A DNA stretch of 64,000 bases from Shewanella vesiculosa (GTDB taxonomy: Bacteria > Pseudomonadota > Gammaproteobacteria > Enterobacterales > Shewanellaceae), in the NCBI RefSeq assembly GCF_021560015.1, contig NZ_CP073588.1, forward strand, positions 3,704,501-3,768,500. Direction: 5' to 3'. Shown here piece after piece: positions 1-64,000 of the stretch. The stretch's first letter is position 1, and each line of letters begins with the position of its first letter. The notes under the pieces were generated by a model. That model was given only the letters and a program-made list of their open reading frames with translations, did not search any database and had not been told where the DNA came from. The position numbers and the translations under genes were made by a program.

Positions 1-575
1 CCTAAGCTCACGATCAATTTAAAGGCGTAATCAACGCTAGCAATTTCTGGCCAATGTGTGGCCATAAATACATCACTGGAAGCATAAAACGCGATACTGA
101 AAAACACTAAGGTATCGACTAAGTTACCCACTAATGTTGATGCTGCGGGGGCAACCCACCAAGCTTTGGCCTGACGTAATTTAGCAAATACAGTGATGTC
201 CATTAGCTGGCCAATCAAGTACGCCACAAAGCTGGCAAAGGCGATGCGAAACACAAAGCTGTTCCACTCGATTAATGCACCAAATGCTTGTAATTGACCT
301 TGGTGAAACAATACCCCGACTAAATACGACACCACAAGTGACGGTATCATGGCTTTAAGAATAATGCCTCTAGCAGCTTGTTGGCCAAAAATTCTTACGG
401 TTAGGTCGGTGGCGAGATAGACAAATGGAAAGCTAAATGCACCCCAAGTGGTGTGGTAGCTAAACAGCTGAAATGGTAGCTGAACAAGATAGTTGCTTGC
501 GCAAATAATTAAGATATGGAAACTGACTAATAGCATCAGTGCTCGGCGATATTTCGCCTGGGTTAACGTCAACAT
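1..575 (-). CDS. yhhQ: YhhQ family queuosine precursor (preQ0/preQ1) transporter, 3' end outside window
   Basis: Inner-membrane VUT/ECF-type transporter for the 7-deazaguanine precursor of queuosine. The 191 codons present start MLTLTQAKYRR and align along their whole length with E. coli YhhQ as I remember it. Shared stretches are SNYLVQLPFQLF..HTTWGAFSFPF, LATDLTVRIFG and VAPAASTLVGNLVDTLVFF, and several hydrophobic segments are evident. The ATG at 575 has an AAAAAGG Shine-Dalgarno seven bases upstream. That Shine-Dalgarno lies in the tail of a predicted preQ1 riboswitch, which fits the substrate. The C-terminus lies beyond base 1. Confidence 0.9.
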   Translation of the reverse strand, partial: MLTLTQAKYRRALMLLVSFHILIICASNYLVQLPFQLFSYHTTWGAFSFPFVYLATDLTVRIFGQQAARGIILKAMIPSLVVSYLVGVLFHQGQLQAFGALIEWNSFVFRIAFASFVAYLIGQLMDITVFAKLRQAKAWWVAPAASTLVGNLVDTLVFFSIAFYASSDVFMATHWPEIASVDYAFKLIVSL

Positions 576-581
576 ATTGTG

Positions 582-620
582 GCCTTTTTAATTGGGTTAG
601 CGCGGGGTGAGGGAACCCGC
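582..620 (-). promoter_or_regulatory. Probable preQ1-I riboswitch in the yhhQ leader
   Basis: On the minus strand a 5-bp stem GCGGG (620-616)/CCCGC (606-602) encloses the loop UUCCCUCAC. An A-rich tail follows and ends in AAAAAGG (589-583), the ribosome binding site of yhhQ. Loop CCU (612-610) can pair with tail AGG (585-583), forming the H-type pseudoknot of preQ1-I aptamers and hiding the Shine-Dalgarno. The GGUUC...CCC pattern matches the class consensus. The assignment is by eye; the gene behind it is a queuosine-precursor transporter, an established target of this class. Confidence 0.65.
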
Positions 621-879
621 TATTAATTAGTTAACAGTATTTACTGGTGTTAACGAGACTATATAGCCTGAGTTAAGCCGATAAGTTAATACCTGTTATA
701 GAGAATATTATCATTATAGTTTATTGGTCGTGTTTGCTGATAAATACACCACTTAATTAACCTTTTTAAGCGCATTCATGGCGGTCAGCAATCATGGGGG
801 CGGGATAATAGCATGGGTTTTGTACAAGCGAAAGGCCTAGTCATGGCGAGCAAGCATCGTTGGAGTCAGCTTAGGAATA
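621..879. other. Intergenic region between yhhQ and menF
   Basis: AT-rich spacer. It should hold the yhhQ promoter on the minus strand and the 3' trailer of menF. I see no ORF and no convincing terminator. Confidence 0.4.
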
Positions 880-2262
880 TTAAAAATCGATTAATATAGA
901 CAATACTGTCGCTAATTTGTTTTCCAGCTCTTGCCACTCAGCTTCAGGATTTGACCCCGCAACAATACCTGCTCCGGCAAACAAGTTGATTCTTCTGGGT
1001 TCAATTAAAGCGCTGCGGATTGCAACAGAAAACTCTGATTCATGGTGATTTAAATAACCACAAGCTCCAGCATACCAACCTCTAGCGTAACCTTCTCGCT
1101 GGCGAATAAAGTTTAATGCCGCCTCGCGAGGTAAACCTCCTACGGCAGGAGTAGGATGCAGCGCCCGTAATAATTCAAAATCACTAATGCCTGGTTTTAA
1201 CTGTGCTCGAATAGCGCGATGTAAATGTTGAATATGATCAAGCTTAAATATTTTAGGTTGCTCGTCGGCGCCCACATACTGACTTAATGGTGTGAGTACA
1301 TTGACAATATGCTCTCTGACTAACTGATTCTCATGGCTATTTTTAATATCATCTAATAGCGCTTGAGCCAGTAATGCATCCTCATCAGGATTAAGCCCTC
1401 GCACTGTTGTTCCGGCTAATGCTTCGGTAAACAGTTCCTGTTGGCGGCGTAAATATAACCGTTCGGGTGAACAAGATATAAATGCGCGTTCAGGGCTAAA
1501 TTGAAAGCCAAATTGAAAGCTATTTGGATTACGCCCTTGCCAACAGGCTAAAACAGTCCAAGGGTCAATATGGTCATTTACATCAATTTGGCTGTGGCGT
1601 GATAAGACGACTTTGGGGGTCGATTTGATAAAATTAGCTTGGGTGACCTGTTCAACTAATTCCTTCCAACGGGCAAAATTAGGTAAATCACTTCGACCCA
1701 TTAACATGAGTTTATTCGGTGGTGACAAGGGAGCAGGTTTTTGCACCATTGCGATAGTATCAAGTGCAGCTTGGATTTCGTCTTCAGCATTTCCATTCTC
1801 AAAATTAAGGTTTACTAATATCCTAACCTTATGACCGCTTCGGCGTAATTCTATTCTAGGTAATATAAAGTGTGCACGGCCAAATTCAGGCCAACATTCT
1901 ACCGTGCGATCGAACGCTAAACCGCCGTAATAGCGAATGTCTAGATGATTGGTTTTGTTACGCTGTTGCTGATAGATTTGCGCTAAGGCATTGTCGTCGA
2001 CTTGGTCGGCAAAATAAAATGCCTTACATGAACCTATAGCGGCGACATCTTCATTTCTATCACGGCCATGCCAATAAATTTTAGGGTATACGGTTTGGGC
2101 ACTTAACCAAGAGATTAATGGCAATGCTGGAGCATCGACTGACAGTTGCACTATAGGGTCACAGATCGGTATGCTGCGAAGTTGTTCGAGCTTAGAGATC
2201 AACTCGCTAAATTGTGGTGAAAAAAAGTGACCTTTCAATCTGTGCCTCTCGTATATCAACAT
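880..2262 (-). CDS. menF: Isochorismate synthase MenF
   Basis: Converts chorismate to isochorismate, the entry step of menaquinone synthesis (or of siderophores in related enzymes). The 460-aa length fits MenF. The C-terminal half is a chorismate-binding domain: SPERLYLRRQQELFTEALAGT, a LDHIQHLHRAIRA segment, LHPTPAVGGLPREAA and GWYAGACGYL are the usual conserved blocks. The N-terminal 200 residues are variable, as in the family. It stands alone here, without the other men genes. Menaquinone is the quinone for anaerobic respiration in this group, so it indirectly supports the reductase module at 18.5 kb. EntC is the alternative, but no siderophore genes are nearby. Confidence 0.88.
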   Translation of the reverse strand: MLIYERHRLKGHFFSPQFSELISKLEQLRSIPICDPIVQLSVDAPALPLISWLSAQTVYPKIYWHGRDRNEDVAAIGSCKAFYFADQVDDNALAQIYQQQRNKTNHLDIRYYGGLAFDRTVECWPEFGRAHFILPRIELRRSGHKVRILVNLNFENGNAEDEIQAALDTIAMVQKPAPLSPPNKLMLMGRSDLPNFARWKELVEQVTQANFIKSTPKVVLSRHSQIDVNDHIDPWTVLACWQGRNPNSFQFGFQFSPERAFISCSPERLYLRRQQELFTEALAGTTVRGLNPDEDALLAQALLDDIKNSHENQLVREHIVNVLTPLSQYVGADEQPKIFKLDHIQHLHRAIRAQLKPGISDFELLRALHPTPAVGGLPREAALNFIRQREGYARGWYAGACGYLNHHESEFSVAIRSALIEPRRINLFAGAGIVAGSNPEAEWQELENKLATVLSILIDF

Positions 2263-2592
2263 AAGCGTTAACGTTAATAAACAGATGAAAAAGTGTCAAT
2301 TAGCAAGATTAAAGTGTGTGATCTGAATTGCTAATATAGCCATGAGATTTTGGTAATGCGTTTGTTAGGTAACCATGTTAAAGAATTCAGCTATTGGCTA
2401 GTGTTATTGGATCGTTATAGAATGAAAAAGCAATGTCGAACATCTCGTTGAGTCATTGTTAAAGTGCCATCGATATTTGTGTGATGATCTGAAGTAAAAA
2501 TTAGCTGAATTGAGTAAAGTAGTTCAAAATATAACTAGAAATTGCAAGTCAGATTTCGTTTTTTAGTTTCGTCTCCCGGAGTAATTTGTACA
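2263..2592. other. Divergent promoter region, menF / HD-GYP gene
   Basis: About 330 bases between divergent genes. A TTAACGTTAA palindrome lies at 2268-2277, just upstream of menF. No small gene is evident. Confidence 0.35.
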
Positions 2593-3786
2593 ATGAATGA
2601 TTCTGCCGAATCAAGCAATGTCATTAAAGTCCCTATCGATAAACTTGCTTTAGGCATGTTTGTTACCGCGATAGATCATCAGAACGGTAAAGTAGCCATC
2701 CGTAATCCCGGACAAATTAAATACCGTGATGCAATTGTCAAACTTAAAGCCAACAATATTGCATTGGTGTGGGTTGATATTGAACGCTCTTCAGACACCT
2801 GTGGATTAAAAAAAGCAGAAAGAGCAAGCTCTGCTAGCAGCCTATTAATGCGTAAAGCGACGGTCACTCGAGATGGTCAGCGAGGGCAAGCTAAAAAGTT
2901 ACTTGCTGAAGCCAAGGGGCTTATCAAAAAAGTAATGTCTGAAACCTTCGAAGGTAAAGCTATCGAAGTGGGTCAATTTGAAGATGTTGCTGATAAAATG
3001 ATTGAGTCGGTTATGGATGATGCCGACGCATTTAAGTGTATCTCAGCACTGCGTAGCAAAGATGCTTACTTACTTGAACACTCTATCAATGTTGCCTTTT
3101 TGCTCGTCACCTTTGGCAAGCACCTTAAGCTTGACCGCGAATTACTTAAGCAAATGGCGGTTGGGGGGATTTTACATGATATCGGCAAAATTAAAGTTGA
3201 TAACGAAATATTACACAAACCAGGTAAGCTGACCCCAGAAGAATTTGAACACATGAAATTGCATCAATTTTATGCAATTGAAATCATGAATGAAACAACA
3301 GGGCTGTCACAAGTGAGTAAAGATGTGTGCTTAATGCATCATGAAAAGCTTGATGGCCGCGGTTATCCTAATGGCCTCAAAGATGAGCAACTTCCTCAGC
3401 ATGGGCGAATGAGTTGTATTGTAGATATTTTCGATGCGTTAACTGCTGCTCGTTGTTACAAAGAAGCCATGAGCCCCGCGGCAGCATTTAAAATATTGAT
3501 CAGCTTGACACCATTTCATCTTGATCAAAAACTGGTATATGAGTTCATCCGCTGCGTGGGTATTTACCCTGTCGGTTCATTAGTACAGCTATCGGACCTG
3601 CGTGTAGGAATTGTATGGGATGCTAAAGGTCGCGATGCCTTGCATCCTATCGTTAAGTGCTTTTATTCAATCAAGCATAAGCACTATACCGAAGTGACTA
3701 TGGTGGATTTACTTAAATCTGAGTTAAATATTGAGCGAGGCGTATCGCCAAGTATGCTCGATGTCGATCCTAGCCCTTTTTACTAA
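2593..3786 (+). CDS. HD-GYP domain c-di-GMP phosphodiesterase with N-terminal DUF3391
   Basis: Probably hydrolyses c-di-GMP. About 397 aa: an N-terminal DUF3391 region (roughly residues 10-130) and a C-terminal HD-GYP domain. The metal-binding HD pair is H195-D196 in LHDIGKIKVD, and the signature is GRGYPNG with GYP at 257-259. The downstream HH..LDGRGYP and DIFDALTA segments are also present. The ATG at 2593 is chosen over the in-frame start at 2542 because GGAG sits about a dozen bases upstream and the family starts close to the DUF3391 motif. No transmembrane segment, so cytoplasmic. It is monocistronic, facing the haemoglobin operon. Confidence 0.87.
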   Translation: MNDSAESSNVIKVPIDKLALGMFVTAIDHQNGKVAIRNPGQIKYRDAIVKLKANNIALVWVDIERSSDTCGLKKAERASSASSLLMRKATVTRDGQRGQAKKLLAEAKGLIKKVMSETFEGKAIEVGQFEDVADKMIESVMDDADAFKCISALRSKDAYLLEHSINVAFLLVTFGKHLKLDRELLKQMAVGGILHDIGKIKVDNEILHKPGKLTPEEFEHMKLHQFYAIEIMNETTGLSQVSKDVCLMHHEKLDGRGYPNGLKDEQLPQHGRMSCIVDIFDALTAARCYKEAMSPAAAFKILISLTPFHLDQKLVYEFIRCVGIYPVGSLVQLSDLRVGIVWDAKGRDALHPIVKCFYSIKHKHYTEVTMVDLLKSELNIERGVSPSMLDVDPSPFY

Positions 3787-3820
3787 ATGCCAGTAAAGCC
3801 CTGTGAGTGAATAGCAATAA

Positions 3821-4252
3821 CTAATGGCCAATAATCTGTTGGTACATGGGTGCTAACTTAGCTAGAAGCGCATTACGTGTTGCGATAGGAATATGCTGTT
3901 GTTTAAGGGCTTCAATCAAATGGCCCACTAAGGCATCAAAGTCGGCTTGGCTAATGTGCAGTCCGATATGGGCATCATACATAGATGCTCCTTGATAAAG
4001 ACACTCACCGCCAGTGACAACACATAAATGCTCAATCAGCCGTTGACGAAAAACACTGATGTCGGTTTGTTCAAAGTGATGCAAGAGGCGTTTGTCTTGG
4101 GACAAATTAACCAGGAAATCGTCGGTGATCATACTGATGCCTTTGTTTCCCCCCAGCTGCTGGTAAAGGCTTGTTGGTTGGCTTGCGCAGCCAGTAGACA
4201 GTAATAACAGTGCGCCCAATACCAGTAGATGATGTTTAAAAGCATTCAGCAT
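3821..4252 (-). CDS. Group 1 truncated haemoglobin-like lipoprotein
   Basis: Small haem protein likely anchored in the periplasm. A signal peptide ends in a lipobox (LLLSTGC), followed by a roughly 115-aa truncated-globin domain. The motif YQGASMYDAHIGLHI gives the proximal His (F8), and FDALVGHLIEAL matches the family's last helix. The usual B9-B10 Phe-Tyr pair reads Phe-Leu (DDFLVNL), so the distal tyrosine that stabilises bound O2 seems absent. The ATG at 4252 overlaps the TAA of the upstream DUF3034 gene by one base (TAATG), indicating translational coupling; an earlier in-frame start at 4282 would lie inside that gene. Ligand-binding role not established. Confidence 0.8.
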   Translation of the reverse strand: MLNAFKHHLLVLGALLLLSTGCASQPTSLYQQLGGNKGISMITDDFLVNLSQDKRLLHHFEQTDISVFRQRLIEHLCVVTGGECLYQGASMYDAHIGLHISQADFDALVGHLIEALKQQHIPIATRNALLAKLAPMYQQIIGH

Positions 4253-5094
4253 TACAGTGTTCCCTCTACGGATAAATACCACCCTTGTTGCTGCTTAAAT
4301 CCGGCAATACTGCCTAAATCGACATATGCGCCGACAACCGAAAGGTGTTTATTAACAAACCAGGCGACAAAAATATCTTGCCAATCTTGCTCTTGCGCAA
4401 AACTCAACTCATCTGGTTTTTGTTTGTACTCATAACCCAGAGCAATATTATCAGTTAATAACACCGCAATAGAAGCTTCGGCTTGTAAGGTGTAATCGTT
4501 GTTGGTTGCAGTGCCAAATCCGAGTAAACCTGTTTGGTTTGCTTTGGTGGCTCTCAGGGTTAGGTTGGTTACAAGGTTACGGCCTGCAATGGCTTCAAAA
4601 TAGACCTTGCTAGCGGCCAAATACACATCTAACCCCCAATCATCTCTTGCTCCCACTGCTTGTGGTAAGGCAAAGTCATCAACACGTTTGTACTGTAATC
4701 CTAAGCTGATTTGCGGCATTGCGGTATAGAGCACTTCACCAGCCAGTTTGTATTTTATGCCTACAATATCTTGGCCTAGTTTGCCGCCCAGAGTGTCTAA
4801 ATCAAAAGTTTGTTTGGCAATACTCAGTTCAAAGCGATTATCAATGCTTAACGATGCTCCCATAGAATGCAGGGTAAAGTCGTCAACATAAACGGCGGAG
4901 TTCATCGCGGTTAAAGACCATTGATCAGAGCTTGCATAACCATTAATTACCGCCCAAGGTACTATGCCACCTCCGGCACTACCTTCAATAGTTGTTGCGC
5001 CGCCAGTGGCGATAATTTTGCTCGTATCAGCTTGGGCCTGCGTCACGATTAGGCTTAATAGCCCGGATAATATAATGCATATGATTTGATACAT
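4252..5094 (-). CDS. DUF3034 family outer-membrane protein
   Basis: 280 aa with a signal peptide (MYQIICIILSGLLSLIVTQAQA) and a body of alternating beta strands. Conserved-looking stretches are GGATTIEGSAGGGIVPWAVI near the mature N-terminus and GYASSDQWSL, as in DUF3034. A beta-barrel in the outer membrane is likely; function unknown. It lies 18 bases downstream of the GGDEF/EAL gene and overlaps the truncated-haemoglobin gene by one base, so it belongs to the cupredoxin/EAL/haemoglobin operon. Confidence 0.78.
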   Translation of the reverse strand: MYQIICIILSGLLSLIVTQAQADTSKIIATGGATTIEGSAGGGIVPWAVINGYASSDQWSLTAMNSAVYVDDFTLHSMGASLSIDNRFELSIAKQTFDLDTLGGKLGQDIVGIKYKLAGEVLYTAMPQISLGLQYKRVDDFALPQAVGARDDWGLDVYLAASKVYFEAIAGRNLVTNLTLRATKANQTGLLGFGTATNNDYTLQAEASIAVLLTDNIALGYEYKQKPDELSFAQEQDWQDIFVAWFVNKHLSVVGAYVDLGSIAGFKQQQGWYLSVEGTL

Positions 5095-5112
5095 TAGCGC
5101 ACCGTATCTTCA

Positions 5113-7422
5113 TTAGAATGGGACATTAGATTGATTGAATTGTTGAAACCATACAATAAAATCATCCGCTTTTAATGGCTTAGAATACACATAGCCTTGA
5201 ATTATATCACAATTAAGCTTGCGCAAAATATCGATTCCTTCTGCGGATTCTACGCCTTCAGCCACTACGGATAAGTTAAGTCCCTTAATTAACCTAATGC
5301 TAGTATCGACGATCATTAAATCAGTGGCATCGGTATGAATATCTTTAATAAAACTGCGATCAATCTTCACTTCATTGACCGGTAATAATTTCAAATAGGC
5401 TAATGAAGAGTGTCCTGTGCCAAAGTCGTCGATGGCAATCGATATACCGATATTGCGAAATTGCTGTAAAACCGCAATCACCGTTTGCGCATCTTTCATC
5501 ACCGCACCTTCAGTGACCTCTATCGATAAGGCGGTAATGGGTAAATTATTGCTAATGAGTAATTGTTCAATGTCCAGTGGTAGCTGAGGATTGGTTAAGT
5601 CGTGGGCGGATAAATTAATCGCGACCGTAAGTGAAATACCTTGTTGCTGCCATTTTGCTAGCTGTTTTATGGTGGTATTGAGCACCCATTCGCTAATAAT
5701 CGAGATATTACCTGAGTTTTCAGCTAAGCGAATAAATTCGTCCGGTGGAATAAACCCTAATTCAGGGTGCAGCCAACGGATCAGGGTTTCTGCTCCATGG
5801 CAATGATTCGTCTGAATATCAACTTTGGGCTGAAACACTAAATGCAGTTGCCCTTGACTTAGGGCTATCGGTAAATCGCGGATAATCATTAATTCACGCA
5901 GATAGCGCTCATCTTCGCCTTGTTGATAAGTGGCAATACTTAATGATTCCATGCGCGCTTGGTTTAAGGCAATTTCAGCATGGCGAATCAAGGTATCGAT
6001 GTCATTACTGTCATAGCCTCGGGATAAATCTACCATCCCTACGCGAACGTTGACTGTGATTTTTGAGCCTTGAATGGCAAAGGGTTGAGTTAATAAGCGT
6101 AAATAATTATCAAGCTGTTGATCATCAATACCAGGTTGGAATAATAATAAAAACGAGTCGCCATCTAAGCGCGATATTAACTGTGCTGTTGGAGATAAGC
6201 TTTCTAAGCGACTGGCAAACAATACCAACAGATCATCGGCATTGGCAAAGCCAATAATGTTATTCAAATGACGAAAGTTTTTGATGTCTATCATCACTAA
6301 GTTGCCATGCATTTTGCTTAGCAGCTGACTAAGGAGCTGTTTAGCTGCTACGCGGTTATACAAGCCTGTGAGGTTATCGTGCTGTGACTGGTAAACTAAG
6401 TCATTTTTGCGTGACTCAATGTTTTCACGCATTATCGATAGGGTGTTGGCTAATACTTGTAATTCTGCGGGAGCACCTTTAATTGGCGGAGGATTTTCGC
6501 CTTGGCCCACTTTGCGGGCAAAATTAACCAATCCATAAATAGGTTTGGTTAAGCCGCCAGCAAACCAGGCTGCAATCATAAAGGCCAGTAAACAGGTTAT
6601 CGCGAATACAAGTAACATGTTATTGCGTAAAGCATCGTAATTTTGCTGCCACTTAATATTCGATTGGTGTAATACCGCTAATTGATTATCGCTATTGTTG
6701 TCTAATGCAATGGTGGTAGATAAATAGCCCAGTGGTACGTCGTCGCTGACCACATCGATAGTTTGGTCTAATTGATCCATCTGCGCTAAAACATCTTGTT
6801 GCTGAGCGGTTGGCAGGGTGGAGACTATTTCAACTCTGTCAGCTGACTGGTTAATGAAACTAATATCGATCCCGGTAATAGTTTTTGCTTGGTCGGCGAC
6901 GTTTTTATCCATCGCAAAGCCCATACCAACCCAAGCGATTAATGTAGGTGCTTTAACGGGCTGCAAAACAAATTGGTAGCTACTGTGATCATAATTAAAA
7001 ATTTCGAACGTGGTTGAGCGATTTTTTGTTAATGCAAATAACTCATCAATATTCGCTTTAGTCAGACCTTGTAAACTTGATGACAGCAGGGTTCCCTGCG
7101 GAGAGAGTAAAATAGCGGCATCGGCATTAATCCGACGGCCGTGGTTTGCTAAAACGGATGATATTGTATCTTGCTCGCCGGTCGCGACCGCGCGCTTAAA
7201 GCCAAAGTCAGCACTTAATAATGACAAACTTTGGTTAAGCTGCTTGTTGCGATTTGACAACATTTCGACAAAAACGTTAGAGCCAATTTTAAGATTTTGA
7301 GTTTGTTGTTGGCGGAAATCTCGTTGAGTTGCGCTTAACACAAACAAGGCAGTAGTTAACTGCATTAAAGTTAATATGAGTAAAAATGCAATGATTAATC
7401 TGCTGCGAAAACTATTTGGCAT
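5113..7422 (-). CDS. Membrane GGDEF/EAL protein with periplasmic sensor domain
   Basis: 769 aa. One N-terminal transmembrane helix, a periplasmic sensor region of about 230 aa, a second helix (MLLVFAITCLLAFMIAAWF) and HAMP precede GGDEF and EAL domains. The GGDEF site is degenerate (RLDGDSF), so no cyclase activity is expected. The EAL domain keeps its key residues: GAETLIRW, NLSAHDL, EVTEGAVM, DDFGTGHSSLAYL, VVAEGVES and QGYVYSKP. It should therefore act as a c-di-GMP phosphodiesterase. The start overlaps the end of the cupredoxin gene by 11 bases. Co-transcription with cupredoxin, DUF3034 and haemoglobin-like genes suggests the sensor region may read a periplasmic redox or ligand signal (inference). 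Confidence 0.87.
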   Translation of the reverse strand: MPNSFRSRLIIAFLLILTLMQLTTALFVLSATQRDFRQQQTQNLKIGSNVFVEMLSNRNKQLNQSLSLLSADFGFKRAVATGEQDTISSVLANHGRRINADAAILLSPQGTLLSSSLQGLTKANIDELFALTKNRSTTFEIFNYDHSSYQFVLQPVKAPTLIAWVGMGFAMDKNVADQAKTITGIDISFINQSADRVEIVSTLPTAQQQDVLAQMDQLDQTIDVVSDDVPLGYLSTTIALDNNSDNQLAVLHQSNIKWQQNYDALRNNMLLVFAITCLLAFMIAAWFAGGLTKPIYGLVNFARKVGQGENPPPIKGAPAELQVLANTLSIMRENIESRKNDLVYQSQHDNLTGLYNRVAAKQLLSQLLSKMHGNLVMIDIKNFRHLNNIIGFANADDLLVLFASRLESLSPTAQLISRLDGDSFLLLFQPGIDDQQLDNYLRLLTQPFAIQGSKITVNVRVGMVDLSRGYDSNDIDTLIRHAEIALNQARMESLSIATYQQGEDERYLRELMIIRDLPIALSQGQLHLVFQPKVDIQTNHCHGAETLIRWLHPELGFIPPDEFIRLAENSGNISIISEWVLNTTIKQLAKWQQQGISLTVAINLSAHDLTNPQLPLDIEQLLISNNLPITALSIEVTEGAVMKDAQTVIAVLQQFRNIGISIAIDDFGTGHSSLAYLKLLPVNEVKIDRSFIKDIHTDATDLMIVDTSIRLIKGLNLSVVAEGVESAEGIDILRKLNCDIIQGYVYSKPLKADDFIVWFQQFNQSNVPF

Positions 7423-8114
7423 GTTGTCCCATCATATGGCTGGCATGATCAGAAGCACCAAATCCGCTAGGTGGCGATGATGGTTTATTTTGGTGTTCTA
7501 TATCGACACTAAGCGCTAATTGATTAGCGCCATCATTAAGGATAATCGAAGATGATGCTGGTGCAACAATTTGCCAAGGATGCCAAATCTTAACTTGATA
7601 TTCTCCTGGCGGTACATCCGTTAATTGTATTTTCCCCCGACGCATCACTTACCGAGAAATAAGGACTTTTAGCAACGTAAATAAAGGCTTGCATATAGTC
7701 ATGAATATTACAGCCGATAGCGACTAGACCCGCTTTATCAAAGGTAATCGGATCTGCGGTCGTGCCTACGTATAATTTTAGCTCAAATTGTTTGGCTTCA
7801 GAAAATGAATAAACATGGTGTCGAGTACGATCTAAATTAGGAAAATCAACATTTGCCCCTTGTGGCACAGCTAATACAAAAGGGTAAAATACGCGATCTT
7901 GTTGACGCATTTCGTAATGGGCTGTAGCAGGCAGTGTTATTTCTGATGTCGAGGTTGCTTCAAGTGGCGCAGTCGAAATAAGTTCTACCACGCTATCACT
8001 GAGCATATTACCTTGAGCATCGGTAACATCAACCGTTAAGGTTGCCGCAGTCACTGATGCTGAAATAATATAAGTTAACCAGAGTAAGTATGTAGTAAAC
8101 CGGAACATTGGCAT
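7412..8114 (-). pseudogene. Cupredoxin-like 'methylamine utilization' protein, frameshifted
   Basis: Exported copper-type protein of about 233 aa once one base is removed. Signal peptide, then a carboxypeptidase-regulatory-like stretch and a plastocyanin-like fold with HHVYSFS, the Cys-His motif GCNIHDYM and a downstream Pro-Tyr-Phe. The C-terminus carries PPGEYQVKIWHPW and a His/Met-rich tail (HASHMMGQHAK) that could bind metal. The frame breaks at the C5 run 7634-7638; with four bases the two halves join as SDASG-KIQLTDVPPG. The start at 8114 has GAGG seven bases upstream. First gene of the operon running to 3821. Confidence 0.75.
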
Positions 8115-8268
8115 GTATTCGCCTCATTATTAGACAGTAGAGCGGGTTGCAACATAATGGCTAATCATATGAACAATATGACATCATAACCTAGCATACT
8201 CAAAATACATCATTATCACAGTAAAATACGACCATTTGTTTTGCTACAAATTATTAACCGAGGTGTTC

Positions 8269-8919
8269 ATGAAAGTGTATTTATCGATTAGTTTAGTATT
8301 GATATCGTTAATATTACTCATTCCCGGTGTAACAGAGCCCATGTTAACGATGACAGGAACGATTGAAAAGTCACAGTTGCTTGATACGGGTAAAGACATG
8401 TTAACCCAAAACCTCACCGAAGATTCTCGTGCTAATACCCGTGGAATACTCGATGTTGCGGCCAGTCTGTTTGGCCTAGATACACTTGAGGGAGAGGTGG
8501 AGGTGTTTCGCAATAGTCGCAGTATCATTGATACCATAGTGGCGCTGTACCAGTCTCATAATCTAATCGTCGCCATGTTAATGGGGTTATTTAGTATTGT
8601 GATCCCCGCAGTGAAGTTAATCACTATGCTGATATTACTGCTGCCAGTGCCCCAGCGAATCAAACAACAGCTTAACAGTATGATTGGTGCTATCGGCAAA
8701 TGGTCTATGGCCGATGTTTTTGTGGTTGCTATTATCGTGACCTACATGGCAGGTAATGCTTCAGCCGGTATGGGCGATATGCTTAAGACTCAATCTCAGT
8801 TTGAAATCGGTTTCTATTATTTTCTAGGCTACTGTATTTTTTCAATCGCCAGCCAGATGATGATCGACATGACACAAACGCGAAAGTCACAGAGTACCTT
8901 TGTTAATATTGACGACTGA
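8269..8919 (+). CDS. PqiA domain (paraquat-inducible protein A family) membrane protein
   Basis: About 216 aa with four or so hydrophobic segments. The signature GKWSMADVFVVAIIVTYMAG is the PqiA core. Proteins of this family work with PqiB/MCE systems in envelope lipid transport, but no MCE gene is next to it, so it is a single-domain orphan. The ATG at 8269 is preferred because GAGGTG precedes it; the ORF also has an earlier start at 8236. Divergent from the cupredoxin operon. Confidence 0.8.
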   Translation: MKVYLSISLVLISLILLIPGVTEPMLTMTGTIEKSQLLDTGKDMLTQNLTEDSRANTRGILDVAASLFGLDTLEGEVEVFRNSRSIIDTIVALYQSHNLIVAMLMGLFSIVIPAVKLITMLILLLPVPQRIKQQLNSMIGAIGKWSMADVFVVAIIVTYMAGNASAGMGDMLKTQSQFEIGFYYFLGYCIFSIASQMMIDMTQTRKSQSTFVNIDD

Positions 8920-9003
8920 TGCTGCTGGGTTTTTGGGCTGACGACGATAATATCGACCTTAAAATAAAAAGAGCGTAAATCAGTTTCTTATTATCTTGAT
9001 GAG

Positions 9004-9069
9004 TCGTGAATAACACGAAAATAAGTCATTATTGTTTTGGATATTCAAAGTCGTGATATTTCGCGACTT
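9004..9069. promoter_or_regulatory. Operator dyads at the sigma-54 regulator's own promoter
   Basis: Two dyads: TCGTG-N5-CACGA (9004-9018) and AAGTCGTGATA/TTTCGCGACTT (9048-9069, two mismatches). A TATAAT at 9085-9090 puts the matching -35 at 9062-9067, inside the second dyad, so a bound protein would block the promoter. Related sequences recur at 10589-10623 upstream of the putative target gene. Confidence 0.5.
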
Positions 9070-9122
9070 ATGTTTTGCAATGGTTATAATGAGCATATGC
9101 ATTGGTAACCTTAAGATTGACT

Positions 9123-10565
9123 ATGACTGACTCTACAACCACTGACTATATTGGCTCTGATCATTTTCTACCCGAAAATACTCTATTGCTTAATGCCATG
9201 ACAGAGGGTGTATATGGTTTTGATTTAGCGGGTAATGCAGTATTTATCAACCCCGCGGCAGAACAAATGACCGGCTGGAAAAGTGCCGAATTAATTGGCA
9301 GAAATATTCATGACTGTCATCATCATAGTCATGCAGATGGCAGTCATTATCCTCAGCATGATTGCCCTATTTATCGCACCTTACATGATGCTATCCCTCG
9401 GCAAGTGACCGACGATGTATTTTGGCGTAAAGATGGCAGCAGCTTTCCAGTGTATTACAGTTCAACCCCAGTATATGATCAGCAACAACTCGTCGGTGTT
9501 ATCGCGATATTTCGTGATGTAAGCATGCAAAAACATACCGAGCAATCATTGAGACAAGCATTGGCACAAGTGCAGGCTTTGTCAGAACGGTTAGCATCAG
9601 AAAATCAATACTTACTCACTGAGCTTCAAGGTCAGCAAGGCGCCTCAGGAATATCGGGTAACAGCCAATCTATCAATCAACTCATTCAACAGATCCACTT
9701 AGTCGCAAATACCGACAGTACGGTATTAATTTGTGGTGAAAACGGCACCGGCAAAGAGTTAGTTGCGCGTAACTTACATAGGCTAAGTCATCGTAAAGAC
9801 CAGCCTATGGTAAGTGTTAACTGCGCTGCATTTTCGACGGCCTTGCTAGAAAGTGAGCTGTTTGGGCATGAAAAAGGCGCATTTACTGGTGCCACAGCGC
9901 GTCGCAAAGGCCGATTTGAATTAGCCAATAATGGCACCTTATTTTTAGATGAAATTGCCGAGCTAAGTTTATCGGCACAATCTAAATTGTTGCGAGTGAT
10001 TCAAGAGCAAAGCTTCGAGCGTGTTGGCAGTAGTGAAACCATTAAGGTTAATATTCGCTTAGTTGCTGCCACCCATCACGATTTAGCCGCACGAGTAGAA
10101 CAGGGCTTGTTTCGCATGGACTTATATTACCGCCTGAACGTATTTCCAATTACCGTGCCTCCTTTACGAGAGCGCCGTGAAGATATTCCACAATTGGTCA
10201 ATGATTTAGTCACATCACTGAGTAAAAAGCTTGGAAAAAAAATCACTAAAGTGAGTGCTAAAGGGCTGAAGAACTTACAGCAATATGCTTGGCCAGGTAA
10301 CGTGCGTGAGTTACAAAACCTGATTGAGCGAGAAATGATTTTATCGCAAAGTGGCCATTTACTGTTTAATACTTTGCCCGCAGTGGTTGCCCCTCCGTTA
10401 GCAACCAGCACGTTAACCATGGCCCAAGCCGAAGCCGCGCATATTATTACGGTATTAAATGCTAGCCATTGGCGTATTTCTGGCCCGTTTGGTGCTGCTG
10501 CAATGCTAGATATGCCGGCGAGTACCTTGCGATCTCGGATGAAAAAGTTAGCCATTACGCGCTAA
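9123..10565 (+). CDS. PAS-containing sigma-54-dependent transcriptional activator
   Basis: 480 aa. An N-terminal PAS/PAC domain (about 15-140) contains a His/Cys-rich segment ([18 protein letters not shown]). A short coiled coil ([19 protein letters not shown]) leads into an AAA+ domain: Walker A GENGTGKE at 205-212, GAFTGA at 252-257, Walker [11 protein letters not shown] Fis-type helix-turn-helix ends the protein ([18 protein letters not shown]). The GAFTGA loop means it contacts sigma-54. The ATG at 9123 is preferred to a TTG at 9102. The probable target is the adjacent ccoG-like gene, whose upstream region has a sigma-54 promoter and dyads resembling those in front of this gene. The ligand sensed by PAS is unknown. 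Confidence 0.88.
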
Positions 10566-10588
10566 TTTTTATTACTCACTTTATTAAG

Positions 10589-10623
10589 TCACGATATATC
10601 GCGTAAAAGATGATATATCGTGA
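10589..10623. promoter_or_regulatory. 12-bp inverted repeat, probable activator-binding sites (or terminator)
   Basis: TCACGATATATC (10589-10600) and its exact reverse complement GATATATCGTGA (10612-10623) are separated by 11 bases. The left arm overlaps a perfect CGATATATCG palindrome (10592-10601). The sequences resemble the dyad at 9048-9069, and they lie about 65-100 bp upstream of the sigma-54 promoter, the usual spacing for an upstream activating sequence. A T-rich run follows the right arm, so it could also terminate the regulator transcript. Confidence 0.5.
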
Positions 10624-10685
10624 TTTTTATTTATGGAGTTTTTATTTTAGTTGTTTAAAATCATAATATTAAGATAATTATTGAG

Positions 10686-10702
10686 TTGGCTTAGTCTTTG
10701 CT
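10686..10702 (+). promoter_or_regulatory. Sigma-54 (-24/-12) promoter of the ccoG-like gene
   Basis: TTGGC-N7-TTGCT: GG at 10688-10689 and GC at 10700-10701, exactly 12 apart as sigma-54 promoters require. It is 36 bases upstream of the ATG at 10738 and directly downstream of the gene for a sigma-54 activator. Confidence 0.72.
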
Positions 10703-10737
10703 ATAACAGGGCAATATTGTGTTATAGGAATATCTTC

Positions 10738-12248
10738 ATGCCTAAATTATCATCTCAAACTCCGGCAGCGATTATGTCAGTCGATAACGCTGCCGTTTCA
10801 CAACGGATCCCAGTAGTGCAAATTGCTACGCCGTCGACAAAAATTCATGTTCGAGAACAGAAGGGCGTTTTTCAACGACTGCGCCAGCACAGTAATACTT
10901 TACTGATTGCGATTTTTTTCCTGATCCCATTTATCAATTACCAAGGCCGGCAAGCCATTCTGTTTGATGTAACCGAACAGCAATTCTTTTTCTTCAATAT
11001 CACCTTGTGGCCACAAGACTTTACCGTATTAGCATGGTTTTTTATGGCTGCTGCTTTTGGGCTGTTTTTTGTTACTGTTTACTGGGGGGCGGGTGTGGTG
11101 TGGTTTTTTGTGTCCACAAACCGCGTGGACCTTTATTTACATGTGGGTTGAAGCCAAAGTAGAGGGTAATCATCATCATCGGGCGGCGTTAGATAAAGCC
11201 CCATGGTCATTGAGTAAAGTACGTAAACGAGTGACTAAGCATGCGGTGTGGATGGTGTTTGCCTTGCTGACCGGCTGCGGATTTATTGGTTACTTTATGC
11301 CTGCACGCGAGTTGTATGTTGATATTTTTAGCATGAGCAGTGGCTTTTGGACTGGCACATGGGTGTGGTTTTTTTGCCATCTGCACTTATTTAAATGCCG
11401 GCTGGATGCGTGAAATGATGTGTTTGCATTGCTGTCCTTACTCACGTTTTCAAGCGGTGATGTTTGACGCCAATACTAAAACGGTTAGCTATGATGCTGC
11501 TAGAGGTGAGTCTCGTGGGCCACGTAAACGTTCACAAAAAACGGAGCTAGGTGACTGTGTAGACTGCAATTTGTGTGTTGATGTTTGCCCAACTGGGATT
11601 GATATTCGTAACGGCTTGCAATACGAATGTATTAACTGTGGTGCCTGTGTTGATGCATGTAATCAGACCATGGAAAAATTTGGTTATGCCGCTAATTTAA
11701 TCAGCTTTACCAGCGAGAATGCCTTAACAGGACAAGCAAAAGCCAGTTTGTGGTCACTCAAATCTCTCGGTTATGCCAGTGCACTATTGATTATGATTAT
11801 TCTGATCATTAGCGATTTAAGCCACTTAAGCCATATACAGCTTAATGTGATCCGCGATCGCCAAACCTTGTATCGTCAAGTGGGCGTCGACCAGGTTGAA
11901 AACAGCTATCAGCTCAAAATTCGCAATAAAACGCAACAAATGGCTTTTTATCAAATCAGTATCCACAGTGACGATGCTAAAGAGCAAGTATTGCAAATCG
12001 TTACCGACAGCTTGATTGCGATAAAACCTGCAGAACAACTGGATTATCCGTTGACCGTCAGTGGTCGCTTAAGTAACCGAGCGAGTGAGAGTACGCAACA
12101 AACAGTGCAATTTAGGGTCACCCAAATTCAAAGCTTGGAAAATCCAACGCCAACGGAACCAGCGAACCAGACCTCGCAAACATCACGGTTCTTTTGGCCA
12201 TATCTCGTAATCTCTGTATCTCAGTATGACGACATAAAGAGGTGCTGA
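10738..12248 (+). pseudogene. ccoG: CcoG/RdxA/FixG-type 4Fe-4S membrane protein, two frameshifts
   Basis: Family members help assemble cbb3 oxidase (CcoG reduces copper) and carry two [4Fe-4S] clusters. Visible: N-terminal membrane helices (LLIAIFFLIPFINY, DFTVLAWFFMAAAFGLFF), the WCGFLCPQTAW motif, a third membrane pair, ferredoxin motifs CVDCNLCVDVCP and CINCGACVDACN, another helix, and a C-terminal Ig-like domain. The frame breaks at G6 11084-11089 and T7 11369-11375; removing one base from each gives a continuous protein of about 500 aa. The ATG at 10738 follows AGGA. Unusually it is alone, not beside ccoNOPQ, and sits behind a sigma-54 promoter. The last 20 residues do not look family-like. 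Confidence 0.8.
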
Positions 12249-12285
12249 CCTTACTCGATGCTACGCCGCAACATGGTTAAGTAAC

Positions 12286-12325
12286 AAAAAGGCTTGTCGC
12301 ATTATTAATGGGACAAGCCTTTTTT
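12286..12325. terminator. Bidirectional rho-independent terminator
   Basis: AAAGGCTTGTC/GACAAGCCTTT stem with T6 on the plus side and T5 on the minus side, between convergent genes. Confidence 0.85.
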
Positions 12326-12358
12326 GCTAAATGGTCGCAGTGTTATCGCGCTAACGTA

Positions 12359-12877
12359 TTAACGCTGATGCAGTGCGTAGTCGCTGCCGTCTTTAGCAGT
12401 AAACACTTTACAGTTGCCTTCAGTTGGCTGACAGCCTGTATGGATTAAGCTAATCCATTGCTTGTATGGCGTCGGCAAATTCTTAATTGGAATCGCAACC
12501 TGAATGTCTTCAATATTAGCTTGGTCTGTGGTGCCCATTTGTCCTTGGCGGTCGAAGCTAATCTCAACATGGGTATCATTATTCTTTAACACCACTGAAG
12601 TCGGTTCACTTTTATGACCCGTCAATGCCACAAATTGACATGGATTTTGTAAACCACACTGAGAACCATCTTTCAAAAATGCTAATAAGTGGGTGTAGTA
12701 AACAACATAGCTGCTGACATCTTGGTGTGAGCCTTCGGCTAATGGAAATTGTGCATCCAAAAAGTCTTTTGCATTTGTGCTGCGAGCCTGTGGATTGGTC
12801 GTTGCCACAAATTGCTCACCAATGAAGCGGTTAAGGTTTTGGGTGGCTGTTGCGCTTGCTTGAGTAGACATATTCAT
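12359..12877 (-). CDS. Stand-alone malate synthase G-like domain protein
   Basis: 172 aa, no signal peptide. Residues about 38-130 line up with the beta domain of malate synthase G (GlcB). Shared positions include FLD..PL..GS.QDV, QFV...G....PT, LKNN..H.E, and G..D.A.I.D. The C-terminus FTAKDGSDYALHQR resembles the GlcB segment YTAADGSEISLHGR. The catalytic stretch between them in GlcB (the CEDSVAAVDAEDK region) and the whole C-terminal barrel are missing, so it cannot be a synthase. It has four cysteines (QCGLQNPC, GCQPTEGNC). It is divergent from an XRE/DUF3612 regulator that I associate with glyoxylate-shunt genes. Role unknown: decay product or regulatory paralogue. Confidence 0.6.
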   Translation of the reverse strand: MNMSTQASATATQNLNRFIGEQFVATTNPQARSTNAKDFLDAQFPLAEGSHQDVSSYVVYYTHLLAFLKDGSQCGLQNPCQFVALTGHKSEPTSVVLKNNDTHVEISFDRQGQMGTTDQANIEDIQVAIPIKNLPTPYKQWISLIHTGCQPTEGNCKVFTAKDGSDYALHQR

Positions 12878-12985
12878 CGCCTTATTCCTCTTCGTGTTGT
12901 TGTCGGTCAGAAACCTTTGTCATTATTGTTTATCATTAAGCTCTGTTAGCAGCTTGATTTTTAGTCTATGCTATTTTTACAAACA

Positions 12986-13016
12986 ATTTCACAATAAAAA
13001 TTTTACAGTGTGAATT
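12986..13016. promoter_or_regulatory. Possible operator between the divergent genes
   Basis: TTCACA-N15-TGTGAA style inverted repeat (AATTTCACA ... TGTGAATT), with TTTTACA repeated nearby, directly in front of the XRE/DUF3612 gene. Could be an autoregulatory site. Weak evidence. Confidence 0.3.
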
Positions 13017-13023
13017 ATACAAA

Positions 13024-14559
13024 ATGAGAAATGAAAAAAGCCTAATGCGAAAGACCCATTTTTTGGGCACAAAGATAAGAAACTTGCGTAAACGCAACAA
13101 CTTAACCATGGAGGACTTGTCAGCTCGTTGTGTACGTGTTGATTCAGGTAATTCGCCATCTGTGTCATATTTGTCGATGATCGAACGCGGAAAGCGTGTT
13201 CCGAGTGCAGATATGTTGGCGGTAATTGCGGTCGTTTTTCAAAAAGAAGTGGAATGGTTTCTTGATGATGTGCCAGAAGATGAAGCCATTACGCCGGAAA
13301 AAGGCAACAAAGGTGGCATTAGTGGTATGCCGCTGGAGCCGAGTTTTTTGTTTTCAAATGACATTCTGCAAATTGCTATTCCTGAAATGTTGTCGCAAAC
13401 CGGCACCAGTGGCCGCCAGTTTGCTCATTTACTCATCCGCGCGCATCAAGAGCATCATCAAAATCATTTTCCTGATTTAGAGCGCGCCGCCGAAGAGGTC
13501 GGCTTAAAACGCATGCCGCTTGCCACTGAAGATATTATCGATATCGCCAAAGGCATGGGCTTAAAAATTAAATGGATCGACCGAGTTCCACAAGAAGTGA
13601 TCAACGAAATGGGTGTCAGTGCTAAGCAGTTAGTGACTTCATTTTTTGAGCCGCCGGGGACTATTTACATTAGTAATATGTTGAAAAACAGACCCAGTAG
13701 ATTGCGCTATGATTTGGCCGTGCACATAGGTCATTGTGTATTACACAATAAAGATGGCTTAAAGAGTGTGATGATGTCGGGTCGCCGTGATGACTTTGAT
13801 GATGCTCTTGTCCCTCAATCCAATACATTGAATGCACAAGATATTTTACATGCATGGCGCGATTTTGAATCAAGCTTCTTTGCCGGTGCTTTGTTGTGTC
13901 CAAAAGTGCCGTATCGACAGTTACTGGATCGTCATGGCTATGAGATTAGTGTGCATAAGCAATTGCAGGTGTCAGCTTCAGTGGCTATGCGCCGCATGAC
14001 AGTGGTATCACCTTATCCCCATTGGCATTATTTTGATGCCTATGCGCCGGGTAAGTTAAAAGCTGTGTATCGCGGTAATGGTATTCCTTTGCCTTGGGGC
14101 AATATGCGCCTAGTGGAAGATCCTTGTCAGCATTGGGCTGTATTTAGGATGCTTAACGAGCAAGTCGAGGGTACCTCTGCGCAAATATCGATTTTAAATG
14201 TTGGTAATGAACCACGTATTTATTGCTGTGAATCGATTAAAGTGGACGACTCGGCGGGCAATGCACATGTGTTATGTGCTGGAATAGATTTAAATCCGGC
14301 GATTGAAGCGCAAGGCAAAGACGCTCAGTCGATTGCTCATGATTTGAAACAGGCTTGTGCTACGGGCGGCGGCTCTATCGTTATTCCTAAACACATCCAA
14401 AAAGATCTCACCAGTGTGGCAAAAATTCTGAACATTAATTGGATTGAACGTGGGATTAAAAAAGATGCCCAGTTAATTTGTTCGCGTGGTGCCGTGTGCC
14501 CGCGTCAGCCAAGTTGTTATGCCGCCGGGCGTAATTTATGTGAAGAAAACCAAGGTTAA
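13024..14559 (+). CDS. XRE/DUF3612 (ScfR/RamB-like) transcriptional regulator
   Basis: 511 aa. N-terminal XRE helix-turn-helix (LGTKIRNLRKRNNLTMEDLS ... YLSMIERGKRVPSADML), then a long middle region with an IrrE-like helix in which the zinc motif HExxH is replaced by VHIGH (LAVHIGHCVLH), so protease activity is not expected. A Cys-rich tail ends it (CSRGAVCPRQPSC...C). This layout is that of short-chain fatty acyl regulators such as RamB, which control acetate and glyoxylate-shunt genes. No aceA or aceB lies in the window, but the divergent gene is malate synthase-like. Start uncertain: ATG at 13024 or 13045, neither with a clear ribosome site. Confidence 0.77.
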   Translation: MRNEKSLMRKTHFLGTKIRNLRKRNNLTMEDLSARCVRVDSGNSPSVSYLSMIERGKRVPSADMLAVIAVVFQKEVEWFLDDVPEDEAITPEKGNKGGISGMPLEPSFLFSNDILQIAIPEMLSQTGTSGRQFAHLLIRAHQEHHQNHFPDLERAAEEVGLKRMPLATEDIIDIAKGMGLKIKWIDRVPQEVINEMGVSAKQLVTSFFEPPGTIYISNMLKNRPSRLRYDLAVHIGHCVLHNKDGLKSVMMSGRRDDFDDALVPQSNTLNAQDILHAWRDFESSFFAGALLCPKVPYRQLLDRHGYEISVHKQLQVSASVAMRRMTVVSPYPHWHYFDAYAPGKLKAVYRGNGIPLPWGNMRLVEDPCQHWAVFRMLNEQVEGTSAQISILNVGNEPRIYCCESIKVDDSAGNAHVLCAGIDLNPAIEAQGKDAQSIAHDLKQACATGGGSIVIPKHIQKDLTSVAKILNINWIERGIKKDAQLICSRGAVCPRQPSCYAAGRNLCEENQG

Positions 14560-14575
14560 GTCGTCCTTGGTGTAT

Positions 14576-14601
14576 GCCGCATCAACATAAGTTGATGCGG
14601 C
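14576..14601. terminator. Strong hairpin between convergent genes
   Basis: Perfect 11-bp stem GCCGCATCAAC/GTTGATGCGGC with an ATAA loop, just after the XRE/DUF3612 gene and close to the end of the histidine kinase gene. There is little T tract, so the terminator role is likely but not certain. Confidence 0.6.
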
Positions 14602-14622
14602 TTCAAGCAACATCTGATGTAC

Positions 14623-15963
14623 CTAAAGGGGAAACTTTACCGTCACGCAAAGCCCGCAGTTGTTTACAGGATCTGCTAGGGTTAAGCTAATTTTTGCATC
14701 CATCTGCTGCACAATACTCGCCACAATCGCTAAGCCTAAACCTGAGCCATATTCATTACTGCCTAATATGCGATAAAAAGGTTCAAACACTTTTTGAACT
14801 TCAGTATTTGCGATACCTGGGCCCGTATCTTTGATGGTCATCTCTATGCCTTGCTCGGTTTCAATAATACTCAAATCAATTTTACCGCCACTAGGTGTAT
14901 AGCGGATAGCATTGTCGATCAGGTTGTGAATTAAGGTTTTTAAACGGACAGGGTTGGCGTTGAGCTGGGCGTCGCTATCTTGGCTAAAGCCCAAATCAAT
15001 CTCTTTCGCTTCCACAAGTGGGTATAGCTCTTCAATCACCTCAGTGAATACTGTTTTTAGTGAGGTTCGTTGATGTTGTTGGATGCTGTTGTCTTGTTGA
15101 CGCGCCATCGATAATAGTTGTTCTAGCAGATGAATACTGCGACTGATCCCAGCTTGTAATGCATTTAGTTTCTGACGCGCATCGTCGGTTAACTCTGTCT
15201 GCTGAAGACGTTGAGCCTGTAACGACAGCGCCGTGATAGGCGATCGGAGTTCATGGGCGGCATCGGCAATAAAGCGCTTTTGGCTAGTAATAACCTGGCT
15301 GTTTTTGCTGAGTAAGCGATTAATCGCCTCAACAAAGGGCACAATTTCACTCGGCAATTGAGTAGTGGGAATTAACTGTAAATCGTGCTCAGTTTGACGG
15401 TCTACATCGTGGGCTAAAATGCTAATTGGACTCAGAATTTTACCTAGAATATAGCCGAGTAATAATAATAAAATCGGAATTAATACTAACAATGGCATTA
15501 GGGTATGTAGTGCGGTTTCAAAGGCGATGTTGTCACGAATGGCGGTCTCTTGGGCGACGGCTATTCGCTGCGAGGATGATAAGGTGCGCACAAATACTCG
15601 CCATGACTGTGTGGCTAAATTAACCGTGTGAAATCCATCAGTTAAATTGCTCGGCAAGGCTAGGATATTTTTCGCTATAGGATTGCTTGCTGGATTGTCA
15701 CCCAATAACTGCACCGAAACTTGAAACTCCAACTGATCTTGGCTTAACGGGGTTAGTGTGCTGTCGTTTGGGGTCAGCGAGTAACGGTCAAATAGCACAG
15801 CCATTTGTTGCAATACATCATCTTGTAGCTCATGGGCTTCTTCAAAAGCACTACTAAAAGTAAAGCTGGCAGCAATGATCGCAACAGACAAAATTGCAGC
15901 TGAAATCCAATAAGATAAGCGCGTTTTTAACGAGTTACGGGGGCATTTTTTGACACCATCCAT
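14623..15963 (-). CDS. Sensor histidine kinase (QseC/PmrB type)
   Basis: 446 aa inner-membrane kinase. Transmembrane helices at about 18-38 and 165-185 flank a 120-aa periplasmic domain. HAMP follows, then HisKA with the phospho-acceptor His in FIADAAHELRSPI, and a HATPase with N box HNLIDNAIRYTP, DTGPGIA and GSGLGLAIV. The first 37 bases overlap the response-regulator gene, so the pair is co-translated. Co-transcribed behind two COG4705 membrane proteins, which may be its targets or accessory factors (inference). Confidence 0.87.
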   Translation of the reverse strand: MDGVKKCPRNSLKTRLSYWISAAILSVAIIAASFTFSSAFEEAHELQDDVLQQMAVLFDRYSLTPNDSTLTPLSQDQLEFQVSVQLLGDNPASNPIAKNILALPSNLTDGFHTVNLATQSWRVFVRTLSSSQRIAVAQETAIRDNIAFETALHTLMPLLVLIPILLLLLGYILGKILSPISILAHDVDRQTEHDLQLIPTTQLPSEIVPFVEAINRLLSKNSQVITSQKRFIADAAHELRSPITALSLQAQRLQQTELTDDARQKLNALQAGISRSIHLLEQLLSMARQQDNSIQQHQRTSLKTVFTEVIEELYPLVEAKEIDLGFSQDSDAQLNANPVRLKTLIHNLIDNAIRYTPSGGKIDLSIIETEQGIEMTIKDTGPGIANTEVQKVFEPFYRILGSNEYGSGLGLAIVASIVQQMDAKISLTLADPVNNCGLCVTVKFPL

Positions 15964-16604
15964 CCTACACCTCTGACATTTTTAATGGTTTCTGTACCCA
16001 GTTTTTTACGCAAACAATGGATTAAAAACTCTACCGCATTACTTTCTACTTCTTCACCCCAGGCATAAATACGTTCTTCTAAATCACTTTTTGAATGAAT
16101 TGAACCGGGTCGGATAAGCAATGTTTGCAGTAAGGCGAACTCACGGTTAGACAGTAAGATATTATCTTGAGTGAGGGTTTTGGCTTCATGTGTGGCAGGG
16201 TTTAGCCACACAATATTATTGGTTAATTCAGGCGTATGCTGGTTGGCATTGCGCCTTGCTACCGCACGAATGCGAGCCTGTAGTTCGCTCATATCAAAGG
16301 GCTTAATGACATAATCATCGGCACCTAAATCGAGCCCTTTGACTCTGTCTTCTAAGCTGTCTCTGGCGGTAATAATGATCACCGCCAGAGCGGGGTGCTG
16401 AGCTCGAATATATTGCATCACTTGCAAGCCATCCAGCTTAGGTAAGCCAAGGTCGAGCAACACCACATCATATTGCTGGCAACGTAAACTGTGCAGCGCC
16501 GCTTCGCCATCGCATATCCAATCAACCGCATAGGCGACATCTTTTAAGGCACTTTGCATGGCATCACCAATCATTTTATCGTCTTCTACTAATAAAATAC
16601 GCAT
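15927..16604 (-). CDS. OmpR-family response regulator (QseB/PmrA type)
   Basis: 225 aa. Receiver domain with the acidic pair ED at 8-9, phospho-acceptor Asp in VVLLDLGLP (about 51), and Lys in DYVIKPFD. C-terminal winged helix (LLSNREFALLQTLLIRPG ... VEFLIHCLRKKLG). It overlaps the kinase gene downstream and lies 43 bases after a COG4705 gene. Confidence 0.9.
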   Translation of the reverse strand: MRILLVEDDKMIGDAMQSALKDVAYAVDWICDGEAALHSLRCQQYDVVLLDLGLPKLDGLQVMQYIRAQHPALAVIIITARDSLEDRVKGLDLGADDYVIKPFDMSELQARIRAVARRNANQHTPELTNNIVWLNPATHEAKTLTQDNILLSNREFALLQTLLIRPGSIHSKSDLEERIYAWGEEVESNAVEFLIHCLRKKLGTETIKNVRGVGWMVSKNAPVTR

Positions 16605-16647
16605 AGCACCTCAATCGAACACAATGACACAAAGTGGAAAGTCTTAA

Positions 16648-17418
16648 TTAATGATTCTTTGTTGCAGCTTGCTGCTTAAATAGCATTAAACACAACACCA
16701 TACCAAAGAGTAGTGCCGCCGATGCAGTAAAGCGACTAAATTCTAATCCACCATGGCTAATGGGTTTATCTAAAAAGTCACCGACTACAGCACCTAAAGG
16801 TCTGGTTAAAATAAAGCTAAGCCAAAACAACAGTGTGCGAGATATTGGGCTCCAAAGATAGGCTGCTAATAATACTAATAGCATACTACCAAAGATAAGC
16901 GCGCTGGCATCGTAACCTAAACCGGCGCTATCCACAGTCCAGTCGCCTAAAGCTGTACCTAGGGTTTGTGACAGTAAAATCGTAACCCAATAAAAGCATT
17001 CGGTTTTGGTATTGTTTATCGATTGATTAGACAGGCTACCGGCACTGACGTACCAAATTGAAAATGACATGCACAATAAGCTCACCAGTAACAGTGTGCC
17101 CCCGGTATAGCCTATGCCTAATGAGCGGTCGGCAAAGTCTGCCATGGTAGTGCCTGCAGTAGTTGTGGCGATAATGGTGGCCCAATAAATACTCGAAGAA
17201 TAATGTTTACTGCGAATTTGTATTGCTACCGCTATCGCGAATAAACCGATAAAAATAACTGAGCTCACTAAATAGCCGAGGTTAAGCGACATCGATAAAG
17301 CATCACCTGCCGTTTCGCCTAAGGTGGTCGCCAGTATTTTAACCAGCCAAAATATTAAGGTGACTTGTGGCACTTTAGCCCGCGCCTGCTGTTGTAGTGT
17401 TTCCATATCGATACTCAC
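16648..17418 (-). CDS. COG4705 family membrane protein, copy B
   Basis: 256 aa, about eight hydrophobic segments. It has repeated internal motifs: an N-terminal PQVTLIFWLVKILATTLGET, a central LLSQTLGTALGDWTVD and a C-terminal FILTRPLGAVVGDFLDKP. Each has the T/S-x-GE/GD-x pattern in a helix, suggesting duplicated transport-like units. It is paralogous to the gene immediately upstream (13-base gap), so a tandem duplication. Substrate unknown. In one operon with the two-component pair. Confidence 0.75.
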   Translation of the reverse strand: MSIDMETLQQQARAKVPQVTLIFWLVKILATTLGETAGDALSMSLNLGYLVSSVIFIGLFAIAVAIQIRSKHYSSSIYWATIIATTTAGTTMADFADRSLGIGYTGGTLLLVSLLCMSFSIWYVSAGSLSNQSINNTKTECFYWVTILLSQTLGTALGDWTVDSAGLGYDASALIFGSMLLVLLAAYLWSPISRTLLFWLSFILTRPLGAVVGDFLDKPISHGGLEFSRFTASAALLFGMVLCLMLFKQQAATKNH

Positions 17419-17431
17419 TTATGTTGATCTA

Positions 17432-18235
17432 TTATTGGCTTTTTTGCTGTTTGGCGCGCACTGAAAGGTAAGCTACAAGTGCAACAATAATCGCTAAAAA
17501 AACAATACTGGTGCTGGTGGTGCCAAACCCAAAGCCACCTTTACGAACCGGTTGTGATAATAAATCACCGATAGAGGCACCCAGTGGGCGGGTTAAGATA
17601 TATGCCAACCAAAAGCACAATACTGCATTGGCTTTGAAGCGATAAAAAGCCACGCTAATGACAGTGATTAAACCACCAAATATCAAAGCCGAAAGGCCGA
17701 AGCCAACATTCATGTCTTCAGATACCCAATCACCGACTGCAGTGCCTAAAGCAAAGGTAATGAGAATGGCCAGCCAATAAAATAATTCACGCTTAAGAGT
17801 GACAATGGAATGAATCGATAAAGTACGTTCTTTGCTAAACCAGTATGCAAATGTTGCCGCTAATAATAGGCTAAACACCGCAGTCGATACTGGCAAAGGC
17901 ACATCAAGTTTGTCTGTGAGAATGTCGGTGACTAAGGTGCCAAAAATACTGATAAGTACCACTACACCCCAATAAGCATATGGGCGATAGCGAGTTTGCT
18001 TAAGCTGCACCAATAAGGCGACAAGTAATAATATCCCCATGATGATGCTGGTATTAATCATGCCTACATGAAGATGGAAGCTAAGATAATCTGCTGCGGT
18101 TTCTCCTACCGTGGTCGACATCATTTTTATTACCCAAAAGATCAGCGTGATTTCGGGCACTTTATTAAGCCAAGTATTTGGTGATAGGTCATTCGGCGTT
18201 GTGTGAATAGATGATGCTTTGGTTAAAGGTTTCAT
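17432..18235 (-). CDS. COG4705 family membrane protein, copy A
   Basis: 267 aa paralogue of the downstream gene, with the same three motif blocks: PEITLIFWVIKMMSTTVGET, TFALGTAVGDWVSED and YILTRPLGASIGDLLSQP. First gene of the operon that continues through the response regulator and kinase; an AAGGA-type ribosome site precedes the ATG. Function unknown; family members are predicted integral inner-membrane proteins. Confidence 0.75.
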   Translation of the reverse strand: MKPLTKASSIHTTPNDLSPNTWLNKVPEITLIFWVIKMMSTTVGETAADYLSFHLHVGMINTSIIMGILLLVALLVQLKQTRYRPYAYWGVVVLISIFGTLVTDILTDKLDVPLPVSTAVFSLLLAATFAYWFSKERTLSIHSIVTLKRELFYWLAILITFALGTAVGDWVSEDMNVGFGLSALIFGGLITVISVAFYRFKANAVLCFWLAYILTRPLGASIGDLLSQPVRKGGFGFGTTSTSIVFLAIIVALVAYLSVRAKQQKSQ

Positions 18236-18351
18236 AAGGACTCCTCATCCAACAGTGAAACAGATTTAGCACTATCTTGCCGCGCAATACTTAGGCCAAA
18301 CATAGGGCGGTGATATCAACCATAAATATGTTAGCCAGATGAGTTCAACGT

Positions 18352-18367
18352 TTGGACTGCATTCCAA
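18352..18367. promoter_or_regulatory. Imperfect copy of the TTGGAAT palindrome
   Basis: TTGGACTGCATTCCAA, one base off a perfect dyad, 100 bp upstream of the stronger site at 18467. A third related copy precedes dddY. Confidence 0.45.
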
Positions 18368-18466
18368 TATCTCTGCTTGGTAACAGATCCCGCTAAAATT
18401 TCTACTCATAATTGATAAGTCGATATTTGTTGTTATTTTCACCAAACATTAACAACAGTTCCCGTT

Positions 18467-18482
18467 TTGGAATTGATTCCAT
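18467..18482. promoter_or_regulatory. Shared operator TGGAAT-N2-ATTCCA upstream of the flavin reductase gene
   Basis: TTGGAATTGATTCCAT, perfect over TGGAAT/ATTCCA, ends 43 bases before the ATG at 18526. The same element (TTGGAATTAATTCCAT) sits at 20664-20679 before dddY, so one regulator probably serves both units. Confidence 0.65.
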
Positions 18483-18525
18483 CGATATGATGAAGCGTCA
18501 ATAATATAAAAAGGGGTGATAACCT

Positions 18526-20046
18526 ATGAGCAATATCGATCTATTAGGGCGCCGTAAGTTTATTGCAGGTCTAGGCATTGCTGCTGGTGCAGCGATGGTA
18601 GCACCAGCAATGGCTGTGTCTGAAAAGGCAGAAGGGGTTAAATGGGACAAAGAAGTTGAAATCGTCATTATTGGTTCTGGTTTTGCGGGGTTAGCTGCCG
18701 CAATCGAAGCCACCAAACATGGTGCAAAAGACGTCCATATATTTGAAAAAATGTCCTATTTTGGCGGTAACTCGGCAATTAACGGTGGGCTTTTCGCCGC
18801 ACCTGGTACGCCGATGCAAAAGAAAGAAGGCGTTGAAGACTCAGTAGACAAAATGGTTAATGATCAATTATTGTCTGGCCGTGGCATTGCCGATGAAGGG
18901 TTATTACGCCATGTCGCATCTCATGCGGTTGAAGCGTTACAAATGACCTTAGATGCGGGTTCTGAATACCATCCTTACTTACAACAACTGGGCGGTCACT
19001 CGGTTGCACGTACATACCAAACCTCAGTAAGTTGTGGTGCTGGTATTACTCAGCCATTGTACAAAGAGTGCAAACGTATTGGTGTAAACACCCACAATCG
19101 TTCAAAATTTGAAGGATTCCTCGTCGGTAATAAAGGCGAAGTTGTTGGTGTTAAAATGCGTCAAAACTATCACTTTGGCGAAGATCAGCCTGGTAAGGTT
19201 CTCAATATTCGCGCCAAACGTGGTGTGATTATGGCTACTGGTGGCTTTGCGCAAAACGTTGATTTACGGATGGCGCAAGATCCAACCTTAACTGCAGATG
19301 TGGGTTGTACCAACGCACCAGGTGCAACAGGCGAGGGCATGTTTGAAATGTTCCGTTTAGGTGCTATCCCTGTGCATTTAGCTCACATTCAATCTGGTCC
19401 TTGGGCTTCACCTGATGAAGGTGGCTTTGGTTATGTGTCTAACTATTCAATTTTCAATTTACCTCATTCAATTGCCGTTAGCCGGACAACCGGTAAGCGT
19501 TTCATGAATGAGATTGCCGATCGCAAAACACGTGCTGATGCTGAATTAAGTAACCGTGATGAAAAAGGCAATCCTGTACCACCACTGTTGATTTCAAGCT
19601 TTAAAGATTCTAAAGCACATCCAAATACCGAAAAAGTGATTAAGTACAATGTCGGCTGGAAGTTTGATTCAGTTGAAGAGTTGGCAACACACTTTGGTGT
19701 GCCTTTAGCGGGGTTAACAGCACAAATCGCTGAATACAATGGCTATGTAAAAACGGGTGAAGATAAGCAATTTGGTAAAGATATGACCTTGGCGAAAAAT
19801 AAAATGATCGAAGCGCCATTTACTGTCGTTCGTTTGTGGCCAAAAGTGCATTACTGCCAAGGCGGTGTAAAAGTAAACACCAAAGCCGAAGTAACAGATA
19901 GTTTTACTGGTAAGTCTATTACTGGCCTTTATGCCGCTGGTGAAGTGTGTGGTGGTATTCATGGTGTTAGTCGTCTAGGGAGTTGTTCTATTCCAGAATG
20001 TATGGTGATGGGTATGACTGCAGCTAGAAGTCTCATGAAAGTTTAA
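18526..20046 (+). CDS. Tat-exported FAD fumarate-reductase-like flavoprotein, probable acrylate reductase flavin subunit
   Basis: 506 aa. Twin-arginine signal (GRRKFIAGLGIAAGAAMVAPAMA), then the FAD_binding_2 fold of fumarate reductases with dinucleotide motif GSGFAG at 50-55 and FGGNSAINGG. Active-site region differs from fumarate reductase Fcc3: HHTMGG becomes HYCQGG, and the last Arg motif reads SRLGSCSIPEC with extra cysteines. There is no covalent-FMN domain and no haem domain; the haems are on the next gene, as in two-subunit methacrylate/acrylate reductases. With DddY downstream making acrylate in the same compartment, acrylate is the best substrate guess (inference). Ribosome site AAGGGGTG. 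Confidence 0.8.
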   Translation: MSNIDLLGRRKFIAGLGIAAGAAMVAPAMAVSEKAEGVKWDKEVEIVIIGSGFAGLAAAIEATKHGAKDVHIFEKMSYFGGNSAINGGLFAAPGTPMQKKEGVEDSVDKMVNDQLLSGRGIADEGLLRHVASHAVEALQMTLDAGSEYHPYLQQLGGHSVARTYQTSVSCGAGITQPLYKECKRIGVNTHNRSKFEGFLVGNKGEVVGVKMRQNYHFGEDQPGKVLNIRAKRGVIMATGGFAQNVDLRMAQDPTLTADVGCTNAPGATGEGMFEMFRLGAIPVHLAHIQSGPWASPDEGGFGYVSNYSIFNLPHSIAVSRTTGKRFMNEIADRKTRADAELSNRDEKGNPVPPLLISSFKDSKAHPNTEKVIKYNVGWKFDSVEELATHFGVPLAGLTAQIAEYNGYVKTGEDKQFGKDMTLAKNKMIEAPFTVVRLWPKVHYCQGGVKVNTKAEVTDSFTGKSITGLYAAGEVCGGIHGVSRLGSCSIPECMVMGMTAARSLMKV

Positions 20047-20074
20047 TTAGACCAGTGAACAAGAGGAATCATTA

Positions 20075-20428
20075 ATGAAAAACTTTAATATTATACTTGG
20101 GCTGGTACTACTTGGATTAACCAGTTTATCGGTACAGTCAGCAGAGATCCGTGACTATCATAAAGAGGTTATCGGTAAAGACTGTAAAACCTGTCATGAC
20201 AATGGCATCAAGCAGTTTCCATCTGATCAATCCTGTTTGCAGTGTCATGATGTTGATGACTTAGCAAAGAAAACCGCCCGAAGTGAAGAAGACAAGTGGC
20301 AGAACCCACACAATAACCTTCACTATGGCAAAGATGTACCTTGCCAAGAGTGTCATGGCGAACATACACCTAAAAAACCATTATGCAGTAACTGTCATAC
20401 GTTTAAGTTTGATAAGCATAAAGGCTAA
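20075..20428 (+). CDS. Periplasmic tetraheme cytochrome c, electron donor to the flavin subunit
   Basis: 117 aa with a cleavable signal peptide (MKNFNIILGLVLLGLTSLSVQSA) and four CXXCH haem sites: CKTCH, CLQCH, CQECH and CSNCH, plus extra histidines for axial ligation. It resembles the haem domain of Shewanella flavocytochrome c, here as a separate protein. It lies 28 bases after the flavoprotein gene with its own AGAGGAA ribosome site. It would carry electrons from a quinol dehydrogenase such as CymA (not in the window) to the reductase. Confidence 0.88.
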   Translation: MKNFNIILGLVLLGLTSLSVQSAEIRDYHKEVIGKDCKTCHDNGIKQFPSDQSCLQCHDVDDLAKKTARSEEDKWQNPHNNLHYGKDVPCQECHGEHTPKKPLCSNCHTFKFDKHKG

Positions 20429-20455
20429 ACTAATTTAAATTTATATTAGTTCAAT

Positions 20456-20488
20456 AAGCCACATATTAAGTATTTAATGTGGCTTTTA
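20456..20488 (+). terminator. Terminator after the tetraheme cytochrome gene
   Basis: AAGCCACAT...ATGTGGCTT hairpin followed by TTATATTTTT. Confidence 0.75.
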
Positions 20489-20594
20489 TATTTTTATAAT
20501 TAGTATTCTATTAATTTTTATATATTTAGCGTTTTATTAATTTAGACTTTTAATAATTAGGTTTTGTTTAACGAGTTTGTGTTGTTAATGACTT

Positions 20595-20617
20595 AAGTTA
20601 ATGTGTGGCATTAACTT
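20595..20617. promoter_or_regulatory. Second dyad upstream of dddY
   Basis: AAGTTAATG-N5-CATTAACTT, a perfect 9-bp inverted repeat about 50 bp upstream of the TGGAAT palindrome. Possible activator site. Confidence 0.45.
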
Positions 20618-20664
20618 TGGTTTTGGTAAATATATTTGTTGTAAATAGGTTGAATGTAAGTTTT

Positions 20665-20678
20665 TGGAATTAATTCCA
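20665..20678. promoter_or_regulatory. Shared operator TGGAATTAATTCCA upstream of dddY
   Basis: Perfect 14-bp palindrome, 45 bases before the dddY ATG; same core as the element before the flavin reductase gene. Confidence 0.65.
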
Positions 20679-20723
20679 TGGTTAATATCTTGCTGACGTT
20701 AATAATAAAGCAAGAGAGATGTG

Positions 20724-21968
20724 ATGAAGTATAATACGCTATTAATCATGATGATGTTGTCTAGCTCAGCTATGGCAAGTGAGTTACCTAGCTTTTTAGA
20801 TTCTAATGATATTAACAATGCAGAGTTTGCCTGTTTAGGAGAGGAACCTCAGTACGATAAAAATGATCAAAAATATGTCGATATTTTATGGAATGAAACC
20901 CTGCAATACTTACAATCTTACGCGGTAGCATTAACCAATAGTGAAAACGGCCCTTGCTTAAATTCAGATCAAGCAATGTACGATTCTACTGAAGGTGGTA
21001 AGAAAATGTGCATTATGGATCGCACAGACATGAAGCTATTAGTTAAAAACATTTATCAAGTTATCAATAATCCAGACAAAGCTAAAAAGTGTTTTGGTGC
21101 ACGCCAAGACGTCGATTGGATATACAGCCCTGGTGGCCAATTAGCCCAAAACTCCCCCGTAGCGAAATGGCTTAAACGCACAACATTTGAGACCTTTTTT
21201 GATACTAAAGTGACTAATAAAGAAGTCCGTAAACTTGGTAAACAGTTTACTAAAAACTTTACCAAAATGGTGACGGGTGATGAAGTGAAGATGCCCTCAG
21301 CGTTCCCAACAGATATTAGTGCCAATGCATTACCTAACTTATGGGCTGCTGCAGGTTGGTACCCAATGTATGCCGAAGAAAGTAAGCGTAATGATAAAAA
21401 CTTCAACAACATACGTGGTGGTTATGCCTATGCCGAAATTTTTGGTCACTGGGGACTATTACGCATAGACGAAATTAACGGAGAAAAGGTTGGTGCAGAA
21501 GTCGGTATGACAGTGCAATCAGTTGACACTTTATACCCATATCATAACCATGCAATATCTGAAATTTATTACAATATGCGAGTGCCTGCGTGTGCGAATG
21601 AATTTAAGAGTTTTGCAGTGCGCGAAGATTCACCGTTAATTAACACTGTTAAAGAAGACGACAAAGTCAGACAAGTTCAGTTTGATGCAGGCCAACACAA
21701 TGGGCAGACCATGTGGCTGTCAGGCAGTGCTGTTATCGATCCACTCATGTATTTTCATCAAAACACTATTCATGCTTTTGAAGTCGATGGCAGCTGTGAA
21801 GCTAAACCACAAGAGCGCGCAATCGTATCTGTTTGGGCAAGAAGCAATGCAAACGACAAGCGTAATGATTATGGCACCACATTGCTTTGTGAGTCAGCTA
21901 ATAAACCCGGTACACCCGCTCATAAAGATGAAGTTATTCAATGTGACTTAACAAAAATTAAATGGTAG
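20724..21968 (+). CDS. dddY: Periplasmic DMSP lyase DddY
   Basis: Cleaves dimethylsulfoniopropionate to dimethyl sulfide and acrylate in the periplasm. 414 aa with a signal peptide (MKYNTLLIMMMLSSSAMA). The cupin motif HNHAISEIYY gives H276, E280 and Y282, and H350 lies in NTIHAFEV. The His-x3-Glu-x-Tyr spacing and distant His match the metal/catalytic set I recall for Alcaligenes DddY (H265, E269, Y271, H338). Length fits the family (about 400). The ATG at 20724 is preferred to the GTG at 20721; AAGAGAG lies upstream. It has its own promoter region with the shared palindrome, and a porin gene follows. Confidence 0.88.
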   Translation: MKYNTLLIMMMLSSSAMASELPSFLDSNDINNAEFACLGEEPQYDKNDQKYVDILWNETLQYLQSYAVALTNSENGPCLNSDQAMYDSTEGGKKMCIMDRTDMKLLVKNIYQVINNPDKAKKCFGARQDVDWIYSPGGQLAQNSPVAKWLKRTTFETFFDTKVTNKEVRKLGKQFTKNFTKMVTGDEVKMPSAFPTDISANALPNLWAAAGWYPMYAEESKRNDKNFNNIRGGYAYAEIFGHWGLLRIDEINGEKVGAEVGMTVQSVDTLYPYHNHAISEIYYNMRVPACANEFKSFAVREDSPLINTVKEDDKVRQVQFDAGQHNGQTMWLSGSAVIDPLMYFHQNTIHAFEVDGSCEAKPQERAIVSVWARSNANDKRNDYGTTLLCESANKPGTPAHKDEVIQCDLTKIKW

Positions 21969-22007
21969 CTGCCAAATTATTAATTATCGAATTAGGAATG
22001 CAATAAA

Positions 22008-23135
22008 ATGAAATTATTAAAGTTATCTTTATTATCTTCTTTAGTGTCACTGAGTATGGTTTCTTGTTACTCAATAGCACAAGATGTTGAAGATGGAATT
22101 AACGTTTCCGGTACGTTAAGAGCTAATTATTCATATAAACAATATAGTGATAGTTCTAAAGATAAATCAGGTGATTTAACTTTTGAAATGGCGTCAGTTA
22201 AATTCAACGGTAAATTAGATGATTGGGGTTTATCTTCTGAATATCGATTTTATGATGGTTGGGAGGCATTAAGGTATGGCTATGCTTTTTATGATTACTC
22301 ACCAGAGTGGCAAGTTCAAATTGGTATAAATCAAGTGCCATTTGGTAACCCGGGTTTTATTTCAAATAGTTTTTGGTTTGGCGTACCGTATTATTTAGGT
22401 TTTGAAGACGACTATGATGCAGGTATTAAAACTGTTTATTCAAATAATGGTTGGGGGACTGAGTTTGCATTTTATAAAGGCGCTGAATATGGTGCCAGTC
22501 GTAATGAACGATATTCAACAGACTTATATTCTGGTCAGGTCAACGGTACCGACTATTACAATGAAGAAACTAACCAATTAAACTTACGTCAAACCTATGC
22601 TATGGAGTATGAAGGCGGTAAAACCGTGGTCGGTGCTTCGGTCGAGGTGGGGCAAATTTATAATAGTAATACGGGTAATAATGGTGATAGATATGCCGTC
22701 GCCTTACATCTTGACAGTAGTTATAAAGGTTGGGCGTTGCAGTTACAGGCAATGCAATATGAGTACAATGCAGCAGATGCGTTAGACGATAACAAGCTTG
22801 CGGTATCGGCTTATAATTGGCAATACGAAATTGCGTCTAAAGCGCAAGCTTATAGCATAAACATTGCTAAAACGATCACTACCAGCTGGGGCAGTGCAAA
22901 AATCTATAATGACTTTGGCGTGGTAACCCCCGATGTTGACAATGAAGACTACGATAGCAGCTACCAAAATGTTACTGGGGTTGCGTTATCTTCCGGACCA
23001 ACATACACCATGATTGATTTTATTATGGGTAAGAATATGTATGCCTCTACGCTTGATAATGGCCATGTTGGCCTACCTGAAATCGGCGACAGCTGGGATC
23101 ATCGTATTAATATCAATTTTGGTTACTATTTTTAA
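22008..23135 (+). CDS. Outer-membrane porin of the DMSP/acrylate cluster
   Basis: 375 aa, signal peptide ending near SIAQD, then beta strands rich in aromatic girdle residues and a C-terminal Phe (NINFGYYF), typical of a trimeric-porin-like barrel. Conserved-looking INQVPFGNPGF and aromatic-rich segments resemble porins of the OprP/DUF1302 kind. It is 39 bases after dddY, so probably co-transcribed. A role in letting DMSP or acrylate through the outer membrane is inferred from position only. Confidence 0.72.
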   Translation: MKLLKLSLLSSLVSLSMVSCYSIAQDVEDGINVSGTLRANYSYKQYSDSSKDKSGDLTFEMASVKFNGKLDDWGLSSEYRFYDGWEALRYGYAFYDYSPEWQVQIGINQVPFGNPGFISNSFWFGVPYYLGFEDDYDAGIKTVYSNNGWGTEFAFYKGAEYGASRNERYSTDLYSGQVNGTDYYNEETNQLNLRQTYAMEYEGGKTVVGASVEVGQIYNSNTGNNGDRYAVALHLDSSYKGWALQLQAMQYEYNAADALDDNKLAVSAYNWQYEIASKAQAYSINIAKTITTSWGSAKIYNDFGVVTPDVDNEDYDSSYQNVTGVALSSGPTYTMIDFIMGKNMYASTLDNGHVGLPEIGDSWDHRININFGYYF

Positions 23136-23181
23136 TTGCTAGTTGATTCGTTAGATAGTCACGTTTCACTTTTATCTCTTA

Positions 23182-23209
23182 AATGCCAATCCTTGGATTG
23201 GTATTTTTC
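23182..23209 (+). terminator. Terminator after the porin gene
   Basis: CCAATCC-TT-GGATTGG hairpin followed by TATTTTTCT. Confidence 0.75.
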
Positions 23210-23420
23210 TATTTCCACTAACACTAACCGCTGTCTTTTATTACATCATTAGCAAAAAATGGTTAATAAAACTGCTAATAAAACTCATCTTATGCCTTTC
23301 AGTAGCGTTAATTAATCCAGGTCTACATTCGGCCAAGCTCAACAGAGTAATATCGCGATCTTTAAAGTAGCAATCGCTGCTATTTCATTGACGTATTTTG
23401 GTTTGAATAGAGTTAACACT

Positions 23421-24722
23421 ATGATGATAATAGAAATAATAATTGTGCTTGGGTCTATTTACCTTGGTGCAAGAATGGGCAGTATAGGGATAGGTTTTGC
23501 TGGCGGCGTAGGGGTATTAATTCTTACCGTCGGTTTAGGATTAACACCTGGTGCGATCCCTATCGACGTGATGCTGATTATTATGTCAGTGATCACCGCG
23601 ATTGCTGCGATGCAAGAGGCCGGAGGGATGGAGTATTTGGTGTCAATAGCGGAAAAACTACTGCGTAAACACCCTAAGCACATCACATTTTTAGGGCCAA
23701 TGGTAACGTATTTTATGACCTTATTTGCCGGAACGGGCCACACTGCATTCTCGACATTACCAGTTATAGCCGAAGTCGCCAAAGAGCAGGGCATACGACC
23801 ATCTCGGCCTCTATCTATCGCAGTTGTCGCCTCGCAAGTTGCCATCACGGCCTCTCCTATTTCTGCCGCAGTGGTGTTTTTCTCGGGTATTTTAGAACCG
23901 TTCGGGGTGGATTATTTAGTGCTATTAGCCGTATGCATCCCCTCAACCTTTATTGCTTGTTTAATTGGTGCTGCTGTTGCCTCGATGCTCGGCAAACCGT
24001 TAGCGCAAGACCCCATTTATCAACAGCGTTTAGCCAGCGGACTCGTCAATATTCGGGGTGAAACCCAAGTCACTTTGCAACCTGGCGCTAGAAGGTCGGT
24101 GGCTATTTTTCTAGTCGCGATAGTGGCGGTAATGTCTTACGCCACAGCCATTTCTGACAAAGTGGGCTTAATTGTGAACCCAGTGCTGTCGCGCGATGTG
24201 GCGATTATGTTGTTTATGCTCTCTGCCGCAGCGGCGATCACTTGGTTTTGCCGTTTAGATGCCAGCAAGATTTCTAATGCATCAACGTTTAAGTCGGGCA
24301 TGTCAGCGTGTATTTGTGTGTTGGGCGTAGCTTGGTTGGGTGACACCTTTGTGTCTAATCATATTGACGAGATAAAAGCTGTTGCGGGAACCTTGCTCCA
24401 AAGTCAGCCATGGTTATTATCGGTGGCATTATTTTTTGCTTCTATGTTGCTCTATTCTCAAGGTGCGACCACTAAAGCGTTAATGCCAGCTGCATTGGCA
24501 ATTGGGGTGAGTCCATTAACGGCAGTTGCTTCGTTTGCGGCGGTGAGTGCGTTATTTGTATTACCAACTTATCCGACGTTATTGGCGGCGGTAGAAATGG
24601 ATGACACTGGCTCCACTCGTATTGGCAAGGCGGTGTTTAACCACCCATTTTTAATCCCAGGCGTAGTGACCATAGTATCGAGTGTGTTATTGGCCTTTTT
24701 GTTTGGCAGCTTGATTATGTAA
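23421..24722 (+). CDS. DcuA/DcuB-type anaerobic C4-dicarboxylate transporter
   Basis: About 433 aa, many transmembrane helices. It follows DcuB throughout: IDVMLIIMSVITAIAAMQEAGG, LFAGTGHTAFSTLPVI, ASQVAITASPISAAVV, LPTYPTLLAA and IGKAVFNHPFLIPG. Dcu proteins exchange fumarate, succinate and similar acids. Here it may move acrylate, propionate or another product across the inner membrane (inference). Start at ATG 23421 rather than the TTG at 23388. It is behind a terminator and 285 bases from the porin, so probably a separate transcript. I saw no copy of the TGGAAT palindrome in front of it. Confidence 0.83.
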   Translation: MMIIEIIIVLGSIYLGARMGSIGIGFAGGVGVLILTVGLGLTPGAIPIDVMLIIMSVITAIAAMQEAGGMEYLVSIAEKLLRKHPKHITFLGPMVTYFMTLFAGTGHTAFSTLPVIAEVAKEQGIRPSRPLSIAVVASQVAITASPISAAVVFFSGILEPFGVDYLVLLAVCIPSTFIACLIGAAVASMLGKPLAQDPIYQQRLASGLVNIRGETQVTLQPGARRSVAIFLVAIVAVMSYATAISDKVGLIVNPVLSRDVAIMLFMLSAAAAITWFCRLDASKISNASTFKSGMSACICVLGVAWLGDTFVSNHIDEIKAVAGTLLQSQPWLLSVALFFASMLLYSQGATTKALMPAALAIGVSPLTAVASFAAVSALFVLPTYPTLLAAVEMDDTGSTRIGKAVFNHPFLIPGVVTIVSSVLLAFLFGSLIM

Positions 24723-24755
24723 CCTCACAGTATGCGGCTTGGTATAGTAGTGATG

Positions 24756-25622
24756 TTAGTTGATTTGATAGCCTTTATGCTCAACATTGGCTTTTATTAA
24801 ATTAATTAATTGCAAGGTCGCATAGGTTTGAGTATCTGGGTTGAGGTAAAGCGATTCGTTAAACATCGGCAGTGGCGGTAAGCCATGTTCAAGTGGATCT
24901 AAAATCTGCATTTTATCGTTTATTCTAAATTCGGCTACCGGCGCAATCACAAGATCATTTTCGACCGCCATCGATAACGCTTGTGGGGATGGTGTTGACA
25001 GTAATACCCTTATCGGACGCATAGACAATTGATGATTGGCGAATACTTGTGCTCGAATAGGGCAGTTTTCTGGGTATAAGCCCACGGGGATGGTTTTGTT
25101 TTTATGGGCGTTACCGTTAGCTGCTGCGGCCCAATGAAAGCGGCGCGTAAATAACAGTTCGCCGTTGACGGGGGCTTGCCAGTGAGTTGCGACTATCACG
25201 TCAAACTCGCCTTGATGGAGTCGTTTATATAAATTGCCACTTACATCGGTATCGATAACTAATTCTATATTGGTAAATTCACGAATAAACTCTAATAAGC
25301 AGCTGCTTAGGTAGCATTTGATAAAATCGGTTGGCACACCAAGGCGGATCACTTCGCGATTTTGACAATCTTTTAACTCATCAAGTGCCTGTAAGTTAAG
25401 TTGCATCATTTTATAGGCATAGCTCAGCAAGGTTTCACCTGACTCGGTCAAGGTGACGCCTTTGTTGTCCCTAATCAGCAAAGTTTGACCGACACTTTCT
25501 TCAAGCTTTTTAACTTGTAGGCTCAACGTTGATTGGGTTCGGCAAATTTTATCAGCCGCTTTTGACAAGTTGCCACATTCAGCAACAGCGATAAAACTTT
25601 CAAGTAAGTCAATTTTTAACAT
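24756..25622 (-). CDS. LysR-family regulator next to the DMSP/acrylate cluster
   Basis: 288 aa. N-terminal winged helix-turn-helix (LLESFIAVAECGNLSKAADKICRTQSTLSLQVKKLEE) and a substrate-binding domain. It converges on the Dcu gene (33-base gap). A candidate to bind the TGGAAT palindromes, though LysR sites are more often T-N11-A. Its own start faces the TetR gene. Confidence 0.85.
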   Translation of the reverse strand: MLKIDLLESFIAVAECGNLSKAADKICRTQSTLSLQVKKLEESVGQTLLIRDNKGVTLTESGETLLSYAYKMMQLNLQALDELKDCQNREVIRLGVPTDFIKCYLSSCLLEFIREFTNIELVIDTDVSGNLYKRLHQGEFDVIVATHWQAPVNGELLFTRRFHWAAAANGNAHKNKTIPVGLYPENCPIRAQVFANHQLSMRPIRVLLSTPSPQALSMAVENDLVIAPVAEFRINDKMQILDPLEHGLPPLPMFNESLYLNPDTQTYATLQLINLIKANVEHKGYQIN

Positions 25623-25743
25623 GGGCTATTGAGTAAGTTCATAGTGGTATAAGTATTACTCAATTTAGGCTATCCACAAAGCTTGCTATAGTGTAACTGT
25701 GAGGTGTTAATGGTTATTTAATTAAAATATCTTGGAGTAAGGA

Positions 25744-26376
25744 ATGGGTAGTTGGGAGGATCGTGGGAACTACTTGATTGAAGTGTCACAACGTTGTTTA
25801 AAAGGCCATAAAACCTTTGATTTATGCCGCTCGCATCTAGTTCAAGCCAGCCAGATATCCAAGGGCACTATTTATAATCACTTTACCTCAGAGGCCGATT
25901 TAATTGTGGCCGTAGCCAGTGCAGATTATCGCTATTGGTTAATTCAAGCCGAACAAGATACACAGCAATATAGTGATCCCTATTTACGGTTTATTTTTCA
26001 TCATTGCCAACGTTTGTACCGTATTTTATCTGAACAATCATTTGTTATTGCTAGAGTGATCCCCAACGAGTCAATACTAATACAAGCCAGCGATTATTAT
26101 CGTGCCCGTTTTGAGCGAGTACTTAAACAATATCAACAATGGAATGCACAAACCCTGACAGAGATTGGTGAGGTTGGTGGCTTTAATCGTGGCGAGTTGC
26201 TTTGTGACTATTTACGCGGTGCTATGATCAACAGTGACGATGCACAAAAGCATCCCGACGATGCTGAAATGTACTACCAGTTTAGTTTTGCCATGACCCA
26301 GCTCATGGGCCATTCACACAAACGCATGCCCACGATTAATACATTCCTGCAGTGGCTAGCCGGTAAACCCGCATAA
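25744..26376 (+). CDS. TetR-family regulator
   Basis: 210 aa. The N-terminal recognition helix region ISKGTIYNHFTSEADLIVAV is typical of TetR, though the preceding HTH is less canonical. The C-terminal ligand domain is unassigned. GGAG/AAGGA precede the ATG. Divergent from the LysR gene and the last gene of the block; a palindrome-binding repressor is what the TGGAAT dyads would suit, so this is the other candidate regulator. Confidence 0.75.
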   Translation: MGSWEDRGNYLIEVSQRCLKGHKTFDLCRSHLVQASQISKGTIYNHFTSEADLIVAVASADYRYWLIQAEQDTQQYSDPYLRFIFHHCQRLYRILSEQSFVIARVIPNESILIQASDYYRARFERVLKQYQQWNAQTLTEIGEVGGFNRGELLCDYLRGAMINSDDAQKHPDDAEMYYQFSFAMTQLMGHSHKRMPTINTFLQWLAGKPA

Positions 26377-26817
26377 ATAATTTATCTTCGCTCTTGAACT
26401 CTAAATGCCATGCACGGCATGGATCCCTTAACTTCAGTTAACGGCTTGCTCTGGAACGCATTTGGCCAGCTTGGGGCAATTATTAATCGCAGTCACTTAA
26501 GCGTTTTCTAAACTAAAATTGATAATGGCCCACCTATCTGTCTACTCACACAATCGTGTTTTAGTGCATCAGTAAAATATGGCAATGTCATCGATGCTAT
26601 GTTTACAACAGCATGAATCTGAGTTCCTAAATGCTAGAGAGTAGCAGATAAAAATCATGTCGCCTTGAGCCCACGCCAACACTGAATGTATTTTTTAAGC
26701 GATTGTATTTATTGATTTTATATTTTTGACACGATTGATGTTTGTTGTTAGGTTAGTCGTGTTAGTTGATACCTTGTTATAAATAACGTTATCACCAAGC
26801 TAACACTCATAGTATTT
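26377..26817. other. Intergenic, no gene seen
   Basis: About 440 bases after the TetR gene. A CCATGC-ACG-GCATGG dyad (26408-26422) lies shortly after the stop codon, with no T tract. It should hold the promoter for the riboswitch-gbpA transcript. No ORF. Confidence 0.4.
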
Positions 26818-26905
26818 GGCAAACTAATTGAAAAGTTAGGACGCAAAGCTTCCGGTCTAAGGTGGTAAATTAATTTTTACGAAACTAAGATAGCGGAGTT
26901 GCCGC
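26818..26905 (+). promoter_or_regulatory. c-di-GMP-I (GEMM) riboswitch
   Basis: The consensus blocks are in order: GGCAAACTAATTGAAAAGTT, then GGACGCAAAGCTTCCGGTCTAAGG, a variable arm (GGTGGTAAATT...TTTAC), and TAGCGGAGTTGCCGC. The conserved GGACGCAAAGC and TAGCGGxGTTGCCG elements are diagnostic. The leader runs on about 130 bases to the gbpA-like start. In Vibrio cholerae, gbpA is also preceded by such a riboswitch (Vc1). Confidence 0.92.
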
Positions 26906-27036
26906 AGAGCTCAGGTTCTGCGTGAAACGAACAGCCGTTTTTTTAACGCTGTTGTTTGCCAAAATACCACTTTGATATTGATATCGAGGCCTATCACTTA
27001 TTTTTAAGTAATAGGTAACCAATGGAGTGCATTTAA

Positions 27037-28481
27037 GTGGAAAATCTTCCTGTTTTACCTCATGTTTCTAAGTTAAGCCTACTCGCAGCCTCACTTATGG
27101 CTGCAAATTCTTTCGTCAGTCTGTCTGTTGAGCGCATGGTTATGTGCTATCGCCAGAGTCACGCTCATACGCTTGTAAAACTGGCAATAATGCAAGCTGT
27201 GGCGCCGTTCAGTGGGAGCCACAAAGTGTTGAAGGGCCTTCGGGATTCCCTGAATCAGGCCCTGAAGATGGTAAGTTAGCGAGTGCTGCAAATGGTGCCT
27301 TTTCTCCTCTAGATGTTCAGAGTCCGGTCCGTTGGTCTAAAACGGATATCAACGCCGGATGGCAGCAATTTACTTGGCAGTTTACCGCTAACCATGTCAC
27401 CCGTAACTGGCGCTATTATATTACTCGCCAGGGTTGGGACCAAAACCAAGCCTTAAGCCGCGCTAGTTTCGATTTAGCGCCTTTTTGTGTGGTCGATGGT
27501 GGCATGGTTCAGCCACCTAAATTAGTTACTCATGACTGTTACGTGCCAGAGGGACTAAGTGGTTACCACGTTATTTTAGCCGTATGGCAAGTCGGTGACA
27601 CCAGCAATAGTTTCTATAATGCTATTGATGTCAATTTGAGTTCAGGCCCGGGAATCCCTAACGAATGGCAAGATGTGGGTGACATTAATCCGTCACTGGA
27701 TCTCAAGGCTGGTGACAAAGTGATGACCAGGGTATTTGATGCTAATGGCGAGCAGCTCTCTAAGCAAACCACGATTACAATTACCGATGCGACTCAAGGT
27801 GATAAACAGAATTGGCCTTTCCTTCTTGCCAGCACTATTAATGCGCAGCAATCACAACTCAATGCAGGACAAAAGAATGCCGCTGGCAGTATCATGCCGG
27901 TTTACGGTAAAAATGATATTTTTACCCTAACTGACTCAGGTATTGAGCGTGTCGAAGTCGAGTTTGATTTAGCGCCTGTCCCAGGGAATCAACTCGATGT
28001 GACCTCGCTTGCTGATGCAATTCAAATCAACGATGGTGCGGCTCAAGTTAGTTTTGATGTGACAACCAATACCGCTATGCAAGTGTCAGCTTATTTATTT
28101 AATCATGATGGCGTTGCATCTGGATTTGTGAGTCAAGCGGTTAATAATACCAATGCGAGTTTAGTGCTGGAGGTTGTAGCACCTAAAGTTGGCCATTATC
28201 ACTTACAAGTTAAAGGTGAACCTCAGCAAGGGGATGTCATCCAGCAGAACTTTGATGTGTTTTTAAAGGATGAGCTACCAGTACCAGAAGCCGACTTCGT
28301 GTTTCCAGCTGAAGTGACGCGTTATGTTACCGGCACTAAGGTTTTGCAACCTAAGACAGGTAAGGTTTATCAATGTAAACCTTTCCCATACGGCGGCTAC
28401 TGTATGCAGTGGTCAGCTTCTGCTACCAGTTATGAGCCGGGCGTAGGAGCTTCTTGGGCGGTAGCATGGACTGAATTGTAA
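27037..28481 (+). pseudogene. gbpA: GbpA-like chitin-binding protein with LPMO domain, frameshift in the signal peptide
   Basis: Secreted N-acetylglucosamine-binding protein. Domains: AA10 lytic polysaccharide monooxygenase (mature His1 would be the CAT at 27135, in AHGYVLSPESRSYAC; CGAVQWEPQSVEG, FTANHVTRNWRYYIT), two GbpA middle domains, and a C-terminal chitin-binding domain (VYQCKPFPYGGYCMQW). It matches V. cholerae GbpA over its whole length. The signal peptide starts at GTG 27037 behind GGAG, but the frame shifts around 27129-27132: adding one base (for instance GTTGAAGCGCAT) would join ...SFVSLSVE to AHGY. As given, the export signal is separated from the enzyme. Confidence 0.85.
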
Positions 28482-28547
28482 AATCGGAACATCATATTAA
28501 GAGATTCAAATAGGTTTAAAGCTCTTTTTTAGGTTTAAATAAAGATA

Positions 28548-28588
28548 AAAAAACCGTGAATACCGATTAAGGTGTTCACGGTTTTTTA
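28548..28588. terminator. Bidirectional terminator between gbpA and gor
   Basis: AAAAACCGTGAA...TTCACGGTTTTTT hairpin with A and T tracts on both sides, between convergent genes. Confidence 0.85.
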
Positions 28589-28603
28589 TTGATTATCAGT
28601 TGC

Positions 28604-29959
28604 TTATCTCATAGTAACAAATTCTTCAGCACCCGTTGGGTGTATTGCTACTACTGAATCAAAATCTGCTTTAGTCGCGCCCATTTTCATGGCCACGCCA
28701 AAGCCTTGTAGTATTTCGTCCATACCAAAGCCGATACCGTGAATACCAACGACGACTTCATTATCACCTGCACACACTAGCTTCATTTTACAGGCTTGGC
28801 GATGTGCGGTTACTGCAGAGTACATTGAAGTAAATGTTGAGGTATACACCTTAATATTGTCTTGGCCATATTTTTCAGCCGCTTCAGGCTCTGTTAAGCC
28901 CATAGTACCTATGGGTGGATGGCTAAAGACTACAGTAGGAATTAAGCTGTAATCCATTTTTGCATCGGGCATGTTACCAAATAAACGCTCTGACAATAAA
29001 CGACCCGCTTTAACGGCAACAGGGGTTAATTCAACACCACCTGCCATAATGTCGCCAACACAATAAATCCCTTTTGCGGTAGTATTTTGTTGTTCATCAG
29101 TAATGACGTAGCCTTTTGCATCTAACTGCACGTCGGTATTTTCTAGACCGATATTACCCGTTGATGGTGAGCGGCCAATGGCCCAAATTAAGCAATCAAC
29201 TGTTAAGCTTTCGCCATTTTCTAATTCTAAAGTGACACTGCCATCGCCATTCTTACTGACCGACTTAGGTACACTATGGGTGTGCAGCGTTGGACCATCA
29301 GCGGCCATAGCATCAACTAATGCATCCGCTAGAATAGGATCGAAGTTGCGAAGTGGAGCATGCTTACGCACCAATAAATGAGTCTCGCTACCTAGGGCAT
29401 GTAATACCCCGGCAACTTCAACCGCAATATAACCCGCACCTACCACAGCAACGCGTTTAGGTTGCTCGCGTAAAGCGAAGAAACCGTCTGAGTCGATACC
29501 GTATTCGGCGCCTAGAATATCAGGAATCGTCGGTGCACCACCAGTAGCAACCATAATATGGTCGGCTGTGTAATGCTCACCATTGACTTCAATGGTGTTG
29601 TTATTGACGAAGCGGCCATAGCCGTCTAATAAGGTCACGTTATTGTTGGCAAAACCACGGCCATAGGCATCATGAATGCGCCTAATATATGCTTCACGGC
29701 TATCAACTAGAGTGTTCCAATCGAATTTGTTGACGGTAACGTCAAAACCATAGTCTTTGGCGTAAAGGTTAAGTGCTTCGGCAATATGAGCGCCATACCA
29801 CATGACTTTTTTGGGGACACAACCAAGGTTTACGCAAGTGCCGCCAACCTGATTTGCTTCAATAATTAATACTTTTGCACCACGCATTGCTGCACGGTTT
29901 GCAGAGGCAATACCACCACTGCCTGCGCCAAGCGCGATATAGTCAAAATGTTGAGCCAT
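28604..29959 (-). CDS. gor: Glutathione-disulfide reductase
   Basis: 452 aa cytosolic flavoenzyme reducing GSSG with NADPH. FAD motif GAGSGG (11-16), redox-active disulfide C42-VNLG-C47 in [18 protein letters not shown] motif [11 protein letters not shown] and the C-terminal [10 protein letters not shown] with the active-site His. The ATG at 29959 ([11 protein letters not shown]) follows GGAG and is preferred to 29989. Confidence 0.93.
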
Positions 29960-30047
29960 GATGATCTCCACTACGGTTAATGCGTCCATTGTAGGGGGGA
30001 TTGTGTTTGCAATCTAGTCGTTAGCTCAATGCTTTATGCTAAATGAG

Positions 30048-30569
30048 TCAGCGTTTATGTTGGCACTCCCCTCGGTCAACGTCATTGGGACCGGTAGTTG
30101 CGCACTTAAGACAGGTCCATTCACTTTTTCTAATATCAATTTCATCTTGATAATGACTAAATTGACTGTTTTGATTTTGTCTTTGTTGTTTGGTTAAGTG
30201 CTTTATACGGTTATTTAGCCAACGACAGCTAGGATCGTCCACAACATTGATGCCAGCTTGGCGTGATGAGGTATTGGTTTGTTGGTTGGCTTTAATAAGC
30301 TTTTGTAGGCTAGGTTTGAGGTAGATTTCATCGGCGCGATATTCTAATGCTGAGCGGGTGTCGCTGGGTAAGCTAATCGTATTACCTTGGCTATCACTGG
30401 CAGATTGTAGTGGTAAGTTTTTGGCATTGTCATTAGTGAGTGATACGGCTTTATTCGTCGATGCTTGAGTTAACTCACTGAGTTCTCCTGCACACAATAT
30501 TGGAGCACTTAATAAGGTTATCCATTGCACGGCACATAAGGTGGCGAATTGCACTTGTCGGGTAAACAT
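30048..30569 (-). CDS. Exported hypothetical protein
   Basis: 173 aa from the ATG at 30569, which has AAGGAA upstream. Signal peptide (MFTRQVQFATLCAVQWITLLSAPILC-AGE), Ser/Thr/Asn-rich middle, basic Gln-rich segment (IKHLTKQQRQNQNSQ), and a Cys-containing C-terminus (CLKCATTGPNDVDRGEC) that might bind a metal or form disulfides. I do not recognise the family. It precedes no obvious operon partner; the next gene is an outer-membrane barrel 73 bases upstream. Confidence 0.6.
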   Translation of the reverse strand: MFTRQVQFATLCAVQWITLLSAPILCAGELSELTQASTNKAVSLTNDNAKNLPLQSASDSQGNTISLPSDTRSALEYRADEIYLKPSLQKLIKANQQTNTSSRQAGINVVDDPSCRWLNNRIKHLTKQQRQNQNSQFSHYQDEIDIRKSEWTCLKCATTGPNDVDRGECQHKR

Positions 30570-30641
30570 ATGCGTTCCTTGCATAGCTTAATCTTGGTCA
30601 TTAATTGTAGTCGCAGATGATTAAATTGCGAGCCTAAGGCT

Positions 30642-31418
30642 TCAAAACGTCCAGCCTATATGCACGCCAGTATAGGTTGTATCTAGACTGCCTTGACGAT
30701 TTTCGGTACGGGCTTGCTGCTTGATGTCCTCTAGAGCAACAGTGCGGCTAAGTTGTGCTGAGACCGTTAGGTTAGCTGTTAATTGGTACAGTGCTTCTAA
30801 ACCAAATTGCACATGGTTAGCGCCATTGTGTTGTTCGCTGCTGTACTGAAAATCAACGCCATGTACTAAATAGGGGGTTAATGTGAGCCGCTCGTTAATA
30901 TCCCATGGACTGTGTAAACTGAGCTCCACAAAGTAGCCCGCCGCTTCAGTGGCAAAAGTGTAGTTAATGGTTGGTACCAGCCAGCGAATACCGTTATAGG
31001 TTAATGAACTGAAAAATTCATTGTCAGATGTGCGTTCAGCGCCATAACACTCTACGCGCTGATAACCCAGGGAGAGATCAACTTCATCATGAAGTTGGAG
31101 GGTGTATTCTAGACCTGCATTCCATTCAATATAGTGAACTTGAGTCGCGCGTCCAGCAACGGCAAAAGCGACTAAGTTATCTTGTGCAACACTGGCGACA
31201 CCCCAAACAATCCCACCGTTGGCTAAGTTATTGCGTCCTTGGCTAATATAATGATCATTCCAGGCAACATCTAACGCCATTATTGGCTGGTCGTCTGCCA
31301 TGGCAAGCGCGGATGTTAAGGGAAACGTTATTGCAATAAAGAGAGCAACCCAAAAATAGCAGACACAATGCTTCTGACTTGGTAGGTAACAATCAAAGGG
31401 CATATTTATCTTGCTCAT
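30642..31418 (-). CDS. Outer-membrane beta-barrel protein, unknown function
   Basis: 258 aa with a signal sequence (hydrophobic VALFIAITFPLTSALAMA) and a body of beta strands with the typical start ALDVAWNDHYISQGRNNL and final Phe (GVHIGWTF). It resembles the small barrel family with 'SQGR' N-terminal motif seen in Shewanella and Vibrio. Possibly co-transcribed with the exported hypothetical gene downstream. A weak Fur-like sequence lies upstream at 31480-31500. Confidence 0.65.
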   Translation of the reverse strand: MSKINMPFDCYLPSQKHCVCYFWVALFIAITFPLTSALAMADDQPIMALDVAWNDHYISQGRNNLANGGIVWGVASVAQDNLVAFAVAGRATQVHYIEWNAGLEYTLQLHDEVDLSLGYQRVECYGAERTSDNEFFSSLTYNGIRWLVPTINYTFATEAAGYFVELSLHSPWDINERLTLTPYLVHGVDFQYSSEQHNGANHVQFGLEALYQLTANLTVSAQLSRTVALEDIKQQARTENRQGSLDTTYTGVHIGWTF

Positions 31419-31771
31419 AGTTACAATGTTGCTAGAGAGATGTTGATGCCGCGTATGTTAGCCTTTTTAAAAATTAATTAAATGATAATAAGTCTTATTT
31501 GAGACTTCTGTTCAATATTAGATATTTTGCTCAAGTAGCAAATTAAAGTGGGAGCCTGGTCATTCTATTCTTTTGATAAATCGGTTAAGCAGAAAGCATA
31601 TGCTGTAATGGATCTGCTAGCGTACCCTCGAAAATGGGCAATGGAAATATCATCGGGTGCATTAGAAATGCTGGTTATATTTGCTAGGATAAATTGCTCC
31701 AATGCTTGAAAATGGCATTATTTAACCCAATATAAGCTAAATACTCACGCGAAATATTTCGAGGAATCTTT
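31419..31771. other. Divergent promoter region before prlC
   Basis: About 350 AT-rich bases. It holds an AATGATAAT-containing sequence at 31480-31500 with partial Fur-box resemblance and dyad AAGTCT/AGACTT nearby. No ORF. Confidence 0.35.
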
Positions 31772-33811
31772 ATGAGCAATCCATTGCTAAGTGGCGCAGA
31801 ATTACCAGAATTTTCAAAAATCAAACCTGAACACATTCAGCCTGCTGTTGAGCAAGCGATTGCCAAATGTCGTGAGACCATTGATGAACTATTAGCTAAA
31901 AATAGCTCATACACTTGGGATAATCTTATTGCACCCCTTGAAGAAATCGATGATCAATTAAGTAAAGCATGGTCACCTGTGTCACACATGAACTCAGTGA
32001 TCAGTAGTGATGAATTACGCGATGCACACGATGCTTGCTTGCCGCTTTTGTCTGATTACGGCACTTATGTTGGTCAACATCAGGGCTTGTACGAAGCGTA
32101 CAAATCGATCCATCAATCTGCTGAATTTACTGCGTTAACCCAAGCGCAAAAAATGGTCATAGAGCAAAGCTTACTCGATTTTGAATTGTCTGGTATCGGC
32201 TTAGACGATAACCAAAAAGCACGTTATGGTGAGATTGTTAAACGTTTATCTGAGTTAACTAGTCACTTTTCGAATCAACTGTTAGATGCTACCGAAGCGT
32301 GGACCAAGTTGATTACTGACCAAGCCGATTTAGCCGGTTTACCGGAATCAGCGATTTCAGCTGCCAAAGCAATGGCGGATGCCAAAGAGCTAAAAGGTTG
32401 GTTATTCACACTTGATTTCCCGTCTTATTTACCTGTGATGACCTACAGCGAAAATCGTGAGTTACGTGAAGAATGTTACCGTGCATTTGTGACTCGTGCG
32501 TCTGATCAAGGCCCTAATGCTGGTGAGTTTGATAACACCAACAATATGAATGAAATCGTCGCACTGCGTCAAGAGTTAGCTAATTTACTCGGCTTTGCTA
32601 GCTACGCTGATAAATCATTAGCCACTAAAATGGCAGAAAATCCAGCGCAAGTACTGGGCTTTTTAAATGAATTAGGCGAGCGTTCTAAAGATCAGGCAGC
32701 CACTGAATTAGCCGAGCTACGTGCGTTTGCTAAAGAGCATTATCACGTGAGCGAAATGGCATCATGGGACTTAAGTTTTTACGCTGAAAAACTGCAACAG
32801 CATAAATACCAAGTGTCACAAGAAATATTACGCCCGTACTTCCCTGAAGATAAAGTCTTGTCAGGTTTATTTTATACTGTAAACCGTTTATTTGGTTTAA
32901 CCATTAGTGAGCAGAAAGGTGTCGACACTTGGCATAAAGACGTGCGTTTCTTTGATATTTTTGATGATCAAAAACACCACCGCGGTAGCTTCTATTTAGA
33001 TTTATATGCTCGCAGCGGTAAGCGTGGCGGCGCATGGATGGATGATTGTCGCGGTCGCCGTATGACCTCTACGGGTTTGCAAAAACCGGTAGCGTATTTA
33101 ACTTGTAACTTTAATGGCCCAGTGGATGGCAAACCGGCATTATTTACCCATGATGAAGTAACCACTTTGTTCCATGAGTTTGGCCACGGTATTCACCATA
33201 TGCTCACCAAGGTAGATGTTGTTGGCGTGTCTGGTATCAATGGTGTGCCTTGGGATGCAGTAGAGTTACCAAGCCAGTTTATGGAGAACTGGTGCTGGCA
33301 AGAAGAGGCGTTAGCGGAAATTTCTGGTCATTATGAAACTGGTGAACCATTACCAAAAGCCTTGCTGGATAAAATGCTAGCAGCTAAAAACTTCCAGTCT
33401 GGCATGGTGATGGTGCGCCAACTTGAGTTTTCATTATTTGACTTTAGAATGCATCACGAATTTGACCCAGCAAAAGGTGTCGATATTCAAGGCATTTTAG
33501 ACCAAGTACGCAGCCAGATTGCGGTATTAACCCCACCAAGCTTTAATCGTTTTCAACATGGTTTTGCTCACATTTTTGCTGGTGGTTACGCGGCAGGTTA
33601 CTATAGTTATAAATGGGCCGAAGTACTCTCCGCTGATGCTTTTTCGCGTTTTGAAGCCGAAGGTATTTTTAATGCTGACACTGGTAGAAGCTTTTTAAAC
33701 AACATTCTTGAGATGGGCGGCAGTGAAGAGCCGATGGCGTTATTTAAACGCTTTATGGGCCGCGAACCAAACACTGATGCGTTATTGCGTCACAGTGGTA
33801 TTGCGGTGTAA
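31772..33811 (+). CDS. prlC: Oligopeptidase A (M3 metallopeptidase)
   Basis: 679 aa, the standard length. Zinc motif HEFGHGIHH with H468, E469 and H472, plus ESM/ELPSQFMENW downstream for the third ligand. It degrades cytosolic peptides, including cleaved signal peptides. Ribosome site GAGGAA upstream of the ATG. Monocistronic. Confidence 0.95.
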   Translation: MSNPLLSGAELPEFSKIKPEHIQPAVEQAIAKCRETIDELLAKNSSYTWDNLIAPLEEIDDQLSKAWSPVSHMNSVISSDELRDAHDACLPLLSDYGTYVGQHQGLYEAYKSIHQSAEFTALTQAQKMVIEQSLLDFELSGIGLDDNQKARYGEIVKRLSELTSHFSNQLLDATEAWTKLITDQADLAGLPESAISAAKAMADAKELKGWLFTLDFPSYLPVMTYSENRELREECYRAFVTRASDQGPNAGEFDNTNNMNEIVALRQELANLLGFASYADKSLATKMAENPAQVLGFLNELGERSKDQAATELAELRAFAKEHYHVSEMASWDLSFYAEKLQQHKYQVSQEILRPYFPEDKVLSGLFYTVNRLFGLTISEQKGVDTWHKDVRFFDIFDDQKHHRGSFYLDLYARSGKRGGAWMDDCRGRRMTSTGLQKPVAYLTCNFNGPVDGKPALFTHDEVTTLFHEFGHGIHHMLTKVDVVGVSGINGVPWDAVELPSQFMENWCWQEEALAEISGHYETGEPLPKALLDKMLAAKNFQSGMVMVRQLEFSLFDFRMHHEFDPAKGVDIQGILDQVRSQIAVLTPPSFNRFQHGFAHIFAGGYAAGYYSYKWAEVLSADAFSRFEAEGIFNADTGRSFLNNILEMGGSEEPMALFKRFMGREPNTDALLRHSGIAV

Positions 33812-33865
33812 TTGGATGGATTCAAACATAAGAGGTACTTAACTCGTGCCTCTTATTAACTGACT

Positions 33866-33908
33866 AATTAATCTTTATTGAGTAACGAATATTCAATAAA
33901 GATTAATT
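33866..33908. terminator. Long AT-rich hairpin after prlC
   Basis: Perfect 16-bp inverted repeat AATTAATCTTTATTGA/TCAATAAAGATTAATT with an 11-base loop. A second small hairpin (AAGAGG.../CCTCTT) precedes it. Probable transcription stop or 3' end stabiliser. Confidence 0.55.
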
Positions 33909-34026
33909 AATTTAATTTGGCGACATCTTTTTAGTTTTAAACTGTGTATAACTATTGTTTTGGTTTTATTCACAGCATACATTTACGGTTGTAAATTTAT
34001 CATTAAACTCCCATGGATCCAGAACA

Positions 34027-34689
34027 TTGACAACCACACCCAACGCTATATTTTTCGAGTTAACTCCCGGAAAAATTGTTGATTTACAGATCGACCATCC
34101 CGTTAAATTGCGTCTTAAAGCAATGTTGGTCGGGTACGATCTAGGTCAATATATTATCCTCAAGCATCCAGCTCCTCAGAATATGAGTAACTACAGTGAT
34201 GTGCTTGTGGAAGGTAATGTTGTGGTGGTTCGTTATTTATTGGAGGGCCAGCAAGGCGAGTGTCATGCATTTCGATCGACAATTAGAAATATCACTAAAA
34301 TCCCTGAAAAATTTATCTTCTTAAGTTATCCCGCTAAAATAGAAAACCGTCAGCTTCGCACTCATCGACGTTTTGTGACTCATATACCTGCATCTATTGT
34401 CACAAGAGACGATGATGATGTAAAAAAACTATCCCAATTAAAAGGCATTATTTCGGATATTTCTGCCAAAGGCTGTGGTTTTGTTTTCAAAACTGATAAC
34501 TCGAAAGTTAAAGTCAATCCGAAAGATATTTTCATCATCATGCGTTCCCCTAATGATACTGAAATAACCATTCCCGCGAAGGTGTGCAATAGTCGCTTTG
34601 AGAACGGAAAAGTTAACGTAGGTATTCAATTTGCAGAGGATGATGAACAAGTTAGGGCCTTATTGAATCAGCTTTCTATTGAGTTATAA
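34027..34689 (+). CDS. PilZ domain c-di-GMP receptor (YcgR-like)
   Basis: About 221 aa from a TTG at 34027; the frame is open from 33955 but has no good start there, so the start is uncertain. N-terminal YcgR-type beta domain (residues about 15-105), then PilZ with the binding motifs LRTHRRF (RxxxR) and DISAKGCGF (D/NxSxxG). A cytosolic c-di-GMP effector, often acting on flagella or surface polymers; the partner is not shown by context. Confidence 0.82.
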   Translation: MTTTPNAIFFELTPGKIVDLQIDHPVKLRLKAMLVGYDLGQYIILKHPAPQNMSNYSDVLVEGNVVVVRYLLEGQQGECHAFRSTIRNITKIPEKFIFLSYPAKIENRQLRTHRRFVTHIPASIVTRDDDDVKKLSQLKGIISDISAKGCGFVFKTDNSKVKVNPKDIFIIMRSPNDTEITIPAKVCNSRFENGKVNVGIQFAEDDEQVRALLNQLSIEL

Positions 34690-34789
34690 GCTAGAGTCTT
34701 GGGCATAATCATTTCGTTAACGTCAGTATTGGAGCATAAGCGGCTCTAAGCTGGCCCTTGGTATAGACTCACAATTAATCGCAACTTGT

Positions 34790-35170
34790 TTATTCTGGTT
34801 TTCGCTCTTGAAGCACTTCTTTAAAGGCGAACATAGCGTTTAATGCCGCAGGAAAACCAGCATATACTGACATTTGTAATAATACTTCTTTTATTTCCTC
34901 TGCGCTGCAACCGACATTTAAAGCCGCACTCAGATGAACCTTGAGCTGAGGTTTACAATTACCTAATGCGGTCAGTGCGGCAACAGTGGCTATTTCTCGC
35001 GACTTTACATCCAAACCGGGTCGGGTATATATATCGCCAAACGGATATTCAATGGTAAATCGAGCTAAGTCAGGGCAAATATCTTGTAGGCTTTCGATAA
35101 CATTATGACCTGCTTCACCGTCAATTTTGGACAACTGTTCCAGACCTAAAGTGAATCTTGAATTTGACAT
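34790..35170 (-). CDS. Carboxymuconolactone decarboxylase (CMD) family protein
   Basis: 126 aa, single CMD domain (VAALTALGNCKPQLKVHLSAALNVG, EVLLQMSVYAGFPAALNAM). AhpD-type CxxC is absent; a single Cys lies in GCSAEE. Expressed from a MerR-type promoter whose -35 overlaps the end of the merR gene, so it is the regulator's probable target. Likely a stress or detoxification role, as in MerR(AdhR/NmlR)-CMD pairs. Confidence 0.82.
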   Translation of the reverse strand: MSNSRFTLGLEQLSKIDGEAGHNVIESLQDICPDLARFTIEYPFGDIYTRPGLDVKSREIATVAALTALGNCKPQLKVHLSAALNVGCSAEEIKEVLLQMSVYAGFPAALNAMFAFKEVLQERKPE

Positions 35171-35201
35171 TGATGTACTCCTATTGATAAGTAGAAGTCA
35201 C

Positions 35202-35232
35202 ACCTTACAAGTTAGAGTTAACTCTAAGTCAA
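35202..35232 (-). promoter_or_regulatory. MerR-type promoter with 19-bp spacer and palindromic operator
   Basis: On the minus strand TTGACT (35232-35227) and TAAGGT (35207-35202) are separated by exactly 19 bases, the over-long spacer typical of MerR-activated promoters. The perfect palindrome TTAGAGTTAACTCTAA (35212-35227) lies in it. It drives the CMD gene. Confidence 0.78.
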
Positions 35233-35588
35233 CTGACTTTATTCGCTTTATACAAATTAATTTTGTTTTCTAGCGCCAGTAAATGTTGTTGCTGGCGTTC
35301 AATGTGAGCTTGCAACTGGTCTTTGTGATGCTCAAGTAGTTGTTGGCGATCTAATACTGTACTTTGCCCTAATGCTCGCAATTGGGCGTATTCTTGAATT
35401 TTTACTAAAGGCATGCCAGTGTCTTTCAGGCGTTTGATAAACGTAATCCAGGCTAAATCTTTAGCTGTGTAGACTCGATGGCCACTGCTGTTTCGCTGAA
35501 TCTTGTTGAGTAAACCGACTTTTTCATAATATCGCAGCGTATGAGAAGATAATCCGGCTAACGTCGAAAATGCTTTCATGTTCATCAT
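35229..35588 (-). CDS. MerR-family regulator
   Basis: 119 aa. HTH (FSTLAGLSSHTLRYYEKVGLL), wing (NSSGHRVYTAKDL) and a long coiled coil (LEHHKDQLQAHIERQQQHLLAL). No cysteine at all, so metal or thiol sensing through Cys is excluded; it fits the aldehyde/carbonyl AdhR group better. Sits between the VOC gene and the CMD gene it probably activates. Confidence 0.85.
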   Translation of the reverse strand: MMNMKAFSTLAGLSSHTLRYYEKVGLLNKIQRNSSGHRVYTAKDLAWITFIKRLKDTGMPLVKIQEYAQLRALGQSTVLDRQQLLEHHKDQLQAHIERQQQHLLALENKINLYKANKVS

Positions 35589-35625
35589 TTATTTTTTACC
35601 CTGCAAATGGTTACATTCAGCATTA

Positions 35626-36012
35626 TTATTGACCTAAAGGCGGTTGCCATAATTCGACTTTGTTTCCTTCAGGATCGATCACCCACGCAAACTTGCCAAA
35701 TTCAGACTCATCTATCTTATCGAGGACGTTACAGCCTTCAGTTTTTAGGGCTGCGACGACAGCTTTGAGGTCTTCAACTCGGTAATTGATCATAAATGGG
35801 GCTTGGCTTGGAGCAAACTGGTCGCTTTTCTCTGAACTCACCGCCCAGATAGTCGTTCCACCTACGGGCTTGTTATTTGAGTCGCTCCAAGAGAAAGCCG
35901 TGCCGCCCCATTCCTGAACATCAATGCCGAGATGACGCTTGTACCAAGCTTGTAATGCAGGTGCATCTTTTGCTTTAAAAAATATGCCGCCGATACCTGT
36001 GACTCGTTTCAT
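35626..36012 (-). CDS. VOC/glyoxalase superfamily protein
   Basis: 128 aa, one vicinal-oxygen-chelate domain: GIGGIFFKAKDAPALQAWY at the start and WVIDPEGNKVELWQP at the end with the metal-binding Glu. Upstream of the merR gene by 37 bases. Substrate unknown; neighbours suggest detoxification of reactive carbonyls. Confidence 0.8.
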   Translation of the reverse strand: MKRVTGIGGIFFKAKDAPALQAWYKRHLGIDVQEWGGTAFSWSDSNNKPVGGTTIWAVSSEKSDQFAPSQAPFMINYRVEDLKAVVAALKTEGCNVLDKIDESEFGKFAWVIDPEGNKVELWQPPLGQ

Positions 36013-36114
36013 GTGAACCTCCCATGTACCATGTTTAGAGATGTCTTTGTGTTACCTGGTAATGTATTTAACATTCCATTATTGGCTTACAGTATTATGT
36101 AGCTAAGGCGTCTA

Positions 36115-36501
36115 TTAATCTTTTTCGCTCGTTGAGTTATGTTGTTTTTTTACTTTCGCTATGATCTCGGCATGCTCTGGTTTAATGGGCATGACTTTTA
36201 CTAGGCTAACATTGCTACCGCCAGTGTTCCCCGTTGGTACGCCTTTTATTGCAGTGAATAAAACCGCCCCAATGATACGAATCATTTGACCTATGGCTTC
36301 ATTCATATCACGCTGTTTTATTGCCCAACGCAGCATTAAATAATGCACTTTTACATGCCAATAGGTTGATTCCTGCCCAAGCACGTGAGCATTCTCAAGG
36401 TAAACAAATGAATCTGCAACATTACCTAAACGGTCGGATTGATCTGCTTTAGATAACTGCTCTTGCACGTAAGGAGTGATATTTTTGGTATAACTATTCA
36501 A
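36115..36501 (-). CDS. DUF3703 family protein
   Basis: 128 aa cytosolic protein. LENAHVLGQESTYWHVKVHYLML and a Gly-rich IKGVPTGNTGGSNVS stretch are typical of DUF3703. The C-terminus is a lysine-rich KVMPIKPEHAEII segment. Function unknown. Just downstream of a broken small membrane-protein frame, all on the same strand as the VOC/MerR/CMD genes. Confidence 0.75.
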   Translation of the reverse strand: MNSYTKNITPYVQEQLSKADQSDRLGNVADSFVYLENAHVLGQESTYWHVKVHYLMLRWAIKQRDMNEAIGQMIRIIGAVLFTAIKGVPTGNTGGSNVSLVKVMPIKPEHAEIIAKVKKQHNSTSEKD

Positions 36502-36569
36502 TGTTACCTCTCCAATTTATTATCCTCAGCTGAATTTTCGGCGTTATTTTTTTGAGCTTCAGAGTACAA

Positions 36570-36767
36570 CTAGTTAAAAAGTTGAGCAAAAAAATAATAA
36601 AGCGCTGTCATTAGGGCGGCATAAATACCGATATCAACGATACGCGGTAAGTCAGATAAACCGGTAAAATTATCTTCCAACGAATATGTCACAAAACTGG
36701 CTACACTAATTGAGCAGATTAGCGTTAAGTACAGCGAGAGTGTGCTAGTGGTATTCTATTTACTCAT
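36570..36767 (-). pseudogene. Small two-helix membrane protein frame with amber codon at position 4
   Basis: 66-codon frame. An ATG at 36767 with AAAGGA eight bases upstream reads MSK-TAG-NTTSTLSLYLTLICSISV..., then IYAALMTALYYFFAQLFN and a stop. Two hydrophobic helices are separated by a short acidic loop. Everything but codon 4 looks like a real small gene; CAG to TAG would be one substitution. It lies 68 bases upstream of the DUF3703 gene on the same strand. Confidence 0.5.
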
Positions 36768-37023
36768 GAGCGTCCTTTATTTCATGTTGGCTAACTCTCA
36801 AGGGTAGCCGTGAGCAATATCTGTTGAGGTTATTTATCCTGCTTTTTTCAGTCTGCGATGTAAAGTATTGCATAACTTAAACATACTCGTTGAGTTCAAA
36901 TGAGAGTTATGCGGTGGTAGTCCTCGGGGTGAGGGGGGGAGAGGTTATGGATGGCAAATAACAAGTCATACAAGGATTATCTCATATGGTCTTATTTTCT
37001 ATAATCTTCATGATTTCAAGCAT

Positions 37024-37050
37024 AAAAAAAAGAGGTGCTTAGCACCTCTT
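37024..37050 (-). terminator. Terminator of ribB
   Basis: Minus-strand AAGAGGTGC-TAA-GCACCTCTT stem followed by a run of seven T. Confidence 0.88.
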
Positions 37051-37116
37051 GAACGTGACATTCCATCTTCATTCACTGCAGATAAGTCTGCTTATGAATG
37101 ACGTATTAGTAACATA

Positions 37117-37773
37117 TTATGCCAGTTTTAAATCGTACTGGTTGCGGTACATCACCATGTCTTCGATGGTGAGTACAGGCATGTTGTGCTTAAGGCCAAA
37201 GGCGATAATTTCTGGTGTTTTGGCCATGCTGCCATCTTCGTTGGCCAGTTCGCATAATACGCCAGCTGGCATTAAGCCTGCCATTTGCATTAAGTCGACT
37301 GTGCCTTCGGTATGACCACGACGAGACATCACTCCGCCAGCGCGAGCACGTAATGGGAATACGTGTCCAGGATGGGCCAAGTCTGATGCTTTGGCATCGC
37401 GGTTTGCCGCAGTCTTAATGGTGGTAACGCGATCTTGAGCGGAAACGCCAGTGGTCACTCCATGCTTTGCTTCAATGGAGATGGTAAACGCAGTTTGGTT
37501 GGCGCTGTTGTTATTGATAACCATTGGCGGCAATTGTAACTTGTTGGCGTGTTCGTCGGTTAAGCATAAACACACAATGCCGCTGCATTCGCGGATCATT
37601 AATGCCATTTGGGCTGTGGTTAAGTGCTCGACAGAATAAATAATGTCGCCTTCATTTTCGCGGTCTTCATCATCGAGTAGTAATACGCCTCGGCCTTCTC
37701 TAAGCGCTGCTAATGCATTTTCTACACGGGTGATTGGTTCGCCAAATTCGGCAAGTAGTGATAACTGATTCAT
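37117..37773 (-). CDS. ribB: 3,4-dihydroxy-2-butanone-4-phosphate synthase
   Basis: 218 aa; makes the four-carbon precursor of riboflavin from ribulose 5-phosphate. [10 protein letters not shown] metal-binding motif, [13 protein letters not shown], and [10 protein letters not shown] are all present. Length matches stand-alone RibB (no GTP cyclohydrolase II fusion). It is controlled by an FMN riboswitch in its leader. Flavin supply is relevant to the flavoprotein reductases in the window. Confidence 0.95.
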
Positions 37774-37875
37774 GGTTTTACTCCTAAAATGACCAGAATC
37801 AGGGCTTGTAAAGAGGGATCTAAATCCAAAACAAATTGCATCAATAGCCTAGGCTAATTGATGTATCTCTATTCT

Positions 37876-38031
37876 CTCTCATCCGGACTATAACCGTCGG
37901 CTCTGGACTGTTAGACATTACTCACGAGTAAATACCTAAGTCACCAGATCTGCTGACCTCGACGAATCGAGCGCTCGCGGGCTCACTTTTTCAAGTATAC
38001 CGCCGGTGGGGAATTGCGCCCCGCCCTGAGA
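37876..38031 (-). promoter_or_regulatory. FMN riboswitch (RFN element) upstream of ribB
   Basis: On the minus strand the RFN blocks are in order: CTCAGGGCGGGGCG, ATTCCCCACCGGCGGTA, AGCCCGCGAGCG, GTCAGCAGATCTGGT, CCAGAGCCGACGGTTA and AGTCCGGATGAGAGAG. It begins about 260 bases before the ribB start. Confidence 0.96.
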
Positions 38032-38307
38032 ATTAAAAACAATATGTGTGTGTTAAACATCTAAGCTCAGACTGCTGGCTCAGCAAAACACGCAACTATG
38101 TTAATCAGTTAAGATTAAGATGAAAAGGGGTATCGGTCTCATTAATGTAATAAAGCATTACTAATGCTTATTTTACAGCGCAGCAATACCTAGGTTCAGT
38201 TATCTTAATCACTGGATGCAAATATCTATTGTTTAATGAGTTGAACGAGCTTGCTCACTGGTATGACCTTTGTTAGCCTGATGCGTTTATATCAGGAGTC
38301 ACAGTTA

Positions 38308-38838
38308 ATGAATTTGTATTTTCGTTTTATTTGGTTGTTTATATGGCGGGTAGGGCATTGTAAACGCATAGGTTTTTTAGGTACTAGCCGGATTGATTAT
38401 CGTGTGTTGCCATTAGATTGTGACATCAATTTACACCTGACTAACTCCCGCTATCCAGCCTTTATGGATCTAGCCCGCACTTATTTGATAGCCGAAATGG
38501 GCTTGATGAAGGCATTTTTAAAAAACAGATGGTTACCCATTGTGAATGCTGCTGAGTTTACTTATATCCGCGATATTAAGCCATTTGAAAAATTTACCAT
38601 AAACACCAAAATTGTCGGCTGGGATGAAAAGTATTTTTATATTGAGCATCGGATGCACACCGAGCGCGGCTTACATTGTATTGCTCATGTACGCGGTGTA
38701 TTTATGTGTCGGGGTAAACAAGTGCCGATAGAAACCTTAATTGCGGCAGCCGGTTTCACTGGCGATGTGCCAGAGATGCCAGCGGAAGTGGTTAAATGGA
38801 AACAGTTTTTACAGCTTAAAAAACAACGTAATATTTAA
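38308..38838 (+). CDS. Thioesterase (4-HBT/THEM6-like) family protein
   Basis: About 176 aa. Hotdog-fold features: RVLPLDCDINLHLTNSRYPAFMDLAR matches the 'D.N.H.nN..Y...md.aR' signature of 4-hydroxybenzoyl-CoA thioesterases. The N-terminus is hydrophobic and aromatic (LYFRFIWLFIWRV), possibly membrane-associated. The ATG at 38308 with AGGAG is chosen over 38251. Substrate unknown, probably acyl-CoA. Confidence 0.8.
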   Translation: MNLYFRFIWLFIWRVGHCKRIGFLGTSRIDYRVLPLDCDINLHLTNSRYPAFMDLARTYLIAEMGLMKAFLKNRWLPIVNAAEFTYIRDIKPFEKFTINTKIVGWDEKYFYIEHRMHTERGLHCIAHVRGVFMCRGKQVPIETLIAAAGFTGDVPEMPAEVVKWKQFLQLKKQRNI

Positions 38839-38938
38839 TTATCATTATGTGAATAACATTCTAAAGTAAACTGGATGGTACAAGGTTACGTACCAGTGAT
38901 GAGTGTTTATATAATTGATATTGTAGTGAGGTTGAAGC

Positions 38939-39628
38939 GTGGCAAGGTTAGAAAAATTCAGCGATATTTGGGCTCGAGCCTGTGAGCGTAAAGGCGGACC
39001 TGCGGTAGTGAAGTCGATGTTACCGGATACTCTCGATATTGACGAAATCAGCCAATATACTGATGCTCAATTGCTGTCTGTGATGAGCAAGCGGGTGTTT
39101 CAAAGTGGATTTGTGTGGCGAGTGGTTGATAACAAATGGCCTGCCTATGAGAAAGCTTTTTTTGGTTTTGAGCCGATGAAGGTACTGATGCTTTCACCCG
39201 ATCAAATTCAACAGCGTGCAACCGACCCTGAGCTTATTCGTCATCAAAAGAAAACACAGGCGATTGTTGATAATGCCTATATGATCCAACACATTAACCA
39301 AGAGCATGGAAGTTTTGCGGAGTTTATTGCTCATTGGCCAAGCGATGATATTACCGGTTTATGGCAAGTGCTTAAAAAGCGCGGCACTCGTTTAGGCGGT
39401 AATACTGGGCCCTATTTTTTACGGGCAATTGGTAAAGATACCTTTTTATTAAGCCAAGATGTTCAAGCCTATTTAACTGGCCATAACGTGGTTGATGCTG
39501 GCTTTACATCGCAAACTGCTTTACGCCAAACCCAAGCGGCTTTTAATCATTGGCAACAAGAGTCGGGCATGAGCTTGGCGCAAATTAGCCGGACTATTTC
39601 ATTGGGCGTGGGCGATAATCGCGTTTAA
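38939..39628 (+). CDS. DNA-3-methyladenine glycosylase I-like protein
   Basis: 229 aa from a GTG with GAGG upstream. Related to COG2818 (Tag): RVFQSGFVWRVVDNKWPAYEKAFFGF and VDNAYMIQHINQEHGSFAEF, with GPYFLRAIGKDTFLLSQDV toward the C-terminus. The N-terminal Cys and C-terminal zinc ligands of E. coli Tag are not in the usual places, so it is a divergent member; activity is inferred. Confidence 0.78.
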   Translation: MARLEKFSDIWARACERKGGPAVVKSMLPDTLDIDEISQYTDAQLLSVMSKRVFQSGFVWRVVDNKWPAYEKAFFGFEPMKVLMLSPDQIQQRATDPELIRHQKKTQAIVDNAYMIQHINQEHGSFAEFIAHWPSDDITGLWQVLKKRGTRLGGNTGPYFLRAIGKDTFLLSQDVQAYLTGHNVVDAGFTSQTALRQTQAAFNHWQQESGMSLAQISRTISLGVGDNRV

Positions 39629-39652
39629 TTTTTCATGCTTTAAACGATGTGA

Positions 39653-40270
39653 TTAAACCTTATAACGACATAAAAACATGGCAGTAATATTGGCGGCAAT
39701 CTGTTGTTTTTGTTCGTCGTTCAGTGGCTCTTCAACTTGAAAGATTAATGGCCAAAAACATTGGCCTTTTATCAAACTCTGCAATTCTGCTTGCGCTTGC
39801 TCGACATCTGTCACGCTTAATCGCTCATCTTGCGTGGCCGCTTTAATCCAACGTAAAATGGCATTCTCTTCTTTGATCACTTTTTGTAATTCTTGCTGCA
39901 TTTCAGTGGTATAGAACAAATGACCAATTAACATACGCGACACTTCAATGTGTTCTTTTGATTGTAAGTAGTCCATATCGTCACGTACTAACTGCTGTAA
40001 TTGTGCTTCTAAAGGTTGATGCGCGTCATACGCTACAGTGGGTTGAGATAATGCTTGTTCCCACAAGTCTGTCATTAAAGTCATGACTAACGCTTCTTTA
40101 GTCGCAAAGTGATTATAGACTGTTCGTTTAGACACCCCAGCCACTTCGGCTAACTTATCCATACTGGTAGCCGTAACCCCTAATGATTTAAAGGTTGTTC
40201 TGGCGGCCTCTATAATCGCAGCACGTTTTAATTGGCTACGTGTTTGTTTTTCTGAGTTCATTGGTTTCAT
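39653..40270 (-). CDS. TetR/AcrR-family repressor of the RND efflux genes
   Basis: 205 aa. HTH segment MDKLAEVAGVSKRTVYNHFATKEALVMTLM. Ligand-binding C-terminus of the AcrR type. It is divergent from the RND adaptor/pump genes across a 970-base gap that carries a matching palindrome 60 bases from its own start. Probably represses itself and the pump. Confidence 0.82.
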   Translation of the reverse strand: MKPMNSEKQTRSQLKRAAIIEAARTTFKSLGVTATSMDKLAEVAGVSKRTVYNHFATKEALVMTLMTDLWEQALSQPTVAYDAHQPLEAQLQQLVRDDMDYLQSKEHIEVSRMLIGHLFYTTEMQQELQKVIKEENAILRWIKAATQDERLSVTDVEQAQAELQSLIKGQCFWPLIFQVEEPLNDEQKQQIAANITAMFLCRYKV

Positions 40271-40304
40271 CTAAGCGATCTTATTGTAATATTTTACACT
40301 GAGC

Positions 40305-40350
40305 AGTTTACTTTTCAATAATGGATTATTAAACTACACTGTGTAGTTTA
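40305..40350. promoter_or_regulatory. TetR-type operators
   Basis: A perfect TAAACTACAC-T-GTGTAGTTTA palindrome (40330-40350) and a degenerate half copy ACACTGAGCAGTTTA (40306-40320) in front of the TetR gene. Confidence 0.72.
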
Positions 40351-41241
40351 CTTTTTGAAGCGATAGTTAAAAATAGTTGCAGATTTAAGGGTGATAAACA
40401 CTATCATTATGTTCCTCAAACTTTAATCAGACTGCTTTGAGCTATTGGTGGTGGCAGAGGATCATCTTAGTCAGCCACAAAGGGCATTGAAATTAAATCG
40501 CCTGATGGCATGTAAGGCTAATAGCACAAGATATTGTTTAACAGTGGCTATTTTAATGGCTTTTACAAATTGATGACTCTTTTTGGCTGTTTGACTCAGC
40601 ATGTTTGCTATGGGCGCCTATAATAAATTACCACGCGATATCCAGATGTTGTCATTGCCATGCTCACAGACTCATATTGATGTTAACGCTAAGGTGATAA
40701 AGTCAGTAAAATAGCCAGTTTAATTTACCATTACATGATTGGTTTGAGTCTTTTGGGCGTATCAGTCAATTAACTCAATATAATATGAGCTTGCTGACTT
40801 TTAATGATGCTCAAATGGTTGGCTAATTCTCAAGCTGGCGAGTAATGCTGGCTATAGTATGCTTGCAGTATAAAAGATTGATGGTTTAAATAAGCTTGTC
40901 ATCAACAACCACTAGGTTAGTGTATTACTGGTGAACATTGGTGCGGTTGTTAACCCACAAATTGATCCTGCTGAGATGTTAATAAATAGTGTTAAGAATG
41001 AAATAATTGATCGAGCTTGTTTTATTACTCACTCGAATAGCACAATTTGTTAACTTTTTAAGTATATATAACGTAAGCTTATTATTTATTTACAATTTAT
41101 TCGCATCAGCTAAGTTGTTTGAATTTTATACCTATGCGATAAAGTACACAGAAAATTTTAAAGTTTAATATTAGCTATTTTCAAATCGGCTACTCAAGAT
41201 CGAGTGGCGCATATTGAAAATAAATTGGAGTAGGAGCACTC
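40351..41241. other. Long intergenic region before the efflux adaptor
   Basis: About 890 bases with no ORF over 60 codons in any frame and no structure I can name. It must include the adaptor promoter. Unusually long for this window; could be a decayed gene. Confidence 0.4.
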
Positions 41242-42390
41242 ATGCACAAAGCATTGAAAGTCGCCGCAGTTATTTCTGCTGCATTATGGATTACCGCTTG
41301 TGGTAAAGGGGATGAAAATGCCCAGTCACAACAACCGCGACCACCTACACCTGTTGGCGTGATGACCGTTGAAGCGATTTCGCAAGCGATTCAAGTTGAG
41401 CTACCTGGCCGCAGTCGTGCGTATTTAGAAGCCGAAGTACGACCGCAAGTCACAGGTATTATCACTAAACGTGCCTTTACTGAAGGGACTGAAGTTAAGC
41501 AAGGTCAATCACTGTATCAAATTGACGCCGCAACCTATAAAGCAGCACTTGTAAGTGCGCAAGCCGATCTTGCGAGTGCCAATGCTGGTTTAGCCTCAGC
41601 CAAAGCCAAAGCCGCGCGTTATGACAAGTTAGTTAAAACCAATGCGATCAGTAAGCAAGATTTTGACGAGACTGAAGCGGCATATAAAGAAGCACAAGCT
41701 GCGGTTGTGGTTGCTAAAGCCGCGATTAATACAGCGACAATTAACACTGAATATACTGAAGTTAAAGCACCGATTTCTGGTCGTATTGGCAAATCATCAG
41801 TGACTGCCGGCGCCTTGGTGACGGCAAACCAAAGCAATACCTTAGCGACAATTCAACAGCTTGATCCCATTAATATCGACATAGTGCAGTCAAGTGCGCA
41901 GCTGTTACGTTTAAAAGCTAACTTACGTTCTGGGCAGTTACTGGAAAGTGAAAATGCTAAAGTAACCTTAATCCTTGAAGATGGTAGCACCTACGAACAA
42001 CAAGGCATTCTACAATTTGCTGAAGTTAACGTTGATGAAACGACTGGCTCTGTAACCCTTCGCGCTGAGTTTCCTAATCCAGACGGAATACTGTTACCGG
42101 GTATGTATGTTCGTGCACTGCTCAATGCTGGCCAAGATCCACAAGCGATTTTAGTGCCACAACGTGCCATTACACGTAACTCTAAAGGTGAAGCTGTCGC
42201 AATGATAGTTAATCAAGACAGTAATGTTGAAATGCGCGTGGTAAAAACAGCTGAAGTGATTGGTAATCAATGGCGCATCGTTGATGGTTTGTCTGTTGGC
42301 GATAAATTAATTGTCGAAGGATTGCAAAAAATTCGTCCTGGTGCACCTGTTTCAGCTCAGGCGTTAACGGCTGACCAACCACAAAAATAG
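41242..42390 (+). CDS. RND efflux periplasmic adaptor (AcrA/MexA family) lipoprotein
   Basis: 382 aa. Lipoprotein signal with Cys in ALWITACG. Biotinyl-lipoyl parts: ARPQVTGIITKRAFTEGTEV and TEVKAPISGRIGKSSVTAG flanking a helical hairpin (about residues 95-160), then barrel and membrane-proximal domains. Links the inner-membrane pump to an outer-membrane channel such as TolC. AGGAG precedes the ATG; the pump gene begins nine bases after the stop. Confidence 0.9.
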   Translation: MHKALKVAAVISAALWITACGKGDENAQSQQPRPPTPVGVMTVEAISQAIQVELPGRSRAYLEAEVRPQVTGIITKRAFTEGTEVKQGQSLYQIDAATYKAALVSAQADLASANAGLASAKAKAARYDKLVKTNAISKQDFDETEAAYKEAQAAVVVAKAAINTATINTEYTEVKAPISGRIGKSSVTAGALVTANQSNTLATIQQLDPINIDIVQSSAQLLRLKANLRSGQLLESENAKVTLILEDGSTYEQQGILQFAEVNVDETTGSVTLRAEFPNPDGILLPGMYVRALLNAGQDPQAILVPQRAITRNSKGEAVAMIVNQDSNVEMRVVKTAEVIGNQWRIVDGLSVGDKLIVEGLQKIRPGAPVSAQALTADQPQK

Positions 42391-42399
42391 GGAATCATT

Positions 42400-45300
42400 A
42401 TGGCTCGCTTTTTTATTGATCGCCCTATTTTTGCTTGGGTGATTGCATTATTAATTATGCTCGCGGGTGTGTTAGCCATTAAAGGCTTGCCCATTGCACA
42501 GTATCCGAGTATTGCACCGCCAACAGTGGTGATCAGTGCTTTCTATCCAGGTGCTTCGGCTAAAACCATGGAAGACACGGTTACTCAGGTGATTGAGCAG
42601 CGCATGACCGGGCTGGATCACTTACGTTATATCTCATCGACCAGTGACAGTTTTGGTAATGCGAAGATTACCCTGACGTTTAATGCTGAGGCCGATCCTG
42701 ATATTGCTCAAGTGCAAGTTCAGAATAAGCTGCAAGCGGCTACTCCGTTATTACCCACTGAAGTTCAGCAACAAGGTGTACAAGTTAACAAGTCCAGCTC
42801 GGGCTTTTTAATGGTGCTTGGCTTTGTGTCTGCTGATGGTTCAATGGGGAAAAGCGATATTGCCGATTATGTTGCTGCCAACGTACAAGACCCAATGAGC
42901 CGTGTACCTGGTGTGGGTGAACTGACACTTTTTGGTGCGCAGTACGCAATGCGTATTTGGTTAGACCCGCTTAAGTTAACCCAATACAAACTAACCAGTA
43001 TTGATGTCATTGCTGCAATACGTGAGCAAAATGCTCAGATATCAGCGGGTCAATTAGGTGGTGCGCCTTCGGTTGCGGGTCAAGAGCTTAACGCGACGGT
43101 ATCAGCACAAAGCCGCTTACAAACACCAGAGCAGTTTAAGAAAATTATTGTTAAATCTGATTCGTCGGGCGCCAACGTTTTTCTAGCCGATGTTGCCAGA
43201 GTGGAATTAGGCGCAGAAAGCTACGCGGTAGACTCATATTATAATGGTAAACCCGCATCTGGTTTAGCGTTTAAATTAGCCACCGGTGCGAATGCGTTAG
43301 ACACTGCAGAGGGTATTAAAGCCAAAGTTAATGAGATGAAAGAGTTTTTCCCTCAAGGGCTTGAGGTGGTTTATCCCTATGATACAACGCCGTTCGTTGA
43401 GCAATCAATCGAAGGTGTGGTGCATACATTGATAGAAGCCATAGTGTTGGTGTTCTTGATCATGTACCTGTTTTTACAAAATTTTAGAGCAACACTTATT
43501 CCAACAATCGCTGTGCCTGTGGTGTTATTAGGAACATTTGCTGTGTTATCTGCAGCCGGTTTTACCATTAATACCTTAACCATGTTTGCCATGGTATTGG
43601 CGATTGGTTTGCTAGTAGATGATGCGATTGTTGTGGTTGAAAACGTTGAACGCGTAATGTCTGAAGAAGGCTTAAGTCCGCTTGAGGCAACCCGAAAATC
43701 AATGGATCAAATTACCAGTGCCTTAGTCGGTATCGGTTTGACCTTGTCGGCTGTGTTCGTACCAATGGCGTTTATGTCTGGCTCCACCGGGGTCATTTAT
43801 CGTCAGTTCTCTATTACTATTGTTTCAGCGATGGCTTTATCGGTGTTTGTCGCCATCGTGTTAACGCCGGCATTATGTGCCACCATGTTAAAACCGATCG
43901 AAAAAGGTCATTCCTACGCAGATACTGGGTTCTTTGGCTGGTTTAACCGTAAGTTTGATGCAATGACATCGCGTTATGAATCAAGTGTCGGCAGTATTCT
44001 TAAGCGTTTTTAGAGTCATGCTGATTTATGTTGGTTTAGTTATTGCTGTGGGTTGGATTTTCTTACGTATGCCAACGGCATTCTTACCCGATGAAGACCA
44101 GGGTATCTTGTTTACACAAGCGATTTTGCCAACTAACTCCACCCAAGAAAGCACGGTTAAGGTATTAAAAGACGTTTCTAATTATTATCTTACTGAAGAA
44201 AAAGACATTGTGAGGTCAGTCTTTACCGTTTCAGGTTTCAGTTTTGCTGGTTCTGGGCAAAATATGGGACTTGCGTTTGTGTGGGTTTAAAAGATTGGTC
44301 TGAACGTGAAGCACCGGGTGAAGATGTTAAATCATTGGCAGGACGAGCCATGGGCCACTTTGCGCAAATTAAAGAGGCGTTAGTGTTTGCCTTTGTGCCG
44401 CCATCAGTGATTGAGCTTGGCACTGCAAATGGTTTCGATGTCTACCTGAAAGACTTAAATGGTCAAGGACACGCCAAGTTAATTGAAGCGCGTAATCAAT
44501 TATTAGGCATGGCTTCACAAAACTCGAATCTTGTTGGGGTTCGTCCAAATGGTCAGGAAGATGCGCCGATATACAAAATTAATATTGATCACGCTAAATT
44601 GCGTGCTTTAGATATTGATATTAATAGCGTCAACAGCGTGCTGGGTACCGCATGGGGTGGGTCATATGTGAATGACTTTATTGACCGTGGCCGAGTTAAA
44701 AAGGTTTATGTTCAGGGAGACGCTAAATATCGTATGCAACCCGGTGATTTAGACTCTTGGTATGTACGTAACAATAATGGTGAAATGGTACCGTTTTCGG
44801 CATTTGCATCGGGTACTTGGGAATTTGGCTCACCACAATTACAGCGTTTTAACGGTGTACCCGCGGTCAATATTCAAGGCTCAACAGCACCGGGTTATAG
44901 TACTGGTGACGCGATGGATGCATTAGAGGAGATGGCCAAGCAGCTTCCTCCAGGGTACGGCTTAGAGTGGAATGGTTTGTCGTACGAAGAACGTTTGTCG
45001 GGTAATCAAGCACCTAGTTTGTATGCTTTATCTATCCTAATTGTGTTCTTAGTATTGGCTGCACTGTATGAAAGCTGGTCAGTGCCTTTATCGGTGATTT
45101 TAGTGGTACCACTAGGGATTATTGGGGCGCTATTGGCAATGAATGGTCGCGGTTTACCTAACGATGTATTCTTCCAAGTCGGTCTGTTAACCACGGTGGG
45201 CCTGGCGACTAAAAACGCCATTCTAATTGTCGAGTTTGCCAAGGAATATTACGAAAAAGGATCTGGGCTAATTGAGGCAACATTACATGCGGTACGTGTG

Positions 45301-45555
45301 CGTTTACGCCCAATTCTAATGACTTCATTAGCATTTGGTTTAGGTGTTGTGCCATTAGCGATTAGTTCTGGAGTTGGCTCAGGTAGTCAAAATGCCATCG
45401 GTACTGCGGTATTGGGCGGTATGATGACCTCCACCTTCTTAGGTATCTTCTTTGTGCCGTTATTCTTTGTAGTGGTTGAGCGCATTTTCAGTAAGCGTGA
45501 AAAACCAACGGAAGAGGAAGATGAAAAAGTCGATAACGATAGAAAAAATATTTAA
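42400..45555 (+). pseudogene. RND efflux pump (AcrB/MexB family), two frameshifts
   Basis: About 1050 aa in total once two indels are repaired. N-terminal helix [20 protein letters not shown], porter domains, [18 protein letters not shown] (the Asp pair of the proton relay) and the C-terminal [19 protein letters not shown]. Frames break at T5 44007-44011 (one base extra; repair joins [12 protein letters not shown]) and at 44279-44285, where GTGTGGG should read GTGGG ([12 protein letters not shown]). Hydrophobe/amphiphile exporter, drugs or bile-like compounds; specificity not readable. Downstream terminator at 45576. Confidence 0.87.
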
Positions 45556-45575
45556 TTTTTTACATTATTGATTGT

Positions 45576-45603
45576 AAAAAGCCCAGTTTAACTGGGCTTT
45601 TTT
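45576..45603 (+). terminator. Terminator after the RND pump gene
   Basis: AAAAGCCCAGTT/AACTGGGCTTTTTT perfect hairpin with T tract. Confidence 0.9.
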
Positions 45604-45974
45604 ATGACTATTGTTTTTGAAAAGATGCAGAGAGTGAAAACTGACTCAAAAGGTATTAAGTCGGCATTATTAAACGGTTTTTTGGTTTATATTCAATAGA
45701 AAACTGAAAATGTGTTTAAAAAACACTCTGGTTAAAATTTTATTAGGTATTTGATAAAGTTAGCTATTTAATTGTAAATGGTACGGTTTTAGGTCACATA
45801 TGTGCAGATTTGTTGTGTTATAGTCAAAATGTTAATTAAAACAGCTTATTAACATCTATTCGTGCTTTACTGATACTTTAATGGTTATTTTTTAGCTAAG
45901 CTATCATCGATAAAGATGAACTTTTGATTAAATTATGATTATGATAGTGAATAACAATAATAAAGGATGTCACC
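45604..45974. other. Intergenic, no gene seen
   Basis: About 370 AT-rich bases holding the promoter of the next operon; no motif recognised. Confidence 0.4.
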
Positions 45975-46514
45975 ATGCAGGCGCTATTTATTAGCCTCAC
46001 TTTAGCCGCTATTCTGGCTTATCTTTGGTATGCCAGTTTACTTAAAAAGCGCACTTCAGCCATTGAAGCGCTGAAAGTGATCGACGCAAAAATTGATAAA
46101 AGATTAATGTTGTTCACTGAACTGTGCCAGGAAAAAAAGTCGTATCAACACCCCCTAACTGATGATCAACAAGCTCAATTGTTGCAACTTAAACAAATGC
46201 AGCCCCAACATGATTGGGAACAACCCATAGAAGAATCAAACGTAGCGGGCGGCTCCTTGTCGGTATCTATTGCTGCGTGGCAACAGATTGATCAAGGTTT
46301 AGAGGCGTTATTATCAACGGTAAATAAAGATAAACTGTGTGCTGACCAGCTTGCCGAGTATTTACAGTTAGAACTCGATTTTGTCCATGCAGAGGATTTT
46401 TACCGCAAAGCCGTCGACGAGTTAAACAGCGGTGTTAAAATTTTTCCTGGATCTGCTGTGGCTAAATTTGCGCGTATCGCGCCGATGCCAATATTCGATC
46501 AAGTGCAGGACTAA
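45975..46514 (+). CDS. LemA-like membrane-anchored protein
   Basis: 179 aa. One N-terminal transmembrane helix (ALFISLTLAAILAYLWYA), then helices with weak LemA likeness: ALKVIDAKIDKRLMLFTEL at the start and LDFVHAEDFYRKAVDELNSG..KIFPGSAVAKFARIAPMPIF at the end. The middle is variable. AAAGGATG precedes the ATG. First gene of a three-gene operon (gaps of 4 and 16 bases) with a lytic transglycosylase and an M28 peptidase. Confidence 0.65.
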   Translation: MQALFISLTLAAILAYLWYASLLKKRTSAIEALKVIDAKIDKRLMLFTELCQEKKSYQHPLTDDQQAQLLQLKQMQPQHDWEQPIEESNVAGGSLSVSIAAWQQIDQGLEALLSTVNKDKLCADQLAEYLQLELDFVHAEDFYRKAVDELNSGVKIFPGSAVAKFARIAPMPIFDQVQD

Positions 46515-46518
46515 CCCA

Positions 46519-47499
46519 ATGATATGGGGTAATCGACAGACGCTATTAGGTATCATGGGATTGTTGGCTTGCGCTGGTTTACACATGCAGGTGCAAGCCA
46601 AACAAGTGATTTATCCCGCCGTAGAAGAAGTTGACAAGCCACAACTCAAAGCTAAGTACTTGCCTGAACAAGCCGCAGTTAAAAAACAGTTATCGTTACA
46701 ACCTACACAACCTGCACCCGTTGCAGAAAACACCGCTCCGGCATCAGAAATGGATAAGATGACGAGTCGAAGCAAGGTTGATTCAATCAAAGATCCATTG
46801 TCATTAACAGCAGGCTATGTCGATGAAAAACCGCAGCCGCGCACCTTAACGAATGACTACCCGTTAAAACCGTCGGCCAGTGTACCGAGTAAGCAGCGCA
46901 TTAAGGCGAGTTATTCCGACAATGGTATCGTGAGTGATTTAGGCGTTGAAAAACGTAAAGTTTACCAATATAAGCAAACCAATGGCGTGATGGTATTTAG
47001 CGATGTACAACCGCAGGGTGATGACTACCAAGTGCTGTTGTATGAATGTTTTGCATGTCGTGTCGACTCGGTTATCGATTGGTATAAAATTCCATTATTT
47101 ACTTCACCTTTTGCTGCCGATGTTGCTTTAGCAGCGCGCCAATATCAGCTGGATCCTGCACTTATTAGGGCCGTTATTCATGCTGAGTCGGCTTTCAAAA
47201 TGGGTGCACTATCAAAAGCGGGTGCCAAAGGCTTGATGCAGTTAATGCCAGCGACCGCTAGCGATATGGGCGTTGATGATCCTTTTAATGCTCAGCAAAA
47301 TATTCGCGGTGGCAGTCGTTATCTTGCACAGTTACTCAGCCAATTCAACGGCGACATTGACCTTGCGTGTGCAGCATACAATGCTGGCCCGACTACTGTG
47401 ATGCAATACCGCGGCATACCGCCCTATCCTGAAACACAAGCTTATGTAAAGCGTGTAAAAATATTATTAAAACGCTATCAAAAGGCATTAGCCAGTTAA
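46519..47499 (+). CDS. Lytic transglycosylase (SLT domain, DUF4124-like N-terminus)
   Basis: 326 aa, exported (signal ending VQA-KQVIYPA). A variable Pro/Ser-rich region and a DUF4124-like module (KVYQYKQTNGVMVFSDVQPQ) precede the SLT domain: catalytic Glu in AVIHAESAF, then GAKGLMQLMPATA and ACAAYNAGPTTVMQY. Cleaves peptidoglycan in the periplasm. The start at 46519 is preferred because of AGGA eight bases upstream; the open frame runs further back into the previous gene. Confidence 0.87.
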   Translation: MIWGNRQTLLGIMGLLACAGLHMQVQAKQVIYPAVEEVDKPQLKAKYLPEQAAVKKQLSLQPTQPAPVAENTAPASEMDKMTSRSKVDSIKDPLSLTAGYVDEKPQPRTLTNDYPLKPSASVPSKQRIKASYSDNGIVSDLGVEKRKVYQYKQTNGVMVFSDVQPQGDDYQVLLYECFACRVDSVIDWYKIPLFTSPFAADVALAARQYQLDPALIRAVIHAESAFKMGALSKAGAKGLMQLMPATASDMGVDDPFNAQQNIRGGSRYLAQLLSQFNGDIDLACAAYNAGPTTVMQYRGIPPYPETQAYVKRVKILLKRYQKALAS

Positions 47500-47515
47500 T
47501 TTAAGGTAATTATTA

Positions 47516-48949
47516 ATGAATCATTTACTTGATAAACTTCACTCCAAGCGTATCCCGTTCCGTCGCACTCAGGGCTATGGCCTTGCTAGTATGGCCGGAT
47601 TACTGATATTGGGCGCTGTAGCTGTCCCCGCCGTTGCTGCCGATAAATCATCAGCTGCGCCATCGCAAGAAGATGTGCGTTTATACGACATCGCGACTGC
47701 ACCACAAGCCCAGCGGATTGAGCAAGATATTCGCACTTTAGTTGGTTTCGGAACCCGCCATACCTTGTCTGATACTCAATCTGATACCCAGGGTATTGGT
47801 GCTGCAAGACGGTGGATTGAAGCTGAATTTAATCGTATATCTAAAGAGTGTGGCGGCTGTTTAGAAGTGGTGACTGTGGCTGATACCGTTCAAGGTAAAC
47901 GAATTGCGAACCCAACCGAAGTGGTTAATGTTATTGCTATTCAACGTGGTCAAACAGATCCTAAGCGCGTAGTGATGATGAGCGGTGATATTGATTCACG
48001 TGTCAGTGATGTATTAGATGCCAGCTCAATTTCTCCTGGCGCTAATGACAATGCGTCGGGGGTTGCGGGAGCGCTAGAAGCTGCTCGCGTATTATCAAAA
48101 TATCAATTTAACGGCACTATCGTTTATGCTGCGTTGTCGGGCGAAGAGCAAGGCCTGTATGGCGGTAATATTTTAGCTGACTATGCTAAAGCGCAAAATT
48201 GGCAGGTTCAAGCAGTATTAAATAATGACATGATTGGCAATATATCAGGCATTAATGGCGTGGTGAATAACAGTAGTGTGCGGGTGTTTTCTGAAGGTGT
48301 ACGTATTGCCGAAACCGCAGATGAAGCCAAAGAACGCTATTTTAGTGGCGGCGAAAATGATTCTGCTTCACGTAATTTAGCCCGTAAAATTAAATCGTTA
48401 GCAGACCAGTACATGACTAATTTAGAGGTGATGCTAGTGTATCGCCTCGACCGTTTTGGCCGTGGTGGACATCATTTACCGTTTAATCAGGCTGGCTTGC
48501 CTGCCGTACGGATTATGGAAACCAACGAGAACTATAATCGTCAGCATCAAGATATTCGCGTTGAAAATGGCATTGCGTATGGTGATGTGATTGAAGGTGT
48601 TGATTTTGACTTTACAGCCAAATTGACTGCACTTAATGCACTGAGCTTAGCGTCACAAGCGTGGGCACCAGCACCGCCAACCAAGGTTACCATTGCAGGG
48701 CAAGTATCACCGAGTACTACCTTAAGTTGGGCAAAAAGTGATGATAAAACTGTTGTTGGATATCGCGTCTATTGGCGTTTAACCACAGTGCCTGAATGGA
48801 CTCACAGTCGCTACGTCGGCAAGGTTAATCAGTTCACGTTGGATAATATGGTTATCGATAATTACTTATATGGCGTGGCCAGCGTTGCCGCGAATGGCAA
48901 TGTCAGCCCAGTAGTGTTTCCGGGTGCAGCAGGTGCATTCTTTAAATAA
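47516..48949 (+). CDS. Exported M28-family zinc aminopeptidase with FN3-like C-terminus
   Basis: 477 aa. Signal/anchor (MAGLLILGAVAVPAVAA), then an M28 domain with ligands in MSGDIDSR (Asp where most members have His), GANDNASG, SGEEQGLYGG, NNDMIGN and GRGGHHLPF. A C-terminal fibronectin-like domain (WAPAPPTKVTIAGQ...) follows. Periplasmic or secreted exopeptidase. Same operon as the transglycosylase. Confidence 0.85.
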   Translation: MNHLLDKLHSKRIPFRRTQGYGLASMAGLLILGAVAVPAVAADKSSAAPSQEDVRLYDIATAPQAQRIEQDIRTLVGFGTRHTLSDTQSDTQGIGAARRWIEAEFNRISKECGGCLEVVTVADTVQGKRIANPTEVVNVIAIQRGQTDPKRVVMMSGDIDSRVSDVLDASSISPGANDNASGVAGALEAARVLSKYQFNGTIVYAALSGEEQGLYGGNILADYAKAQNWQVQAVLNNDMIGNISGINGVVNNSSVRVFSEGVRIAETADEAKERYFSGGENDSASRNLARKIKSLADQYMTNLEVMLVYRLDRFGRGGHHLPFNQAGLPAVRIMETNENYNRQHQDIRVENGIAYGDVIEGVDFDFTAKLTALNALSLASQAWAPAPPTKVTIAGQVSPSTTLSWAKSDDKTVVGYRVYWRLTTVPEWTHSRYVGKVNQFTLDNMVIDNYLYGVASVAANGNVSPVVFPGAAGAFFK

Positions 48950-48980
48950 CGCTCAGTAACAGCTTTGAAGATAACCAACA

Positions 48981-49016
48981 AAAATGCCCAAACCGTTGCT
49001 GCGGTTTGGGCATTTT
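48981..49016. terminator. Bidirectional terminator
   Basis: AAAATGCCCAAACCG/CGGTTTGGGCATTTT, 15-bp stem between convergent genes. Confidence 0.9.
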
Positions 49017-49081
49017 CTATTATCTACTATCAGTAATCATTCTTCACATTGCACTGCAACATAAACCCTGCAGAGGCTAAA

Positions 49082-49927
49082 TTATTCACCGACTTCCCAC
49101 TTCACAGTCGTATGGCCATCGGCATGACCTAATAATGGAGTTAAATAATCTAATGCTTCTTTGGCTAATACATCTAATTGCCAAGGTGGGTTAATAACCC
49201 ATAAGCCAGCAGCTGTCATGCCAAACTCGTCACTGTCAGCGCTAACGGCTTGCTCAATGCGCAACTGTTTTTTAATTCCGCTGTTTTTTAGCAAGGTTAA
49301 CATAGCTTCTGTTTGCTCACGTTTTACCACTGGATACCATAAAACAAATGTCCCAGTCGCAAAACGTTTATGAGCTTTAATAATGGTTTCAGCCACATCC
49401 TGATAGTCAGTTTTCATTTCATAGCTGGGATCAATTAATATGACTCCACGGCGCTCTAATGGAGGAACCGCGGCAATTAATCCTTTTAAACCATCGCCTC
49501 GAATGACTTTTACTTGCTTGTCGTCAATGAAATAATTTTCCAGTAACTCGTGGTCAGTAACATGGAGTTCGTGCAATACCATACGATCTTGCGGACGCAG
49601 TTCGACATCGACAATCGCAGGTGAACCAGGGTAAACCGTTAATTCACCATCAAATTCAGCGTTAAAGTGCTTTACTGTCTCAACGTAATCAGCCAATGCA
49701 GTAGGTAAATTTGCGTGGTCCCATAATTTAGCCACGCCGTCTAAATACTCGCCCGTTTTCTGAGCAAACTCATCGGTTAATGAGTAGGCGCCGGCACCTG
49801 CATGAGTATCGATATACACATAAGGTTTATCTTTTTTCTGCATCGCTTTTAATACTTGAATAAGCATTGAGTGCTTAAGCACATCGGCATAATTGCCTGC
49901 ATGATAACCGTGGCGATAACTGAGCAT
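49082..49927 (-). CDS. rlmJ: 23S rRNA (adenine(2030)-N6)-methyltransferase RlmJ
   Basis: 281 aa from MLSYRHGYHAGNYADVLKH, the exact family N-terminus; hence ATG 49927 rather than 49939. SAM motif DTHAGAGAY, catalytic DPSYEMK (DPPY-like motif with Ser). Housekeeping rRNA modification. Confidence 0.93.
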   Translation of the reverse strand: MLSYRHGYHAGNYADVLKHSMLIQVLKAMQKKDKPYVYIDTHAGAGAYSLTDEFAQKTGEYLDGVAKLWDHANLPTALADYVETVKHFNAEFDGELTVYPGSPAIVDVELRPQDRMVLHELHVTDHELLENYFIDDKQVKVIRGDGLKGLIAAVPPLERRGVILIDPSYEMKTDYQDVAETIIKAHKRFATGTFVLWYPVVKREQTEAMLTLLKNSGIKKQLRIEQAVSADSDEFGMTAAGLWVINPPWQLDVLAKEALDYLTPLLGHADGHTTVKWEVGE

Positions 49928-50057
49928 GGGCATTTCCATTTACTAAATGAGACAGCAAAAACTGTGTAATAACGACATTATAAGTTTTCTAGCGCGCGAG
50001 GTATAGGTGTTCACTGGTGATGGCTTTTGGCATAATGGCGTAGTTTCTTATATTGGC

Positions 50058-50841
50058 ATGGTAATCATCTTGTTGCAGACACCTATCTTCTTTAATCAGC
50101 AGTATCCTTCATTAGTCGATATTGCCCAGCGCTGGCAGCTTGTGTGGGACCAGCATGCTGCTTTTGAATTGCGCTTTGAGCAAAACTGCCTAAGTTTGCA
50201 TAAACGAGATGAGCCTAAACTAGACGGCATTAGTGTTGATTTTGTTTCTGGTGCGGTTGCTCATCGGCGTAAGTTTGGTGGCGGGCGAGGCCAATCTATC
50301 GCCAAAGCGGTTGGATTAAAACAAGGCTTAACGCCAACGGTTGTGGATGGAACTGCCGGCTTAGGCCGTGATGCATTTGTATTGGCCAGCCTAGGTTGTA
50401 AAGTCATTATGGTTGAACGAAACCCCGTGGTTGCCGCGCTACTCGAAGACGGTTTACGCCGCGCGTATGATGATGCTGAAATTGGCCAATGGATGCATGA
50501 GCGTATGAGTTTGTTCCATGGTTCCAGCCTCAATGCATTAGCCGATGCGGTGAAAACGAGCACTAACGTCAGCGAGATTGATGTGGTTTACCTTGATCCC
50601 ATGTACCCACACCGTGAAAAGTCAGCGCTGGTAAAAAAAGAAATGCGAGTATTCCAAACCTTAGTTGGGGCTGATCTTGATGCCGATGGATTACTGTCAC
50701 CTGCTATCGCATTAGCCACCAAGCGTGTCGTTGTAAAACGCCCTGATTACGCTGAGGATTTAGACGGTGTAAAGCCGCATTCTGTGATTGAAACTAAAAA
50801 AAAATCGCTTCGATTTATACATCAAATCCGCGATGAAATAG
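50058..50841 (+). CDS. rsmJ: 16S rRNA (guanine(1516)-N2)-methyltransferase RsmJ, frameshift near the end
   Basis: About 260 aa. [49 protein letters not shown] (SAM site) and [20 protein letters not shown] are as in E. coli RsmJ, whose start also aligns with the ATG at 50058. An extra A in A9 50796-50804 shifts the frame; with eight A the protein ends [14 protein letters not shown] at 50841, like the family. As given, the frame reads on to 50885 into the mobile element. The element begins 35 bases after the true stop. Confidence 0.9.
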
Positions 50842-50876
50842 CATCAAGTCGAACATCGAATATTAGTGTTTTAGGT

Positions 50877-51727
50877 TGTCGCTGAACCCATACATTGACA
50901 TAATGTACCCATAGTTTGACAAATTTAACCCATTCGATGATATTTTTATATATTGTTGATTCATGGATTAAAAATGTTTAACTCCAGTTTGGTTTTTTTG
51001 TAGCTTTACGAGGGATTCGATGAAAAATGAGCTGCCAGATATATATGTAAAATTAGTCAATATATTTATATTTTTGTCTTGGGTCGCTACAACCTTGGTA
51101 GTAGTGCTAGCGCTATTTTCAAACTCCAGTACGAGTCAACTCGTAGTAGGACAAATAATTGAAAATTGGAGTACGACAATCTTACCAATTGTCTCAATAT
51201 CTATTTTTTGTGGCTTTCCCTTGGTTTAAACTTATCTTAACTGAATTCGACATCTGTCATGTTCCGCGAAAGATCGGCTTTTCAATATTTTCATTTTGTA
51301 TCGCACTTTTTTTCTATGAACCTATTTCTAAAGCACCTGCTGAAGGTGTTATTTACAACACATTATTTTGTGTGTTGTTGATATTGATTGTGTATCCAAT
51401 TACACGAATATTAAACCTTAGTGAGGCTAATCCCTAATATCCTTATCGGTTAGATGTACGAGAAAGATCGTATATCCACTGCCATATATTCCCCTAATAC
51501 CTACAGTCAACTATATAGCTTGAATCCTAGCTTATTTCTGTTTAAAAATGAGTTTGCAAGAGATACGCTTTCAGTTGTAATAAAATGACAATTCATAATT
51601 ATAGTATCTAGGTGCTGTTCTGATTTGTCAGACTATGGGTACATTTTATGTCAGAGTATGGTTATATCTTTTCGATAAGTGATTGAAAGCTAAAAGCTGC
51701 CTATGTCAGACTTTGCTTTCAGCGACA
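50877..51727. mobile_element. Transposase-less element (mobile insertion cassette) with 5-bp target duplication
   Basis: 851 bp, begins TGTCGCTGAA and ends TTCAGCGACA (perfect 10-bp terminal inverted repeats, TG...CA). It is flanked by the direct repeat TAGGT (50872-50876 and 51728-51732). Inside lies a second, longer imperfect inverted pair at 50888-50921 and 51626-51661 (about 35 bp; TGACATAATGTACCCATAG...TGACA), each made of two TGTCA-N6-GGG/TGG units. Multiple end repeats plus TG/CA ends recall IS21-like elements. No transposase is encoded; the cargo is one small membrane-protein gene. Confidence 0.72.
51020..51437 (+). pseudogene. Small four-helix membrane protein, cargo of the element, one frameshift
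   Basis: About 139 aa when one T is removed from T6 51204-51209; the two halves then join as SISIF-VAFPWFKLI. Helices: IFIFLSWVATTLVVVLALF, TILPIVSISIF, FSIFSFCIALFFYEPI and TLFCVLLILIVYPITRIL. Between helices 2 and 3 is a basic loop (DICHVPRKIG). The leader CGAGGG precedes the ATG. I do not recognise the family. The A/T-rich composition matches the element rather than the flanking genes. Confidence 0.55.
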
Positions 51728-51732
51728 TAGGT

Positions 51733-51887
51733 TATTACTATTGGCTTTAGATTACGGATCTTGATTTTGTTGAGTCTTTGAGGAAAGCTAACTGGCTTTT
51801 ACCTCAAAAGACTCATCCAAATGTCGTTGGAACTCGGCAGGATATTCTTGCTTAGCAATATGCCTGCACCAGACTAATAAATCATGG
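51733..51887. other. Spacer between the mobile element and the chemoreceptor gene
   Basis: About 155 bases. The minus strand has an open tail without a start codon (51788-51886; ...LLVWCRHIAKQEYPAEF...), possibly the relic of a gene end. Confidence 0.3.
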
Positions 51888-53759
51888 TTACAAAATAAAG
51901 GTGGCGACTTTGTTACTCAAATCTGTCGCACGGTCTTTGAGCATTGTCGCTTGGTCTAAATGAGTCATCGCCGATGAGGTGATCTCATCGGTGACATCTT
52001 TTATCGCGACAGTATTCTTAGTTATTTCGTTCGTCACCTGTGTTTGCTCTTCTGCTGCTATGGCTATTTGACCCGCCATATCAGAAATCATATTGACCGC
52101 TTCAGTGATTTCTTCCAGAGCGTTTGCCGCAGCGTTAACATCATCAACACTGTTATTGGCTAATGTTTTACTACTGTCCATCAAGCAAACAGCTTGTTTG
52201 GTTGTGCTTTGTAAGGTTTCGATAGTGGTATAAATCTCTGCCGTTGAGTCTTGAGTCCGACGAGATAATACTCGCACTTCATCAGCCACTACGGCAAAAC
52301 CACGACCTTGTTCACCCGCACGAGCAGCCTCAATGGCTGCATTTAATGCCAATAAGTTAGTTTGCTCAGCAATCCCTTGAATTGTTGTCAAAATGCTAGA
52401 GATGGCTTGTGCATGTAGGCTTAATTTACTAATGACGGTAGTGGTTTCATCTATTTCTGATGCTAACGAATTAATGGTCGTGCGAGTTTTATCAACTAAA
52501 CCTTTACCTTGAATACTGCTTTGGGTTGACTGTTGTGCCGCCGCAGCAGTACTTTCAGCATTGGCTGCAATTTCATGGGTTGCGCATGACATTTCCGTCA
52601 CTGCAGTCGCAACCATTGCGACTTCTTGCTGTTGGCGTTGCAACTCATCAACACTTGTTTGATTTGTAAGTAAACTCTGCTCTGCATCTAAATGCAGTTC
52701 GTGCGCCAGATGACGAATATGGCTGATCAGCTGATGTTGACTACTCACAAAGCGGTTAAAGTTATCGGCTAGCACCCCGACTTCATCCTGACTGTCGACA
52801 GTGATGCGTTGGGTTAAATCACCATTGCCGTCAGCGATACGGGATAATGCTTGTGATACACGGCTTAATGGTGCAAGTAACAGGCTTAATAACCATGAAA
52901 TTGATAACACACTGATAATCAATACTAATACAGCCAATCCTAGTTGGGTAAACATTAAACTGGCAAGTGGTGCTTCTAGGGTTTGTTGGTCGAGTACAAA
53001 AACCAGTTGCCAATCAGTATTCGGTATCTCTTCGCTCCAGAGTAATTTATCTCTGCCTTCAGTATCAAAATAGACAGGTACTAATTTGCCTGTTTGACGA
53101 CTTGATTGGATCAATTGACTGCTTAACTTATTATCAATAGACGTAATTTTGCCCATCAATTTATTTGCGTCTTTATAAGCAATCACAGTGCCGTCTTTAT
53201 GCATCATGATGGCATAACCGTTGGCTGGCAGGGACATACTGTTGACGCTATCGACTAAGCTAGCAATTGAAACATCGCCAGCAACTACGCCATTGCTGGT
53301 TGGTTTAGCGATAGTGACGACCAATACATTAAAGGCGACATCTACGTAAGGTTTGGTAATAATTGTTTTACGTGCTTGTTGCGATTGATGGTACCAAGGA
53401 CGCGATCTAGGATCATAGCCGGTACGATCAATACTCGGGTCTGAATCAATCATTATGCCATTATTGTTACCGAAATAGGTTAGCTGAAAATCGCCGGAGA
53501 TTTTTGCTTGTTGCAAAGCATTAAGCGTATCACCTTCGACCTTAGTGGCAACTGAGCTGATGATCCGTTTACGATCAGACAACCATCCTTCAATTAGTTT
53601 TGCCTGTTGTTTACCAGATTCACTTACCTGATTAACACTACTTTGCAGTAACGAGCTTTTTTGGGTTGAATAGCTGTGCCACGATAATAGTCCAATGACA
53701 ACCGCAAGGGCGAGGACAACCGATAGTAATATCTTTTGCTTTAGTGAATATGACTTCAT
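51888..53759 (-). CDS. Methyl-accepting chemotaxis protein with dCache sensor
   Basis: 623 aa. Transmembrane helix near 10-30, periplasmic double-Cache domain ([38 protein letters not shown] are typical), second helix ([20 protein letters not shown]), HAMP, and a cytoplasmic signalling domain with hairpin tip [20 protein letters not shown]. dCache receptors often bind amino acids or small acids. No che genes nearby. Confidence 0.92.
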
Positions 53760-54188
53760 ATGGGATGTTAATACTGTTTATTTAAATTGAGATACGAAAA
53801 TAAATACAGCTTTGTGGTTGCTGAATTTAGAATATGAATTGAGATAAGGGAGAGTCATCTCAATCTTGCTTTTATTTTCGCACACATAATAAAGCAACAA
53901 AATTAAAATCAATGTATAACAATATTAATGTCGCTTTTGTCATGTTTATAAAATATTCACTGATTCTGAATGTTAATTTTTAATTTAAAATTCTATTAAT
54001 GTAAATATAAAAAAGACATATAAATCCAACTTGTATTTTTTTTGTTTAAAGTATTCACATCTAGTGTATTTATACTAAAAAGGCTTTAAATCTGTTTATC
54101 AGGATAAATTGATATTTATCCATTACTGTAGCTTGCGGTCATAAGCATACTATTACAGATTGCTATTAATCGCTAAGTCTAGCAAAAG
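53760..54188. other. Intergenic with a dyad
   Basis: AT-rich spacer. GGATAAAT-N4-ATTTATCC (54102-54121), a perfect 8-bp dyad, follows the end of the GGDEF gene; may be an operator or weak 3' hairpin. It also holds the chemoreceptor promoter. Confidence 0.4.
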
Positions 54189-55160
54189 CTACTTATTGCT
54201 GAACACAGCACAGTCACGACCTTGTCCCTTTGCGAGATAAAGTGCCTCGTCTGCGCGTTGAAGCCAAGTATCAGCCGTTGTACCCGGTACCCATGGGGCA
54301 ACGCCAAATGACACGGTTATTTCTTTACCATCTGGTGTTTTCAATTCTTGCTTAATCGCCGTTTTAAGATTATCAATAAACACATGTTGATCACTCATAT
54401 TGGGAATTAATAATACAAACTCTTCGCCCCCGAACCGATAAAGTCGATCGTATTTACCAATATGTGAGGTGGTGATAGTTACAAAATCTTTTAGTACTTG
54501 GTCTCCAACAGCATGGCCGAACTTGTCATTGACTGTTTTAAAGTAATCTAAATCTAGAATAGCCAATAATTGCTCAATACCATTATTTTCTGCATTAGAT
54601 AAAGCCGCTTTTATATCTGAGCTCATGGCGCGGCGATTAAATGCGCCAGTGAGTTCATCAATAGTGTTGAGCTTTTTTAGTAAGAGAAACTGCTTCACGC
54701 CATGACTGGCATGAATAAATGCACTCATTGATAACATCAAGATTGTTATAACAAAGGAGTTTAATGAAATTGTATTAAAAATATCAGACATGGCCACCAT
54801 AGCAACGCCAGCGACGAAATTAATACATAAGGCCTCAAGCGGTCTGACTAGAATAAAAGTACTTGCGAAGACAGGATAAACCCACAAAAAACTGTCGATT
54901 CCATTCGCTATCACTATGGCTACAACGCCGGTATTAATAAATACCGCTGCTATTGCGCTTACTATGCGGATTTTTTTAGAGAAATATGCATAAGCGACCA
55001 ATGCGACTATGCCTAGTATGAGCGTTATATCAATACCAGCAGCAATAAAGTTACCATCGAGGTAACGTATTACTACAAATGGAAAAACACCCATTATAGC
55101 CACAGTACCCAGTAGCAAAAATAATGACAGTTGATATTTTTGCTGTAGTTGATTGATCAT
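54189..55160 (-). CDS. Membrane diguanylate cyclase (GGDEF)
   Basis: 323 aa. About six transmembrane helices (residues 12-150) and a C-terminal GGDEF domain with active-site RFGGEEF, plus DLDYFKTVNDKFGHAVGD and the final SFGVA. The usual RxxD inhibitory site is not at its place (LLIP..), so not obviously feedback-controlled. Produces c-di-GMP. Confidence 0.9.
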   Translation of the reverse strand: MINQLQQKYQLSLFLLLGTVAIMGVFPFVVIRYLDGNFIAAGIDITLILGIVALVAYAYFSKKIRIVSAIAAVFINTGVVAIVIANGIDSFLWVYPVFASTFILVRPLEALCINFVAGVAMVAMSDIFNTISLNSFVITILMLSMSAFIHASHGVKQFLLLKKLNTIDELTGAFNRRAMSSDIKAALSNAENNGIEQLLAILDLDYFKTVNDKFGHAVGDQVLKDFVTITTSHIGKYDRLYRFGGEEFVLLIPNMSDQHVFIDNLKTAIKQELKTPDGKEITVSFGVAPWVPGTTADTWLQRADEALYLAKGQGRDCAVFSNK

Positions 55161-55638
55161 AATGCTCTCGCAGTAAAATGAATGATTATTCTTATCAGGC
55201 TACATATTACCAAGTGGAAACCTTTTTTACTTGAAAATATGTCAGCAGCAATCTGTTTACATAAAAATGCTATCCAATTGAGATTCAATGTTGATGCCTA
55301 GATACATGTCTGTTTCTGTCACTTTACTGTCCGGTGAGGTTAGCAACGTCATTGGTTATTCCATGCCGCCTAAGGCGTCATTATGTTGGAGCAACGTGCA
55401 GATAGAGCAAACCCTAGTAGGGCGATAAAATGGAGCGAAGCAGAAAATAGTCTGGCAAACACTGGATGTTTTGACCAATTACCGCCATTATTTCTGGGTA
55501 CTTTTTACGGTTTAACCAAGTTATAGCATTGTTTATTCAGTAAAAAGGCCAATGAGGTTTGATGCAAGCTTATATTACACGCATCAAATAACGCCCAAGG
55601 AAGATCTGCATTGCAGACAAAATAAAAATGGATACACA
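55161..55638. other. Divergent promoter region before the collagenase
   Basis: About 480 bases; no ORF, no structure recognised. Confidence 0.35.
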
Positions 55639-58600
55639 ATGAAAAAGATATTACTCTTCGCGACTATTAGTTTAGCCGTTTCGATTCCCGCTATTGCCCA
55701 TGACAATCATACAAATAACCCCTTAGCCACTAACAAACTAAACCTAAACCCACCACAAGCTCAACCTTTGCCACTACCGCCTTCGGCGCCCATTAGCCAA
55801 ATTGAATCCCATAGAGCGCTGCTGCGGGAGACGCCATTGATGGCATCACCAAATGAGCCCACCCCAATAGATTCACTTGAGGTACATTCGCGTCAAAAAC
55901 GTCATATAGATGTCTCGGAGCAACCGCCACTTAAGTTACAGAGTCGCAGCGCCGCACTGCAGAGCAATGACTGCAGTGACTTTGTCGGTAAATCGGGCCA
56001 AGCCCTAGTGGATCAATTGAGCCAATCGACACCCGAATGCGTCGGTAAGCTCTATAGCCTCAAAGGCAGTGCTGCGACCGCGCTATTTAGCGAGGCCAAT
56101 GTGATCAGTGTCGCCAACGCCATTGCCACTAAAGCCAAGGACTACACTGGGGTCGATGTTCAGCATCTTGAATCGCATATTTACTTTGTCCGCGCAGCCC
56201 TCTATGTGCAGTTTTACAGGCCAAATGATGTACCCGCTTACAGCAGCGCCGCTAAGGCCAGCTTAAAATCGGCCCTCAACGCTTTATTTGCGAACGCTGC
56301 GATTTGGACTGTTTCCGATGACAATGCTGGCGTGTTGAAAGAAGCCTTAATCCTGATTGACTCTGCCGATCTCGGCGCCGATTTTAATCATGTCACCATA
56401 AAAGTGCTAACGGACTACGACGCTAACTGGCAAGCCAGTTTCGCCATGAACGCCGCAGCAAACTCAGTGTTTACCACCTTATTCCGCGCCCAGTGGAATG
56501 ATGACATGCAGGCGCTGTTCGCACGTGACCAAGGCATTTTAGATGCGCTAAATAACTTTCAACTCGAACATCGTGACTTGTTAGGCACCAATGCAGAGTA
56601 TCTGTTAGTTAACGCAGTCAAAGAGTTATCTCGGCTGTATTACATTGATGCCATGCGCCCGCGAGTGACTCAGCTAGTTAAAAACATCCTCAGCAGCACC
56701 AGTAAAAGCGAACCGAGCAAAGTGCTTTGGTACGCGGCGGCAGAAATGGCCGACTATTACGATCGCAGCCATTGTAACGATTACAATATCTGTGGTTTTA
56801 AGGCGCAGTTAGAGGCCGATACCCTACCTTTCAACTGGAAATGCTCCGACAGTCTCAAGATCCGCGCCCAAGATCTCTATCAAGATCAAGCCAAGTGGGC
56901 CTGTGATGTGTTGACCAGCCAAGAAAGCTATTTCCACAGCAAACTTGAAACGGGCATGCAACCTGTATGGCAAGATAACAACGATGATTTAGAGCTAGTG
57001 ATATTTGGCAGCTCGTCTGAGTATAAATCCTTAGCCAACAGTATCTTTGGTATCAATACCGACAACGGCGGCATGTACCTTGAAGGCTCGCCCGCCGGAC
57101 TCAAAAATCAGGCGCGTTTTATCGCCTATGAAGCCGAATGGCGCACGCCGGATTTCCATGTCTGGAACCTGCAACACGAATATGTGCACTACCTAGACGG
57201 GCGCTATAACCTGTTTGGTGACTTTAGTCGCGGCACGTCGGCCAATACCATTTGGTGGATTGAAGGTCTAGCGGAATACATTTCTTACCGTGATGCCAAT
57301 ACCGCGGCGATTGCCATGGGCGAAACCGGTGAGTTTATGCTGTCGACCATATTCAAAAACAACTATGAATCGGGCCAAGACCGTATCTACCGTTGGGGTT
57401 ATCTGGCGGTGCGCTTTATGTTTGAGCATCACAGGGACGATGTAAGACAGATTCTCGCCTACCTACGTAACGACCAATACGCGGAATATCAAACCTTTAT
57501 GGATGGTATCGGTACACGTTACGACAACGAGTGGCAAGGTTGGCTCGCCAGCGGCTTGAGCACGGCTGACGATGGCATTGTCGATAAAGGCCCTAGTGAT
57601 GTCGATGCTGAGCCCAGTGGCCGTGAAGGTAACTGGGCTGGTCCTGCGGGCACTATCAGTAAGGATTACTCGCCTTGCCAAGTTACGAACGAAGCCTACC
57701 GTTACACAGAATCGGCCAGCCTTAAAATCGATGTGCCGATGGAATGTATTGATTCCAAACTCGGCCGCGCCAGTTTTAGTTTCACTAATACCGATCGCTC
57801 GGCCCAAGATCTTTGGATCAAGATTGGCGGCGGTTGGGGTGATGCCGACATTTATTTCAATTCTAAAGGTTGGGCAAGCCCAGAACAAAACCAAGGCGCT
57901 GGGATCGGCAACGGTAACTATCAAGTCATTAAAGTGCAGTTAAACCCTGACGAATATTGGCACTACATTACCTTGTCGGGAGATTTTGGCGGCGTTGATA
58001 TGCAAGTTAGCACCACTGAGCTGTTCGCTGAAGTTGATCCCGATCTGGGAGATGGCGGCGTGGATCCTGAGCCACCAGCAAATTGCGGTGCAGTGACCTT
58101 AGATTACGGCCAGCTCACACTGGGCAAAAACGAGTGTATCAGTGGTGGACGCAACAGCTTCTACTTCTGGGTTGAGGAAGATAATACTCAGTTCACCGTC
58201 ACCACTAAGGGCGGTTCTGGGGATGCCAATCTTTACTTCAATGCCAGTCAGTGGGCCGACGCCGAAAATGCCGATGCCAAGAGCACTCAAGCAGGTAATC
58301 AAGAGTCGCTAAGTTTTAGTGCCAATCGCGGCTGGCGTTATATCACAGTTGATACTGCCACTGAGTTTAGCGGCGTAACACTCACCCTCAATACAGGCGC
58401 GAGCAATACGCCTACGCCAGCTCTAATCGCTAATGCCTGCACGACGCAATCGCCCTTGAGTCATGGTGAGCTGAGTTCAGGCAAAGCCATCTGCACCGCC
58501 GATGGCCGCAGCGATTACTATCTTTGGGTGCCAGAAGGTACGAGTCAGTTAAGCATCAACTCGGCCCATGGCAGTGGTGATGTGAGCCTGTTTTCGGGGA

Positions 58601-58761
58601 CAACTTGGGCCAATGCTCAACACTTCGATGCAGCGTCTGTCACGCCTGCTAACACTCAAGAAAGTATCACAGTCGATGCACCAAGCCTGGGTTGGTATTA
58701 CATCACAGTGCAGAGTGAACCCCAGAGTTCAGGTGTCGCACTGCAGGTTGATTTACGTTAA
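55639..58761 (+). CDS. Secreted M9-family collagenase with C-terminal PPC domains
   Basis: 1040 aa. Signal peptide (MKKILLFATISLAVSIPAIA), pro-rich linker, M9 N-terminal activator domain, then the catalytic domain with zinc motif H513-E514-Y-V-H517 and the downstream Glu in WWIEGLAEYIS. Three pre-peptidase C-terminal domains follow (SGDANLYFN, GWRYITVDT type repeats), including a DGGVDPEPPANCG linker. The ATG at 55639 starts the signal peptide. By eye it is richer in G and C than neighbouring genes (runs such as GCCGCGCCAG), which may mark transfer. It degrades collagen-like animal matrix. Confidence 0.9.
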   Translation: MKKILLFATISLAVSIPAIAHDNHTNNPLATNKLNLNPPQAQPLPLPPSAPISQIESHRALLRETPLMASPNEPTPIDSLEVHSRQKRHIDVSEQPPLKLQSRSAALQSNDCSDFVGKSGQALVDQLSQSTPECVGKLYSLKGSAATALFSEANVISVANAIATKAKDYTGVDVQHLESHIYFVRAALYVQFYRPNDVPAYSSAAKASLKSALNALFANAAIWTVSDDNAGVLKEALILIDSADLGADFNHVTIKVLTDYDANWQASFAMNAAANSVFTTLFRAQWNDDMQALFARDQGILDALNNFQLEHRDLLGTNAEYLLVNAVKELSRLYYIDAMRPRVTQLVKNILSSTSKSEPSKVLWYAAAEMADYYDRSHCNDYNICGFKAQLEADTLPFNWKCSDSLKIRAQDLYQDQAKWACDVLTSQESYFHSKLETGMQPVWQDNNDDLELVIFGSSSEYKSLANSIFGINTDNGGMYLEGSPAGLKNQARFIAYEAEWRTPDFHVWNLQHEYVHYLDGRYNLFGDFSRGTSANTIWWIEGLAEYISYRDANTAAIAMGETGEFMLSTIFKNNYESGQDRIYRWGYLAVRFMFEHHRDDVRQILAYLRNDQYAEYQTFMDGIGTRYDNEWQGWLASGLSTADDGIVDKGPSDVDAEPSGREGNWAGPAGTISKDYSPCQVTNEAYRYTESASLKIDVPMECIDSKLGRASFSFTNTDRSAQDLWIKIGGGWGDADIYFNSKGWASPEQNQGAGIGNGNYQVIKVQLNPDEYWHYITLSGDFGGVDMQVSTTELFAEVDPDLGDGGVDPEPPANCGAVTLDYGQLTLGKNECISGGRNSFYFWVEEDNTQFTVTTKGGSGDANLYFNASQWADAENADAKSTQAGNQESLSFSANRGWRYITVDTATEFSGVTLTLNTGASNTPTPALIANACTTQSPLSHGELSSGKAICTADGRSDYYLWVPEGTSQLSINSAHGSGDVSLFSGTTWANAQHFDAASVTPANTQESITVDAPSLGWYYITVQSEPQSSGVALQVDLR

Positions 58762-59175
58762 AACTAATCAATGCTATTTCGTTAGTTTACTGACGTAAAA
58801 AGTGGTTTTGGCTTGGCCTGATGCTAACGGCAGCGTTGGCTAGATGTATCGACTTAATGCGCGTAGCATTGAGATAAATAATCGGCTATAACGACAGTTA
58901 TGGCCAATTATTAAGCCTATATTTGAGCGGTTGCTCGCTAACTATTATCGACATTGTCTATCAGAATGCTTGTTCTATATTGTCGGTATAAATACCACCT
59001 GAATGTCATCTGGGCGGTATTTGGCCACAATTAAATTACAGCTATGAATAATAGTTAAAATGGATGATTATCGTTTATTCAAGCCGACATTTTGAGCATA
59101 ATCGTGCCGAGTGAAATCGGATAAAGACTTTTATAGTGACGAATAAACGTGCGCTAAAGCGGCAAATGTTTAGTG
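58762..59175. other. Intergenic after the collagenase gene
   Basis: A hairpin AAATACC...GGTATTT lies at 58990-59022 with little T tract. No ORF. Confidence 0.35.
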
Positions 59176-59218
59176 AAAAAATACCGTCTACTTCAATCTG
59201 AAATAGCCGGTATTTTTT
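59176..59218. terminator. Terminator of the S8 protease gene
   Basis: AAAAAATACCG...CGGTATTTTTT stem with A/T tracts both ways, 20 bases after the protease stop on the minus strand. Confidence 0.7.
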
Positions 59219-59237
59219 ACTTCTCGTTTAAGGTTAT

Positions 59238-61129
59238 TTACTCATAGTTTGCTACTAGGTTTACCCCCGAATAGTTAGTGTAACCTCTTAGCATCACATG
59301 ATAAGTCGTTTCAACCGTTGGGGTGAAAGAACAGCTTTCATTGTTACCATTTTTGTAGGGACGACAATCAAAACTGCCTGTGGTCGGTTGTGTGCCGGCT
59401 TTGACGTATATATCGGCATCACCGCTACCACCACTCATGGTCACATTGAGGGTGTTATTAGCCGGTACGACGACCTTATAAAAGGTTTGTGAACTGCTTG
59501 CACCGCTTAATCCTGTTCTTGGAACACCATTAACAAGACAATCACTGTCTGTACAACTACTTCCGCCACCTAGATTGTAGTCCGCAGTAAGGTTAGCATT
59601 AGCGAAGGCTGAGTAACCTTGGATCATAACGTACCATTTACCAGCAGCAGGATTGGTGAAGTCGCAGCTTTCATTATTACCATTTTGAAATGGACGACAT
59701 TGATAGCTGTTAATGGTCGGTTTAACCCCTTGGCTGACATACATATCGGCATCACCAGAACCACCTGCTAAGGTAACCGCAAGGCTGGTTGCATTGGTTG
59801 GCACATCAATGAAATAGTAACTTGTTGAGCCCTGACCTCCGCTTGTTGTAATAGCTTGACCATCAAGAAGTTCAGTATCAGAAGGCGGCGGAGGACAGTT
59901 ATCGCCACAACCACCATCGCCATCCAGTGAGAACAGCAGTGAATTTGGCGATCCAGTTTTTGCATCAGATACCTTACCGCTACTTGCTCTTGTCGCCAGT
60001 AAGTTAGTCACTTCTGTTGGAGTCATACTGGGGGTTTCATTAAGATATAGCGCAGCAACCCCCCGCAACATGTGGCGCGGCCATTGAAGTACCACTAATG
60101 GTGTTAGTTGCACTGTTTGAAGTGTACCAAGCCGAGGTGATGCTTGAGCCTGGGGCATAAATATCAAGACAAGTACCATAGTTTGAAAAGCTTGATCGTG
60201 AATCAGAGCTGGTTGTTGATCCCACAGTAATCGCATCGGCGGCACGAGCTGGAGAGTAATTACAAGCATTGCTATTGTCATTACCTGCAGCAACCACAAA
60301 ACTAATCCCTGCAGCAACCGCGGCATTAACAGCATCATCTGTTGCTTGTGATGCACCACCACCTAGGCTCATGTTGGCTACAGAAGGACCAGAGGCATTA
60401 TTTTTGACCCAATTAATGCCTGCAATCACTCCAGAGTTACTGCCTGAACCACTACAACTGAGTACCCGTACCCCAACAATATTGACATTTTTTGCTACCC
60501 CATAGCTGGCACCACCGATTGTGCCAGCAACATGAGTACCATGGCCATTACAGTCTGTGGTATCTGAGTCGTTATCGATAAAGTCATATCCACTGGTGGC
60601 TCGTCCACCAAATTCATTATGGCTATTGAGTACCCCTGTATCGATAATATAGGCGGTGACCCCCCGTACCATCATAATCGTAATGGTAGTTGTTATCGAA
60701 AGGCAGATCTCGCTGATCTATTCTGTCTAAGCCCCACGTTGGACTGCCTTGATTGCTACTGGCAGACATAATAGGGGAGATCGACATCATTTGATCTTGT
60801 TCTATGTATTTAATTTTAGGGTCATCTTGAAGTTCAGCGATCTGCTTGGTATTGGCTTTAATCAATACGCCATTTAGTGCGTTACCGAAGTGTTTCACCA
60901 CGCTAATATTGTAATCATTAGCGAGAATGTTGGCTTGTTGAGTGGAAAAATTAGCCAACGCGGATGTATCTTGTAGATTTAAAATACTCGGGGTATTAAA
61001 GACCACTATATAGGTATCTTTAATGGCTTTGTTACTGTTCACAGGAAGTAATTGTGCTGCTTGGGATTGCATTGGAAGTGTGCTCAGGGCTGCCAATACT
61101 GCGAGGGCTATTTTATGTTTGTGTTCCAT
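59238..61129 (-). pseudogene. Secreted subtilisin-like (S8) serine protease with two PPC domains, two frameshifts
   Basis: About 630 aa after repair. Signal peptide (MEHKHKIALAVLAALSTLPMQSQA), I9 propeptide, S8 domain with catalytic Asp in AYIIDTGV, His in NGHGTHVAG and Ser in [12 protein letters not shown], then two PPC repeats (GGSGDADMYV, GGSGDADIYV; each with a CRPxxNGNNESC loop). The frame breaks at C6 60660-60665 and C6 60059-60064; five bases in each restores [11 protein letters not shown] and HVAGVAALYL. The ATG at 61129 has GGAG upstream. Extracellular protein digestion. Confidence 0.87.
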
Positions 61130-61159
61130 ACGATTCTCCATTTTTTTTATAGTCTCCAT

Positions 61160-61700
61160 AAACGACGAGACCTCTAAAAAGTAGGATATGCAGCCATATT
61201 TTTATTAAAAATGGTTTGATTAGTAAATGACAAACGATTATCAATTGTAACTATTTAGTTACATCTCGAGCTTAAAATACCTTATTAGGATAAACGCTGT
61301 AAAAAAGTCTTAGTACAAAAGTAGGTGGCAACGAAATACTCAAAAAATATCAATAATGACAATGAATTGCTTATTATGGGTTAGTATTCTGATGTTAAAT
61401 TTTTTCAGTTAGCTTGAAATTTGTCAGACTTCAGGTTGAGTAAGTTTTTATTCCGTCATACATAAGTTGTAAATGCATCGTTTTGTGAAATATTTTACAC
61501 TTAATAATATAACGTCGCCTGCTTACTCTCAAATTTGTCATCCTAAAGTTGTGGACTTAGTGATACTCAGTCGGTAACTTTCAGCCCTAATCATTTTTAT
61601 CTAGGCTTAACTTATTACTTTGATTTTATATTAAGCGGATCGTATAAAAGTTTACTGACTTTATTGAATGACTAACTTATGCAGGAATAACTGCTAAAGA
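61160..61700. other. Intergenic, no gene seen
   Basis: About 540 AT-rich bases upstream of the S8 protease; no ORF or element recognised. Confidence 0.35.
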
Positions 61701-61727
61701 AAAGCTACTCGAATGAGTAGCTTTTTT
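61701..61727. terminator. Terminator after the aerolysin-like gene
   Basis: AAAGCTACTC-GAAT-GAGTAGCTTTTTT; T-rich on both strands. It follows the aerolysin-like gene on the minus strand by about 35 bases. Confidence 0.7.
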
Positions 61728-61761
61728 GTAACGCATTGACTAGGTAAAAGTATAAGGTGCT

Positions 61762-63054
61762 TTAATTATTTAACATGACTTGGTTTGATTTCGAAATATT
61801 CAGATTTCTGATTAAACCGTCGTAGTCATCATTTTGGATGTCACCGACAGTCATCTGAATATTGCTATTAAGTCCTGATCTTTGTAAATTTTCGGGACGG
61901 TTAGCGATATCTTCAGCTGTTAGTGGATATGCTTCACTAGCATCAATATTAAATTGACTCGAATCGATAGCGGTAAACTTACCACTAATAGGCGCACCAT
62001 GTTGTCTACTAATATTAGCCAATATCCATTCGAAATTGTTTTTACTGTTTGCGGAGTTAACTGCAGTAGGCCAATCCCATACACCGTAACCGTTAATATC
62101 CTGATGAAGATATTGATCAACTAAGGCTTCTGGCCCATTAAGATTATTCGCATTCGCTCCACCAAAAGTATAAGGGAAGTTAGGTCTATTTGTCGGATGA
62201 TCAATATGCGCATTACCACCCCATTTTAAGAAGTTCTCATATTTTATATCGTACATCATAAATAAACTGGAGGTATAAGGAACATCCGCCTTTTGTTTAA
62301 ATAGGGTGATTGATATATAACGTTTACTACGAGGCGGCATCATTGCTCGATATTGTGCTTGGCTAGAAATCGTTGTACTTTTGCCGTCGGTTTCACTCCA
62401 GCCTTGGCTTGCAGAAAATTCGGCGCTGATTTCAGAACTCGCTCCGCCAATTCCAGGAATACCCACTTCGTATTTATTGGTGACACCAATTTTTTCAGAG
62501 AAGGAGAAATTATCAGTTTTTGCCCAACTGGTGGTGTAGTCATAATTTAGGGTGGCTACACCGGTATCTTCGGTGTCTCCCCAGTTATAAATCACCACGG
62601 GAGCAGTATAAATAGCTTCGCGATCATAAACTTGAGGAGAACCTAACCGTAAGTCTTGAGGGTTAGTTACAAAATGTATATTTTGTAAATTAACCTTCAA
62701 ACGCTCACTTGAGCGGTAGCCGCCAGCATGTGGATCATTGCTATTATAGCGTGCTTTGAGACTATACTCGTTGCCCGATTCTCTTCTTACTTCTATATCC
62801 TGACCAACATACTGTGATGCGGTACCACCAGCCCAAGCATACCCAAGGTGATGACCTAGGGAGAATAGTGAGCTGATAAACGATGGGTTAGAAATAACAT
62901 CATTTTTAAGTGAATCAAGATCAGGGGCGGCGTGCTCTACCATAGACAGTTTTGGAATAGTATTAGGGATAGCAGCTTCCACAAAGTAAGAGGTTGCTCC
63001 TAAAGCAGTTAAACAGGATAAGGTTAATATTTTTATATTTGATTTTGTTCTCAT
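61762..63054 (-). CDS. Aerolysin-family pore-forming toxin
   Basis: 430 aa with a signal peptide (ILTLSCLTALGATSYFVEAA). It has aerolysin hallmarks: LGYAWAGGTASQYVGQDIEV in the upper lobe; a Ser/Thr-rich strand block TTSWAKTDNFSFSEKIGV..NKYEVG with the amphipathic pore hairpin; SQGWSE and MPPRSKRYISITLFKQ; and NFLKWGGNAHIDHPTNRPN. Lectin-like lobe 1 is missing, so shorter than Aeromonas aerolysin (about 490). No Cys in the body. AAGGAATAATC before the ATG. Secreted and probably activated by proteolysis; the next gene downstream on this strand is a secreted S8 protease. Confidence 0.85.
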   Translation of the reverse strand: MRTKSNIKILTLSCLTALGATSYFVEAAIPNTIPKLSMVEHAAPDLDSLKNDVISNPSFISSLFSLGHHLGYAWAGGTASQYVGQDIEVRRESGNEYSLKARYNSNDPHAGGYRSSERLKVNLQNIHFVTNPQDLRLGSPQVYDREAIYTAPVVIYNWGDTEDTGVATLNYDYTTSWAKTDNFSFSEKIGVTNKYEVGIPGIGGASSEISAEFSASQGWSETDGKSTTISSQAQYRAMMPPRSKRYISITLFKQKADVPYTSSLFMMYDIKYENFLKWGGNAHIDHPTNRPNFPYTFGGANANNLNGPEALVDQYLHQDINGYGVWDWPTAVNSANSKNNFEWILANISRQHGAPISGKFTAIDSSQFNIDASEAYPLTAEDIANRPENLQRSGLNSNIQMTVGDIQNDDYDGLIRNLNISKSNQVMLNN

Positions 63055-63747
63055 GATTATTCCTTTATTTTAATTAAAAGTGTCCTTCATTGAGCGCGCA
63101 AATAGATATTATATGTACTCAGGAAACATATAATTAATCATTACTACTATGCGCATTTAAAAGCTAACACTTTTATATTTTTTAAACAAAATAAAAACAT
63201 ATTAAATCTAAAGTTGTTTTGTTATTGTTAAATTTGTTAATTAGTGTGGTTTTTAAATTGATCCCGCTTTATTTTAATAGTGTATTTACTTTATTTTTAA
63301 TGATTTATTTACGCTGTAATTAGTATGTTTACTTTAAAGTAAATTTTATTCTATATTAAATAATACGGCGTGCTTAATATCTTAGGTAATATAATCGATT
63401 TAACTCATTAAACAATATGATGTGTTATATGAATTTAATAGCATGGCATACTTAATATGTTAATTTTCATGGTTTACTTATCTATTTTAAGAGAAGGCTA
63501 TAGTAGTAGCATAATTAGGGTAATATATTGATAGGTTTTCTAATATTATCTAAATAAGTCTTTTATTATTTATCTTCGTTTAGTGACTAAAATTTATAAG
63601 AGTATACATTGCCGTCGAAAATCGTAGCGACGATAGCTAATAGGTCACTGCGAATTATAATAATCCAATACCTTACCTTAAAATACCTACCACATTAATA
63701 AACAGCTTGATCCACACAGCCATAACCAATGAGCTAGCAACCTAATG
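63055..63747. other. Long AT-rich region upstream of the toxin
   Basis: About 690 bases without an ORF. It contains the perfect palindrome TTTACTTTAAAGTAAA (63328-63343), about 275 bases before the toxin start, and two similar direct segments (63368-63386 and 63445-63463). Possible regulatory sites. Confidence 0.4.
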
Positions 63748-64000
63748 TTATTCGCTGTCGCTTTCAACACTGTTATCTGGCTGACAATGCTGATGTGCTA
63801 AGGTTATAAACGCCTTCGCCGCCGCGGTTTGGTAGGCTCCTTTTCGCTGGAGCAATACTGCTGTACGTTGCAGTAAAGAGGGGGTTAGGGTGATAGCGAC
63901 GAGTTCATCTCGCTCGCCAGTAATGTTTGACGGCAGCAAAGTGGCAAGCTGAGTATTGCGCACAATCTCAATAACTGCACTGAGTGAGTTAGCCTCCATC
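63748..64000 (-). CDS. LysR-family regulator (CynR-like), C-terminal part
   Basis: The last 84 or so residues only; the gene continues beyond the window. EANSLSAVIEIVRNTQLATLLPSN and LLQRTAVLLQRKGAYQTAAAKAFITLA match the end of the CynR/LysR substrate-binding domain. An acidic tail (SVESDSE) ends it. It points away from the toxin gene's promoter, on the same strand. Confidence 0.72.
   Translation of the reverse strand, partial: MEANSLSAVIEIVRNTQLATLLPSNITGERDELVAITLTPSLLQRTAVLLQRKGAYQTAAAKAFITLAHQHCQPDNSVESDSE

Follow-up and report, generated by a model that had tools for sequence, protein, structure and literature searches.

Described acrylate reductases and DMSP lyase clusters

Cleavage of DMSP, an algal compound, is a main source of atmospheric dimethyl sulfide. 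The acrylate reductase of Shewanella woodyi, ArdAB, was reportedly described by Bertsova et al. in 2024 in Biochemistry (Moscow), and work on S. woodyi is said to have found anaerobic respiration dependent on DMSP. The locus compared here with this and other systems lies in a 64,000-nucleotide stretch of the Shewanella vesiculosa genome (RefSeq assembly GCF_021560015.1, contig NZ_CP073588.1, positions 3,704,501 to 3,768,500), the whole of which is called the window.

The following comparisons draw on the available portions of the cited papers. Shewanella flavocytochrome c and tetraheme cytochrome genes were already drawn linked with dddY in 2012 (PMC3338564), and the fccA-fccB-dddY-acuI cluster of Shewanella sp. 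MR-4 resembles the window locus in having both genes beside dddY. In that account acuI was linked in eight of nine dddY-bearing Shewanella species, with S. frigidimarina as the exception; MR-4 has acuI linked, whereas the window resembles S. frigidimarina in this respect. Mrd/Mcc of Geobacter sulfurreducens AM-1 (PMC4427408), compared by description, is likewise a two-part periplasmic system of Tat flavoprotein and tetraheme cytochrome, which reduces acrylate and methacrylate at comparable rates and does not reduce fumarate. The Shewanella pair in the same paper (YP_751192 and YP_751191) has the Tat motif RRNIIK, whereas ArdA of the window has RRKFIA.

Two regulatory precedents were found. AcuR of Rhodobacter sphaeroides (PMC3017554), an acrylate-responsive repressor of acuR-acuI-dddL, likewise belongs to the TetR family, is associated with a DMSP lyase operon and has its operator at the promoter. 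The Shewanella SO1415 and SO3627 regulons were predicted from gene clusters to control flavocytochrome c (PMC3223726), and so resemble the window in having local regulators; according to Table 2 of that paper, neither is found in S. frigidimarina or S. woodyi, which stand closest to the window cluster and to ArdAB, and its main text makes no mention of acrylate, DMSP or dddY. The window enzymes belong to an already described kind, and the conserved paired control sites before ardA may be undescribed, as judged by a topic-level literature search that lay outside most subscription journals and supplements; this search found no paper joining acrylate reductase, DddY and Shewanella.

Gene content, enzyme identity and linkage

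The sequence-only reading had placed a flavoprotein, a cytochrome, DddY, a porin and a Dcu-type transporter side by side, and this adjacency was confirmed, with all five genes on the forward strand and at the positions it gave. The gene for the Tat-type FAD flavoprotein, ardA (18526..20046), assigned to the acrylate reductase catalytic subunit by profile and orthology evidence, was followed directly downstream, after a gap of 28 bp, by ardB (20075..20428), encoding a tetraheme cytochrome c. The periplasmic DMSP lyase gene dddY (20721..21968) came next, then a gene for a predicted outer-membrane porin (22008..23135) that begins 39 bp after dddY and probably shares its transcript, and then an accessory gene for a Dcu-family C4-dicarboxylate transporter (23421..24722). 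The module ran beyond position 24722 into a reverse-strand LysR-type regulator gene (24756..25622), assigned by domain matches and linkage, and a forward-strand TetR-like regulator gene (25744..26376), assigned by predicted fold.

ArdA matched an S. woodyi protein carrying the UniRef name "Acrylate reductase flavoprotein subunit" at 80% identity and 952 bits, with 100% of the query covered (among the best 120 of 2948 matches, from 7997 candidates scored). We take this protein to be ArdA of ArdAB. Because of this full-length identity to the named subunit, the window core is orthologous to an acrylate reductase already known, and acrylate is the expected ArdA substrate. The enzyme core is nearly certainly an ArdAB-type acrylate reductase, which bears out the proposal of a split reductase and cytochrome adjoining DddY. 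The S. woodyi orthologue (P0034) was identical to the protein of locus L142, where the order was ardA-ardB-dddY-lysR-tetR. The two loci share a separate tetraheme cytochrome gene with dddY next to it, a LysR protein (80% identity) and a TetR-like protein (58%). They differ in that the window adds the porin after dddY and the Dcu transporter, while S. woodyi carries at its locus acuI and another LysR gene upstream, both lacking in the window locus; the AcuI-type gene of the window genome is unlinked to the cluster.

Two sequence features of ArdA had been singled out in the sequence-only reading, HYCQGG in place of the fumarate reductase motif and SRLGSCSIPEC, and both were present and invariant in nine of nine aligned orthologues. 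At 63–64% identity, one residue of SRLGSCSIPEC was changed in all three rows (P0108, P0109, P0117). HYCQGG also occurred in paralogues of 54–62% identity and is therefore not diagnostic alone. The ArdA Tat motif, RRKFIA, had a loose RRxFhh-like counterpart in 66 of 69 ArdA ORFs; the ArdB leader appeared by eye to be Sec-type, and the four CXXCH motifs of ArdB were found in the same number in 63 of 63 relatives' ORFs.

In the flavocytochrome c3 fumarate reductase FccA the haem domain is fused to the flavoprotein, whereas ArdA has no CXXCH; the genome also encodes a 596-aa FccA-like protein with four CXXCH motifs. The HHTxGG motif and a His/Thr clamp of FccA hold the second carboxylate. ArdA has HYCQGG for the former and IQSGPWASPDEGGFGYVSN in place of IQAHPTLSVKGG-VMVT, and retains R333 and R483, the Arg residues in the alignment. 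The urocanate reductase UrdA, which carries a covalent-FMN domain, was the third distinct PDB match to ArdA (197.5 bits vs 217.9 for FccA, as search scores only), and the FMN-binding domain was absent among the 10 Pfam families matched. The ArdA tree comprised 21 rows, one of them FccA, with UrdA and Mrd outside it.

DddY matched NCBIfam NF053571 at 778.1 bits (cut-off 650) and aligned with the solved DddY structure 5xkx, with 5y4k also matched; it contained YPYHNHAISEIY at residue 272 and NTIHAF at residue 348. The porin had no Pfam match and no PDB match by sequence. Its predicted model (pLDDT 83.5) matched PDB porins in Foldseek (probability 1.00, TM about 0.5–0.6). The transporter passed three Dcu-type models, among them TIGR00770 (619.5, cut-off 331.35) and NF006927 (660.3, cut-off 369). 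Its ATG start at 23421 is likelier than the TTG of the listed ORF at 23388, since the NF006927 match begins at residue 12 of that ORF.

Conservation was followed across 66 named loci, some of them cut by contig ends, which a single scan with peptide patterns from the window protein had yielded. The Dcu gene occurred in five of these. A terminator-like hairpin lay between porin and Dcu, in a region having 11 such hairpins against 6.5 expected. Membership of Dcu in the regulon was rejected: no operator was found before the window gene at up to three mismatches, or before the five others at up to one. By its distribution, Dcu is a local addition to the cluster.

Genes ardA, ardB, lysR and tetR were kept without dddY in 16 of the 66 loci, and dddY was present in 42. 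LysR was found in 57 loci and the TetR-like protein in 56, with LysR the more conserved by identity. Judged by these counts, the reductase pair and the two regulators are retained more consistently and dddY is an optional insert, so the description of the module as built around DMSP lyase is unsupported. In a sample of 117 genomes drawn from the larger genus (matches listed down to about 41% identity), an ardA orthologue of at least 69% identity was carried by 50 of 52 dddY genomes, three partial hits being accepted. In 48 of these 50, dddY lay on the same strand within 6 kb downstream of ardA; in the other two the genes were on different contigs.

Proposed respiratory module and competing functions

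DMSP would enter through the porin and be split by periplasmic DddY into DMS and acrylate. Tat-exported ArdA, with its FAD, would reduce acrylate to propionate with electrons from tetraheme ArdB, to which a CymA/NapC-type cytochrome probably passes them from menaquinol. The genome encodes three NapC/NirT-type cytochromes. We infer the substrate and electron route, and acrylate is very probably used for anaerobic respiration. The whole reading, a periplasmic DMSP-to-propionate respiratory module of ArdAB type including the proposed TetR-like control, is considered likely on the sequence evidence. Should the lyase be part of an acrylate-respiration regulon, one would expect its expression in anoxic sediments and particles to track acrylate and electron-acceptor supply, not carbon need.

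ArdAB could instead serve detoxification first, clearing toxic periplasmic acrylate with energy gain secondary. Against this stand the DMSP-dependent anaerobic respiration reported for S. woodyi, the combination of Tat export and a periplasmic tetraheme donor, which suits a respiratory chain, and the 20 of 70 ardA genomes in the 117-genome sample with no dddY match, which imply that acrylate need not be self-made. A primary role in detoxification is judged unlikely, even though the available part of PMC4427408 proposes that such reductases evolved for removal of lyase-formed acrylate and the gene for AcuI, the usual acrylate safeguard, is unlinked in the window genome. Reductases of this superfamily vary in substrate, and the occurrence of HYCQGG in the 54–62% identical paralogues would also fit an ArdA that acts on another 2-enoate beside an incidental dddY. 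Such a coincidence is very hard to reconcile with 80% identity to a named acrylate reductase in the same gene order, with ardA in nearly every dddY genome, and with operators common to lyase and reductase. Acrylate respiration is thus the preferred function.

Paired operators and candidate regulators

Two copies of TGGAA-N4-TTCCA stood before ardA in the window, 173 and 58 bp from its start: an imperfect distal operator with one mismatch, TGGACTGCATTCCA (18353..18366), found in a similar place in most relatives, and an exact proximal operator, TGGAATTGATTCCA (18468..18481), 115 bp from it. The box TATGAT (18486..18491, forward strand), a putative -10 element, lay 4 nt after the proximal copy, and TAnnnT was found at this distance in 63 of 63 loci having the proximal site. 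An exact copy before dddY, TGGAATTAATTCCA (20665..20678), lay 56 bp before the listed GTG start at 20721, for which ATG at 20724 is a possible alternative. Scanning the region for consensus promoters was not informative, with 14 matches against 22.5 expected.

Paired copies preceded ardA in 59 of 67 loci, with a spacing of 114–116 bp in 52 of the 59. With an ardB-dddY gap of at least 219 bp, dddY had its own operator in 29 of 33 loci, the four without being L086, L091, L098 and L143; with a gap of at most 174 bp, it had one in none of 12. The case for a shared operator is in this respect stronger than first claimed. The ardA spacing of about 115 bp is close to 11 helical turns and suggests cooperative or looped repression. 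The operator is not of the AcuR type, which is given in the available part of PMC3017554 as the inverted repeat TAATAGAC-N6-GTCTATTA.

We infer control by a TetR-like repressor, which most likely would bind the TGGAA-N4-TTCCA sites at the promoters of ardA and dddY and be released when acrylate is present. The TetR-like protein had no Pfam match by sequence; its predicted model (pLDDT 94.7) matched TetR-family regulators among PDB entries with a named function (probability 1.00, TM about 0.5–0.65). That this protein, rather than LysR, reads the operator has a somewhat better than even chance. The evidence for this choice comes from a single pair of related loci, L120 and L122 (ArdA 91% identical to each other), in which the LysR DNA-binding part was only 33% identical and the conserved ATTACTCAAT of the lysR-tetR promoter was lost. 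Both loci keep an operator pair, with spacings of 115 and 116 bp, but at about 300–417 bp before ardA where the window has 58 and 173, and the TetR-like HTH is kept at 73% in L120 and at 68% over residues 1–59 in the genome of L122, where the tetR gene lies in two pieces on two contigs.

LysR had been taken as the operator reader when L120 and L122 seemed to lack sites, and this was dropped once the pair was found further upstream and the LysR DNA-binding domain was seen to be altered. As a rival, LysR has in its favour its higher identity, its presence in one locus more than the TetR-like protein, and an identity of at least 62% in all six genomes tested whose operator stands in the usual position. 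The L120/L122 pair, the different conserved motif at the promoter of LysR itself and the repressor-like place of the operator directly before the -10-like box all speak for the TetR-like protein, and reading by LysR is regarded as rather unlikely. The likelier place of action for LysR is the divergent lysR-tetR promoter, where its candidate site ATTACTCAAT (25655..25664) recurred within one mismatch in 53 of 58 intergenic regions vs 2% of shuffled ones; L123, L124 and L127 matched it poorly though their LysR HTH was 70% identical. TGGAA-N4-TTCCA was absent from the window lysR-tetR promoter, which thus gave no sign that the TetR-like protein regulates its own gene.

Some DcaP porin and chemoreceptor genes also carry TGGAA-N4-TTCCA. 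A tentative proposal, given slightly less than an even chance, is an undescribed TetR-type regulon for DMSP and acrylate respiration across Shewanella and Ferrimonas. It would combine looped repression at ardAB (two phased operators, ~115 bp, 11 turns) with the same operator at dddY, DcaP-type porin and dCache chemoreceptor genes, and would place sensing, swimming, uptake, cleavage and respiration under one acrylate-lifted repressor. The operator offers a sequence handle for finding regulon genes across the two genera and makes it readily testable which regulator senses acrylate.

The 4.78 Mb genome contained four matches to the exact pattern TGGAATNNATTCCA, of which two were in the cluster (reversed control, one). 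The other two were rejected as regulon markers, being inside listed ORFs with no visible DMSP link. The looser TGGAANNNNTTCCA occurred at nine places genome-wide, two in the cluster, against 12 for its reversed control, and the operator is therefore informative by position and not by genome-wide count. Among 18 genomes chosen by the author from the ardA carriers, the strict pattern was no commoner than its reversed control (61 vs 81, the latter counted without positions), and 37 of the 61 strict sites lay within 6 kb of ardA.

Gene Content of the Module and Identity of the Reductase

The window (G000:C1:3704501-3768500) lies within a 4.78 Mb single-contig genome, and the closest named relative at the locus was Shewanella frigidimarina (98% flavoprotein identity). 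Five co-oriented genes occupied 18526-24722, namely: ardA, encoding a Tat-motif flavoprotein of 506 aa (TIGR01813, 492 bits); ardB, encoding a 117-aa tetraheme cytochrome; dddY, encoding the DMSP lyase (NF053571, 778 bits); an outer-membrane protein gene; and a DcuA/B transporter gene. The outer-membrane protein had no match in a Pfam search; its AlphaFold2 model matched porins, and it is treated here as a predicted porin. This confirmed the five-gene set of the sequence-only reading, including the separation of the Tat flavoprotein from the tetraheme cytochrome. Beyond 24722, where that reading had ended the module, were a lysR gene on the minus strand and, divergent from it, a tetR-like gene. 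The latter had only a weak sequence match, and its product was modeled with a TetR-family fold (pLDDT 94.7).

In a protein search, the ardA product was 80% identical over its full length to an S. woodyi protein with the UniRef name "Acrylate reductase flavoprotein subunit," supporting the acrylate-reductase function proposed earlier. This protein was identical to the flavoprotein of L142, a related locus with the gene order ardA-ardB-dddY-lysR-tetR. The S. woodyi ArdAB, described in 2024, is reportedly acrylate-specific and said to support DMSP-dependent anaerobic respiration. The motifs noticed beforehand, HYCQGG and SRLGSCSIPEC, were both present and were invariant across nine aligned orthologues (Shewanella, Ferrimonas, Paraferrimonas, and one record labeled Marinobacter), while three more distant rows (63-64% identity) had a one-residue change in SRLGSCSIPEC. 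HYCQGG was also found in paralogues of 54-62% identity and HYCMGG in others of 41-46%; the motif by itself is therefore no proof of acrylate as substrate. Compared with the genome's own FccA-like protein, ArdA contained no haem motif. In the alignment it kept two arginines matching the proton donor and a carboxylate ligand, and had GPWASPDEGG in place of the segment that clamps the second carboxylate, a replacement that would fit a monocarboxylate substrate. Judged from these comparisons, the cluster is a real, well-conserved acrylate-respiration module, orthologous to the system reportedly characterized in S. woodyi.

Linkage to dddY and Constancy of Neighboring Genes

In a genus sample of 117 genomes (ardA threshold 69% identity or more, three partial matches accepted), dddY was found in 52, ardA in 70, and both in 50. 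Where both occurred, dddY was downstream of ardA, in the same orientation and no more than 6 kb away, in 48 genomes, and the two genes were on different contigs in the remaining two. Two dddY genomes were without ardA: in G004, the contig ended 630 bases from dddY, and G101 was 52% complete.

Among 66 named loci, lysR was present in 57, the tetR-like gene in 56, dddY in 42, and Dcu in five. ardA, ardB, lysR, and tetR occurred together in 55 of the 66 loci, 16 of which were without dddY. ORFs of these and three further loci (69 in total) were clustered, with identities taken from one representative per cluster. Of the 69 loci, 38 had an acuI-type gene upstream of ardA, 34 a second LysR, 30 a porin, seven a DcaP porin, and six a dCache chemoreceptor. 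The window's group had no local acuI, and a single gene in the window's genome, at 2626739, was above the AcuI/YhdH family cut-off. The available text of PMC3338564 reports the same pattern for S. frigidimarina, with acuI not local to the dddY cluster, and places the linkage of such a module to dddY in print since 2012.

Several loci deviated individually. L095 (12357-14882) contained two tandem dddY copies, the second just 43% identical to the window DddY; G058, perhaps the same genome, likewise had a tandem pair. The ardA-ardB pair was duplicated inside L091 and L119. L123, from a record labeled Marinobacter nauticus, was closely related to L124 of Ferrimonas balearica, reflecting either transfer or a mislabeled assembly. 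In S. woodyi (L142, 4755-6749) and two other loci, a 665-aa protein was encoded between acuI and the second LysR; it had no Pfam or NCBIfam match at the thresholds used.

Two features flanked the module in the window. Directly upstream and divergent from it (16648-18235) were two tandem DUF347 membrane proteins beside a two-component pair, an arrangement also found in S. frigidimarina (L067); other named loci had different genes there. An ORF at 26900-28481, resembling a GbpA-like chitin-active LPMO, had its leader apparently out of frame, the mature-looking start AHGYV and the leader-like stretch being in different frames. This could be a true lesion or a sequence error.

Distribution of the Operator

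In the window, TGGAA-N4-TTCCA preceded ardA by 58 bp and dddY by 56 bp; another copy, with one mismatch, was located 115 bp upstream of the ardA-proximal site. The shared operator suspected from sequence alone was found as exact copies before both genes. Within 300 bp before ardA (one mismatch allowed; 67 loci with enough sequence, including the window and two unnamed loci), exactly two sites were present in 59 loci, one in seven, and none in one. Where there were two, they were 114-116 bp apart in 52 loci. In L122, which had none, and L120, one of the seven, an operator pair was found farther from ardA, with spacings of 116 and 115 bp, respectively. Wherever a site fell within 90 bp of the ardA start (63 loci), a TAnnnT box started exactly 4 nt after it, indicating that the operator overlaps a likely promoter.

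Across the 69 loci (1.34 Mb) there were 150 exact sites and none of the reversed pattern; by script, 100 were assigned to ardA and 29 to dddY. A separate site preceded dddY in 29 of 33 loci with an ardB-dddY gap of 219 bp or more and in none of 12 with a gap of 174 bp or less, as if a close dddY rides on the ardAB transcript and a distant one carries its own switch. Genome-wide in 18 genomes, by contrast, the strict operator was not more common than the reversed control (61 vs. 81 sites), though 37 of the 61 were within 6 kb of ardA, each genome having at least one there.

With one mismatch allowed, sites also occurred at -53 to -73 before four of seven dcaP and five of six chemoreceptor genes. 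The dCache gene followed the porin in L070, L075, L077, L084, and L144, with the operator about 53-68 bp before its start, and is a candidate DMSP or acrylate chemoreceptor.

Candidate Reader of the Operator

In all six genomes tested in which the operator had its usual position, a LysR of 62% identity or more was present, so comparing LysR presence with the operator is not decisive alone. In L120 and L122, the DNA-binding part of LysR was down to 33% identity and the remainder was 50-57%. The intergenic motif ATTACTCAAT, which 53 of 58 lysR-tetR regions matched with at most one mismatch, was lost in both loci, but an operator pair was kept. The TetR-like HTH of L120 was 73% identical; in L122's genome, where the tetR gene was split into two pieces on two contigs, identity over residues 1-59 was 68%. 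L123, L124, and L127 also matched ATTACTCAAT poorly, although their LysR HTH identity was 70%. On balance, these sequence patterns point to the TetR-like protein as the likelier reader of TGGAA-N4-TTCCA. AcuR, the known acrylate repressor, is likewise a TetR-family protein, but its operator (PMC3017554) is different.

In a 2011 Shewanella regulon reconstruction (PMC3223726), SO1415 and SO3627 were predicted regulators of a flavocytochrome c, and both were scored as absent in S. frigidimarina and S. woodyi. Acrylate, DMSP, and dddY are not mentioned in the main text of that study. Within limited literature searches, the paired operator appears to be new, as do its reuse before dddY and before genes for porins and chemoreceptors and the indication that a TetR-like protein reads it.
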